Assembly: GCA_902778565.1 (NCBI GenBank)
Contig: CACYYH010000009.1
Span: 1-42,492, forward strand
From: an uncultured Eubacteriales bacterium
GTDB lineage: Bacteria > Bacillota > Clostridia > Peptostreptococcales > Anaerovoracaceae
Length of the DNA: 42,492 nt
Direction: 5' to 3'
Position numbers and translations under genes: made by a program. The first letter of the stretch is position 1. Every line of letters begins with the position of its first letter. Shown piece after piece: positions 1 through 42,492 of this stretch. The notes beneath the pieces are model-generated. The model made no database searches and was not told the DNA's origin. It saw only the letters and a list, made by a program, of their open reading frames with translations.

Positions 1-543
1 GACCTCCTGGGCGGCACCGCTGACGTGATGGTCATGGATGCTCTCACAGGCAATCTCATGATGAAGATATTTTCCAGCTATACCACAGGGGGGAATTATG
101 AGTCCCTGGGCTATGGCTACGGACCCGGTATCGGCGAAGGCTACGATAAGGTCATTATGATCGTATCCAGGGCATCCGGAGCTCCCGTAATAGCCAACGC
201 TGTAAAATACGCCACTGAACTCATCGGAAACGACGTGCTTAAGCTGACTGAAAAGGAATTCAGCGCCGCAAAAGATGCGGGCCTCGATAAGATCATCGAT
301 GAGATCAAAGCATCCGGCAAAAAACAGGGATCCGCTAAGGTAAAATGTCCTCCGAAGGAACCCGTGCCTTACGGCATCCTTGGAGTCGAGGTCATGGATC
401 TCGACAGCGCTAAGGAAGCTCTCTGGGCAAAGGGAATCTATGCGGAGACAGGCATGGGCTGCACAGGTCCGGTGATTCTGGTTTCCGATGCCAACGGAGC
501 TAAGGCAGAAGCCATCCTGAAGGAGGCAGGCTTCAAAGTGTAA
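1..543 (+). CDS. grdD: Glycine/sarcosine/betaine reductase component C, alpha subunit (3' part)
   Basis: The reading frame is open from the first base, so the 5' part lies outside the window; 180 codons remain. The product resembles the C-terminal half of GrdD, the PlsX/phosphate-acyltransferase-like subunit of the protein C complex that releases acetyl phosphate from the acetyl-enzyme in glycine reductase (Stickland reduction). Visible landmarks are the PlsX-like DALTGN segment and the Gly/Tyr-rich stretch YGYGPGIGEGYD. The C-terminal portion, with GMGCTGPVILV, fits the family tail. A stem-loop follows the stop codon. In known grd operons grdD is the last gene, which agrees with its position here. 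Assignment rests on remembered family sequence; a PlsX or phosphotransacetylase paralogue is less likely because of the long C-terminal extension. Confidence 0.78.
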   Translation, partial: DLLGGTADVMVMDALTGNLMMKIFSSYTTGGNYESLGYGYGPGIGEGYDKVIMIVSRASGAPVIANAVKYATELIGNDVLKLTEKEFSAAKDAGLDKIIDEIKASGKKQGSAKVKCPPKEPVPYGILGVEVMDLDSAKEALWAKGIYAETGMGCTGPVILVSDANGAKAEAILKEAGFKV

Positions 544-555
544 TAAAGTATTTTG

Positions 556-590
556 CTGACCCGGATGAAACGCCGGGTCAGAGCTTTTTG
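556..590 (+). terminator. Probable terminator after grdD
   Basis: A 9-bp stem (CTGACCCGG at 556-564 with CCGGGTCAG at 573-581) has an 8-nt loop and is followed after a few bases by TTTTT. It would end grd transcription, but the T-run runs straight into the Shine-Dalgarno sequence of the next gene, so some read-through into the racemase gene is possible. Confidence 0.5.
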
Positions 591-599
591 GAGAAGAAA

Positions 600-1685
600 A
601 TGGAAAGATATCCGCAACTTGTAATAAATCTGGAACATGCCAGGGAAAACATAGAGAACATAGTTAAAAGATGCGAAGAGAAGGGTATCAGAGTCACCGG
701 AGTCATCAAGGTGTTGAATGGCCTTCCCGAAGTCTGCAGGGCATATTATGAAGGAGGCTGCAAAGTACTGGCTTCCTCCAGGATACAGCACTTAAGAGAC
801 CTTAGGGAAAAGGAGATCGGCGAAGAGTTTGAACTTCTCAGGATCCCCATGATGTCTGAAATACCGGACGTCATCAGGTATGCAGATATAAGCCTGAACT
901 CAGATGGGAGCGTTCTTAAGGCTCTCAATGAAGAGGCTCTCAGACAGGGTAAGATCCATAAAGTCATACTGATGGTGGAAGTAGGCGACCTGAGAGAAGG
1001 TTACTGGGATAAAGATGAACTGCTCAGAGACGCTCTCATGACCGAAAACGAACTGAAGGGACTTTACCTTGAGGGCGTGGGTATGAACGTGGGATGCTAC
1101 GGTTCAGTGCTTCCCACTTTTGAAAACATGCAGTACCTGGTGGACTGCGCTGAAATGATCGAAGACGCCATCGGAAGAAAGCTGGACGTGATCTCAGGAG
1201 GCGGCACATCGTCGCTTATGAGGATCATTGACGGAGATATCCCTGAAAGGATAAACGATCTCAGAGTAGGCGGTGAACCGATCGTGGCCTATACTTTGAA
1301 GCACGTTTACGGCTATCCCATGGAATGGCAGCATGAAGACGTAATAAGGATGAGGGCAGAGGTGCTGGAAGTTAGAGATAAGCCTTCCCATCCGATAGGC
1401 GAACTTGCTGTAGACGCTTTCGGACACAAGAACGTGTATGAGGATCGGGGAATCAGAAAGAGGGCGCTTCTGGGTATAGGCAGGCAGGATTACGGAGAAC
1501 CGGCTGACATACCCAACGAAGATCCTCACATTGAGATCCTGGGTGCATCTTCAGACCACACCATCGTGGATATAGAGGACTGCGACAGAGATTACAAAGC
1601 AGGAGATATAATCGAGATACGCATCAAATATGCCCAGCTCATGTACATGACTTCAAGGCAGGACGTTTACGTAAAATATATCTGA
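600..1685 (+). CDS. orr: Ornithine racemase-like PLP enzyme (alanine racemase family)
   Basis: Fold-III PLP enzyme of the alanine racemase N-terminal family. The best match in my knowledge is the ornithine racemase (Orr) group that converts L- to D-ornithine for the oxidative/reductive ornithine branch of Stickland fermentation. Lys37 in TGVIKV is the likely Schiff-base lysine, and the SGGGTSS segment near residue 200 suits phosphate binding. The length (361 aa) is typical. ATG 600 was chosen over TTG 588 because GGAG at 590-593 lies 6 nt before it. It sits directly behind grdD, so the context is amino-acid reduction. Other D-amino-acid racemase specificities (alanine, serine, lysine) cannot be excluded. 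Confidence 0.75.
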   Translation: MERYPQLVINLEHARENIENIVKRCEEKGIRVTGVIKVLNGLPEVCRAYYEGGCKVLASSRIQHLRDLREKEIGEEFELLRIPMMSEIPDVIRYADISLNSDGSVLKALNEEALRQGKIHKVILMVEVGDLREGYWDKDELLRDALMTENELKGLYLEGVGMNVGCYGSVLPTFENMQYLVDCAEMIEDAIGRKLDVISGGGTSSLMRIIDGDIPERINDLRVGGEPIVAYTLKHVYGYPMEWQHEDVIRMRAEVLEVRDKPSHPIGELAVDAFGHKNVYEDRGIRKRALLGIGRQDYGEPADIPNEDPHIEILGASSDHTIVDIEDCDRDYKAGDIIEIRIKYAQLMYMTSRQDVYVKYI

Positions 1686-1725
1686 AAGGTATATAAAGCA
1701 GAACGTTTGGTGAAGCCTTTCAACA

Positions 1726-1755
1726 TTGACAAACAGTCTTTCAGAGGTGTATAAT
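1726..1755 (+). promoter_or_regulatory. Sigma-A promoter of the ECF transporter operon
   Basis: TTGACA at 1726-1731 and TATAAT at 1750-1755, both perfect consensus, are separated by 18 bp. The leader to the ATG at 1796 is only about 35 nt and shows no riboswitch fold. Confidence 0.8.
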
Positions 1756-1795
1756 TTTTGGGTAAAAAAGGGGGAGGAAAGAAAGGAATCATATC

Positions 1796-2344
1796 ATGAA
1801 AAATAATGCAGTCAAGTCTATAGTGGCAATAGGCATAGGCGCAGCTCTCTTCTTTGTCTGCGGCAGGTTTATAGCCATTCCTTGTCCTATTCCGAACGTT
1901 ACGATCAACATCCAGTACGGTGTTCTGGCATTCATGTCAGCCGCCTTCGGACCCATCGTAGGACTTCTTATAGGTCTCATCGGTCATGCTCTCATCGACT
2001 TCAGCTGGGGCTGGGGCGTATGGTGGAGCTGGGTATTCTCATCAGCCATCTTCGGATTCGTCATGGGCTGCACTAAAAAGCTCTACGGCCTTAACGACGG
2101 TGAATTCGGAACAAAGCAGATCGTAAGATTCAACGTAAGCCAGCTTATCGGTCACATCATCGCATGGGGAATTGCAGCTCCTGCACTTGACATCCTGATC
2201 TATGCAGAGCCCGCATCCAAGGTATTCCTTCAGGGCATCGTGGCAGGCGTTTCCAACATCGTTACCACAGCTATCGTAGGAACGATCCTTTGCGTAGCAT
2301 ACGCAGCAGCAAGACCTAAGAAGGGCAGCCTTAAGGAAGAGTAA
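1796..2344 (+). CDS. ECF transporter S component, UPF0397 family
   Basis: Substrate-binding membrane subunit of an energy-coupling factor vitamin or precursor transporter. The 182-aa protein has about five or six hydrophobic helices and the UPF0397 hallmarks: an AIGIGAALF start, a PCPIPN loop, an FGPIVGLLIGLIGH segment and a WWSW motif. The two next genes supply the fused ATPase and EcfT, so this is a dedicated (group I) module. The substrate is not established for this family; a methionine-related compound has been predicted for some relatives from regulation, but no S-box or T-box is visible here. Ribosome binding site AAAGGA lies 8 nt upstream of ATG 1796. Confidence 0.85.
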   Translation: MKNNAVKSIVAIGIGAALFFVCGRFIAIPCPIPNVTINIQYGVLAFMSAAFGPIVGLLIGLIGHALIDFSWGWGVWWSWVFSSAIFGFVMGCTKKLYGLNDGEFGTKQIVRFNVSQLIGHIIAWGIAAPALDILIYAEPASKVFLQGIVAGVSNIVTTAIVGTILCVAYAAARPKKGSLKEE

Positions 2345-2346
2345 TA

Positions 2347-4077
2347 ATGATAGAATTCAAAAACTTCGGATTCAAATATAACGCGCAGGTGGACTATACC
2401 CTGCGCGATATTAATCTAAAAATAAATCCGGGTGAAAAGGTACTGATCGCAGGACCTTCGGGCTGCGGCAAATCCACGCTTATCCACTGTCTCAACGGAC
2501 TCATTCCTTTTGCTTTGGAAGGTGAAAGGGAGGGAACTCTCAAAGTTGACGGTAAGGATACCTGGGACATGTCCATCTTTGAACTGTCGAAGAAGGTAGG
2601 TACAGTCCTTCAGGACCAGGATTCCCAGTTCATCGGCCTTACGGTGGCTGAGGATCTGGCTTTCGCCCTTGAGAATGACGCTGTGGAAGAGCCTGAACTC
2701 CATGACAGAGTGGCGGAGATATCAGAAGTGGTAAATATAAACACACATCTTCTGCATTCGCCTCAGGAACTGTCAGGCGGCCAGAAACAGAGGGTGTCTT
2801 TGGGCGGAGTTCTGATAGAGGACGTGGACGTGCTGCTTTTCGATGAACCCCTGGCCAATCTGGATCCCGAGACCGGCAAGAAAGCCATTGAGCTCATAGA
2901 CGAGATCCACAAAAAGACCGGCGACACGGTCATTATCGTTGAGCACAGGCTTGAAGACGTTCTCTGGAGACCCGTGGACCGCATCATCCTGATGGAGAAA
3001 GGCCGCATAACGGCCGATACCACACCGGACGAACTTCTGTCTACAGAAGTACTGAAGAGGGCAGGTGTCCGTGAACCTCTTTATGTTACTGCGCTTAAAT
3101 ATGCGGGCGTAGAGATAACTCCGGAGATGAAAGCATCGTCTCTCGATACCATCATCCTCACTGATGAGCAGAAGCAGAAGGTAAGGGACTGGTTCAAAGC
3201 CGGCCCGCTGGCCGAAAAAAAGAGTGACGAAGAAGAGATACTGACCGTCAGAGATCTGAATTTCACTTACAGAAGCGACAGGTCGGATGCTGAAGATCAC
3301 CAGGCCCTGATAGATGTGGATTTCGACCTTTACAAAGGCGAGATGATGGCCATCGTAGGCAGGAACGGCGCAGGAAAGTCCACCTTCTCCAAGGTGGTTT
3401 GCGGCTTTGAGATGCCGGATACAGGAACCATGATTATGGACGGCATGGATCTTAGCACTCTTTCCATCAAGGAAAGAGCGGATCACATCGGCTATATCAT
3501 GCAGAATCCCAACCAGATGATATCCAAGACCATGATCTTCGATGAGGTGGCAATGGGCTTGAGAAATCGTGGAGGCATAACGGAAGAGAAGATCACTGAA
3601 AGGGTGAACCACACTCTTCAGATCTGCGGACTCTGGCCTTTCAGGAACTGGCCCATAAGCGCCTTGAGCTATGGCCAGAAAAAGCGTGTGACCATAGCCG
3701 CCATAATGTCCATGGAACCTGAGATCATGATCCTGGACGAGCCTACGGCAGGGCAGGATTACAGGCATTACACCGAGATCATGGAGTTCCTGAAGGAACT
3801 GAACGAGAGAGGCACCACAGTAGTGCTGATCACTCACGACATGCATCTCATGCTGGAATATGCCGAGAGATCCGTGGTCTTCTCCGATGGAAGGATCATC
3901 GCCTGCGATACGGCGGCAAACATCCTTACAAACGATGACATAATAAAAAGAGCCAGCCTTAAGGAAACGTCTCTTTACGGACTGGCGAAGCTTTGCGGAA
4001 TAGATGAAGGGCAGGAATTCGTGAGCCGCTTCATTCGGTACGAAAGGGGGAACGAGCGCCATGCAGAACCTCTTTAA
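2347..4077 (+). CDS. ECF transporter ATPase with two fused ABC domains
   Basis: A 576-aa protein carrying two complete nucleotide-binding domains, the cytosolic motor of the ECF transporter. The first half has Walker A GPSGCGKST, signature LSGGQKQR and Walker B LLFDEPLANLD. The second half has GRNGAGKST, a variant signature LSYGQKKR and ILDEPTAGQD. This is the fused EcfA1-EcfA2 (YkoD/CbiO-like) form. The start codon is 2 nt after the S-component stop and the end overlaps ecfT by 17 nt, so the three are translated together. Both ATP sites look intact, with catalytic glutamates present. Confidence 0.92.
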   Translation: MIEFKNFGFKYNAQVDYTLRDINLKINPGEKVLIAGPSGCGKSTLIHCLNGLIPFALEGEREGTLKVDGKDTWDMSIFELSKKVGTVLQDQDSQFIGLTVAEDLAFALENDAVEEPELHDRVAEISEVVNINTHLLHSPQELSGGQKQRVSLGGVLIEDVDVLLFDEPLANLDPETGKKAIELIDEIHKKTGDTVIIVEHRLEDVLWRPVDRIILMEKGRITADTTPDELLSTEVLKRAGVREPLYVTALKYAGVEITPEMKASSLDTIILTDEQKQKVRDWFKAGPLAEKKSDEEEILTVRDLNFTYRSDRSDAEDHQALIDVDFDLYKGEMMAIVGRNGAGKSTFSKVVCGFEMPDTGTMIMDGMDLSTLSIKERADHIGYIMQNPNQMISKTMIFDEVAMGLRNRGGITEEKITERVNHTLQICGLWPFRNWPISALSYGQKKRVTIAAIMSMEPEIMILDEPTAGQDYRHYTEIMEFLKELNERGTTVVLITHDMHLMLEYAERSVVFSDGRIIACDTAANILTNDDIIKRASLKETSLYGLAKLCGIDEGQEFVSRFIRYERGNERHAEPL

Positions 4078-4888
4078 CTACATTTCCCGCAAATCACCGA
4101 TCCACGAACTGACAGGCGCCACCAAACTGGTATGTCTGCTGCTATGGACCTTTGCAGTAATGATCACCTACGATACCAGGATACTCATTGCTTTGCCGGT
4201 GATCGCTTTCATCCTCTTCGGTATTTCGAAGATAAAGCTCAGCGACGTGAAGTTCATGATCGGCTTCACGCTGGTATTCATGGTGCTCAATAATATTCTG
4301 GTATTTCTGTTCAGTCCGGAGCATGGCGTTGGTCTATATGGCACCTGCCATCAGTTGCTGCCTCTCTGGGGAGGAAAGTATCTGACTGCTGAACAGCTCT
4401 GGTACCATCTGAACCTGGTACTGAAGTATCTGAGCTCGATCCCGGTGATACTGCTGTTCGTCTGCACCACACAGCCCAGCGAATTCGCAGCGTCTCTGAA
4501 TAAGATCGGCGTAAAATATTCAGTAGCTTATTCGGTTTCTCTGGCTTTGAGGTATATACCCGACATACAGAAGGAATACAACGATATCTCCAAAGCCCAG
4601 CAGGCGAGGGGGATCGAGATGAGCCGCAAGGTCTCTCTGGTGAAGCGTCTTAAGTCTGCATCTACGATACTGATACCGCTGATCATAATGAGTATGGATA
4701 AGATCGAGACCATCTCCAACGCCATGGAGCTCAGAGGCTTCGGAAAGAACAAAAAAAGGACCTGGTACATGGCAAGGCCCTTTACAAAGCGCGATATCCT
4801 GAGCATGGTATTCTGCGCGCTGCTGCTGGCACTTTCGATATGGTCGAACGTGAGCAGGGGGACAAGATTCTGGTCACCCTGGATGTAA
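4061..4888 (+). CDS. ecfT: ECF transporter T component (CbiQ family)
   Basis: Integral membrane coupling subunit (275 aa) that connects the S component to the ATPases. It has about five or six hydrophobic segments and the CbiQ-type cytoplasmic helices with coupling motifs: AQQARGIEM near residue 185 and AMELRGFG near residue 225, both of the A-R-G type. It overlaps the ATPase gene by 17 nt. The stop codon TAA (4886-4888) lies inside the left terminal inverted repeat of the palindromic element at 4885-5146, so the extreme C-terminus may have been set by insertion of that element. Confidence 0.88.
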   Translation: MQNLFNYISRKSPIHELTGATKLVCLLLWTFAVMITYDTRILIALPVIAFILFGISKIKLSDVKFMIGFTLVFMVLNNILVFLFSPEHGVGLYGTCHQLLPLWGGKYLTAEQLWYHLNLVLKYLSSIPVILLFVCTTQPSEFAASLNKIGVKYSVAYSVSLALRYIPDIQKEYNDISKAQQARGIEMSRKVSLVKRLKSASTILIPLIIMSMDKIETISNAMELRGFGKNKKRTWYMARPFTKRDILSMVFCALLLALSIWSNVSRGTRFWSPWM

Positions 4889-5146
4889 AACCGGTATATG
4901 TCGCGCGTGACCGCTTGCGCTGCGTCCTCGCGCAGCGGTGCTAAGCTCCGTCTGCGCTTGACGATGAAATGCTCCCGATCGCTCCGCGATACAATCAGCA
5001 CAAAAAACTGTGATTCCATATAAATATGGCCTCACAGTTTTATTTTGCACTGATTCTGACAAAGCAGTCGGGAGCATTTCATCTGCTTGCCGGTCGCTAA
5101 GTACCGGCGCTGTGGGAAGCTCCCTCGCGACATATACCGGTTTTAC
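4885..5146. mobile_element. MITE-like palindromic element, 262 bp
   Basis: Terminal inverted repeats of 21 bp match exactly (4885-4905 with 5126-5146; sequence begins GTAAAACCGGTATATGTCGC). Further inward the two halves pair again: GATGAAATGCTCCCGA at 4963-4978 with its complement at 5068-5083, and a partly matching arm at 4993-5013 with 5032-5057. A short palindrome CCATATAAATATGG sits at the centre (5016-5029). No transposase or credible gene lies inside. The architecture fits a non-autonomous miniature element or a large foldback. A direct copy of the 18-bp tip (GACATATACCGGTTTTAC) recurs outside at 5176-5193. Family identity is unknown. Confidence 0.65.
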
Positions 5147-5175
5147 TTTTTGGTCAGTTTGCAAAGGTTTTTTGA

Positions 5176-5193
5176 GACATATACCGGTTTTAC
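5176..5193 (+). repeat. Extra copy of the palindrome tip
   Basis: GACATATACCGGTTTTAC is identical to 5129-5146 and in the same orientation, 47 bp further on. It may be a solo end left by excision or a second truncated element. Confidence 0.6.
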
Positions 5194-5210
5194 CTTTTGT
5201 ATCAATAAGG

Positions 5211-5245
5211 AAAGGAACGTGCTGGAGCACGTTCCTTTTGATTTT
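5211..5245 (+). terminator. Intrinsic terminator between convergent genes
   Basis: A 12-bp perfect stem (AAAGGAACGTGC, loop TGGA, complement to 5238) is followed on the + strand by TTGATTTT. It lies 5 bp beyond the stop codon of the PAP2 gene on the minus strand, so it may stop transcription from both sides, although the minus-strand side lacks a T-run. Confidence 0.75.
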
Positions 5246-6293
5246 AGTTTAATATGTCGGAGTCGGAGCCGCGGCGCCAGGTGCCTGAACCTGTAACAGG
5301 CTCTTCGGGCTCGATCTTTCTGTAACGCTTGCGCTGCCATTTTACAATGGCGGGGTATCCGCCTGCTACCCAGAAGAATACCGAGAAGTACTTGAAGAAG
5401 TGTTCAAGGTGTTCGTCAAGAGGAGCAGTGATGAGAGGGATGATCCCAACGTATAAGATAACTATTCCCAGGAATCCGTAGAAGAAGATGTATCCGCGCT
5501 CTGACGCCTTTTTCGGAAGGTGATAGTCTATGAAACGCTTCTCTATGAACCAGCCGATGAGGAAACCGCTGAACATTCCTGCTCCTGTATAGCAGTCTGT
5601 TATCATTTCATAAGGATCCGCAAGGATATTTCCGGCTTCGTCGTAATCCATGGGGTAGGGCTTGAGCACCAGATAGATCATGGCGGCGATTATGAAAATC
5701 AGTCCGATGATCATAAGGATCGTTCTGTTTTTCAGAGACTTCTTTTCAGCGTCTGGCATACCCGCATAGGATTCATCCTTTTTCACCAGCCAGTTTATGA
5801 CCAGGGCGTTGAAGATGAGTACGGCTATGCCTTCGAGAACGGCCACGGATACATCCAGAAGTGTATGTGCTCCAAGCCAGTTCCTGGCGAAGGCCGTAAG
5901 TACGATCATCAGCGACATAAAGGCCACGAAAAGCTTATTTTTGTTCCTGTATATGGCTGTGCCGCCGTATACCGCAGTGGCGCTGAGTGTGTGACCGCTG
6001 GGGAAAGAATAGCCCGTGGCAGATCCCGATGCGGCTTCCGCAAGGTGGATCCTGGGGTCAGCTACCCAAGGCCTGTAGATGCATGCGGTGTTCTTTATGA
6101 TCTGGTTCAGCATGTATCCGCCTGAGAAACAGGCCAGGATATACGCTCCGGCGCGCTTGCTGGTGCACCAGTAGATATAAGCGGCAATCAGTATGCCTAC
6201 GATAGTTATTGCCTCGGAGATGCCCAGCAGGAGATAGTTTATCATGTCCGGGGCAGCATCTCTGAGATTCTGTAACTCTAACAAATAACCCAT
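5244..6293 (-). CDS. PAP2-family membrane phosphatase
   Basis: Multi-spanning membrane protein (349 aa, around eight hydrophobic segments) of the PAP2 / lipid phosphate phosphatase superfamily. The three catalytic motifs are present: K67 with R74-P75 (motif C1), PSGH at 98-101 (C2) and R137...H143...D147 (C3). Likely substrates are lipid phosphates such as undecaprenyl pyrophosphate or phosphatidic/phosphatidylglycerol phosphate; which one cannot be told. The C-terminal half carries extra membrane segments beyond the catalytic core. The start at 6293 has only a weak ribosome binding site; a minus-strand TGATATAAT extended -10 box (6339-6347) is the candidate promoter. Confidence 0.82.
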   Translation of the reverse strand: MGYLLELQNLRDAAPDMINYLLLGISEAITIVGILIAAYIYWCTSKRAGAYILACFSGGYMLNQIIKNTACIYRPWVADPRIHLAEAASGSATGYSFPSGHTLSATAVYGGTAIYRNKNKLFVAFMSLMIVLTAFARNWLGAHTLLDVSVAVLEGIAVLIFNALVINWLVKKDESYAGMPDAEKKSLKNRTILMIIGLIFIIAAMIYLVLKPYPMDYDEAGNILADPYEMITDCYTGAGMFSGFLIGWFIEKRFIDYHLPKKASERGYIFFYGFLGIVILYVGIIPLITAPLDEHLEHFFKYFSVFFWVAGGYPAIVKWQRKRYRKIEPEEPVTGSGTWRRGSDSDILN

Positions 6294-6355
6294 AATAAAA
6301 AATCCAATAAAAACAACTAATATTAATGAACAGCATTCATTATATCATATTTTTG

Positions 6356-6384
6356 TTGACAATAAATAATGATTTTTGTATAAT
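6356..6384 (+). promoter_or_regulatory. Consensus sigma-A promoter of the B3/B4 gene
   Basis: TTGACA at 6356-6361 and TATAAT at 6379-6384 with a 17-bp spacer, a perfect consensus. The first codon is at 6531, so the transcript has a leader of about 140 nt, long enough for regulation. Confidence 0.85.
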
Positions 6385-6408
6385 TCAGACGAAAAGAATA
6401 ATTGACTT

Positions 6409-6485
6409 GCCGCCGGGTAAGTAAGAAGCAGCGCAGATCCATTTCGTTAGGCCTTTGAAGATTTGGATACCGGCGCTTTTATTAT
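6409..6485 (+). promoter_or_regulatory. Candidate attenuator leader (mutually exclusive stems)
   Basis: Segment 6465-6476 (GGATACCGGCGC) can pair in two ways. With 6411-6419 (CGCCGGGTA) it makes an 8-bp stem with one bulge. With 6431-6440 (GCGC and ATCC blocks) it makes a hairpin immediately followed by TTTTATTATATA, like an intrinsic terminator. That is the layout of a terminator/antiterminator switch. No T-box consensus or riboswitch core that I know is visible, so the signal is unidentified. Confidence 0.4.
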
Positions 6486-6530
6486 ATATAAAAGCTCCCT
6501 GTGACAGCAAAGAATAACGGAGGTAAAAAA

Positions 6531-7241
6531 ATGAAAAAATTCGTAATGGAGAAACCTTTCCTTGAACTGTTCCCTGACTGTGAGATCGGCATCCTGGTAT
6601 GCAACGGCATCAACAACCAGCCCACGGATGAGGAGAAATACGCTCCCTGGCTCAGAGAAAACGAGAAGATCGCTGCCAAGTATTTCAAGGCAGAAGAGTG
6701 GACAGAGAATCCTGTAGTCAGAGTATGGAGAGACGCTTTCCATGAGTTCAAGACCAAGAAGGGTGTTCGCTGCTCCATCGAGGCGCTGCTTAAACGTGTA
6801 TCCAACGGCGGAGAGATCGGATGCATCAACCCGCTGGTTGACATCTATAACGGTATCTCCCTCAAGTACGGCATGCCCGTAGGCGGAGAGAATATCGACG
6901 CATTTGACGGTGACATCAGACTGGCTGTAGCCGACGGCGGTGAATATTTCGTGACCTACGGTTCCGATAAGGATGAGCCCGCTCTTCCCGGAGAAGTAGT
7001 TTACAAGGACAACACCGGAGCTATCTGCCGCTGCTGGAACTGGCGTGAGTCTGTACGAACCATGCTCACTGAGGACGTAACAAACGCTTTCATGATCATA
7101 GAGCAGGTCAACAACAAGAGACATGATGAGCTTGAAGCTGCTCTCGATGAACTGAAAGCCATGATCGAAAAGGAACTTGGCGGCGCAGTAACGAAGTTTA
7201 TTGCAAACAAAGAGAATCCCGAGGTAGTAATTGAAGAATAA
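6531..7241 (+). CDS. B3/B4 (tRNA-binding-like) domain protein
   Basis: A 236-aa protein whose middle part matches the B3/B4 domain of the phenylalanyl-tRNA synthetase beta chain, a fold also found alone in small bacterial proteins. Typical elements are the RVWRDAFHEF segment, the KGVRCSIEALLKRV helix, the NPLVDIYN motif and the GGEN/FDGDI loop. In PheRS this domain belongs to the editing module; the role of stand-alone versions is not established but editing or binding of aminoacyl-tRNA or an amino acid is plausible. ATG 6531 was chosen over GTG 6501 because CGGAGGT lies 6 nt upstream. It is followed 13 nt later by an EamA-type transporter, suggesting joint export or sensing of a small molecule. 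Confidence 0.8.
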   Translation: MKKFVMEKPFLELFPDCEIGILVCNGINNQPTDEEKYAPWLRENEKIAAKYFKAEEWTENPVVRVWRDAFHEFKTKKGVRCSIEALLKRVSNGGEIGCINPLVDIYNGISLKYGMPVGGENIDAFDGDIRLAVADGGEYFVTYGSDKDEPALPGEVVYKDNTGAICRCWNWRESVRTMLTEDVTNAFMIIEQVNNKRHDELEAALDELKAMIEKELGGAVTKFIANKENPEVVIEE

Positions 7242-7254
7242 CAGAGGTAACGGA

Positions 7255-7683
7255 ATGCTGGCATATATATGGCCTATGGCGCTGGTGGTATTTTCAAACG
7301 TTGTTTATCAGATATGCGCCAAATCAGTACCGCAGGACATGAATCCTTTTGCATCGCTGACTATAACTTATTTGGTATCGGCAGCCGTAAGCTTTGTGCT
7401 GTTCTTTGTCATGGGTAATGATGTGAGCCTTATAGCGGAATACGGCAAAGCGAACTGGGTACCTTTTGTTTTCGGACTGGTGCTCGTTGGCCTGGAAGTC
7501 GGCTTTATCTTTATCTATAAGGCGGGATGGCAGGTAAGCACTGCGTCTGTCGTTCAGAGCGCTTTTCTGGCAGTAGCCCTTATATTCGTAGGATATCTGC
7601 TTTTCCATGAGAAGCTCAGCGCAAACAAGATCATAGGCGTAGTCATCTGTCTCGTCGGACTTTACTTTATCAATAAGAACTGA
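7255..7683 (+). CDS. Small EamA/DMT-type transporter
   Basis: A short, very hydrophobic protein (142 aa) with four or five transmembrane segments. Its end reads like one EamA repeat: an SAFLAVALIFVGYLLFHEKLS segment followed by GVVICLVGLYF. Full EamA transporters have ten helices in two repeats, so this half-size version probably works as a dimer, as in small multidrug resistance proteins. ATG 7255, with GAGG 7 nt upstream, is preferred to TTG 7231, which would overlap the preceding stop. It forms a two-gene unit with the B3/B4 gene and ends at a strong terminator. The substrate is unknown. Confidence 0.75.
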   Translation: MLAYIWPMALVVFSNVVYQICAKSVPQDMNPFASLTITYLVSAAVSFVLFFVMGNDVSLIAEYGKANWVPFVFGLVLVGLEVGFIFIYKAGWQVSTASVVQSAFLAVALIFVGYLLFHEKLSANKIIGVVICLVGLYFINKN

Positions 7684-7702
7684 CCGGATCGTAGGATCCT
7701 GC

Positions 7703-7740
7703 ACACCCCGGAAATTATTTCCGGGGTGTTTTGAATTTTT
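7703..7740 (+). terminator. Strong intrinsic terminator
   Basis: Twelve-bp perfect stem ACACCCCGGAAA with its complement (7703-7714, 7718-7729), 3-nt loop, followed by TTTTGAATTTTT. Closes the B3/B4-EamA unit. Confidence 0.9.
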
Positions 7741-7812
7741 TGCAACATTTCCGAAGCCTGAACTGTATATGAGTCAAAGGGGAACTTATATAGATCATTC
7801 AGGAGGAAAGAT

Positions 7813-8832
7813 ATGAAAAAAAAAATATTTATAGCGCTGATAATAGTTATGACTCTGGCAATGGCGGCCTGTGGTGGAAGCGCCTCGGATTCAGGCGGCG
7901 GAATGGCAGAAGAATCAAAGAGTTCGGGCAGTTACGGTTTCGGGAATTTTTTGGCAGACGGAAGCGATGAAGGCGGCGACTACGACGCAGCTGAAGAGCC
8001 GGCTGAAGCCGCAGAGGGCAGAAACGATATATCTATCGGACTCCCTTCATCACTGAACAAAGAGAATGTTAAGCTTATCTTTTCTGCTGACATGAGCGTT
8101 CAGACACTTGATTTTGATGAAGCTGAAAAAGGACTGTACAGTCTGGTGGAAAAGGTAGGCGGATATTTCGAGTATATCTCCCAGGATAACGGAAGCTGGT
8201 ACGACGATGAAGATTCGTATAAATACGCGCATTACACCGTGAGAGTTCCTTCAGACAAGTTCCAGGAGTTCATCACGTCTGTAAATGAGGGTATGCACGT
8301 GGTGAACATGAACCAGAATGCCCAGGACGTGGGCCAGGCGTACTTCGATACTGAAAGAAGACTGGAGACCCTGAAGATCAAGCACGACAGACTGGAGCAA
8401 CTGCTGTCAAACGCTACCGAGATGACTGATATCATTGAACTTGAAACTGCTCTTTCGGATACTGAGTATCAGATAGAGCAGTATACCTCAGACCTTCAGA
8501 GATATGACAGCCTGATAGACTATTCCACTGTAAACATCAACGTCGAAAAGGTCACAGAATATGCCACCGGCATCACAGAGGAACTTACTTTTTGGCAGAG
8601 ACTGGGAAGAAGCGTGAAGCAGGGAGCATCAGACTTCGGATGGTGGCTGGGAGACCTGGCCAACTGGATCGGATACCACATCATCCAGCTTGTGATCCTG
8701 GCAGTCCTCATCATCGGCTTCGTCAGATTCGGTCTGGTACAGAAGATCAAAGGGATCATAGGCGGAAAGAAACAGCAGAAGTACGTTGTGATCCAGGAAA
8801 ACAAAGCAAAAGAGACTGAAACGAAAGAATAA
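7813..8832 (+). CDS. DUF4349 membrane-anchored lipoprotein
   Basis: A 339-aa exported protein. It has a lipoprotein signal peptide with lipobox ending in AAC (Cys20), then a low-complexity Gly/Ser/Glu linker to about residue 75. The DUF4349 domain follows, with a VRVPSDKFQEF motif and a coiled-coil stretch around residues 180-225. A transmembrane helix lies at about 287-307 and a basic C-terminus stays in the cytosol. The function of DUF4349 is unknown; its architecture resembles envelope-associated scaffold or sensor proteins. The ribosome binding site AGGAGG is strong. The gene stands alone between terminators. Confidence 0.85.
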   Translation: MKKKIFIALIIVMTLAMAACGGSASDSGGGMAEESKSSGSYGFGNFLADGSDEGGDYDAAEEPAEAAEGRNDISIGLPSSLNKENVKLIFSADMSVQTLDFDEAEKGLYSLVEKVGGYFEYISQDNGSWYDDEDSYKYAHYTVRVPSDKFQEFITSVNEGMHVVNMNQNAQDVGQAYFDTERRLETLKIKHDRLEQLLSNATEMTDIIELETALSDTEYQIEQYTSDLQRYDSLIDYSTVNINVEKVTEYATGITEELTFWQRLGRSVKQGASDFGWWLGDLANWIGYHIIQLVILAVLIIGFVRFGLVQKIKGIIGGKKQQKYVVIQENKAKETETKE

Positions 8833-8848
8833 AAAGGGAGGATAAAAA

Positions 8849-8876
8849 AAGCACCCGGCATGGGTGCTTTTTTATT
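8849..8876. terminator. Bidirectional terminator
   Basis: A7-GCACCC at 8844-8856, loop GGCAT, GGGTGC-T7 at 8862-8874. A-run and T-run flank the stem, so it can stop both the DUF4349 transcript and the convergent lipid kinase transcript, whose stop codon overlaps it. Confidence 0.9.
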
Positions 8877-9759
8877 TTCTTATGAGATTGACGGCGCAGG
8901 GTTTGTTTTCGATCACTATGTGCTGAACGCCTTTCTGGTATTCGCCGTCCAAAGACCAGTCCACTGCCTCGGGAATGCAGATCTCGAAGCGGCTGCTTTC
9001 AACGAAGGTGAGCATGGGTGTGGTGTCATACTTTTGCTCGGCTACGGCTCTCACCAGGTCGCCGATCTCCAGCATGTCATCTGAAGTTCGGAGAAGCAGC
9101 AGTTCAAAAAGCCCGTCGCTCATATCCACGTCTTCCGGCTTCAGTTTCAGGATCCCTCCCATCGAGGTGGAATTGGATACGGCGCCGAAAAGATAGTCGC
9201 CTTCATATACCGCATCGTCGGTTTTTATGATAGCGTGAATGGGCCGGATATCCGCTAGGGAAGTAGCGCCTGCAAGGATGTATGCCATATGACCCAAAGC
9301 ATTCTTTATGCTCTGCGGAGTATCATAGGAGGCCTTGACAAAAGCGCCGAAGCTGGCAACGTAGGTGAACACACGCCCGTTGAAGACTCCGACGTCAATG
9401 CCGGAAGGAGTGCCTGTGGCGATATCTTTTGCAGCCTCGTGGATATCTCTTGAAAGTCCCAGCCCCTGAGCAAAATCATTGGTGGATCCCGCAGGGATAT
9501 AGCCTATGGGAGTCTTCAGACCGGACTCCACATAGCCTGAGACGACTTCATTGTATGTTCCGTCTCCGCCCATGACCACCACAAAGTTATAGTCAGGGCC
9601 GAAGCGCTTCACGTATTCAGTGGCGTCGCCGCGCTTCATCGTCGGCAGTGCGGTGACCAGATAACCGCTTTCTGTGAAGATCTCAGCCACCTCCGAAAGA
9701 TGCCTGGCGGATTTTTTTGTGCCTGAATTGGGATTGTATATAAGAAGCAGCTTTTCCAT
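8872..9759 (-). CDS. Diacylglycerol kinase-like lipid kinase (YegS/DagK family)
   Basis: Cytosolic, membrane-peripheral lipid kinase of 295 aa. The catalytic-domain motif GGDGT is at residues 64-68, preceded by the NPNSG nucleotide-binding loop at 9-13 and followed by PAGSTNDFAQGLG. The C-terminal beta-sandwich contains SLDGE. Such enzymes phosphorylate diacylglycerol (recycling it into phospholipid synthesis) or related lipids; the precise lipid cannot be read from the sequence. AAGGAG lies 10 nt before the ATG. Monocistronic. Confidence 0.88.
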   Translation of the reverse strand: MEKLLLIYNPNSGTKKSARHLSEVAEIFTESGYLVTALPTMKRGDATEYVKRFGPDYNFVVVMGGDGTYNEVVSGYVESGLKTPIGYIPAGSTNDFAQGLGLSRDIHEAAKDIATGTPSGIDVGVFNGRVFTYVASFGAFVKASYDTPQSIKNALGHMAYILAGATSLADIRPIHAIIKTDDAVYEGDYLFGAVSNSTSMGGILKLKPEDVDMSDGLFELLLLRTSDDMLEIGDLVRAVAEQKYDTTPMLTFVESSRFEICIPEAVDWSLDGEYQKGVQHIVIENKPCAVNLIRK

Positions 9760-9929
9760 ATTGGTCGATTTCTCCTTCGATCGTTATATTTTATACTTAT
9801 CACAAACGGAGAAATGAGTCAAGGAAGGGAAAATTGATATTATTGATAAAAAACACTTGCAAAAAACATTCATTTGTGATAACTTAAATAAGTGCCTTGA
9901 GCACGGAATATATTTTAAGAATCAGACAT

Positions 9930-10015
9930 AGAGGGTTGACCGAGTGGCTAAGGAGCCGCATTGGAAATGCGGTAAGGCGAAAGCCCCGCGGGTTCGAGTC
10001 CCGTGCCCTCTGCCA
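9930..10015 (+). tRNA. tRNA-Ser(GGA)
   Basis: An 86-nt class II tRNA with encoded CCA at 10013-10015. The acceptor pairs AGAGGGT with GCCCTCT, with one G-U pair. The anticodon stem CCGCA/TGCGG encloses loop TTGGAAA, giving anticodon GGA at 9963-9965. A long variable arm and T-loop GGTTCGAGTCC follow. A possible promoter (TTGCAA at 9857, extended GATAAC -10 box at 9878) lies upstream. Several pieces of its 3' end recur in the downstream repeat element. Confidence 0.96.
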
Positions 10016-10027
10016 GTTAAGAAAACA

Positions 10028-10053
10028 GCATCCACAAATGTGGATGCTTTTTT
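10028..10053 (+). terminator. Terminator of tRNA-Ser
   Basis: GCATCCAC, loop AAAT, GTGGATGC, then six T. Confidence 0.92.
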
Positions 10054-10061
10054 CTTAATTA

Positions 10062-10343
10062 GTATAACCGGAGGTACGGGACTCGAACCCGGGAGGGCGC
10101 GAGCGTAAGCCCGACAGTCCGGTGGACTGTCGGGCAGCGAGCGTGTCAAGCGGCCTGTGGAATAGGCCGCGCAGACGGTCCAGCGCGAGCCCCGTCAAGG
10201 AGGGGGCGAAGCAGCGGGGGTCCCGTGCCCTCTGCCAGAAATTAAAAAGACGAGCATTCGCTCGTCTTTTTAGTTTCTCCGGCAGATATGTTCGTTAGGG
10301 GCTCGGACCCGGGAGGGCGCGAGCGTAAGCCCGACAGTCCGGT
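10062..10343. repeat. GC-rich tRNA-Ser-associated repeat element
   Basis: No gene here. The stretch contains ACGGGACTCGAACCCG (10076-10091), the exact reverse complement of the tRNA-Ser T-arm (9989-10004). It also holds a perfect 12-bp hairpin with stem GCCCGACAGTCC (10109-10135), a second hairpin CGGCCT/AGGCCG (10151-10169), and a 19-bp direct copy of the tRNA 3' end plus CCA (10220-10238). Segment 10078-10123 recurs nearly unchanged at 10298-10343 (about 46 bp, few mismatches). It looks like a repeat family that carries or has captured tRNA-Ser ends, flanked by terminators at 10028 and 10244. Confidence 0.7.
10244..10271. terminator. Bidirectional terminator hairpin
   Basis: AAAAAGACGAGC, loop ATTC, GCTCGTCTTTTT: 12-bp perfect stem. 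It follows the duplicated tRNA 3' end just as the real tRNA is followed by its own terminator, but the stem sequence is unrelated. Confidence 0.85.
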
Positions 10344-10357
10344 ATGTTTGTGCGACA

Positions 10358-10601
10358 TCCTACTGGGAGGCGCGACGCTTGTTTTAGTGGGTCAAAAAAA
10401 GAATGGATATCCTACTAAAAAGCGCGACGCCTGTTTTAGTAGGAAAAATAGAAGGCAGAATATCCTACTGGAGAGGGCAACGCCGCTTTTAGTAGGAAAA
10501 AAACGAGAAAAGCCTACCTACTGGAGAGGGCGACGCCGCTTTTAGTAGGAAAAAATCTTAAAAATCGACCTACCAGATGGGGCGACGCCGCTTTTAGTAG
10601 G
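10358..10601. repeat. Array of five 34-nt hairpin repeats with 18-19-nt A-rich spacers
   Basis: Units of exactly 34 nt begin at 10358, 10410, 10463, 10516 and 10568 (period 52-53). Each starts (T/A)CCTAC(T/C) and ends AGTAGG (AGTGGG in unit 1), with a core of GCG/CGC or GGC/GCC around a 3-nt loop, so each can fold as a hairpin. Spacers at 10392, 10444, 10497 and 10550 differ and are A-rich. Unit 2 replaces the GGAGAG segment with AAAAAG, improving pairing with the invariant TTTT, which suggests that folding is conserved. The period is not a multiple of three, so the ORF crossing it is not coding. It is not a CRISPR: spacers are too short, repeats are diverged and no cas genes are present. Function unknown. 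Confidence 0.85.
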
Positions 10602-10651
10602 AAAGCCGAAAAAACTTTCCAACCGGCATGCCTGCAACCATTTTAAATCAT

Positions 10652-10680
10652 TTGTCTTAAACAATCCGATATGCTATAAT
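10652..10680 (+). promoter_or_regulatory. Sigma-A promoter of pepF
   Basis: TTGTCT at 10652-10657, 17-bp spacer, TATAAT at 10675-10680 with an extended TGC. A short GCGC/GCGC hairpin lies in the leader. Confidence 0.75.
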
Positions 10681-10727
10681 ACACTCGTGCGCTGAAGCGC
10701 AGATTTATGGAAAGGATAATCAGTTAT

Positions 10728-12431
10728 ATGAAATTTTCAGAAATGCCTTATGAGAGACCGGATGTGGAAGGTCTCAAGAAAGAGATAACGGAGTTTACGG
10801 AATCTCTGAAGAATGCAGACACATATGAAGAAGCCAGGGATATTTTTGTCAGAAAAGACCAGCTGGACAGACACGTAAAGACTTTGTCCACGCTTACATA
10901 TATCCGTCACTCCATAGATACGAGGGATGAGTTCTATGACGGTGAGATGAATTTCTGGAACGCAGCCGGACCTGAGCTTATGGAATACGACGAGCAGTGG
11001 ACCAGAGTGCTTCTTGATTCGAAATTCAGAAATGAGCTGGAAGCTGAGTTCGGCGAGGTCATATTCCTAAATGCCGAGCTTGAACTTAAGTCTTTCAAGC
11101 CCGAAATAATTCCTTTGCTTCAGAAGGAAAACGATCTTGTAACAGAATATGATAAGCTGATCGCCAACTCGAAGTTCCCCTTCAGAGGTGAGACTTCCAC
11201 AGTTACCAAGATCGGCAAGTACAAAACCGATGCCGATGATGACGTCAGGCTCGAAGCCTGGAAGGCAGACGGCAAGTGGTACAGGGACAACAAGGAAAAA
11301 CTGGATTCCATCTATGATCAGCTCGTTCATTTAAGAGATGAGATGGGAAAGAAACTGGGCTTTGAGGATTTCACCGGGCTTGGATACTGTCGCATGGTGA
11401 GAAACTGCTATGACAAGAACGACGTTGAGAAGTTCAGAAGCGCAGTGGTAAAATATCTGGTGCCCATTGCAGATTCCATCTACCGCAAGCAGGCTGAGCG
11501 CCTTGGTAAGGAATATCCCATGAGCTTTGCAGATAACGCTCTCATGTTCCGCTCCGGCAACCCGCGTCCTCAGGGGACTTCCGACGAGATCATTCAGGCT
11601 GCGAAAAGATTCTATGACGGCCTTTCTCCTGAGACCGGCGAGTTCTTCCGCTCCATGCTGGAGTGTGAGACCATGGATCTCCTGGCAAAGGAAGGCAAAG
11701 AGGGCGGAGGATATTGCGACGGGCTTACGGATTACGAGATGCCGTTCATATTTGCCAATTTCAACGGAACTTCAGGCGACGTGGAGACCATGACCCACGA
11801 AGCTGGCCATGCTTTTGCGGCCTGGTATAACAGGAAACGCATTCCTCTGAACACCATCTGGCCCAGCCTTGAAGCCTGTGAAGTGCATTCCATGAGCATG
11901 GAATTCTTTGGATGGAAGAGCGCTGAGGATTTCTTCGGACCGGATGCGCGCAAATTCCTTTACAGCCATCTGGCCACGTCCGTGACATTCATTCCTTACG
12001 GAACCATGGTGGACCACTTCCAGCACATCGTTTACGAGCATCCTGAATATACTCCGGATCAGCGCCACGATGAGTGGAAGAGGCTTCTTGGCATATACAT
12101 GCCGTGGATGAAGCTGGACGGAGAGATACCGTTCTACTCAGAGGGAATGGGCTGGCAGAGACAGTCCCACATCTATGACGTTCCCTTCTACTATATCGAT
12201 TACTGTCTTGCACAGACCGTTGCTCTGGAGTTCTGGGCAATGATCCAGGACGATTACGATAACGCCTGGAAGCACTATATGGCATATACAGAGCAGGGCG
12301 GTTCCGAAACTTTCACCAAACTTCTGGAGAAAGCCGGAATGGACAGCCCCTTCAACGAGGAGACCTTAAGAGGCGTCTGCGAAAAGGCAGGCAAATGGCT
12401 TGATGATTTTGACCTTACGGGTATTGAATAA
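10728..12431 (+). CDS. pepF: M3-family oligoendopeptidase (PepF type)
   Basis: Cytosolic zinc metallopeptidase of 567 aa that cuts short oligopeptides. The zinc motif HEAGH is at residues 357-361 and the third ligand region (EACEVHSMSMEFF) follows about 25 residues later. Length and the KFSEMPYERP opening fit this oligoendopeptidase clade. ATG 10728 was chosen over ATG 10707 because AAAGGA lies 11 nt upstream of it and family members begin there. It probably completes degradation of peptides brought in by the opp operon 0.7 kb downstream. The next gene follows after 11 nt, so both are likely cotranscribed. The gene symbol is by similarity. Confidence 0.9.
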   Translation: MKFSEMPYERPDVEGLKKEITEFTESLKNADTYEEARDIFVRKDQLDRHVKTLSTLTYIRHSIDTRDEFYDGEMNFWNAAGPELMEYDEQWTRVLLDSKFRNELEAEFGEVIFLNAELELKSFKPEIIPLLQKENDLVTEYDKLIANSKFPFRGETSTVTKIGKYKTDADDDVRLEAWKADGKWYRDNKEKLDSIYDQLVHLRDEMGKKLGFEDFTGLGYCRMVRNCYDKNDVEKFRSAVVKYLVPIADSIYRKQAERLGKEYPMSFADNALMFRSGNPRPQGTSDEIIQAAKRFYDGLSPETGEFFRSMLECETMDLLAKEGKEGGGYCDGLTDYEMPFIFANFNGTSGDVETMTHEAGHAFAAWYNRKRIPLNTIWPSLEACEVHSMSMEFFGWKSAEDFFGPDARKFLYSHLATSVTFIPYGTMVDHFQHIVYEHPEYTPDQRHDEWKRLLGIYMPWMKLDGEIPFYSEGMGWQRQSHIYDVPFYYIDYCLAQTVALEFWAMIQDDYDNAWKHYMAYTEQGGSETFTKLLEKAGMDSPFNEETLRGVCEKAGKWLDDFDLTGIE

Positions 12432-12442
12432 AGGACAGCAAA

Positions 12443-12973
12443 ATGGCTAAGAGCCCCAAGAGAAAAGATTACCTTAAAGAATATAAGCAGGGAGAATCCG
12501 GTAAATACGAATACGGCGGTATATCCTATACTTTTGACGGCACCCCTGAAGAAAGGAAGAAGGCCTACCTTACCATTACGGGTATCGCGGTCCTTCTTAC
12601 TGCGTCCGTCATCGGTTCCGGCCTGATAGATGCGGCGGGGATGGTGAACACGTTTTACGTCATAGTTCCCTTCATAGGGGAGGTATGCGCTCTCTTCGCC
12701 ATATGGTGGAACCTTTCCAAACTGCTGATGGAAGGGGAGAAGATAAGGGGATATATCTTCGAGTCCGTAAACAACAAAGTGGATCCTGCTACGCTGATAC
12801 TGGTATTCTTTGCGGTACTGGGACTGGTGATGTCGGTGGTCTTTCAGGCGACCAACGGATTCGAGGGCAAAATGTTCAAATGTTTTTTGTATCTATTTAC
12901 TAAAGCATTGAATGCTGTACTTGCATTTTTGATGAAAAAATATTATAATACGTTAAAGTGGAAAGTTTTGTAA
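12443..12973 (+). CDS. Uncharacterised membrane protein
   Basis: A 176-aa protein that I do not recognise. The N-terminal 45 residues are hydrophilic and charged. About four hydrophobic segments follow (around 42-62, 68-90, 114-133, 140-160), the last near a Lys-rich end. AAAGGA lies upstream of the start, 11 nt after pepF. No catalytic motif is visible. It may be a small membrane subunit without known role; cotranscription with pepF is inferred from spacing only. Confidence 0.7.
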   Translation: MAKSPKRKDYLKEYKQGESGKYEYGGISYTFDGTPEERKKAYLTITGIAVLLTASVIGSGLIDAAGMVNTFYVIVPFIGEVCALFAIWWNLSKLLMEGEKIRGYIFESVNNKVDPATLILVFFAVLGLVMSVVFQATNGFEGKMFKCFLYLFTKALNAVLAFLMKKYYNTLKWKVL

Positions 12974-12996
12974 GTTTGTTTTATTTAATTTTCCCA

Positions 12997-13021
12997 TTCT
13001 GATGTGAAGGGCACACCAGAA
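12997..13021 (+). other. Inverted repeat upstream of the opp operon
   Basis: TTCTGATGTG, loop AAGGG, CACACCAGAA: ten paired positions with one A-C mismatch, followed by a T-rich stretch. It could be a weak terminator for the preceding gene or an operator for oppA. An AT-rich region with a possible TTGGCA (13044) and TATTAT (13067) promoter follows, though its start point would fall on the ribosome binding site. Confidence 0.4.
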
Positions 13022-13091
13022 ACAATGTTTATTTTGTTATTTTTTGGCAATAATGCTGAATAATATTATTATTTAAAAGGAGAGAAAGGAA

Positions 13092-15335
13092 ATGAAAAAA
13101 ACTCTTGCTATCATCCTCATCCTTTCAATGTGCTTATTTGCATTTGTAGGATGCGGTGGCGGAGCAGGAACAGACGAGAAACCGCTCGTAGTTGGTTATT
13201 CCAACTTCTCCAGCAAGTTCTCACCGTTCTTCGCTGAAACCGCTTACGACCAGGACGTTGCTACCATGACCTCCGTTGCCCTCCTCACCACAGACCGCCA
13301 GGGTGCTGTAGTTGAGAAAGGTAAGACCGGAGAAGTTCGTCCTTACAACAACACAGACTATTCTTACTACGGACCTGCTGATCTTACGATCACAGAGAAC
13401 GCAGACGGAACCGTTGATTACGATTTCGAACTCCGCGAGGACATGACATTCTCAGATGGAACTCCTCTTACAGTTGATGACGTAATCTTCTCAATGTATG
13501 TTCTTTCAGACCCTACATATGACGGTTCATCCACATTCTTCGCACTTCCTATCGTAGGAATGGAAGAGTATCGTTCCGGAATGGACACACTCGGCAACCT
13601 GATCGTTGCCGCAGGTCCTGACAACGCTGACTTCTCACTTTGGACAGAAGAACAGCAGACAACATTCTGGACAAATGCAAAGGCAGCTTCCGAAGCTATC
13701 GCTCAGGAAATCTGCGACTACTGCAAAGCAGCCGGCTACAATGCAGAAGATGATCCTATCGAAGCATGTGCAGCTAACTGGGGCTTCGAGCTCAAGGAAG
13801 GCGCTACCATCGAAGATTTCGGTGCTACCATGATGGAAGCTTATGGCAATGACATTGCTACCCTCGTTGGAACAGAGAATGCAGGAAGCTCCATCGGCGA
13901 CGTATTCCCTGACTGGGATCAGTACACAGTCGGTGTACAGACCGGAAATTCCGCTGCTAACATCGAAGGTATCCAGAAGACCGGAGACTACAGCCTTAAG
14001 GTTAAGCTCTCCAAGATCGATGCTACAGCTATTTATCAGCTCGGCGTTACCATCGCTCCTCTGAGCTACTATGGCGACCCCGCTAAGTATGACTATGACA
14101 ACAATCAGTTCGGATTTGACAAAGGTGACCTTTCCACTGTAAAGGCTAAGACAACTGAGCCTATGGGAGCAGGCCCTTACAAATTCCAGAAGTTTGAAAA
14201 CGGTGTTGTATCCTTCGAGGCTAACGAAAGCTACTATCTCGGAGCACCTCACACCAAGTATATCAACTTCCTTGAATCACAGGATCAGGATAAGCTGAAC
14301 GGCGTTATCACCGGAACCATCGATATCACCGATCCTTCATATTCACAGGATACAGCTAAGGCTATCGCAGCTGAGAACTCCAACGGCGAAGTAACAGGCG
14401 ACAAGATCACCACCAACACCGTTGACAACCTTGGCTATGGTTACCTTGGAATCAGCGCTAAGGCTGTAAACGTAGGCGGAGAACCCGGTTCAGAAGCTTC
14501 CAAGAACCTGCGTAAGGCTTTCGCTACAGTATTTGCTAACTACAGAAACGTAACAGTTGACTCCTACTATGGAGAAGCTGCTTCCGTTATCAACTATCCT
14601 ATTTCCAACACATCCTGGGCTGCTCCTCAGGCAACTGACGCAGACTATGCTATCGCATTCTCCAAGGACGTAAACGGAAATGACATCTACACATCCGACA
14701 TGGATGACGCTGCTAAGGAAGAAGCTGCTCTTCAGGCTGCACTCGGATTTTTCGAAGCTGCAGGCTACACCGTTGCTGACGGTAAGTTAACAGCTGCTCC
14801 TGAAGGCGCTAAGATGGAATACGAAGTTTGGATCCCTGCAGACGGTTCAGGCGACCACCCTTCATTCATGATGCTCAACCTTGCATCTGACGCACTCAAG
14901 AAGATCGGCATGAGCCTTGTAGTTAAGGATCTTGCCAACTCCGCTGACCTGTGGACAGGTATCGAAGCTGACCAGGTTCCTATGTGGTGTGCTGCTTGGG
15001 GCGCAACTCCTGACCCTGACATGTATCAGATCTACTATTCAGGCGTAGACGGAAAGGCTGCAGCAGGTGGATCCAACTACATGTATGACATCGCTGATCC
15101 TGAACTCGACCAGCTCATTATGGACGCTCGTGCAAGCTTAGACCAGGCTTACAGAAAGACTGTTTACAAGGCTTGCCTTGACATCATCGTAGACTGGGCA
15201 GTAGAAGTTCCTGTATATCAGAGACAGAACGCTATCATCTTCTCAACCGAGAGAGTTAACATGGATACCGTAACTCCTGACATCACAACATACTATGGAT
15301 GGATGGCAGAGATCCAGAATCTTGAGCTTGCTTAA
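13092..15335 (+). CDS. oppA: Oligopeptide ABC transporter substrate-binding lipoprotein
   Basis: Extracellular peptide-binding lipoprotein of the SBP_bac_5 family, 747 aa. The signal peptide ends in a lipobox with Cys21. The typical DGTPLTVDDV region is at about 122-131, the PMGAGPYKF motif about residue 360, and the C-terminal PDPDMYQIY motif at about 640. It is some 150 residues longer than usual: about 125 residues (164-290), rich in acidic residues and containing several Cys, are inserted between the two strands that normally join at the YRSG turn. First gene of the oppABCDF operon. Codon use (strong GCT, AAC, GTA, CTC bias) suggests high expression. Gene symbol by operon order. Confidence 0.9.
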   Translation: MKKTLAIILILSMCLFAFVGCGGGAGTDEKPLVVGYSNFSSKFSPFFAETAYDQDVATMTSVALLTTDRQGAVVEKGKTGEVRPYNNTDYSYYGPADLTITENADGTVDYDFELREDMTFSDGTPLTVDDVIFSMYVLSDPTYDGSSTFFALPIVGMEEYRSGMDTLGNLIVAAGPDNADFSLWTEEQQTTFWTNAKAASEAIAQEICDYCKAAGYNAEDDPIEACAANWGFELKEGATIEDFGATMMEAYGNDIATLVGTENAGSSIGDVFPDWDQYTVGVQTGNSAANIEGIQKTGDYSLKVKLSKIDATAIYQLGVTIAPLSYYGDPAKYDYDNNQFGFDKGDLSTVKAKTTEPMGAGPYKFQKFENGVVSFEANESYYLGAPHTKYINFLESQDQDKLNGVITGTIDITDPSYSQDTAKAIAAENSNGEVTGDKITTNTVDNLGYGYLGISAKAVNVGGEPGSEASKNLRKAFATVFANYRNVTVDSYYGEAASVINYPISNTSWAAPQATDADYAIAFSKDVNGNDIYTSDMDDAAKEEAALQAALGFFEAAGYTVADGKLTAAPEGAKMEYEVWIPADGSGDHPSFMMLNLASDALKKIGMSLVVKDLANSADLWTGIEADQVPMWCAAWGATPDPDMYQIYYSGVDGKAAAGGSNYMYDIADPELDQLIMDARASLDQAYRKTVYKACLDIIVDWAVEVPVYQRQNAIIFSTERVNMDTVTPDITTYYGWMAEIQNLELA

Positions 15336-15365
15336 GAAACGGTCAATATCCATAACTGTATAAAC

Positions 15366-15393
15366 GAGGCAGACGGGGCGACCCGTCTGCCTC
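15366..15393 (+). other. Intercistronic stem-loop between oppA and oppB
   Basis: Perfect 12-bp stem (GAGGCAGACGGG with complement, loop GCGA) without a following T-run. Such stems after a binding-protein gene usually stabilise the upstream mRNA or cause partial termination, letting OppA be made in excess over the permease. Confidence 0.7.
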
Positions 15394-15424
15394 TGTAACA
15401 TTTATTGTTGAGGAGTTGATACCA

Positions 15425-16411
15425 GTGCGTAAATACATTATCAAAAGACTTATACAGTCACTGATCATACTTTTCTTCGTATCCTTTATCATCTACGCGC
15501 TCATGAGATGTCTGCCCACATCATATGTAGAGGCTATGGCAAGACAGAAATCCATGCAGCCGGGTTCAAAGAGCTACGAGGAATGGCTGGCTCAGCTCAG
15601 CGCCATGTACAACATGGACGGAAGCATCATCTCCGGATTTTTCCAGTGGCTTGGACAGATGCTCAGAGGTGAGTTCGGCGACAGCTGGAAATGGACAGTG
15701 CCTGTTCTTGAAAAATTCCATGATACTGTTTGGCTTTCATTTGTAATGGGATTCATATCTTTTGTTCTTGAAATCATCATCGCTATCCCTCTGGGAGTCA
15801 TAGCGGCAACCAAACAGTACTCTAAGACCGATTATGCAATATCAGTAATTGCTCTTGCAGGAATATCCCTGCCTACGTTCTTCTTTGCCTCACTACTGAA
15901 ACTGGTATTTTCTGTAAAACTGGGTTGGTTCGACCTCTACGGTCTCGTCGGACGAAGCTACAATCTGCTATCTCCGATGGGTCAACTGATGGATAAGGCC
16001 AACCATCTTGTGCTGCCTATTATCACGCTGGTAGTTATCAGCATGGGCGGACTTATGCGTTATACCAGAACCAATATGCTTGAAGTACTGAGCGCAGATT
16101 ATATAAGAACGGCCAGGGCCAAAGGTCTTTCAGAAAGAAAGGTCATTTATCACCATGCTTTCAGAAACACTCTGATCCCCATCGTTACTATTATAGGCGG
16201 ATCACTTCCGGGACTGTTTTCAGGTGCTCTGATCACAGAGACACTGTTCGGAATCCCCGGAATCGGTTTTGCATCATACCATTCGATGGTTTCCGGTGAT
16301 ATACCGTTCTCCATGTTCTTCATGGTATTCACAGCTATATTGACGCTTCTCGGCAACCTTATCGCAGATATTCTTTATGCGGTAGTTGACCCGAGAGTAA
16401 GGATCGCTTAA
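15425..16411 (+). CDS. oppB: Oligopeptide ABC transporter permease OppB
   Basis: Inner-membrane permease of 328 aa with about six helices and the BPD_transp_1 domain. The first helix follows the basic start RKYIIKRLIQ. The EAA coupling loop is seen at DYIRTARAKGLSERKVIYHH, and the C-terminus VDPRVR is typical. GTG 15425 is preferred to TTG 15416 because the AGGAG ribosome binding site (15411-15415) directly abuts the TTG and is correctly spaced from the GTG. Size is normal, unlike OppA and OppC. Confidence 0.92.
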   Translation: MRKYIIKRLIQSLIILFFVSFIIYALMRCLPTSYVEAMARQKSMQPGSKSYEEWLAQLSAMYNMDGSIISGFFQWLGQMLRGEFGDSWKWTVPVLEKFHDTVWLSFVMGFISFVLEIIIAIPLGVIAATKQYSKTDYAISVIALAGISLPTFFFASLLKLVFSVKLGWFDLYGLVGRSYNLLSPMGQLMDKANHLVLPIITLVVISMGGLMRYTRTNMLEVLSADYIRTARAKGLSERKVIYHHAFRNTLIPIVTIIGGSLPGLFSGALITETLFGIPGIGFASYHSMVSGDIPFSMFFMVFTAILTLLGNLIADILYAVVDPRVRIA

Positions 16412-16426
16412 AGGAGGGGCAGGATC

Positions 16427-17995
16427 ATGAGTGAAAATGAAATCAAGAAAACCGCCCTTAACGAAGGCGAGAACAATACAAAAGAAACAGAAAATTATTC
16501 TCTGAACGATGACAGACGTGTCAAGGTGCTTTCACCCGGAGCGCTGGTCGCAAAGAGATTCTTCAGAAACAGACTGGCTGTTACCGGAATGGTCATCCTG
16601 ATCTTCATGTTTTTATTCTCCTTTGTCGGAGGACTTGTAAGCCCTTACGGACAGGATCAGAAGTTCTACAGATATGATGTTCAGACCAAGGACTATGCAG
16701 GTATCATCCACAATGAAGATCTGAGATATGTAGCTAAGGATGCCGATCTTTTCAAGAGCTCAGTTCAGGCTCAGGCATTCCTTAACATCCAGAGGGGAAA
16801 CAGCAGCTTCTCCTATGGAGGAAACGATTATACCATCGAGAAGATAAACGATGACTTCTATGTCTTCTATGCTTATGGAGAGATAGTAGGTATCGGTTCA
16901 AGAGAACTTGTAAACTCTTCCGATAATTCGACCCTGTCCTTCGATATGACTTATGATTCTCTTATGGCAAAGGCAAAAGGAGAGAAGAAGTATACTTCAG
17001 ACGGAGTTGAATACAATATGGGTGAAGACGGCGTTGTAACTGACGCTTCAAACAATGAAGTTGCTTATGTAAGCCAGTACATCGTACGTCCCATCATGAG
17101 CGACGTATTCTTCACAAGAGAGTTCAAGGATCAGCTCATCGAAGCCGTTGAGGCTGGAAAAGAATCCTTTGAATTCAAGGATGAAAACGGACAGGATGCA
17201 GAATACATCCTTAAGTTCAATCCCGCGACCAAGCAGTGGGATGTAAAGCAGCACATCGAGACCAGGGTATTTGATACATACTCATTCCCTTCAAAGGAAC
17301 ACTGGCTCGGTACTGACAGAAACGGCATGGACATGCTTACCCGTCTTATGTACGGCGGACGTATCTCCCTTATCATCGGTTTCGTAGCAGTAGCTATCGA
17401 GTCTATAATCGGTGTTATCATGGGCGGTATCGCCGGATACTTCGGAGGATGGGTAGACGGAGTCATCATGAGACTTGTAGATATATTCTACTGTATCCCT
17501 TCAATGCCTCTGTTCATCATCCTGGGTGCTGCAATGGACGCTGATAACGTTCCGCCTATGACCCGTATGATGTACCTGATGCTTATCCTGGGATTCCTGG
17601 GATGGGCCGGAACCGCCAGATTGGTAAGAGGTCAGATCCTCTCACTCCGTGAGCAGGAGTTCATGACAGCTACAGAAGCCGGAGGCATCGCGGTATCCAG
17701 AAGGATCTTCAGGCACCTCATTCCAAACGTAATGCCTCAGCTCATAGTTGTAATGACCATGGGACTCGGTTCCACGATCATCACAGAGGCTACACTTTCA
17801 TTCCTGGGACTGGGCGTAAGATTCCCCTTCGCTTCCTGGGGTAATATCATCAACGACGTTAACGATACGTTCGTACTTACAAATTACTGGTTTATCTGGA
17901 TCCCTGCAGGCGTTCTGCTCTTAGTCACCGTACTTGCCTTCAATATCGTAGGCGACGGTCTCAGAGACGCCTTCGACCCTAAGATGAAACGTTAA
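16427..17995 (+). CDS. oppC: Oligopeptide ABC transporter permease OppC with a large extracytoplasmic insert
   Basis: Second permease, 522 aa against about 300 for ordinary OppC. The N-terminal 48 residues are cytoplasmic and the first helix is at about 52-70. A hydrophilic, mainly beta-predicted stretch of about 215 residues (72-285) then precedes the conserved HWLGTDRNGMD motif and the remaining helices. The EAA loop (EFMTATEAGGIAVSRR) is intact. The insert must lie outside the membrane and would face the binding protein. AAAGGAGG ribosome binding site. Part of oppABCDF. Confidence 0.92.
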   Translation: MSENEIKKTALNEGENNTKETENYSLNDDRRVKVLSPGALVAKRFFRNRLAVTGMVILIFMFLFSFVGGLVSPYGQDQKFYRYDVQTKDYAGIIHNEDLRYVAKDADLFKSSVQAQAFLNIQRGNSSFSYGGNDYTIEKINDDFYVFYAYGEIVGIGSRELVNSSDNSTLSFDMTYDSLMAKAKGEKKYTSDGVEYNMGEDGVVTDASNNEVAYVSQYIVRPIMSDVFFTREFKDQLIEAVEAGKESFEFKDENGQDAEYILKFNPATKQWDVKQHIETRVFDTYSFPSKEHWLGTDRNGMDMLTRLMYGGRISLIIGFVAVAIESIIGVIMGGIAGYFGGWVDGVIMRLVDIFYCIPSMPLFIILGAAMDADNVPPMTRMMYLMLILGFLGWAGTARLVRGQILSLREQEFMTATEAGGIAVSRRIFRHLIPNVMPQLIVVMTMGLGSTIITEATLSFLGLGVRFPFASWGNIINDVNDTFVLTNYWFIWIPAGVLLLVTVLAFNIVGDGLRDAFDPKMKR

Positions 17996-18007
17996 GGAGG
18001 AAAGAAA

Positions 18008-19165
18008 ATGGCAAAGAAAAACACTAACGGCTATCTTTCCGCCAAAGAATCACGCAGGATCGCTAAGGAAAACAGAAAGATAACCGATGCTTACGAAAAG
18101 AAGCATAAGAGAAAGAACGTTCCGGAATCTGAATATCTCACTCAGATGAAGAACCCCGATAACGTTCTTGAGATCGAGAACCTGCATACCTATTTCTTTA
18201 CGGATGTAGGAACTTCCAAGGCTGTTGACGGCGTAACCTTTGAGGTACCTCAGGGCAAGACCGTCGGCGTAGTAGGAGAGTCCGGCTGCGGTAAGTCCGT
18301 AACCAGTCTGTCTGTAATGCAGCTCCTTCAGAGACCTCAGGGTCAGATAGTAGAGGGCAGCATCAGACTGAACATGGGCAACGGCAAAGCCTATGAGATC
18401 AAGGATACTCCCATCGAAGCAATGCAGCACATCAGAGGAAACTATGTTTCCATGATATTCCAGGAGCCCATGACTTCACTGAATCCTGTATTCCGTATCG
18501 GAGATCAGGTAGACGAAGTAATCGAGCTCCACGATGGTAAAGGCATGACCAAGGAAGAAATCAAAGCCAGAACCATCGAAATGCTTGAACTGGTAGGAAT
18601 CGCAAACTCAGAGGGCGTTTACAAGATGTTCCCTCATGAGTTATCCGGTGGTATGAGACAGCGTGTAATGATCGCTATGGCTCTTGCCTGCAATCCGAAA
18701 CTCGTCATCGCTGACGAGCCTACGACTGCGCTGGACGTAACCATTCAGGCACAGATCCTTGACCTTTTCAGAAACCTGAAAGACAGGATCAATTCATCTA
18801 TCATGATCATCACCCACGACCTGGGCGTAATCGCTGAAATGGCCGACTACGTAGTGGTAATGTATGCCGGACGTATAGTAGAGAAGGGTACTGCACAGGA
18901 GATCTTCGCAAATCCTGCACATCCTTATACTATCGGTCTGATGGCATCCAAGCCTGTAGTAGGAAAGAAAGTAGAAAAGCTTTATTCCATTCCGGGCAAG
19001 GTACCCAACCCCATCAACATGCCGGATTACTGCTACTTCAGAGACCGCTGCGAGATGAGAGTAGGGGAGATCTGCGACGGAGAATATCCTTGCGAGATCC
19101 AGCTTTCACCTACGCACTTTGTAAGCTGCTACCGCTATTATGAAGGACAGAAGGAGGGAGAGTAA
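18008..19165 (+). CDS. oppD: Oligopeptide ABC transporter ATPase OppD
   Basis: Cytosolic ATPase, 385 aa. Walker A GESGCGKS, signature LSGGMRQR, Walker [12 protein letters not shown] and H-loop THD are all canonical. The C-terminal oligo_HPY domain has the cysteine pattern C..RC...C....C....C used by relatives to bind a metal or Fe-S cluster. An unusual, strongly basic N-terminal extension of about 50 residues precedes the ABC domain. Its last base is shared with the start of oppF (TAATG). Confidence 0.94.
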
Positions 19166-20235
19166 TGGCTAAAGATAAACTTTTAATAGACAATACTTTT
19201 ACTCCTGTTGAACCGGATCCTCAGTACATCCTTCAGGTAAATGCTCTCAAGAAGTATTTCCCCATCAAGGACGGTATGATCCAGAAGGTAGTAGGATACG
19301 TCAAGGCTGTTGACGGTGTTACCTTCAACCTGAAGCGCGGCACCACCATGGGACTGGTAGGTGAGTCCGGATGCGGAAAGACCACAGCAGGCCGTACAAT
19401 CCTCAGACTTTCAGGTGAAAAGACAGGCGGACAGGTACTCTTCAACGGTAAGGAAGTATATGACTTTACCAAGAAAGAGATGCATGACATGAGACCGAAG
19501 ATGCAGATCATCTTCCAGGATCCTTTCTCATCGCTTTCACCGCGTATGCCTGTAGGTGAGATCATCGGAGAGGCCGTAAGAGAGCATAATCTGGTTCCCA
19601 GAGCAGAGTTCAACGATTACATCGATCAGGTAATGGACGAGTGCGGACTCCAGCCCTTCCATAAGGACCGTTATCCTCACGAGTTCTCCGGCGGACAGAG
19701 ACAGCGTATCTGCATCGCAAGAGCGCTGGCTCTCAATCCTGAATTCGTAGTATGCGATGAGCCTGTATCCGCTCTGGACGTATCCATCCAGGCGCAGATC
19801 ATCAACCTTCTGAATGAACTTCAGGAAGAACATAACCTTTCCTATCTGTTCATTTCTCACGATCTTTCCGTCGTAGAGCATATTTCAGATTCGGTAGGCG
19901 TTATGTATCTCGGAAACCTTGTGGAATACGGCGTGACAGAAGACATCTTCAGCAATCCTCTTCACCCTTATACCAAGGCTCTGTTCTCAGCTATCCCTAT
20001 TCCTGATCCAACGATCAAGATGAAGAGGATCGTGCTTGAAGGTTCCATTCCTTCACCGGCAAATCCTCCTGCGGGATGCAAGTTCCACACCAGATGCGCA
20101 CAGTGCATGGATATCTGCAAGACTGTCGCACCTGAGCAGAAGGAGATCGAGAAGGATCACTTCGTAGTATGCCATCTCTATGACGACGTTAAGGCTTACG
20201 TTGACGAAACACTCGCCAAAGAAGAGCCTGCATAA
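19165..20235 (+). CDS. oppF: Oligopeptide ABC transporter ATPase OppF
   Basis: Partner ATPase, 356 aa, with Walker A GESGCGKTT, signature FSGGQRQR, Walker B VVCDEPVSALD and a C-terminal cysteine cluster (CKFHTRCAQC...C...C). Start codon overlaps the oppD stop by one base behind a GGAGGG site, implying translational coupling. Together with OppD it powers peptide import. Confidence 0.94.
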   Translation: MAKDKLLIDNTFTPVEPDPQYILQVNALKKYFPIKDGMIQKVVGYVKAVDGVTFNLKRGTTMGLVGESGCGKTTAGRTILRLSGEKTGGQVLFNGKEVYDFTKKEMHDMRPKMQIIFQDPFSSLSPRMPVGEIIGEAVREHNLVPRAEFNDYIDQVMDECGLQPFHKDRYPHEFSGGQRQRICIARALALNPEFVVCDEPVSALDVSIQAQIINLLNELQEEHNLSYLFISHDLSVVEHISDSVGVMYLGNLVEYGVTEDIFSNPLHPYTKALFSAIPIPDPTIKMKRIVLEGSIPSPANPPAGCKFHTRCAQCMDICKTVAPEQKEIEKDHFVVCHLYDDVKAYVDETLAKEEPA

Positions 20236-20269
20236 CCGAAGACAGAAGCTTAAGATCAATAAAGACGAA

Positions 20270-20294
20270 AGAGAGCCCTGACAAAGGGCTCTCT
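20270..20294 (+). other. Stem-loop after oppF
   Basis: AGAGAGCCC with complement GGGCTCTCT, 9 bp, 7-nt loop, no T-run behind it. Probably an mRNA 3'-stabilising or weak termination structure; the small gene behind it can be read through. Confidence 0.6.
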
Positions 20295-20324
20295 CAAGTA
20301 AAAGTATTATTTGGAGTATCAGAC

Positions 20325-20621
20325 ATGGCTTTTAAGAAAAAACAGTACGATGATGATGACGGACGTGTTATCGCCGATATGAGCGATATCCAACGCCAGC
20401 CCATGTTCATCCCTCGATTTGATCATCTTCACAAGAGTGAGAGAAGGGATATGAAGGAGCCGGAGAAGAGGACACAGAACCGTCCTGAATATGAGGTGCA
20501 GTATACCGACGAGGAACGCAGAGCTCTCATCGGCGGAACTGTGACAGCCGCACTTCTTATTGGCGCGGTATTCATCGTCGCCATCGGTCTGCTGATATTC
20601 CTTATAACAAAGATCGGATGA
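20325..20621 (+). CDS. Small single-pass membrane protein
   Basis: A 98-aa protein that I do not recognise. Residues 1-65 are highly charged (an Asp run at 9-12, several Arg/Lys/Glu), followed by a Gly/Ala/Ile-rich hydrophobic helix at about 68-96 that reaches the C-terminus. The sequence reads as a tail-anchored cytosolic domain. It follows oppF after a non-terminating stem and has its own terminator, so it probably belongs to the opp transcript. Ribosome binding is weak (TTGGAG, 12-13 nt upstream). Confidence 0.65.
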   Translation: MAFKKKQYDDDDGRVIADMSDIQRQPMFIPRFDHLHKSERRDMKEPEKRTQNRPEYEVQYTDEERRALIGGTVTAALLIGAVFIVAIGLLIFLITKIG

Positions 20622-20625
20622 AAAG

Positions 20626-20661
20626 AAATCCGCTTCAGTTATATACGAAGCGGATTTTTTT
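20626..20661. terminator. Bidirectional terminator
   Basis: AAATCCGCTTC, 10-nt loop, GAAGCGGATTT plus further T. Ends the opp/small-gene transcript and the convergent thioesterase gene. Confidence 0.88.
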
Positions 20662-21064
20662 ATTGCTGTTTTTTGAAGGCTACGCCGGTAAACAGGGCAA
20701 TGCCTCTTCCGGAGTCATCGGTGACCTTTACCTGATAGACACCTGAAGTTCTGCCGTCTTTGATGCACTGCGCATGTGCAAATAATCTGCTGCTTTTGGT
20801 GCCGGACAAAAAGTTGATGCTGACCTGCTGCGCCACTGAAGGACTGTGTACGTTATTGCATGCCGCAGCGAAAGCCAGGTCCGCCAGAGTGAACATGACG
20901 CCGCCCATAATGCCTCCCTGAGCGTTTCTGTGGCGGTCTGTAAGCGTAACAGAGGTCTTGGCCCAGTCATCTCCGATTTCATCAAGAGTAATGCCGTTTT
21001 CCGTTGCGAAACGGTCGTTTTCAAAGAATTTCCTTGCTTCTTCCAAACTGCTGAATGTGCTCAT
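20660..21064 (-). CDS. PaaI-type hotdog thioesterase
   Basis: A 134-aa cytosolic protein of the hotdog fold (4HBT/PaaI family), expected to hydrolyse acyl-CoA thioesters. The active-site stretch NAQGGIMGGVMFTLAD matches the family pattern N-x-x-G-x(2)-GG...D, and the QVSINFL strand follows. AAAGG lies upstream. The natural substrate is not predictable. Appears monocistronic, transcribed toward the opp operon. Confidence 0.85.
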   Translation of the reverse strand: MSTFSSLEEARKFFENDRFATENGITLDEIGDDWAKTSVTLTDRHRNAQGGIMGGVMFTLADLAFAAACNNVHSPSVAQQVSINFLSGTKSSRLFAHAQCIKDGRTSGVYQVKVTDDSGRGIALFTGVAFKKQQ

Positions 21065-21145
21065 TTTATGCCTGCCTTTCGTTTGAATCGATAAGTTAAT
21101 ATAACATAAAAGACATAATTGCGCAAATATATTGAAGGACAGAAA

Positions 21146-21174
21146 AAAGAGGCCGTCACCGGGACGGCCTCTTT
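21146..21174. terminator. Terminator downstream of the AIM24 gene
   Basis: AAAGAGGCCGTC, 5-nt loop, GACGGCCTCTTT, with a T-run on the minus strand, the direction of the gene at 21194-21874. Confidence 0.85.
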
Positions 21175-21193
21175 ATGCATCTGAATTATGGTT

Positions 21194-21874
21194 TTAGTTG
21201 CCTGTAGGCATGTAAGGTCTGAGAACTGCTGCTACTGAAGAGATAGGCATTGTCTGGAGCCATACTTTGCCGGGGCCGGTAAGCACGGTGTTGAAGATGC
21301 CTTCACCGCCGAAGAGCATGTTCTTCATGCCGGGAACGGTCTGGATCTCCATATTAACTGAAGGTTCATAAGCAGCCAGATTTCCGGTGTCTACTACGAT
21401 GGTCTGCCCGGGCTGAAGATCGTACTGAACTACGTGACCGTCAAACTCAGCAAAAGCTATGCCGTTTCCGGAAACTCTCTGAAGTATGAAGCCTTCACCG
21501 CCGAAGAGGCCTGCGCCGACTTTTTTGTTCAGATGAACTGAAAGCTTAACGCCCATTTCACCTGCAAGGAAAGCTCTCTTCTGGAAGATCATTTCCTTTC
21601 CGGGACCGATCTCAAAGGGTACGATGGAACCGGGGAAACTGGATGCAAAGGCGATAAGTCCTTCTCCGCCCTGAGCGGTATATATGTTCTGGAAGATCTT
21701 CTCTCCGGCGAACATTCTGCCGAGAGCTTTGCCGAGACCGCCGTTTGAAGAAGTCTCCATCTTCATGTTAGGTGACATCCATGCCATAGCGCCGGATTCG
21801 TTGAACATAGCTTCGTTCCTGTCAAGGTGACAGATGACTACGGGAAGGGAATCTCCCATAATTTCATATTTCAT
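21194..21874 (-). CDS. AIM24 / TIGR00266 family protein
   Basis: A 226-aa protein of the conserved AIM24 (TIGR00266) family, a beta-helical fold with repeated Gly-rich hairpins. Hallmarks include ESGAMAWMSPNM near residue 25, GGEGLIAFASSFPG near 70 and LFGGEGFILQRVSG near 125. No enzymatic activity is established for bacterial members. AGGAGGG stands just upstream of the ATG. A promoter TTGAAT (21925-21920) and TAATAT (21903-21898), 16 bp apart on the minus strand, gives a short leader. Confidence 0.85.
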   Translation of the reverse strand: MKYEIMGDSLPVVICHLDRNEAMFNESGAMAWMSPNMKMETSSNGGLGKALGRMFAGEKIFQNIYTAQGGEGLIAFASSFPGSIVPFEIGPGKEMIFQKRAFLAGEMGVKLSVHLNKKVGAGLFGGEGFILQRVSGNGIAFAEFDGHVVQYDLQPGQTIVVDTGNLAAYEPSVNMEIQTVPGMKNMLFGGEGIFNTVLTGPGKVWLQTMPISSVAAVLRPYMPTGN

Positions 21875-21897
21875 AAAGTCCCTCCTTATATTTCAAT

Positions 21898-21925
21898 ATA
21901 TTACAGTTCTAATTATATAATTCAA
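21898..21925 (-). promoter_or_regulatory. Probable promoter of the AIM24 gene
   Basis: TTGAAT and TAATAT on the minus strand, spacer 16 bp, about 20 nt before the start codon. Confidence 0.5.
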
Positions 21926-21978
21926 TGAAGGATCCTTCAACAAAAAAATCATTTTTACACACATTTTTTCCTTTGCTG

Positions 21979-21987
21979 TGATATAAT
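21979..21987 (+). promoter_or_regulatory. Extended -10 promoter of the ABC exporter
   Basis: TGATATAAT, a perfect extended -10 box, 35 nt before the start codon; no clear -35 box at the right distance. Confidence 0.6.
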
Positions 21988-22021
21988 CAATTATTACATA
22001 AATTACTAAGAGGGAATTAAA

Positions 22022-23827
22022 TTGATAGGAAAACTGGCAAAATATGCAAAAGGGTACAGACTGCTGGCTGTGGCTACGCCCATGATGGTAGTTCTGGAAT
22101 CTCTTTTGGAAATACTGATCCCTTTCGTGATGGCGGACCTTATAGATAAGGGCATCTACGGAGGAAGCATGAGCGAGATCACCAAATACGGACTGCTTCT
22201 TATTTGCGCAGCCTTTGTTTCGCTTACCTTCGGAGTAGCTGCAGGTATCACTGCGCCGTTTGCGTCAGCAGGCTTTGCATCCAATCTCAGGAAGGCCATG
22301 TTTGAAAAGGTACAGGACTATGATTTTATGTCCATCGACAAGTTCAGCACCGCGTCAATCGTCACCAGACTGACCACTGACGTGACCAACGTGCAGCAGG
22401 CTTTCCAGATGATAATAAGGATATTCGCGAGAGCGCCGTCCATGCTGGTATTCGCTCTTATCGCAGCTTTCAGGGTAAATCACGAACTGTCCCTGATATT
22501 CCTTATCTCAATGCCCATACTGTTCTTCGGCATGCTGATCATGTCTACCAGGGTGAGACCTATATTTGAAAGGGTGTTCAAGACCTACGATAAAATGAAC
22601 AACGTGGTCCAGGAGAACATCAGAGGGATGAGGGTGGTGAAATCCTTCAACCGCCAGGACCATGAGATAGATAAGTTTGACGCTGTATCAGGCACCATCT
22701 TCAAAGACTTCTCAAAGGCTGAAAAGACCATGGCCTGGATGGCACCCATAGTGCAGTTCAGCACCTATCTCTGCATGGTGCTGCTTTGCTGGTTCGGAGG
22801 ACAGATGATAGTGGCCTCCGGCAATAACGAAGCGCTTGGACTTACGGCCGGACAGCTGATGAGCATGGTGACCTATACCACCCAGATCCTAATGAGCCTG
22901 ATGATGCTCAGCATGATCTTTGTCATGCTCATAATGGCAAGGGAATCAGCCAAGAGGATCGTGGAGATCCTTGAAGAAGACAGCCATATCTTCAGTCCTG
23001 AAAACGGCATCACCGAAGTCAGGGACGGCTCTGTGGATTTCGAAGACGTTACCTTTGAATACAAGCACGAGGACCAGGACCTCCTTCTTACCGATGAAGG
23101 GCAGAAGAAGAGGAAAGCTCTGTTCAAGGTGGATCTTCATATAGATTCAGGTATGACCGTGGGTCTCATCGGCGCCACCGGTTCATCCAAATCCACGCTG
23201 GTGCAGCTGATCCCCAGACTTTATGACGCGACGGAAGGAGTTGTCAGGGTAGGTGGCACAGACGTCAGGGAATATGACCTTGAGTCCCTCAGAAACCAGG
23301 TGGCAATGGTGCTCCAGAAGAACGTGCTCTTCAGCGGGACCGTAAAGGAAAACCTGCTCTGGGGCAATGAAAACGCAACTGATGAGGAACTCAGACATGC
23401 GCTGAAAGTATCCTGCTCCGAGGAATTCGTTGAGAAGATGCCGGAGGGATGGGATACCCATCTGGAGCAGGGAGGAAGCAACATCTCCGGCGGACAGAGG
23501 CAGAGACTGTGCATAGCCAGAGCTCTTCTCAAGAAGCCGAAGATACTCATACTAGACGATTCTACCTCCGCCGTAGATATGAAGACCGACGCTCAGATCA
23601 GACGTGCTTTCAGGGAGGAAATGCCGGACGTCACAAAGATCATAATAGCCCAGAGAATAAGCTCTGTAATAGATTCCGATATGATAGTAATCATAGACCA
23701 CGGAAGGATCATGGCACAGGGAACTCATGATGAACTCATGGAGTCCAGCGAGATCTACCGCGAGATCTATGAGACTCAGAACAAGACCTCCGGAGTGGAT
23801 CTTGACGTGGAAGGAGGTGCACTGTAA
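22022..23827 (+). CDS. Heterodimeric ABC exporter, subunit with the degenerate ATP site
   Basis: ABC exporter half-transporter, 601 aa: six membrane helices (to about 320), then an ATPase domain. Walker A reads GATGSSKST (384-392) with Ser replacing the usual second Gly. The residue after Walker B Asp512 is Asp513 instead of the catalytic Glu (LDDSTSAVD). The signature SGGQRQR is intact. This is the pattern of the TM287/BmrC-type partner, whose site hydrolyses ATP poorly. The start is TTG 22022 behind GAGGG; no upstream ATG is in frame. The substrate (drug, lipid or peptide) is unknown. Confidence 0.88.
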   Translation: MIGKLAKYAKGYRLLAVATPMMVVLESLLEILIPFVMADLIDKGIYGGSMSEITKYGLLLICAAFVSLTFGVAAGITAPFASAGFASNLRKAMFEKVQDYDFMSIDKFSTASIVTRLTTDVTNVQQAFQMIIRIFARAPSMLVFALIAAFRVNHELSLIFLISMPILFFGMLIMSTRVRPIFERVFKTYDKMNNVVQENIRGMRVVKSFNRQDHEIDKFDAVSGTIFKDFSKAEKTMAWMAPIVQFSTYLCMVLLCWFGGQMIVASGNNEALGLTAGQLMSMVTYTTQILMSLMMLSMIFVMLIMARESAKRIVEILEEDSHIFSPENGITEVRDGSVDFEDVTFEYKHEDQDLLLTDEGQKKRKALFKVDLHIDSGMTVGLIGATGSSKSTLVQLIPRLYDATEGVVRVGGTDVREYDLESLRNQVAMVLQKNVLFSGTVKENLLWGNENATDEELRHALKVSCSEEFVEKMPEGWDTHLEQGGSNISGGQRQRLCIARALLKKPKILILDDSTSAVDMKTDAQIRRAFREEMPDVTKIIIAQRISSVIDSDMIVIIDHGRIMAQGTHDELMESSEIYREIYETQNKTSGVDLDVEGGAL

Positions 23828-25761
23828 TGGCTCAGAAAGAACAGGTCAGAAAACTTGGCGGACCCGGTTCCGGAGGACGCCAGATGCTCCAGAAGGGAGC
23901 CATCAAGACACTGAACATGGGCACCGTCAAGCGCCTTCTGTCATATCTTAAAGCTTACAAGGTAAAGCTTGTTCTTGTGTTCATATGCATACTTCTGGCC
24001 ACTCTGGCCAGCGTTGCATCATCTCTTTTCCTGCAGATACTGATAGATGACTATGTAATGCCGCTTGTAGGGGCTCAAAATCCCGTTTTCAACGGACTTT
24101 TGCATGCTTTGATGATAATGTGCGCCGTATACCTTGTGGGCATTGTAAGCGTGCTTTTTTACAACCGCACCATGGCTGTGATATCCCAGGGGACTCTGAA
24201 GATCATAAGGGACGAGATGTTCAGACATATGCAGAGCCTTCCGATCAGATATTTTGACAGGAATACACACGGCGACATAATGTCCCATTTTACAAACGAC
24301 GCTGATACCTTAAGACAGATGCTCAGCCAGACTCTGCCTCAGCTTTTCAGTTCGGTGATAAGTCTTGTGGCAGTACTGTGCTCCATGATACATCTCAGCA
24401 TATGGCTCACTCTGCTTACCGTTGGGTTCACCTTCCTGTCGCTATTCCTTGTAAAGGCAGTGGCATCGAGATCCGGAGGATACTTCGTCAAGCAGCAGAA
24501 GTCCCTTGGAGCCCTCAACGGCTATATCGAGGAGATGATCAACGGAGAAAAGGTCATCAAGGTATTCTGTCATGAGAATAAAGTAAAGGAAGAATTCCTT
24601 GAGAGGAATGAGGAACTGCGCCACAACATGTCAAGAGCTAACGCGCTCTCCATGCTGATAATGCCGATGATGGGCAACCTGGGAAACGTTCTTTACGTGC
24701 TGGTGGCTCTGGTTGGCGGAGCCATGGGAATAGCCGGCGTAATGAATCTCAGCATAGGCGGTGAACCTACCGTTACCATGGGAACCATCGCAAGCTTCCT
24801 GGTGCTCTCCAGGAACTTCATGAACCCCATAACCCAGGTATCTCAGCAGTTGAATTCCGTGATCATGGCCATGGCAGGCGCCGGAAGGATATTCGAACTG
24901 CTGGATGAGGAAAAGGAAACAGATCTCGGCCTCATCACTCTTGTCAACGTGAAGGAAGAGGAGGGAAAACTCGTCCGCTGCGAAGAAAAGACCGGCAGCT
25001 GGGCATGGCAGAACGGCCTTGAACTGGTGCCCCTTAAAGGTGAAGTGGTACTGGACGACGTGGACTTCAGCTACATCGAAGGCAAGCAGGTGCTCTTTGA
25101 CGTAGACGTATATGCCGAGCCCGGCCAGAAGGTGGCCTTCGTAGGCGCCACCGGCGCAGGAAAGACCACCATAACCAATCTGATCAACCGTTTCTACGAC
25201 ATAGATGACGGCAAGATAAGATATGACGGACTCAACATCAACCACATCAAGAAGAAAGACCTGAGAAGGTCTCTGGGTGTGGTGCTCCAGGACGTAAATC
25301 TCTTCACCGGTACCGTCATGGAAAACATCCGCTACGGCAACCTTGAAGCTACGGACGAAGAGTGCATAGAAGCGGCGAAACTGGTGAACGCGGACAGCTT
25401 TATCAGGATGCTGCCGAAGGGCTACAATACGGTGCTTGAAGGAGACGGCTCAGGACTGTCCCAGGGACAGAGACAGCTGATCTCCATCGCCAGGGCAGCG
25501 GTGGCAGATCCTCCCTGCATGATACTGGACGAAGCCACTTCATCCATCGATACCCGCACTGAATCCATCGTTCAGAAGGGCATGGACAATCTCATGAAGG
25601 GCAGGACGGTATTCGTCATCGCCCACAGGCTTTCCACGGTACAGAACGCCGACGTCATCATGGTAATGGACAAGGGCCGCATCATAGAACGGGGCAGCCA
25701 CGATAGGCTGATGGAGAAGAAGGGAGCGTACTACAGACTTTATACAGGCGCAGTTGAATAA
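23827..25761 (+). CDS. Heterodimeric ABC exporter, subunit with the catalytic ATP site
   Basis: Second half-transporter, 644 aa. About 30 N-terminal cytosolic residues containing GGPGSGGRQ precede six helices. Walker A is GATGAGKTT (440-448) and Walker B has the catalytic Glu569 (LDEATSSID), but the signature is LSQGQRQ, as in TM288-type subunits, so each subunit supplies one deviant element to the same degenerate site. A 40-residue insert (about 365-405, rich in Glu/Lys) links helix 6 to the ATPase. Start codon overlaps the preceding stop (TAATG) after AAGGAGGTG. Confidence 0.9.
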   Translation: MAQKEQVRKLGGPGSGGRQMLQKGAIKTLNMGTVKRLLSYLKAYKVKLVLVFICILLATLASVASSLFLQILIDDYVMPLVGAQNPVFNGLLHALMIMCAVYLVGIVSVLFYNRTMAVISQGTLKIIRDEMFRHMQSLPIRYFDRNTHGDIMSHFTNDADTLRQMLSQTLPQLFSSVISLVAVLCSMIHLSIWLTLLTVGFTFLSLFLVKAVASRSGGYFVKQQKSLGALNGYIEEMINGEKVIKVFCHENKVKEEFLERNEELRHNMSRANALSMLIMPMMGNLGNVLYVLVALVGGAMGIAGVMNLSIGGEPTVTMGTIASFLVLSRNFMNPITQVSQQLNSVIMAMAGAGRIFELLDEEKETDLGLITLVNVKEEEGKLVRCEEKTGSWAWQNGLELVPLKGEVVLDDVDFSYIEGKQVLFDVDVYAEPGQKVAFVGATGAGKTTITNLINRFYDIDDGKIRYDGLNINHIKKKDLRRSLGVVLQDVNLFTGTVMENIRYGNLEATDEECIEAAKLVNADSFIRMLPKGYNTVLEGDGSGLSQGQRQLISIARAAVADPPCMILDEATSSIDTRTESIVQKGMDNLMKGRTVFVIAHRLSTVQNADVIMVMDKGRIIERGSHDRLMEKKGAYYRLYTGAVE

Positions 25762-25774
25762 ACTGCGCTTTTTT
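25748..25774 (+). terminator. Terminator of the ABC exporter operon
   Basis: GCGCAGTT, loop GAATA, AACTGCGC, then six T. The loop contains the stop codon of the second exporter gene. Confidence 0.85.
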
Positions 25775-25776
25775 AT

Positions 25777-25805
25777 TTGGATTATGGCGCTTACTGTGTT
25801 ATAAT
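25777..25805 (+). promoter_or_regulatory. Promoter of the FHA-ftsW operon
   Basis: TTGGAT at 25777-25782, 17-bp spacer, TATAAT at 25800-25805 with extended TGT. It starts three bases after the preceding terminator. Confidence 0.75.
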
Positions 25806-25853
25806 ATATTATCTATGGGTATAGTGATTTGAGTTATCAAAAAAGAGAACAAA

Positions 25854-27758
25854 ATGGATTTCAGCAGTATATTTGAAAAAATAACAGAGGTTACACAGCG
25901 TATGGAACTAGGCGAGTCCCTCAGCATGATACTTCGCCCGGTTTTCGTGTTCCTTGCTTTATTCGTCCTGATAAGATGCATAGTATCTCTGGTAAGGGCA
26001 AAAAACCCGCCGGAGGTATGGGCATATCTCAAGGTCGTAAACTACAGGGAGACCGAAGGCGGTTCTTACGAGAAGGTCTCTGAGATCGTTGAGCCTCTCA
26101 CGCACTGGGAAAACGTCATAGGCAGAGCCAGGTCCTGCGATATAACCATCAAGGACGGCGGAGTATCCAGAAATCACGGTCTTCTCATAAGAGATGAGGA
26201 AGGTACCTGGAGTTTCAGGGACATAGGGTCTCAGAACGGTACCTGGCTGAACTCTTCCGAGGAAAGCGAAGTGAACTTCAGGGAGTTCAGAAGAAGGGGA
26301 TCCAGCGACAGGAACGCATATCTGGATTATGCTGCACAGCTAAACGGACCTTCATACCGCGCCAATGATTTTATTCAGATATCAAAGGGCAAGGGAAACG
26401 AAGCTCCGGCCATCGAACTGGAATACGGAGACGTGCTCAGGATGGGGCTCACAGAACTTACGCTGATGCCCATATCCCTTGAGGAAAAGAACAATAACAC
26501 CAACATGAGAAAAGCGGATACTGAAGTGATGTCAGCAGGGCCTGCCATGGGCGCTCTGACTCTTTTCCAGATCCTCACTTTCGTCCAGCTTTGGATGGCC
26601 AAGGGTGATGAACACTCCATGGCTCTCGTAACTGCATTCGGAGGGCTTATAGGAATCGAATGGCTGTATTTTGCCTTAGTCCGCATATCCAGAAGGGCAG
26701 CCTTTGAGATGGAGATCATAGCTTTCTTCCTTTCGACCCTGAGCCTGGCAGTGGTGGCATCCAAAGACCCTGATGCTCTGGTAAAGCAGATGATATGCAT
26801 AGGAGTAGGTGTTTTCGGCATGTTCATCATGTGCATCTATCTCAGAGATCTGGAGAGATCGAAGCTCATCCGCATAGCGCTGGTGATTGGTTCCGTCGGT
26901 CTTTTCATCGTAAATCTGCTGTTTGCTTCCACCACATACGGCGCTCAGAACTGGATCTCCATAGGAGGCTTCACATTCCAGCCCTCTGAGCTGGTGAAGG
27001 TGGCCTTCATCTGGGTGGGAGCAGGTACTCTGGACGAACTGTTCAGAAAAAAGAATCTTTATATGTTCATGCTGTTCTCCCTGTTCTGCTTCGGCTGTCT
27101 GGGACTCATGGGAGACTTCGGTACGGCTATCATATTTTTCGTAACATATCTGGTGATATCATTCCTCAGGTCGGGAGATTTCTCCATGCTGTTTCTTGTG
27201 GTAGGAGCAGCGGCTGCAGGAGGATTCATCATATTGAAATTCAAACCTTACATTGCGGCAAGGTTTGCCACCTGGATGCACGTCTGGGATCCCGCACTGG
27301 TGAATGCAGAGGGATTCCAGCAGAGCAGGACGCTATGCGCTTCTGCTTCCGGAGGCCTTTTCGGAGTCGGAGCAGGAGAGGGCTGGCTCTCGGGTGTTTT
27401 TGCCGCTGACATGGATCTGGTATTCGGCATGCTGATAGAAGAGTGGGGCCTTATAATCGCCTGCCTTGCGGTTCTGTCCATCGTGACTCTGGCATTCTTT
27501 GCCATAAGATCCATCACATCAGGCAGGTCCACTTTCTATACCATAGGAGCCTGCGGCGCCACCTCGATGCTGGTGTTCCAGACCATGCTTAACATCTTCG
27601 GATGCACGGATGTGCTTCCGTTTACCGGAGTTACATTTCCCTTCGTTTCCCATGGAGGTACGTCCATGATGGCATCATGGGCTTTACTGGCTTTTCTTAA
27701 GTCTTCTGACACCAGGCTGCAGGCCAGTCTGGCAGTGAAGGGAGGCGGGAAAAAATGA
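25854..27758 (+). CDS. FHA-domain fused to FtsW/RodA/SpoVE glycosyltransferase
   Basis: A 634-aa membrane protein. One helix (about 25-45) is followed by a cytosolic FHA domain: GRARSCDI at 90-97, SRNH at 105-108, and GSQNGTWLN at 125-133, all canonical phosphothreonine-binding residues. The FHA domain is interrupted by a polar loop (about 135-185). About ten helices then form a SEDS polymerase, with the QPSELVK motif, GDFGTA and FVSHGGTSM. SEDS proteins polymerise lipid II with a class B PBP, which is exactly the next gene (4-nt overlap, ATGA). The fused FHA suggests control by Ser/Thr phosphorylation; no kinase gene is in the window. The ribosome binding site is weak. Confidence 0.9.
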   Translation: MDFSSIFEKITEVTQRMELGESLSMILRPVFVFLALFVLIRCIVSLVRAKNPPEVWAYLKVVNYRETEGGSYEKVSEIVEPLTHWENVIGRARSCDITIKDGGVSRNHGLLIRDEEGTWSFRDIGSQNGTWLNSSEESEVNFREFRRRGSSDRNAYLDYAAQLNGPSYRANDFIQISKGKGNEAPAIELEYGDVLRMGLTELTLMPISLEEKNNNTNMRKADTEVMSAGPAMGALTLFQILTFVQLWMAKGDEHSMALVTAFGGLIGIEWLYFALVRISRRAAFEMEIIAFFLSTLSLAVVASKDPDALVKQMICIGVGVFGMFIMCIYLRDLERSKLIRIALVIGSVGLFIVNLLFASTTYGAQNWISIGGFTFQPSELVKVAFIWVGAGTLDELFRKKNLYMFMLFSLFCFGCLGLMGDFGTAIIFFVTYLVISFLRSGDFSMLFLVVGAAAAGGFIILKFKPYIAARFATWMHVWDPALVNAEGFQQSRTLCASASGGLFGVGAGEGWLSGVFAADMDLVFGMLIEEWGLIIACLAVLSIVTLAFFAIRSITSGRSTFYTIGACGATSMLVFQTMLNIFGCTDVLPFTGVTFPFVSHGGTSMMASWALLAFLKSSDTRLQASLAVKGGGKK

Positions 27759-29068
27759 GGAAACTTGAAGGAAGATCGATGATATGCCTGCTTCTGATCC
27801 TGGCCATGCTGGCAGGTCTGCTGTTCTTTGTAGTTAGGCTGGAGATCAACGGATCAAAATGGGCAAGCTTTTATGCAAACGATCATATTTACTCCGACGG
27901 CATCCTGAATACCGGGGAGATAACTGACAGAAACGGTGAGAGCCTTCTGAAGAACGATGAGGGAGGTCCTCTGTACGCCGGGTCTGAAGAGGAAAGAAGA
28001 GCTGTTTCCACAGTTGTGGGCGATATAGGCAGCAACATCGAAACAGGCGCTAACCTGGTATTCCGCACCAGACTAGTGAAATACAACCCCATAACCGGAA
28101 CTGAAGGGTTCCTGGGAATGAAAGGCGGAGTCGTAAAGCTGAGCATAGATAAAGACGTTAACTACGCTGCTTATGAAGCTCTCGCAGGAAGAAACGGTTT
28201 TGTGTCCGTTTATGACTACACCACAGGTGATATAGTATGTCTTGTAAGCACACCTACCGTTGACCCTCAGGATCCAGACGCCATAGAGACTGCGGAATCA
28301 GGAGCATATATAAACAAAGTGTTCAGCGCATCCTTTGCTCCGGGATCCACTTTCAAGGTCATTACTGCGATGGCAGCGCTGGAAAACATCAGCGATCTGG
28401 AGAGCAGAACCTTTGAATGCTGGGGACAGACTGAGATCGGCGAAGGCATAGTGGATTGTCCTTATGCTCATGGCACCATGGACTTTGAAGGAGCTCTGGC
28501 CAACTCCTGCAACTGCGTCTTCGGACAGCTGGCTGCAGAGATGGGCCCCGACGTAATGGGCGTATATGTTAATAAGGCAGGACTCACTTCATCATATCAG
28601 GTGAACGGTATAGAGACGGCTACCGGATCTTTCACCTTCGATTATTCGGATCTGGATCTGGCCTGGGCAGGTATCGGTCAGTTCGAGGATCAGGTGAATC
28701 CGCTTTCCATGATGGTCCTTATGGGATCCATAGCAGGAAACGGCACTGCTGCGGAGCCCAGCATAGTGAAGGGTGAGTCAGAGGGAACGGTAAGCCTTGT
28801 GGATCCCAACACCGCCCAGAGATTAAAAGAATTACTCAGAAATAACGTCATTTCAAATTACGGTGACGATAATTTCCCGGGACTTGAGATGGGAGCCAAA
28901 TCAGGCACCGCCGAGACCGGAGATGGATATGAACCTAACGCATGGTTCTGCGGATACAGCGGCAATTACGCCTTCGTGGTAATGGTAGAACACGGCGGAG
29001 GCGGAGCTGACGTGGCAGGACCTGTAGCCAATACTGTACTTCAGAAATTAATGGAACAAGGAGAGTAA
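27755..29068 (+). CDS. Class B penicillin-binding protein (transpeptidase)
   Basis: Peptidoglycan transpeptidase of 437 aa with one N-terminal membrane helix (about 8-28). The active-site triad is clear: STFK at 198-201, SCN at 251-253 and KSGT at 382-385. The region between helix and catalytic domain is short and lacks the large dimerisation module of PBP2/PBP3, as in the PbpA group that partners RodA-like proteins in actinobacteria. It overlaps the FHA-ftsW gene by 4 nt; together they should form a polymerase/cross-linking pair for elongation, division or spore cortex synthesis. Confidence 0.9.
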   Translation: MRKLEGRSMICLLLILAMLAGLLFFVVRLEINGSKWASFYANDHIYSDGILNTGEITDRNGESLLKNDEGGPLYAGSEEERRAVSTVVGDIGSNIETGANLVFRTRLVKYNPITGTEGFLGMKGGVVKLSIDKDVNYAAYEALAGRNGFVSVYDYTTGDIVCLVSTPTVDPQDPDAIETAESGAYINKVFSASFAPGSTFKVITAMAALENISDLESRTFECWGQTEIGEGIVDCPYAHGTMDFEGALANSCNCVFGQLAAEMGPDVMGVYVNKAGLTSSYQVNGIETATGSFTFDYSDLDLAWAGIGQFEDQVNPLSMMVLMGSIAGNGTAAEPSIVKGESEGTVSLVDPNTAQRLKELLRNNVISNYGDDNFPGLEMGAKSGTAETGDGYEPNAWFCGYSGNYAFVVMVEHGGGGADVAGPVANTVLQKLMEQGE

Positions 29069-29073
29069 CCGAA

Positions 29074-29817
29074 ATGTTTGATGCTGAAAAGGTAAAAAAC
29101 GACATAGTAAAGTGGATAAGAGAATGGTTTGAGAATAACGGGCCCGGATGCAACGGCGTGGTGGCAGTATCCGGAGGCAAGGATTCATCCGTAGTGGCTG
29201 CTCTTCTGGTGGAAGCCCTCGGAAAGGACAGGGTCATCGGCGTAATGCTTCCCAGAGGGGTACAGCCTGATATCGACATGTCATACCTGCTTGTAAAGCA
29301 TCTTGGCATTAAGAGCTACGAGATAAACGTAGGAGAGACCATAGACGCTCTTGAAAGAGAGATGAAAAACGTTATGGGAGAAGATGTGGTATCCACACAG
29401 GCCATCGTAAACCTTCCTCCGAGAGTCAGAATGGCTGCTACATATGCTGTTTCCCAGTCTGTAAACGGCAGAGTTGCCAATACCTGCAACCTTTCGGAAG
29501 ACTGGGTGGGATATGCAACCAGATACGGCGACAATGCAGGAGACTTCAGCCCGCTGTCAAGGCTCACTGTTCAGGAAGTCAAGGCCGTAGGAAGAGTTCT
29601 GGGACTTCCCGACGTACTGGTGGACAAAGTACCTTCAGACGGACTTCAGGCCAAGACCGACGAGGATAACCTGGGATTCACCTATGCGGTTCTCGACAGA
29701 TATATCCGCGAGGGAGTCATAGATGATCCTGAGACAAAGAAGCGCATAGATCACCTTCATAAGATCAACGCTTTCAAACTTAAATACATGGATTGTTTCG
29801 AATATGTACCTGAATAA
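29074..29817 (+). CDS. nadE: NAD+ synthase (ammonia-dependent type)
   Basis: Cytosolic N-type ATP pyrophosphatase of 247 aa that amidates nicotinic acid adenine dinucleotide to NAD+. The P-loop SGGKDS is at 33-38, and family segments CNLSEDWVGYATRYGD and PSDGLQAKTDED are present. No glutaminase domain is present, so ammonia is the likely nitrogen source, plentiful in an amino-acid fermenter. Starts 5 nt after the PBP gene behind AAGGAG, in the same operon. Confidence 0.93.
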   Translation: MFDAEKVKNDIVKWIREWFENNGPGCNGVVAVSGGKDSSVVAALLVEALGKDRVIGVMLPRGVQPDIDMSYLLVKHLGIKSYEINVGETIDALEREMKNVMGEDVVSTQAIVNLPPRVRMAATYAVSQSVNGRVANTCNLSEDWVGYATRYGDNAGDFSPLSRLTVQEVKAVGRVLGLPDVLVDKVPSDGLQAKTDEDNLGFTYAVLDRYIREGVIDDPETKKRIDHLHKINAFKLKYMDCFEYVPE

Positions 29818-29846
29818 TAAAGGACGTATTTTGTGAGAGGAATAAT

Positions 29847-30806
29847 ATGAAGCAGATATTCGTTAAAGACCTTAAAAAAGAAATGGAGGTCATCGATTTC
29901 TTCATGGTAAAATCGGTGGCTGTAAAGACAGGCTCCACAGGGAAGCCTTATCTTGACGTGGTCCTGGGTGACAATACAGGTGAGATCAACGGCAAAAAAT
30001 GGGACGTCGGCACTTCAGATCACCTTCTGAAAGAAAAAGATATCGTCAAGATAATAGCTGTTGTCACGGAATTCAATTCCCAGCTGCAGCTGAAGATCCA
30101 GAGGATCAGAAAAGCCGTTCCCGAAAGCAACCCGGACGACATAATGGACATGGGAGATTTCGTTAAAGCAGCTCCTGAGGATCCGGAAGAGATGTACGAC
30201 TATATATTCAGATCCTGCGATTCCATAAAGGATGAGGATTACAGGAAACTCTGCCTGAGAGTTCTGGAGGATAACAGAGAAAAACTGATGTACTATCCTG
30301 CAGCCTCAAAGAACCATCACGCGGAGCTTGGCGGACTGCTTTATCATACCAAGAGAATGCTGATGAACGGCGAGAGGGTATGCCAGGTATACACCAATCT
30401 CAATAAGGATCTGGTGATCGCAGGTGTAGTCCTTCACGATATCCAGAAGATATTTGAGATCGACGCAGATACCGACGGGATGGCTTCCGGCTATTCCTTT
30501 GAAGGTCAGATGCTGGGTCATATCGTCATGGGAGTCAAGTACATCGACAAGCTGGCGGACGAAACGGATCTTCCCTATGAAAAGAAGATCATGATGGAGC
30601 ACATGGTGCTTTCACATCACTATGAGCCGGAGTTCGGAAGCCCGAAGAAGCCTCTGTTCCCCGAAGCTGAAGTGCTTCATTATCTTGATATTCTGGATGC
30701 CAGGATGTATGATATGGAGGAGGCGGTCGCCCATACTGAACCCGGCGGATTCAGCGACCGTATCTGGACTTTGGATAACAGAAGGATTTATAATCCTACG
30801 AAATAA
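29847..30806 (+). CDS. yhaM: 3'-5' exoribonuclease YhaM-like protein (OB fold + HD)
   Basis: A 319-aa cytosolic protein with an N-terminal OB fold (about 1-90) and an HD-type metal phosphohydrolase domain. Metal ligands seen are H167 (LLYHTKR), H197-D198 (VVLHDIQK) and HH around 260. The layout matches YhaM, a 3'-5' exonuclease of RNA and single-stranded DNA in Firmicutes. A GAGAGGAA ribosome binding site precedes it. It sits directly before cca, so both genes may act on RNA 3' ends. Confidence 0.85.
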   Translation: MKQIFVKDLKKEMEVIDFFMVKSVAVKTGSTGKPYLDVVLGDNTGEINGKKWDVGTSDHLLKEKDIVKIIAVVTEFNSQLQLKIQRIRKAVPESNPDDIMDMGDFVKAAPEDPEEMYDYIFRSCDSIKDEDYRKLCLRVLEDNREKLMYYPAASKNHHAELGGLLYHTKRMLMNGERVCQVYTNLNKDLVIAGVVLHDIQKIFEIDADTDGMASGYSFEGQMLGHIVMGVKYIDKLADETDLPYEKKIMMEHMVLSHHYEPEFGSPKKPLFPEAEVLHYLDILDARMYDMEEAVAHTEPGGFSDRIWTLDNRRIYNPTK

Positions 30807-30820
30807 AGGAGTAAAGAGCA

Positions 30821-32104
30821 ATGATCAAGATGCCAAAAGAAGTCAAGGACATCATTAAAACCATAAGAGACAAGGGCCACGAAGCATATGCGGCAGGAGT
30901 CTGTGTAAGAGACAGCCTGGCAGGCAAAAAACCCATAGACTGGGACATCATCACAGATGTATCACTGGCTGAACTGACAGCATTGTTTCCTGAGGGAAAG
31001 ACTGTCAGCGAAAAGCTCAGCATCGTAAGAATGTACGGAAATGAAAGTGAAGATCAGGAGCAGATCATAACGGACATCTGCACATACAGAAAGAAAGCAG
31101 CCCCGGGCGAAGTGGTATTCTCTGAAGACGTGAAGGACGACCTCAGAAGGAGAGACTTCACCGTAAACGCCATGGCTGACAATGGTTTTGAGTTCATTGA
31201 TGAATTCGGCGGAAGAAGCGACATGCAGGCCAAACTGGTAAGGACCATCGGACCTGCAGATGAACTTTTCAGAACAGAACCTGTTAAAATGCTCAAAGCC
31301 CTCAGGATCACAGCCGAACTCGGATATGACTTTACAAAGGACGTCTACGAGGCCACCGTTAAGAATCACAGACTGGTCAGCGAGCTCCCGGCAAATACCG
31401 TCAGAAAGGATTTCCTTGCCATAATCGGCGGTGAGCACGGAGGCAAGGCTCTCAATATGATAGTGGACATGAACATGCTTCCCGACATCATAGGAGAAAC
31501 AGGAGATCACCTTTCCGGAAGAGAGAAGAGCGATCTCATAGTTCTTTGTCAGAATATGGGAAAGACCAAACCGATCCCTTCCAGAAGAATGGGCGCCTTC
31601 ATTTCGGTACTGTCTGAAAAGAAAGCCCTTAAGGTCATAGAGAAGCTTGAATTCACAGGAGATCTCAAACAGAACCTGGAGGACGTTGCAAAGGATCTTC
31701 CGGCTTTCCACTTTGCACAGCAGCCCGCGGCTTACAAGAAATTCATATATGAGCACGCTCCCATGGAAAGATCGGATTATCTTCTGAACCTGCAGAAGGC
31801 TTTGATGCTGATCTTTGATTACAGCATCGAGACAAAGGTAAAGTCAAAGATGTTCCTTCTGAAGGAATTCGAAAGAAACAAAGAGCCTATCTTCGTGGAG
31901 GATCTGGTAATAAACGCAGAAGACCTTATGGAGGCGGGCATAACGGAAGATCCCGAGGAGAGCGAGAAACTTCTGGGTATGTTGGTTGAAAGGATGCATA
32001 TCGAGCCCAGAAAGAATACCAGAAAAGATCTTCTGGAACTTGCAAAAAAATACAAAAAGAACAAAATGGCCGCGTATTTCAGAGGAGTTTCATGGATACG
32101 TTAG
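30821..32104 (+). CDS. cca: CCA tRNA nucleotidyltransferase / poly(A) polymerase family
   Basis: Class II nucleotidyltransferase, 427 aa. The catalytic region contains AGVCVRD (25-31) and the metal-binding D40-W-D42. The RRRDFTVNAMA motif follows near 109, with the EPVKMLKALRI helix near 150. It restores or checks the 3' CCA of tRNAs. The first Gly of the usual GG.VRD motif is Ala here, a mild deviation. AAGGAG is 9-10 nt upstream. The end overlaps the next ORF by 13 nt in another frame. Confidence 0.9.
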   Translation: MIKMPKEVKDIIKTIRDKGHEAYAAGVCVRDSLAGKKPIDWDIITDVSLAELTALFPEGKTVSEKLSIVRMYGNESEDQEQIITDICTYRKKAAPGEVVFSEDVKDDLRRRDFTVNAMADNGFEFIDEFGGRSDMQAKLVRTIGPADELFRTEPVKMLKALRITAELGYDFTKDVYEATVKNHRLVSELPANTVRKDFLAIIGGEHGGKALNMIVDMNMLPDIIGETGDHLSGREKSDLIVLCQNMGKTKPIPSRRMGAFISVLSEKKALKVIEKLEFTGDLKQNLEDVAKDLPAFHFAQQPAAYKKFIYEHAPMERSDYLLNLQKALMLIFDYSIETKVKSKMFLLKEFERNKEPIFVEDLVINAEDLMEAGITEDPEESEKLLGMLVERMHIEPRKNTRKDLLELAKKYKKNKMAAYFRGVSWIR

Positions 32105-33975
32105 AAAACGCAAAAATTACAAAGATAAGTCAGGTCACCCCGGGGGTGACCTGGTTTTTGCGTGGCCTGGGATTGTCCGACTATTATATTATCAAGATAT
32201 ATTCGGTGGCAGGGGATTCCTGCGTGGGAATGACCAATGAAGATCCATTCTGGCTGCTGGATGAGTTCAGCAGAATGGGCTTCAGGACCGTTGACGGAAT
32301 TGCCAAAGAGCTGGGGATCGGTCCGGAGGATCCCAGAAGGCTGAAGGCCTGCGTCAGGTACGCTTTAGCGTCATACGTTGCGGAAGGCCATACTTTTGCA
32401 CCTCTTAATGACTTAAGGGACAAGTGCGCGGTATATCTGGACATCTCGCCTGAAATGATCGAGGACACCATTGAGACCATGACCTATGAAGGAATACTCC
32501 ATAAGGTCAGCGCTTCGGATGGAGAAAGGGTATATTTTTACAGATATTTCCGGGCTGAGAACCATGTGGCGTCCAGGCTTACTCATATGGCGGATCAGGA
32601 GGCGAGGGAGCTGAAAAAGATAGTCGCTTCGCCTGCAGCGCTCATCAGAAAGTTCGAAGCTGAACGAGGCATCGAACTGTCCGAAGAGCAGAAGAGGGCT
32701 GTGCTCAGCAGCCTCACCAACGGAGTGACTGTTATAACAGGCGGTCCGGGTACCGGTAAGACCACCATACTTAATGCGATAATTTTTATCCTTGAAGAGT
32801 CAGGACAGAAGGTGGCTGTGACTGCACCCACCGGAAGAGCAGCCAAGCGTATCATGGAGACCGGAGGACATTTTGCCCAGACGGTGCACAGGCTTCTGGA
32901 ATACTATTACGATGAGACCAGAAAGTCCATGGTATTCGCCAAGAACGCGGAGGATCCTCTGGATTACGACTGTATCATAGTTGATGAATCATCCATGATG
33001 GACATCATGCTTTGCGATGCGCTTCTGGACGCGGTGAAGGAACGTACCAGGCTGATACTGGTAGGGGACAAAGACCAGCTGCCTTCCGTAGGTCCCGGAA
33101 ACGTGCTGGGAGACATCATATCCAGCGATTGCATAAACACTATTTTCCTGAACAGGATATACAGACAGGGAGAAGAAAGCGACATAATCACAAACGCCCA
33201 CAGGATCAATCACGGAGATCATCCTGTGTTCAGAACAGAAGGCGGCAGTGATTTTGAAGTCATAAGGCTGGACAGCCAGAAGGATATAAGGGAGAGGATC
33301 TGCGAGATAGCTTCCATGTTCGACCCTGAGACTCTTCAGGTGCTGACTCCGGTAAAGAAGGGCATACTGGGTACGGGAGAACTCAATGAGGAACTCCAGA
33401 AAGTCTTCAATCCTCCTGAGAGCGACAAGATGGAACTGAAATTCGGCAAAAAAGTGTTCCGGGAAGGCGACCGCGTCATGCAGATCAAGAACGATTATCA
33501 GCTGGCTTTCAAAAGAGAAAGACACGATAAGTACGGCGGAGACGGGACCCAGGAGGGATATCTCAGAGAAGACGGAAAGGGTATTTTCAACGGAGAGATC
33601 GGTCAGATCATAGGAATAGACAGAGACTCCAAGTCCATTACGGTTGCCTTTGACGACGACCGATTCGGAAAGACCTGGGGAAGAAGGTTCGCACTGTATG
33701 AATACTCAAAGCTGGATGAGCTGGAACAGGCCTTCGCTGTAACGGTGCATAAGAGCCAGGGCAGCGAATATCCGGTGGTAATGATACCCGTGACCTGGTT
33801 CCCTCCGGTGCTGGCCACCAGGAGCCTGATATATACAGCCATCACCAGAGGAAAGAACAGAGTCATACTGGTAGGAAACCCGGAATATCTCAACGCAATG
33901 GTGGATAACGACAGGAGCGAACAGAGGTATTCAGGACTTAAGGACAGCATGATCAGAATAATTGACAGGATATGA
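32092..33975 (+). CDS. RecD2-like helicase lacking the N-terminal domain
   Basis: Superfamily 1B helicase of 627 aa. Regions recognised: a helix-hairpin-helix-like part (about 20-100), Walker A GGPGTGKTT (217-225), DESSMMD (motif II, about 300), VGDKDQLPSVGPG (motif III), VHKSQGSEY near 566 and YTAITRGK near 592. RecD2 proteins are usually about 740-800 aa; the N-terminal OB-like domain is absent and the frame begins within cca. ATG 32092 has GAGGAG 4 nt upstream. Codons 14-21 are spelled by a terminator-like hairpin, so the real start may be lower, for example ATG 32230. Confidence 0.82.
   Translation: MDTLENAKITKISQVTPGVTWFLRGLGLSDYYIIKIYSVAGDSCVGMTNEDPFWLLDEFSRMGFRTVDGIAKELGIGPEDPRRLKACVRYALASYVAEGHTFAPLNDLRDKCAVYLDISPEMIEDTIETMTYEGILHKVSASDGERVYFYRYFRAENHVASRLTHMADQEARELKKIVASPAALIRKFEAERGIELSEEQKRAVLSSLTNGVTVITGGPGTGKTTILNAIIFILEESGQKVAVTAPTGRAAKRIMETGGHFAQTVHRLLEYYYDETRKSMVFAKNAEDPLDYDCIIVDESSMMDIMLCDALLDAVKERTRLILVGDKDQLPSVGPGNVLGDIISSDCINTIFLNRIYRQGEESDIITNAHRINHGDHPVFRTEGGSDFEVIRLDSQKDIRERICEIASMFDPETLQVLTPVKKGILGTGELNEELQKVFNPPESDKMELKFGKKVFREGDRVMQIKNDYQLAFKRERHDKYGGDGTQEGYLREDGKGIFNGEIGQIIGIDRDSKSITVAFDDDRFGKTWGRRFALYEYSKLDELEQAFAVTVHKSQGSEYPVVMIPVTWFPPVLATRSLIYTAITRGKNRVILVGNPEYLNAMVDNDRSEQRYSGLKDSMIRIIDRI
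32108..32163 (+). other. Terminator-like hairpin inside the 5' end of the recD2-like gene
   Basis: CAGGTCACCC, loop CGG, GGGTGACCTG (32131-32153) is followed by GTTTTTG. Outside it ACGCAAAAA (32108-32116) pairs with TTTTTGCGT (32155-32163). As a bidirectional terminator it would separate cca from the helicase gene; within the CDS it would act as an attenuator. Confidence 0.55.
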
Positions 33976-33976
33976 T

Positions 33977-34795
33977 CTAAAGAAGATCCGCCAGGAAATC
34001 CTCATCATCTCTTTCACGGAAAGCTCCCTTCAGGAAATCATTTCCTGTGGCAAGACTGATAAAATGGACCGCTTTTGCTCCGTTTTCCTTAAGGATCCTG
34101 GCGCAGCGGTCAGCCGTGGCTCCTGTGGTGAAGATGTCGTCCACCAGAAGCACGGAGGCGCCGGAAAGGGCAGAGGAGTACTTTTCATTGAAGGAAAAAG
34201 CTCCTTCAAGATTGGCGAAACGCTGCTCGCCGGTAACGCTCCTTTGGGCCAGGGTGGAGCGGTTACGGATCAGACAATCGGATATAAGGCGTATCTTTTT
34301 GGTAGATATTTTTAAGCTGTTAAGGCGCGAGGTCAGGCCGGAGGCGATAAGTTCGGCCTGGTTGAATCCGCGCTTTTTCTTTTTTTGACGGTGAAGAGGC
34401 ACCGGGACGGTGATATCTATGGATGAGAGAATGTCCTTCAGGCTTTCATCCGAGGTGAGCCTGTCCGCCATTATCATGGATATGGGCCGCGCCATAAAGG
34501 TCTTCTTGTTATACTTGAGATCGAAGACCAGCCTTCTGGAGTGGAGACCGTAGACCATGCAGGAGAGGGCGGAATCCAGATATTTCGTGCGGCCTGCTTC
34601 GCGGCGTTCTTCATCCAGATCAATAAAAATATGTCCCCAGTTGATGGCGGTCATGCACTGGTCGCAAAGACAATAGGTCCTGGTGAGATCTATGTATTTG
34701 CCGCAGCAGATGCAGTAGGTGCCCATTGGGAACAACAGCTGTAAGATCTTTTCAAATAAAAAACGGATGCGGGAGTTTCCGGTAAAGTAATACAT
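33977..34795 (-). CDS. comF: ComF family phosphoribosyltransferase-like protein
   Basis: A 272-aa cytosolic protein with an N-terminal zinc ribbon (C28..C31 and C44..C47) and a type I phosphoribosyltransferase fold. The VPVPLHRQ and KRGFNQAE segments and the PRPP loop VDDIFTTGAT (about 218-227) are all typical of ComFC, needed for DNA uptake in competent Firmicutes. ATG 34795 is preferred to 34816 because AAAGGA lies 6 nt before it. Its stop codon is one base from that of the convergent recD2-like gene with no terminator between them. No other competence gene is present. Confidence 0.88.
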   Translation of the reverse strand: MYYFTGNSRIRFLFEKILQLLFPMGTYCICCGKYIDLTRTYCLCDQCMTAINWGHIFIDLDEERREAGRTKYLDSALSCMVYGLHSRRLVFDLKYNKKTFMARPISMIMADRLTSDESLKDILSSIDITVPVPLHRQKKKKRGFNQAELIASGLTSRLNSLKISTKKIRLISDCLIRNRSTLAQRSVTGEQRFANLEGAFSFNEKYSSALSGASVLLVDDIFTTGATADRCARILKENGAKAVHFISLATGNDFLKGAFRERDDEDFLADLL

Positions 34796-34831
34796 CAGAG
34801 TTCCTTTCCATCCCATACATCCTATGTGTAA

Positions 34832-34860
34832 AGTATAATATGCGGGAGGTAAAATATCAA
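34832..34860 (-). promoter_or_regulatory. Promoter of comF
   Basis: On the minus strand TTGATA (34860-34855), 17-bp spacer, TATACT (34837-34832), about 40 nt before the start codon. Confidence 0.7.
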
Positions 34861-34887
34861 GATACTGAATATTCTCACAACCCTCAC

Positions 34888-34916
34888 TTGATAATGGCTA
34901 CATGTGGTGGTATAAT
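34888..34916 (+). promoter_or_regulatory. Promoter of raiA RNA and hpf
   Basis: TTGATA at 34888-34893, 17-bp spacer, TATAAT at 34911-34916. Divergent to the comF promoter. Confidence 0.8.
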
Positions 34917-34922
34917 AAAGAA

Positions 34923-35094
34923 AAAGCGATCCGGGTCTGTGGTTGCAAATCCAGGCCAGGCACGGGCGAAGGGATCCACGTAAGCAGCCGAAGAAGAGTA
35001 AGCTGTGAGCATGGCGTGCTTTAGAAGTAAGTCCTCCGGAAATCGGATCAAGGCAAGTGTGGGGGCAAAGACCAGGTCAGCCGGATATGCTTTT
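34923..35094 (+). ncRNA. raiA-motif structured RNA
   Basis: A 170-nt non-coding stretch between a good promoter and hpf/raiA, the genomic place where the raiA RNA motif is found in Firmicutes and Actinobacteria. Ends pair over long range: ATCCGG (34929-34934) with CCGGAT (35081-35086), CTG with CAG, GGT with ACC, and GC with GC. Inside are Gly/purine-rich single strands and smaller hairpins such as AGCA/TGCT near 35010. A TTTTAATT run follows the closing helix. The motif's function is unsettled, with reported effects on sporulation and aggregation in a Clostridium. Identification is by position and fold, not by alignment. Confidence 0.78.
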
Positions 35095-35113
35095 AATTCA
35101 AGGAGGTATCACA

Positions 35114-35641
35114 ATGAAGATTACCGTTACAGGCAAAAACATTGCAGTAAACGACAAGATCAACGACGCCATCGATAAGAAGTTCGCCAAGATCGGCAAG
35201 TTCTTTGCAGATGACATCCAGGCAAAGGTGCTCATGCATCCCGAAAAAGCCAAGGTAAAGGTAGAGGCAACAATTTCCGGCAAAGGAAACATTTTCAGAG
35301 CAGAATCAGTTGCTCAGGACGTATTCGATGCCATCGATGACGTGGCAGAGAAACTTCTGAAGCAGATGTCAAAATACAAAAAGAAACTGATCAAGAAGAA
35401 CCAGGGTAAGGAATCCGTAAGATTCGAAATGATCCCTGAAGTACCTGAAGCTGAAGAAGAGACCAAGATCGCTAAGACCAAGAAGTTCACACTTACACCT
35501 ATGACAGCAGAAGAAGCCATCCTTCAGATGGAGCTCCTGCAGCACAACTTCTTCGTATTCCTGGATGCTGAATCCGGAAACGTAAACGTAGTTTACAAGA
35601 GAAACGACGAAGATTACGGACTTCTTGAAACAGAACACTGA
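35114..35641 (+). CDS. hpf: Ribosome hibernation promoting factor, long form
   Basis: A 175-aa ribosome-associated protein. Residues 1-95 form the S30AE/YfiA domain that occupies the mRNA/tRNA channel of the 30S subunit. A Lys/Glu-rich linker leads to the C-terminal dimerisation domain (about 120-175, with PMTAEEAILQMELLQHNFF), which joins two ribosomes into an inactive 100S dimer. AAGGAGG at 35100-35106 sets ATG 35114; the GTG at 35057 lies inside the upstream RNA. Probably expressed with the raiA RNA. Confidence 0.94.
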   Translation: MKITVTGKNIAVNDKINDAIDKKFAKIGKFFADDIQAKVLMHPEKAKVKVEATISGKGNIFRAESVAQDVFDAIDDVAEKLLKQMSKYKKKLIKKNQGKESVRFEMIPEVPEAEEETKIAKTKKFTLTPMTAEEAILQMELLQHNFFVFLDAESGNVNVVYKRNDEDYGLLETEH

Positions 35642-35671
35642 TCCTTATATTGCTTCACAAGAGCAGCGAAC

Positions 35672-35703
35672 AAACTCCCGGGCTTTTACCCGGGAGTTTT
35701 TTG
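35672..35703 (+). terminator. Terminator of hpf
   Basis: AAACTCCCGGG, loop CTTTTA, CCCGGGAGTTT, then T-run. Confidence 0.92.
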
Positions 35704-35738
35704 TGATCAAATTATGATTATTGGGTATTCATTTGGTC

Positions 35739-35774
35739 AAACGCCTTGAAAGAGGGGCGTTTTTGTATTATAAT
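35739..35774 (+). promoter_or_regulatory. cdaA promoter embedded in a terminator-like hairpin
   Basis: TTGAAA at 35746-35751 and TATAAT at 35769-35774, 17 bp apart. The -35 box lies exactly in the loop of a hairpin (AAACGCC 35739-35745 with GGCGTTT 35756-35762) followed by T-run. Confidence 0.8.
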
Positions 35775-35820
35775 CTACTATGTATGAATATGTATTGATT
35801 TAAAGCAAAAGGGATAATCA

Positions 35821-36657
35821 ATGAATCAATTTTTTCAGAATATAGTTTCAAATATAGGAGTAAACGACGTACTCGACATCCTGATCGTTGCCTTCCTGTT
35901 CTATAAGCTTCTGGGTTTCATACGTGAGACAAGAGCGGAACAGCTGGCCAAGGGTCTGCTGGTGCTCGTTCTGGTGGCTCTTGCAGCCAGCTGGCTGCAT
36001 CTCTATACGCTGCAGTGGATACTGAGCAATCTGGTAAACGTAGGATTGATAGCCATCGTTATTATTTTCCAGCCGGAGCTCAGAAGACTTCTTGAAAACC
36101 TCGGAAGAAACAAGCTGATCAGCAATTTCTCCGGCATTGACCTGGAGGAGGCGGAAGAGATCACCATAGAGATCAGAGAAGCTCTTCTCAGCATGTCCAA
36201 GTCAAGGACAGGGGCTCTTATAGTGTTTGAAAGGGAAACGACCCTTACAGATATCATAGAGACAGGAACGCTCATACAGGCAGGCATTTCCAGAGAAATG
36301 ATAGGAAATATCTTTTATGAGGGAGCGCCTCTTCACGACGGTGCCCTTATAGTCAGGGGAGATAAACTCTGGGCCGCAGGCTGTGTGCTTCCTCTTACCG
36401 AGGACAAGAAACTTTCCAAGGAGCTTGGTACCAGACACAGAGCAGGTATCGGCATTACAGAGAATTCAGATGCGCTGGTATTCATCGTGTCAGAAGAGAC
36501 CGGTATCATATCCAAGGCTGAAAACGGTAAACTGGAGAGAAATCTCAATGCCGCAAGGATAGATGAACTGCTTCAGAGCGTTTATATCGCTCCGGATAAG
36601 GATTCCTTGCCTGACAGGATCACAAAGGTGCTGAAGGGAGGTAGGAAGAATGCTTAA
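35821..36657 (+). CDS. cdaA: Diadenylate cyclase CdaA
   Basis: Membrane-bound enzyme (278 aa) that makes cyclic di-AMP from two ATP. Three N-terminal helices (about 13-32, 43-62, 65-83) precede the DAC domain with the catalytic DGA motif (173-175) and GTRHRA (203-208). c-di-AMP controls potassium, osmotic and cell-wall homeostasis. It overlaps cdaR by 8 nt. AAAGGGATA precedes the start. Confidence 0.94.
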   Translation: MNQFFQNIVSNIGVNDVLDILIVAFLFYKLLGFIRETRAEQLAKGLLVLVLVALAASWLHLYTLQWILSNLVNVGLIAIVIIFQPELRRLLENLGRNKLISNFSGIDLEEAEEITIEIREALLSMSKSRTGALIVFERETTLTDIIETGTLIQAGISREMIGNIFYEGAPLHDGALIVRGDKLWAAGCVLPLTEDKKLSKELGTRHRAGIGITENSDALVFIVSEETGIISKAENGKLERNLNAARIDELLQSVYIAPDKDSLPDRITKVLKGGRKNA

Positions 36658-37849
36658 GAGCAACAGAATAGCTTTCATCCTCGCCCTGATCATGGCGATA
36701 TCGCTTTGGGCATACGTCCTGGGCGAAGTCGATCCTGTAAGGACGGTAACTTTGAGAGACATTCCCATAAGGCTTATGGATCAGACTGCTCTTACAGAAA
36801 ACGGCCTTGTCATCACCGACATGGATCATGAAGAGATAAGCGTAACGTTTTCTGCAAAGAGATCCCTCGTCAATAAGATAGATGCAGACGATTTCCACGC
36901 TACTGCAGACATGAGGGACGTAAAACTGGGAAATAACGTGGTAATGATCACCCTTACCAAGCCCAGCAATATAACTCTTGAGTCTGTTTCTTCGGAATAT
37001 CTCAATATAACTACCGAACAATTTGTAACAGAAACAAAACCCATTGAGGTAATGATCATCAATCCGACAGAGGAAGAAACAGAACCTACTATCATCAATA
37101 TATCTGAAGATAAGGTTGATGTTTCCGGAGCAAGCACAGCAGTCAATAAGGTAAAGACTGTTGTAGCTGAACTGGATGCTTCAAGAATGGATACAGAGCC
37201 CAAGAGCATCTCAGCCACTCTGAAGGCAGTAGATGAAAACGGCGATCCCGTCGAGGGTGTCAGCCTTGAGTTTAGCAACGTGACCATCACAGCTGTGATG
37301 CAGAATACCAGAACGCTTCCTCTCAATGTGCCCATTATAGGTCTGGACAGCGGTTCCATAAGCAGGACCATCAGTTATCCGGAGACCATCACCATAAAGG
37401 GTGATGACGAGGCTATAAATTCCGTCGAAAGCATAAGCTGTGAAAGCCTGGATCTTTCGGACTGCTATGAAAGCGGAGATTATCCGCTCATACCGGTATT
37501 GCCTGAAGGAGCTGAACTTTCATCAGATTCCGAGAATCTCTCGGCTCAGGTCACGGTATATAACGCCGGCACAGCGACCATCACTTTTGATGAGACCGAT
37601 ATAAACGTTACCGGGATCGGAAAGGACAGGTCTGCTAATATAAGCGATGCTGAGATAAAGGTTACAGTCAAAGGAATCTCAACAGTAATAAGTGCTCTTA
37701 CCAAAGATAACTTTGTGCTTACAGCCGACGTTACGGATCTTGAAGACGGCACTAATTATGTGAAGCTCGCCGTTACATGCAATATGGAGGGAGTTGACAA
37801 GATCAGCGCATCTCCTGAATCTGTCGAAATAGAACTTGAAACCATTTAA
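36650..37849 (+). CDS. cdaR: CdaA regulator, YbbR-domain protein CdaR
   Basis: A 399-aa protein with one N-terminal membrane helix (about 6-25) and an extracellular part made of four YbbR-like beta repeats of about 85 residues each. It is the usual partner that binds and modulates CdaA across the membrane. GGGAGG precedes the start inside cdaA. In most Firmicutes glmM comes next; here it is ahcY. Confidence 0.9.
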   Translation: MLKSNRIAFILALIMAISLWAYVLGEVDPVRTVTLRDIPIRLMDQTALTENGLVITDMDHEEISVTFSAKRSLVNKIDADDFHATADMRDVKLGNNVVMITLTKPSNITLESVSSEYLNITTEQFVTETKPIEVMIINPTEEETEPTIINISEDKVDVSGASTAVNKVKTVVAELDASRMDTEPKSISATLKAVDENGDPVEGVSLEFSNVTITAVMQNTRTLPLNVPIIGLDSGSISRTISYPETITIKGDDEAINSVESISCESLDLSDCYESGDYPLIPVLPEGAELSSDSENLSAQVTVYNAGTATITFDETDINVTGIGKDRSANISDAEIKVTVKGISTVISALTKDNFVLTADVTDLEDGTNYVKLAVTCNMEGVDKISASPESVEIELETI

Positions 37850-37862
37850 ATAAGGAGTAAAT

Positions 37863-39110
37863 ATGAATTTTGATATCAGAGATATTAGTCTGGCACCCTA
37901 CGGACATCAGAAGATAGAGTGGGTGAGAGATCACATGCCTCTCTTGAGATCCCTTGAAGAGGAGTTCAAAGAGACAAAGCCTTTTGAAGGAGTTAAGATC
38001 TCCCTTTCAGTGCACCTTGAGGCAAAGACAGCCTACCTCTGCAAAGTATTTGCGGCAGGCGGAGCACAGATGTCCATCACCGGTTCCAACATCCTTTCAA
38101 CACAGGACGACGTGTGCGCGGCTCTGGTAGAAGACGGACTTTCAGTTTTCGCATATCATGATGCCACGATGGAGGAGTACGAGAGACATATCGAAATGTG
38201 TCTGGAGTGCAAGCCCAACATCATCATCGATGACGGCTGCGATCTGGTGACCTGCCTTCACGAAAAGAGACCCGACCTGGCAGTAGATGCGTGGGGAGGC
38301 TGCGAAGAGACCACCACCGGCATCATCAGACTGAGAGCTCTGGATAAGGCAGGACTCCTTAAGTTCCCCATGATGGCTGTAAACGATGCGGACATGAAGC
38401 ATCTTTTCGATAACAGATACGGAACAGGCCAGTCCACATGGGATTCCATCATGAGAAACACAAACCTGATCATAGCAGGCAAGACCGTGGTAGTGGCAGG
38501 TTACGGCTGGTGTTCCAGAGGCATAGCCATGCGCGCCCAGTTTCTGGGAGCTCAGGTCATAGTTACCGAGATCGATCCCGTAAAGGCTATCGAAGCTAAG
38601 ATGGACGGCTTCAGAGTTATGCCTATGAAGGACGCCGCTCCTCTCGGAGATATATTCTGCACAGCTACAGGGTGCAATAAGACCATCAATACCGATCACA
38701 TGCTGACCATGAAGAACGGCGCTATCCTTACCAATTCAGGTCACTTCAACTGCGAAGTGGACATGGAAGGGCTTTACGGCATAGCTCTTGAAAGAGTTCC
38801 CAGACGCCACAACGTGGAAGGCTTCAAACTTCCCAATGGCAAGTGGGTCGACGTAATAGCAGACGGAAGACTGGTCAACATCGCAGGAGCCGACGGACAT
38901 CCTGCGGAGATCATGGATATGAGCTTCGCCGTACAGGCATACGGAGCTTTATATATCAAAGAACATAAAGACGAACTTCCTAAGCATCTGATCAAGATAC
39001 CTGAGGAAATGGACAAGATGATCGCTTCCCGCAGACTTCAGGCCTGGGGAATAGAGATCGATACCTTGACCGAAGAGCAGGAAGCTTATCTTAACAGCTG
39101 GAAGCTGTAG
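37863..39110 (+). CDS. ahcY: Adenosylhomocysteinase
   Basis: Cytosolic NAD-dependent enzyme (415 aa) that splits S-adenosylhomocysteine into homocysteine and adenosine. Recognisable are the HLEAKTAYL start region and the NAD-binding VVAGYGWCSRGIA. The GHFNCEVD segment follows, with SAHH C-terminal VQAYGALY. The short archaeal/Thermotoga-like form without the eukaryotic insertion. AAGGAG site; 13 nt behind cdaR, so probably cotranscribed with the c-di-AMP genes. Its adenosine product is a loose metabolic link. Confidence 0.93.
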   Translation: MNFDIRDISLAPYGHQKIEWVRDHMPLLRSLEEEFKETKPFEGVKISLSVHLEAKTAYLCKVFAAGGAQMSITGSNILSTQDDVCAALVEDGLSVFAYHDATMEEYERHIEMCLECKPNIIIDDGCDLVTCLHEKRPDLAVDAWGGCEETTTGIIRLRALDKAGLLKFPMMAVNDADMKHLFDNRYGTGQSTWDSIMRNTNLIIAGKTVVVAGYGWCSRGIAMRAQFLGAQVIVTEIDPVKAIEAKMDGFRVMPMKDAAPLGDIFCTATGCNKTINTDHMLTMKNGAILTNSGHFNCEVDMEGLYGIALERVPRRHNVEGFKLPNGKWVDVIADGRLVNIAGADGHPAEIMDMSFAVQAYGALYIKEHKDELPKHLIKIPEEMDKMIASRRLQAWGIEIDTLTEEQEAYLNSWKL

Positions 39111-39120
39111 GAGGTCAGAA

Positions 39121-39690
39121 ATGGATTTAAACAAGATCAGAGAAGAAGCTGCAAAGGCTGCAGAGCAGATCGTTGAAGCATCTCACATTGGAGAAGGTGA
39201 CATCCTCGTGGTAGGATGCTCATCATCTGAGATACTGGGCGCCCACATAGGTAAGGGCTCAAGCCTTGAAGCAGCGCAGGCTGTGTATGAAGGCATTCAG
39301 AGCATTATCAGACCCAGAGGCATATATCTCGCCGCTCAGTGCTGTGAGCATCTCAACAGATGCGTCATAGTGGAGAAGGCAGCTCTGCTTCCGGGAACTG
39401 AGATCTGCAACGTGGTTCCGCAGCTCCATGCGGGCGGATCCTTTGCAATGACGGTCTATCAGAACGCTGTAAAACCAGTGGCAGTTGAGGAGATCAAGGC
39501 TGATGCAGGTCTTGACATAGGCGATACCCTGATAGGCATGCATCTTAAACGCGTGGCAGTACCGGTAAGGATAGAGCAGAAGTCCATCGGAGAGGCTCAC
39601 GTGGTAGCCGCAAGGACCAGACCGAAGTTCATCGGAGGATCCAGAGCAGTTTACGATGACAAGCTCTCAGGAGGAGACATTCCCAGGTAA
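39121..39690 (+). CDS. TIGR01440 / UPF0340 family protein
   Basis: A 189-aa cytosolic protein of the conserved YwlG family. Typical are VVGCSSSEILGAHIGK (about 32-47), AQCCEHLNRCVIVE (about 77-90), the VVPQLHAGGS stretch and the IGMHLKRVAVPVR segment near the end. Cysteines and His in CCEHLNR suggest metal or thiol chemistry, but no function is known. GTAGGAGG precedes the start 10 nt after ahcY; last gene of the cdaA operon. Confidence 0.88.
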   Translation: MDLNKIREEAAKAAEQIVEASHIGEGDILVVGCSSSEILGAHIGKGSSLEAAQAVYEGIQSIIRPRGIYLAAQCCEHLNRCVIVEKAALLPGTEICNVVPQLHAGGSFAMTVYQNAVKPVAVEEIKADAGLDIGDTLIGMHLKRVAVPVRIEQKSIGEAHVVAARTRPKFIGGSRAVYDDKLSGGDIPR

Positions 39691-39715
39691 ATGATCATAA
39701 TATGAAGAGTGAGTG

Positions 39716-39754
39716 AAAAGCCCCTTTGGTTTCTTGACCGAAGGAGCTTTTTTT
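39716..39754 (+). terminator. Terminator of the cdaA operon
   Basis: AAAAGC and CCTTTGGT pair with ACCGAAGG and GCTTTT (one mismatch), 6-nt loop, then T-run. The promoter of the next gene overlaps it. Confidence 0.8.
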
Positions 39755-39762
39755 AGTATAAT
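39734..39762 (+). promoter_or_regulatory. Promoter of the DUF308 gene inside a terminator
   Basis: TTGACC at 39734-39739, in the loop and 3' arm of the terminator, 17-bp spacer, TATAAT at 39757-39762. Confidence 0.78.
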
Positions 39763-39795
39763 ATACGAGTAATATTTTGACTTGGAGGAAATCTG

Positions 39796-40530
39796 ATGAG
39801 GTTTTTGACTATAATAACCGGTATATTCTTTATAGCAGGAGGCGTATATCTGGTCTCACAGGAAGGCATTACTTTCCTTTCAGTTGCCTTTGTGATCGGA
39901 GTACTCTTTTTGGTAGCCGGTCTCATTGAGGTCATTTCGCATAACGCATACAGAGGAGATGAAGATGCGGGCAGCTGGGTACTCATCGACGGTCTCACAA
40001 CTTTTGTTCTGGGAGCTCTTATCATTCTCGGCAAGATATCCCAGGATATAGTAGCACCTCAGGTAATGGGTCTCTGGGTACTTATCACGGGTATCAGAAA
40101 CCTGGCCAAGGCATGGGAAAAGATCGAAGTCAGAAACAGCTATTTCTATGACCATCTGTTTGTAGGCCTTCTTAATCTGATAGTAGGTCTGTATGTATTC
40201 TTCAACGCAGATATCTTCAACCTCGCTTCCATCACCTTGGTAGGCATCTGTATCGTAGTGCAGGGCATCAATATCACCAATGCAGGAATCACCATCAGGA
40301 TCCTTAAGCCTACCGTCATCAAGACGAAGGAAGAAATGCTCACCGATGCAGCTAACAAGGCCAGAGAGGCGCAGATCGCTGCCAGAGAGGCTCTTGAGGC
40401 TGCCAAGGCAGCTCAGAGCGAATTCAGGGAAGTTGCTCTTACTCCGGCAGAAATGCTGGACAAGACTCTGATCCCCAATCCTTCAGAGAACGCAGAAGAT
40501 CCGCTTAAGGGACTTTCACAGAAATTGTAG
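39796..40530 (+). CDS. DUF308 (HdeD-like) membrane protein
   Basis: A 244-aa protein with six hydrophobic segments in the first 175 residues, resembling HdeD/DUF308 membrane proteins (paired helices with G-rich LVLG/LITG motifs). The last 70 residues are hydrophilic: an Ala/Glu/Arg-rich coiled coil (about 183-215), then a Pro-containing tail. The role is unknown; HdeD relatives act in acid resistance in enterobacteria, which cannot be carried over safely. TTGGAGGAA site. Followed after 26 nt by the oxidoreductase gene. Confidence 0.75.
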   Translation: MRFLTIITGIFFIAGGVYLVSQEGITFLSVAFVIGVLFLVAGLIEVISHNAYRGDEDAGSWVLIDGLTTFVLGALIILGKISQDIVAPQVMGLWVLITGIRNLAKAWEKIEVRNSYFYDHLFVGLLNLIVGLYVFFNADIFNLASITLVGICIVVQGINITNAGITIRILKPTVIKTKEEMLTDAANKAREAQIAAREALEAAKAAQSEFREVALTPAEMLDKTLIPNPSENAEDPLKGLSQKL

Positions 40531-40556
40531 GGCGCGGATCCCCGGGAGGATCAGTC

Positions 40557-41777
40557 ATGATGAAGAAAGAATATGATGTTGTAATAATAGGCGGCGGAGT
40601 GTCAGGAATGACCGCCGCCATTACTCTTAAAAGGGCATGTCCTGAGTGGGATGTGGCAGTGTTTGAGAAGAAGGAAGTGTTCCTTAAGAAGCTGTCTCTG
40701 ACGGGAAACGGCAGGTGCAACATATCAAATGTCAACTGCAGCGACAGGGAACTTGTGGAGGACTTCTTCAAAAGCGTGGGTATAAGCTTAAGAGCCGATG
40801 AGACAGGCAGGCTTTATCCATATTCAGAAGACGCAAAGGATGTCTGCAGATTGCTTATAAAGTCTGCAGAGAATTGCGGTGTGGAATTGTATTCCGAAGC
40901 GATAGTCACCAAGCTGGAAACGATACCTCTGGAAAAAGATCCCAGGGGAGGTTTCCATATTTTTTTGGAAGAGGACGACCAGGCTGTATATGCTGAAAAT
41001 ATCGTGCTGGCCACAGGCGGCAAGTCGTACGCCAACTGCGGAACCACGGGAGACGGCTATGTTTTTGCAAGGCGTCTCGGACACAGCGTCAGCAAGCTGG
41101 CTCCGGCCCTCACAGCGGTGGAAGTGCTGGATAACATCAAAGTTCTCAAAGGCGTCAGGACCAAGGCCAAGGCTTACCTTTACCGGGACGGTGAACTCAT
41201 CACATCCGAGTCGGGAGAGGTGCAGTTCAGGGAGGACGCCATTTCCGGCATCTGCATCATGAACCTCTCCAGGTTTATCAAGCCCCTTAAGGGAGAATCA
41301 CCTGAGGACAGCTTCAAGCATTATGAGATAAGGCTTGATCTCACTCCTGACTTCAGCTCCTCTGAAATAAGGGACATGATGGTCATGAGGATGGAAAAGC
41401 TGGGATATGACAGCATTTACGCCATGAAGGGTCTGGTGAAGGAAGAACTGGCGTCATATATCGCAAGGAAGGAAAACGTATTCTTTGCAAGATGGAACGG
41501 TGAGAGCGTAAGCTTAGAGGAGATAGCCGGATTCATAGCGGACGTCCTGTCAGACCTCAGACTGACTGTAAAGGGCCTTAAGGGCTGGAACGAGGCTCAG
41601 GTCACCTCCGGAGGTGTAAGCCTGGATGAAGTTGACATGAACACCATGGAATCAAAAATAGTGCCGGGGCTTTTCATCACAGGAGAGACACTGGATTATG
41701 ACGGTCCATGCGGAGGATATAACCTTCACAATGCATGGCTTACAGGTATCAAGGCGGGCAAAGGCCTGGCAAGATGA
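40557..41777 (+). CDS. HI0933/BaiN-family FAD-dependent oxidoreductase
   Basis: Flavoprotein of 406 aa. The FAD-binding Rossmann motif GGGVSGMTAA is near residue 12-21, the family signature TGNGRCNISN near 48-57, ATGGKSYANCGTTGDGY near 150 and a C-terminal GETLDYDGPCGGYNLHNAW motif. Family members reduce or dehydrogenate diverse substrates (BaiN acts on bile acids); the substrate here is unknown. GGGAGG site upstream. Probably cotranscribed with the DUF308 gene and the following flavoprotein gene. Confidence 0.88.
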   Translation: MMKKEYDVVIIGGGVSGMTAAITLKRACPEWDVAVFEKKEVFLKKLSLTGNGRCNISNVNCSDRELVEDFFKSVGISLRADETGRLYPYSEDAKDVCRLLIKSAENCGVELYSEAIVTKLETIPLEKDPRGGFHIFLEEDDQAVYAENIVLATGGKSYANCGTTGDGYVFARRLGHSVSKLAPALTAVEVLDNIKVLKGVRTKAKAYLYRDGELITSESGEVQFREDAISGICIMNLSRFIKPLKGESPEDSFKHYEIRLDLTPDFSSSEIRDMMVMRMEKLGYDSIYAMKGLVKEELASYIARKENVFFARWNGESVSLEEIAGFIADVLSDLRLTVKGLKGWNEAQVTSGGVSLDEVDMNTMESKIVPGLFITGETLDYDGPCGGYNLHNAWLTGIKAGKGLAR

Positions 41778-41788
41778 CTTAAAAAACG

Positions 41789-42492
41789 ATGAAGATAGAT
41801 CAGATAAAGCTTAAACCGGGGGAGAGTGTTGAACTGCTCCCCTCAAAAATACAAAAAAAGACCGGAAAGCGGGTCAGAAACTGGAGGATCCTGAAGGAAT
41901 CCATAGATGCCAGGAAGAAGAACGATATCCGTATTGTTTATTCTGTGGAATTCAATTACGACCCTGAAGACGAGATCGGAAGGATGGATATTCCGGCGGT
42001 GACGTCGGATACCAGACCGGTGATAGCCGGCTTTGGGCCCTGCGGTATTTATGCGGCGCTGGTGCTGGCCAGGGCAGGGCTCAGGCCCATAGTTGTGGAA
42101 AGAGGCATGGACGTTGACCGCCGTACTGAGCAGGTGGAAAAGTTCTGGAAAGAAGGTATCCTGGATACCGAATCCAACGTTCAGTTCGGTGAGGGCGGAG
42201 CAGGCGCATTTTCGGACGGCAAGCTCACCACAGGGATCAAGGATCCAAGAGTGGCTTTCGTTCTTAAGGAACTCCAGCTCCACGGAGGCCCGGATGACAT
42301 ACTTTACAAGGCCAGGCCCCATATAGGCACAGACGTGCTTAAGACCGTGGTGAAGAACATCCGTGAAGAGATAATCAGTCTTGGCGGTGAGGTCATATTC
42401 GGAGCCAGGGTATCCGGGATAGAAACAGAAGGATCCGTGATAAGCGGCTTGGAGTATTATCTCGGTGGAGAAATACACCGGATAGAAACGGA
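41789..42492 (+). CDS. FAD-dependent dehydrogenase, COG2509 type (5' part)
   Basis: The frame runs to the window end (234 codons seen), so the gene is cut. The N-terminal 70 residues form the small domain typical of these proteins (KLKPGE..., RILKESIDARKK). The FAD motif follows as GFGPCGIYAALVLARAG (about 77-93). Next come NVQFGEGGAGAFSDGKL (about 128-144) and ARPHIGTDVL, all features of uncharacterised COG2509 dehydrogenases. Start ATG 41789 is 11 nt after the previous stop with no clear ribosome binding site, so translation may depend on coupling. Confidence 0.85.
   Translation, partial: MKIDQIKLKPGESVELLPSKIQKKTGKRVRNWRILKESIDARKKNDIRIVYSVEFNYDPEDEIGRMDIPAVTSDTRPVIAGFGPCGIYAALVLARAGLRPIVVERGMDVDRRTEQVEKFWKEGILDTESNVQFGEGGAGAFSDGKLTTGIKDPRVAFVLKELQLHGGPDDILYKARPHIGTDVLKTVVKNIREEIISLGGEVIFGARVSGIETEGSVISGLEYYLGGEIHRIET

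Follow-up and report, generated by a model that had tools for sequence, protein, structure and literature searches.

Intergenic arrays of regularly spaced CCTACT/AGTAGG inverted repeats in Clostridia

The window, by which we mean the whole 42,492-nt stretch of DNA analysed here, comes from a gut bacterium of the Clostridia and carries a row of inverted repeats between a tRNA gene and a putative pepF gene (10707-12431, + strand), an open frame for which we retain the name given in the initial annotation. Matches to this frame were found at 68-85% identity in five of six genus mates, and in the sixth at 41% only. The gene for tRNA-Ser(GGA) (9930-10015, + strand) lies upstream of the repeats and also adjoins the pepF locus of genomes G005 and G003. 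Beside it lies a GC-rich element (10070-10236 and 10294-10345), the ends of which copy the 3' end of the tRNA in both orientations; related elements are present beside the two other arrays of the same genome, on contigs 8 and 18, and at the G005 pepF locus. In the interval between the repeats and pepF, a sigma70-like promoter match (10652-10680, + strand), which is a consensus match only and of a kind that occurs 1.2 times per region in shuffled sequence, starts 50 bases past the array, in agreement with the distance given originally. Further along the window, a raiA RNA (RF03072, Rfam; 34926-35090, + strand) is found just before an open frame (35057-35641) that we take to resemble a ribosome hibernation factor.

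Direct reading of the sequence resolves the array (10359-10601, + strand, period 52-53) into five inverted-arm units of 33 nt each, of the form CCTACT-N21-AGTAGG. Unit 1 (10359-10391, + strand) ends in AGTGGG, a single arm change that is G-U compatible on the + strand; unit 2 (10411-10443) has the longest perfect arms, of 10 bp; units 3 (10464-10496) and 4 (10517-10549) follow; and unit 5 (10569-10601) begins with CCTACC, one arm change that leaves an A-C mismatch. The linkers between them, all on the same strand, are of 19 nt (10392-10410), 20 nt (10444-10463), 20 nt (10497-10516) and 19 nt (10550-10568). The initial annotation was right in counting five units; their length is 33 rather than 34 nt, and the linkers are therefore of 19-20 nt and not 18-19 nt. 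The start-to-start distances of 52, 53, 53 and 52 are identical to those first reported. The description of the ends also stands, all five units starting with CCTAC, four ending in AGTAGG and one in AGTGGG, as does that of the core bases, with GCG/CGC in units 1-2, GGC/GCC in units 3-5 and AAAA opposite TTTT in unit 2 only.

Tandem Repeats Finder scored the array at 198, with a period of 53 and 4.7 copies. A search pattern made up of a unit and the arm that follows it matched 14 times per strand in the window's own genome, all in three arrays, against none in the reversed control, which places the window array far above chance; the array is thus confirmed as real. An 85-aa open frame (10288-10545) crosses three of its units and most of a fourth. 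Since the array period is not divisible by three, we take this frame to be a chance occurrence and the array to be non-coding.

The window's own genome (G000; 1.78 Mb in 86 contigs, 90% complete) contains 18 units in three arrays, namely on contig 9 (the window, five units), contig 8 (six) and contig 18 (seven). The arm motif is confined to these arrays, three other matches being unlike the units, and the arm-pattern search found no solitary units in this genome. Searches of other genomes showed the arrays to extend beyond one locus and one lineage: 33 array loci with 151 units were compiled from 11 genomes of two Clostridia families, which their non-overlapping member lists indicate to be distinct. 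The carriers came from several searches. Seven of the 11 (G373-G379) derive from a scan demanding an interior of 21-22 and a linker of 17-21, two (G504 and G772) from a loose search, and G000 and G005 from separate searches; the carrier genomes were then re-searched with 16-46 allowed for the linker and 20-23 for the interior, and in chaining both could span 8-70. Carriage is sporadic. Within the family of the window's genome, two of 349 genomes are carriers (G000 itself and G005), single matches to the reversed control pattern occurring in three; two of seven genomes in its genus carry arrays, as do one of two in the genus of G772 and one of 10 in that of G375. The loose search (interior 12-32, linker 10-30), run on the family of G376 (397 genomes), gave matches in seven genomes, with 19 in G376 and 29 in G772 against none in the controls, one match with regular gaps in G504, and one irregular match in each of the other four, as also seen in the control of many genomes.

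A scan for two adjacent units in a collection of 84,980 species returned 17 stretches in nine assemblies, eight of which are titled Clostridiales or Lachnospiraceae, several originating from deer or goat gut. The match in a 'proteobacterium' (L067) was judged by eye to be a different, GC-rich type of palindromic repeat and was left out, and the RUG14236 locus (L068), which formed no chain under the chaining rule, is outside the 33 loci. Two array patterns gave no stretches in viral contigs; a third gave two, which are phage repeats of another make. In these phage contigs (L152, 847-924; L153, 10587-10664), a common CCCTACTT/AAGTAGGG repeat cluster lies beside a 662-aa primase-like open frame. 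The window array had no match in plasmids and phages, and an array of genome G001 had none in plasmids. At gathering score, Rfam matched only raiA and tRNA in the window, and nothing over the array; at eight array loci it likewise gave no match over the arrays. No account of CCTACT/AGTAGG arrays, or of such arrays in Lachnospiraceae, was found in the literature, in a coverage outside which most subscription papers fall. We thus found no named repeat family that fits the array type, in line with the initial annotation, which knew of none.

Comparison of the loci shows what a single array does not reveal, namely that arm sequence and spacing are the features conserved across arrays. The interior between exact arms is 21 nt in 65 and 22 nt in 39 of all 104 cases. 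The linkers between exact arms (n=92) are of 17 (1), 19 (18), 20 (52), 21 (1), 29 (18), 30 (1) and 51 nt (1), counts that omit chains with changed arms, some of which have irregular gaps. Array periods are accordingly mostly 52-54 or 63 bp, which at 10.5 bp per turn corresponds to five (about 53 bp) or six (about 63 bp) helical turns of B-DNA. The 63-bp class comes from few lineages: six loci of G772, arrays of G373 and G374, and an array of 2.2 copies in G006. In the 28 of 33 loci with at least three units, likeness within arrays averages 95% for the arms (biased upward, as collection was limited to arms with at most one change), 67% for the interior and 58% for the linker, and the arms exceed the interior in 26 of 28 arrays and the linker in 27 of 28. 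In the window array, the interior is 74% and the linker 41% alike. Units are near-identical within several arrays of G376, G378 and G772. Between arrays of one genome (eight genomes), arms are 92-97% and interiors 10-53% alike. Immediately beyond the arms, most bases are characteristic of the genome (A in G000 and G005, G in G376, TAA in G772), as would be expected of a coevolving recognition.

The same layout occurs with other arms. Genome G001, a congener without CCTACT arrays, has arrays of up to 15 copies with periods of mostly 52-55 and the arms TGTGGTCCACT, GTGGGCCGCA, TGTGGCCCA, TTGGGCC and CAGGCAGGGC; these arms vary between arrays yet pair, and represent more than one motif (CAGGCAGGGC). 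Triplets of GTGGNCCAC matched 36 times per strand in this one of the seven genus genomes, with no match in the control. A 53-bp array without long arms is also present in G001, and at L080 (1440-1800) of this genome an IS200-like tnpA fragment follows a tRNA cluster and directly precedes the TTGGGCC array. Scans of 1.81 Mb of DNA, the window and random stretches included, revealed further tandem arrays. G003 has a tandem array of period 44 with arms not above chance; its pepF locus has a compact interval from tRNA-Ser to pepF and no array. The pepF locus of G005 holds, besides the GC-rich element, a degenerate inverted repeat that differs in sequence. Near a CCTACT array in G005 (L071, about 120-430), there is another type of array, in which sites containing ACGCGT alternate at about 25 and 29 nt with a period of 54. 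In G017 (L313, 18000-18700), repeats of about 66 bp with the arms GAATTTA/TAAATTC follow one another in tandem, the copies being uneven in length.

By a simple longest-ORF rule the arrays are intergenic, short open frames crossing some of them. Both neighbours could be called for 26 arrays, of which 15 lie between co-oriented, eight between convergent and three between divergent genes. tRNA genes are found within 0.6 kb of all three G000 arrays, and likewise at G005 C46 and G375 C56. For two of six arrays examined, a strict scan found an intrinsic terminator in the 300 nt upstream. Mutual comparison of 107 flanking proteins turned up isolated pairs and a single family of weak similarity, present at three loci (G373 C2, G374 C198 and G504 C14); no neighbour family occurred at more than three loci, and reading of these proteins by eye revealed no DNA-binding gene recurring beside arrays.

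The arrays have a folding signal that is stronger on one strand. Compared with dinucleotide shuffles, the window units have z-scores of -3.0 to -4.4 on the + strand and of +0.3 to -4.3 on the - strand, the + strand folding better in four of five. Of the 15 arrays with co-oriented neighbours, 13 fold better on the sense strand, and in 13 the excess over interior shuffles is also greater on that strand (Wilcoxon p 0.002, an indicative value only, as the readings of phase and sense strand were made post hoc and among several tests). Arrays that share a genome are not independent, and in two cases the orientation was assigned manually from adjacent tRNA genes. A sense-strand preference is already present with shuffled interiors in 13 of 15, so that the bias is partly one of composition, and DNA folding parameters give the same sign in 12 of 15, which leaves room for lagging-strand DNA hairpins. 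The sense-strand excess of G-U pairs is not significant (10 of 15 arrays, p 0.23).

Symmetric Watson-Crick pairs in the interior exceed shuffles of each unit's own interior in 13 of 15 arrays. When arms were dealt within the genome, there was no Watson-Crick excess at interior positions 7-15 (nine positions, 139 distinct units) or at linker positions 7-14 (119 linkers), and several positions fell below expectation. A cross-genome covariation at linker bases 1-3 (z up to 6.2) vanished under the same dealing and was rejected; it is due to the genome-specific bases outside the arms. Within the arms themselves, compensated changes were found as CCGACT/AGTCGG (G377), CCGCCT/AGGCGG (G772, with units changed in both arms in two arrays) and CCCACT/AGTGGG (G378), and partly compensated ones as CATACT/AGTATT in the degenerate last unit of G005. 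Among 1314 cells, 252 had a one-sided arm change, 42 were changed on either side and paired, and 39 were changed and unpaired; this is a lenient extension that includes random flank, so that the counts are rough and only clear cases were used. The initial suggestion of selection on folding is in part supported, by the shuffle z-scores and the sense-strand preference of 13 arrays; the internal covariation adduced for it is not supported.

The array type is closest in kind to STAR and BIME, and by the tested features it is neither STAR nor GTAG REP. According to PMC3532100, the STAR elements of Staphylococcus form interspersed intergenic arrays with nearly fixed spacers and, at the gapR locus, one to six motifs; their loci differ between species, and they have been known for years without an assigned function. 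The CCTACT arrays share the interspersed intergenic setting and the nearly fixed spacers, seen at 33 loci under the simple ORF rule. They differ in that the STAR motif, described there as a 14-bp GC-rich T(G/A/T)TGTTG(G/T)GGCCC(C/A) with 40-44 bp spacers, is absent from the window array by eye, and in that this spacing is not reproduced, the CCTACT-to-CCTACT period being mostly 52-54 or 63, against 57-59 nt (about 5.5 turns) in STAR copies. The STAR period was taken from six contigs of a viral collection (L339, L343-L346 and L349), which we took for staphylococcal from the motif. By eye, the STAR units of these contigs have inverted arms CCCCAAC..GTTGGGG around a nested hairpin, a feature absent from the STAR text in the part of PMC3532100 that was available.

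With GTAG REPs and BIMEs, the arrays have in common that they are intergenic palindromes in inverted pairs and clusters, with several types per species group (PMC3733652). The unpaired GTAG tail is missing here, GTAG lying inside the paired arm at both ends, and the arrays lack a consistent RAYT and own-genome singletons and have a fixed lattice of five or six turns. In Tn3-family res sites, 53 bp separate sites I and II and a helical-turn rule applies. The CCTACT units are similar in having inverted arms that end sites of about 28-34 bp, and in the 53-bp spacing; they differ in forming rows of several units at many loci per genome, and serine resolvase PF00239 was not found in two of 11 carriers. 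Tandem repeats classed as false CRISPRs also alternate repeats and spacers and lack cas genes. Membership of that class is a matter of exclusion, with neither arm motif nor lattice in its description, as far as the consulted part of PMC5294841 goes, and arrays of the CCTACT kind could have been filed under it.

Two enzyme families were considered as partners. The Y1 transposase (PF01797) occurs in two of nine carriers tested (G374 and G379), is absent from G000 and G005 (85% complete), and is present in three of five genus mates without CCTACT arrays; RAYT/Y1 was rejected on its presence in two of nine carriers. PF00239 is found in nine of 11 carriers and four of 10 other genomes, and is absent from G005 and G378. 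Its association with the arrays, involving common genes, is weak, and neither singles out this enzyme as a partner nor eliminates it. It left our assessment unmoved, since PF00239 is widespread and the proteins it matched are of varied length, the open frames in carriers ranging from 92 to 615 aa.

Somewhat short of an even chance, we favour the reading that the CCTACT arrays are an intergenic family acting as double-stranded DNA, with inverted sites for a putative arm-reading factor on a phased lattice. Each unit of 33-34 nt would be an inverted arm pair and each arm a site for a sequence-specific cell factor; stacking of the units at five or six turns would place bound factors on the same face, where they could interact, and arrays between transcription units might serve as points of chromosome anchoring or insulation. 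Conserved arms, free interiors and fixed, stepped lengths favour such DNA-level arm reading, as does the confinement of the motif to the three arrays of G000. The genome-specific flanks, together with the use of another arm motif in G001, suggest that the arm reader coevolves with its sites. The factor, its cooperative binding and the insulating role of the arrays are what we infer from this pattern. Against DNA reading stand the restriction of the 63-bp class to few lineages, the existence of other arrays at periods of 66 (G017) and 44 (G003), the presence of more than one arm motif in G001, the lack of a DNA-binding gene recurring by eye beside the arrays, the finding of Y1 transposase in two of nine carriers only, the weak association of serine resolvase, and the sense-strand folding bias, which is outside its predictions; the two-sided CCGCCT/AGGCGG change in two G772 arrays favours pairing over a fixed recognition sequence.

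The main rival is that hairpins form on the sense strand, in read-through or 3'-end transcripts whose rows of arm-closed hairpins would shield the ends of the RNA or be bound by an RNA-binding protein. REP hairpins at mRNA 3' ends act in such roles. We regard this RNA rival as possible and rather doubtful. Folding is favoured by the compensated arm changes and the sense-strand bias, to which the excess of symmetric interior pairs and the arms of G001, which differ between arrays and still pair, can be added. These are opposed by the lack of a within-genome pairing excess and of a significant G-U excess, the predominance of one-sided arm changes (252 against 42), the sense-strand preference of shuffled interiors in non-independent arrays, and the like sign of DNA parameters; moreover, neither the fixed lengths nor loops as large as 13-25 nt would be expected of simple RNA hairpins, and three of 26 arrays lie between divergent genes. 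DNA arm reading and folding are not mutually exclusive.

We rate as doubtful too, nearly on a par with the RNA rival, a neutral or selfish palindromic minisatellite, in which 53-bp units would multiply through slippage or unequal crossing-over and reach new loci while bringing the cell no advantage. The near-identical units of several G376, G378 and G772 arrays, the sporadic distribution and the array-free G003 pepF locus fit this explanation; the retention of arms while interiors and linkers diverge, both within and between arrays, the two period classes about one turn apart and the lack of solitary units in G000 do not. Mobilization as a GTAG-type REP/BIME by a RAYT (Y1) transposase is very improbable: the arms do contain GTAG/CTAC, and 23 of 26 arrays lie between co-oriented or convergent genes, like REPs, which are mostly found between unidirectional and convergent genes (PMC3733652), but the distribution of Y1, the paired GTAG at both ends and the missing G000 singletons speak against it. 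A CRISPR-type array can practically be dismissed in spite of the repeat-spacer look. The near-identical repeats and unrelated spacers of CRISPR are seen neither in the window array nor in the 28-array means; with interiors 67% alike on average, the repeats of most arrays are not near-identical, the linkers are of 19-20 nt, and no cas gene was recognised among the window's ORFs read by eye. The initial verdict of a CRISPR-like layout that is not CRISPR is thus upheld.

Returning to arm reading at the DNA level, we advance, tentatively and as an idea that is itself unlikely to hold in full, that the arrays belong to a sporadic and recurrent target system of Clostridia, in which each genome's own arm motif and phased arrays would serve a fast-evolving putative factor and form stacked nucleoprotein bodies at the boundaries of transcription units. 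The array family offers a handle on this question through its defined short arm motif, two lattice steps about one turn apart and a genome-specific motif; as the motif differs by genome, an arm reader could be searched for by pull-down or co-occurrence. If such a factor exists, the arrays would belong to a chromosome-organising or mobile system absent from the literature consulted; if none exists, they would provide a clean case of minisatellites that keep their structure.
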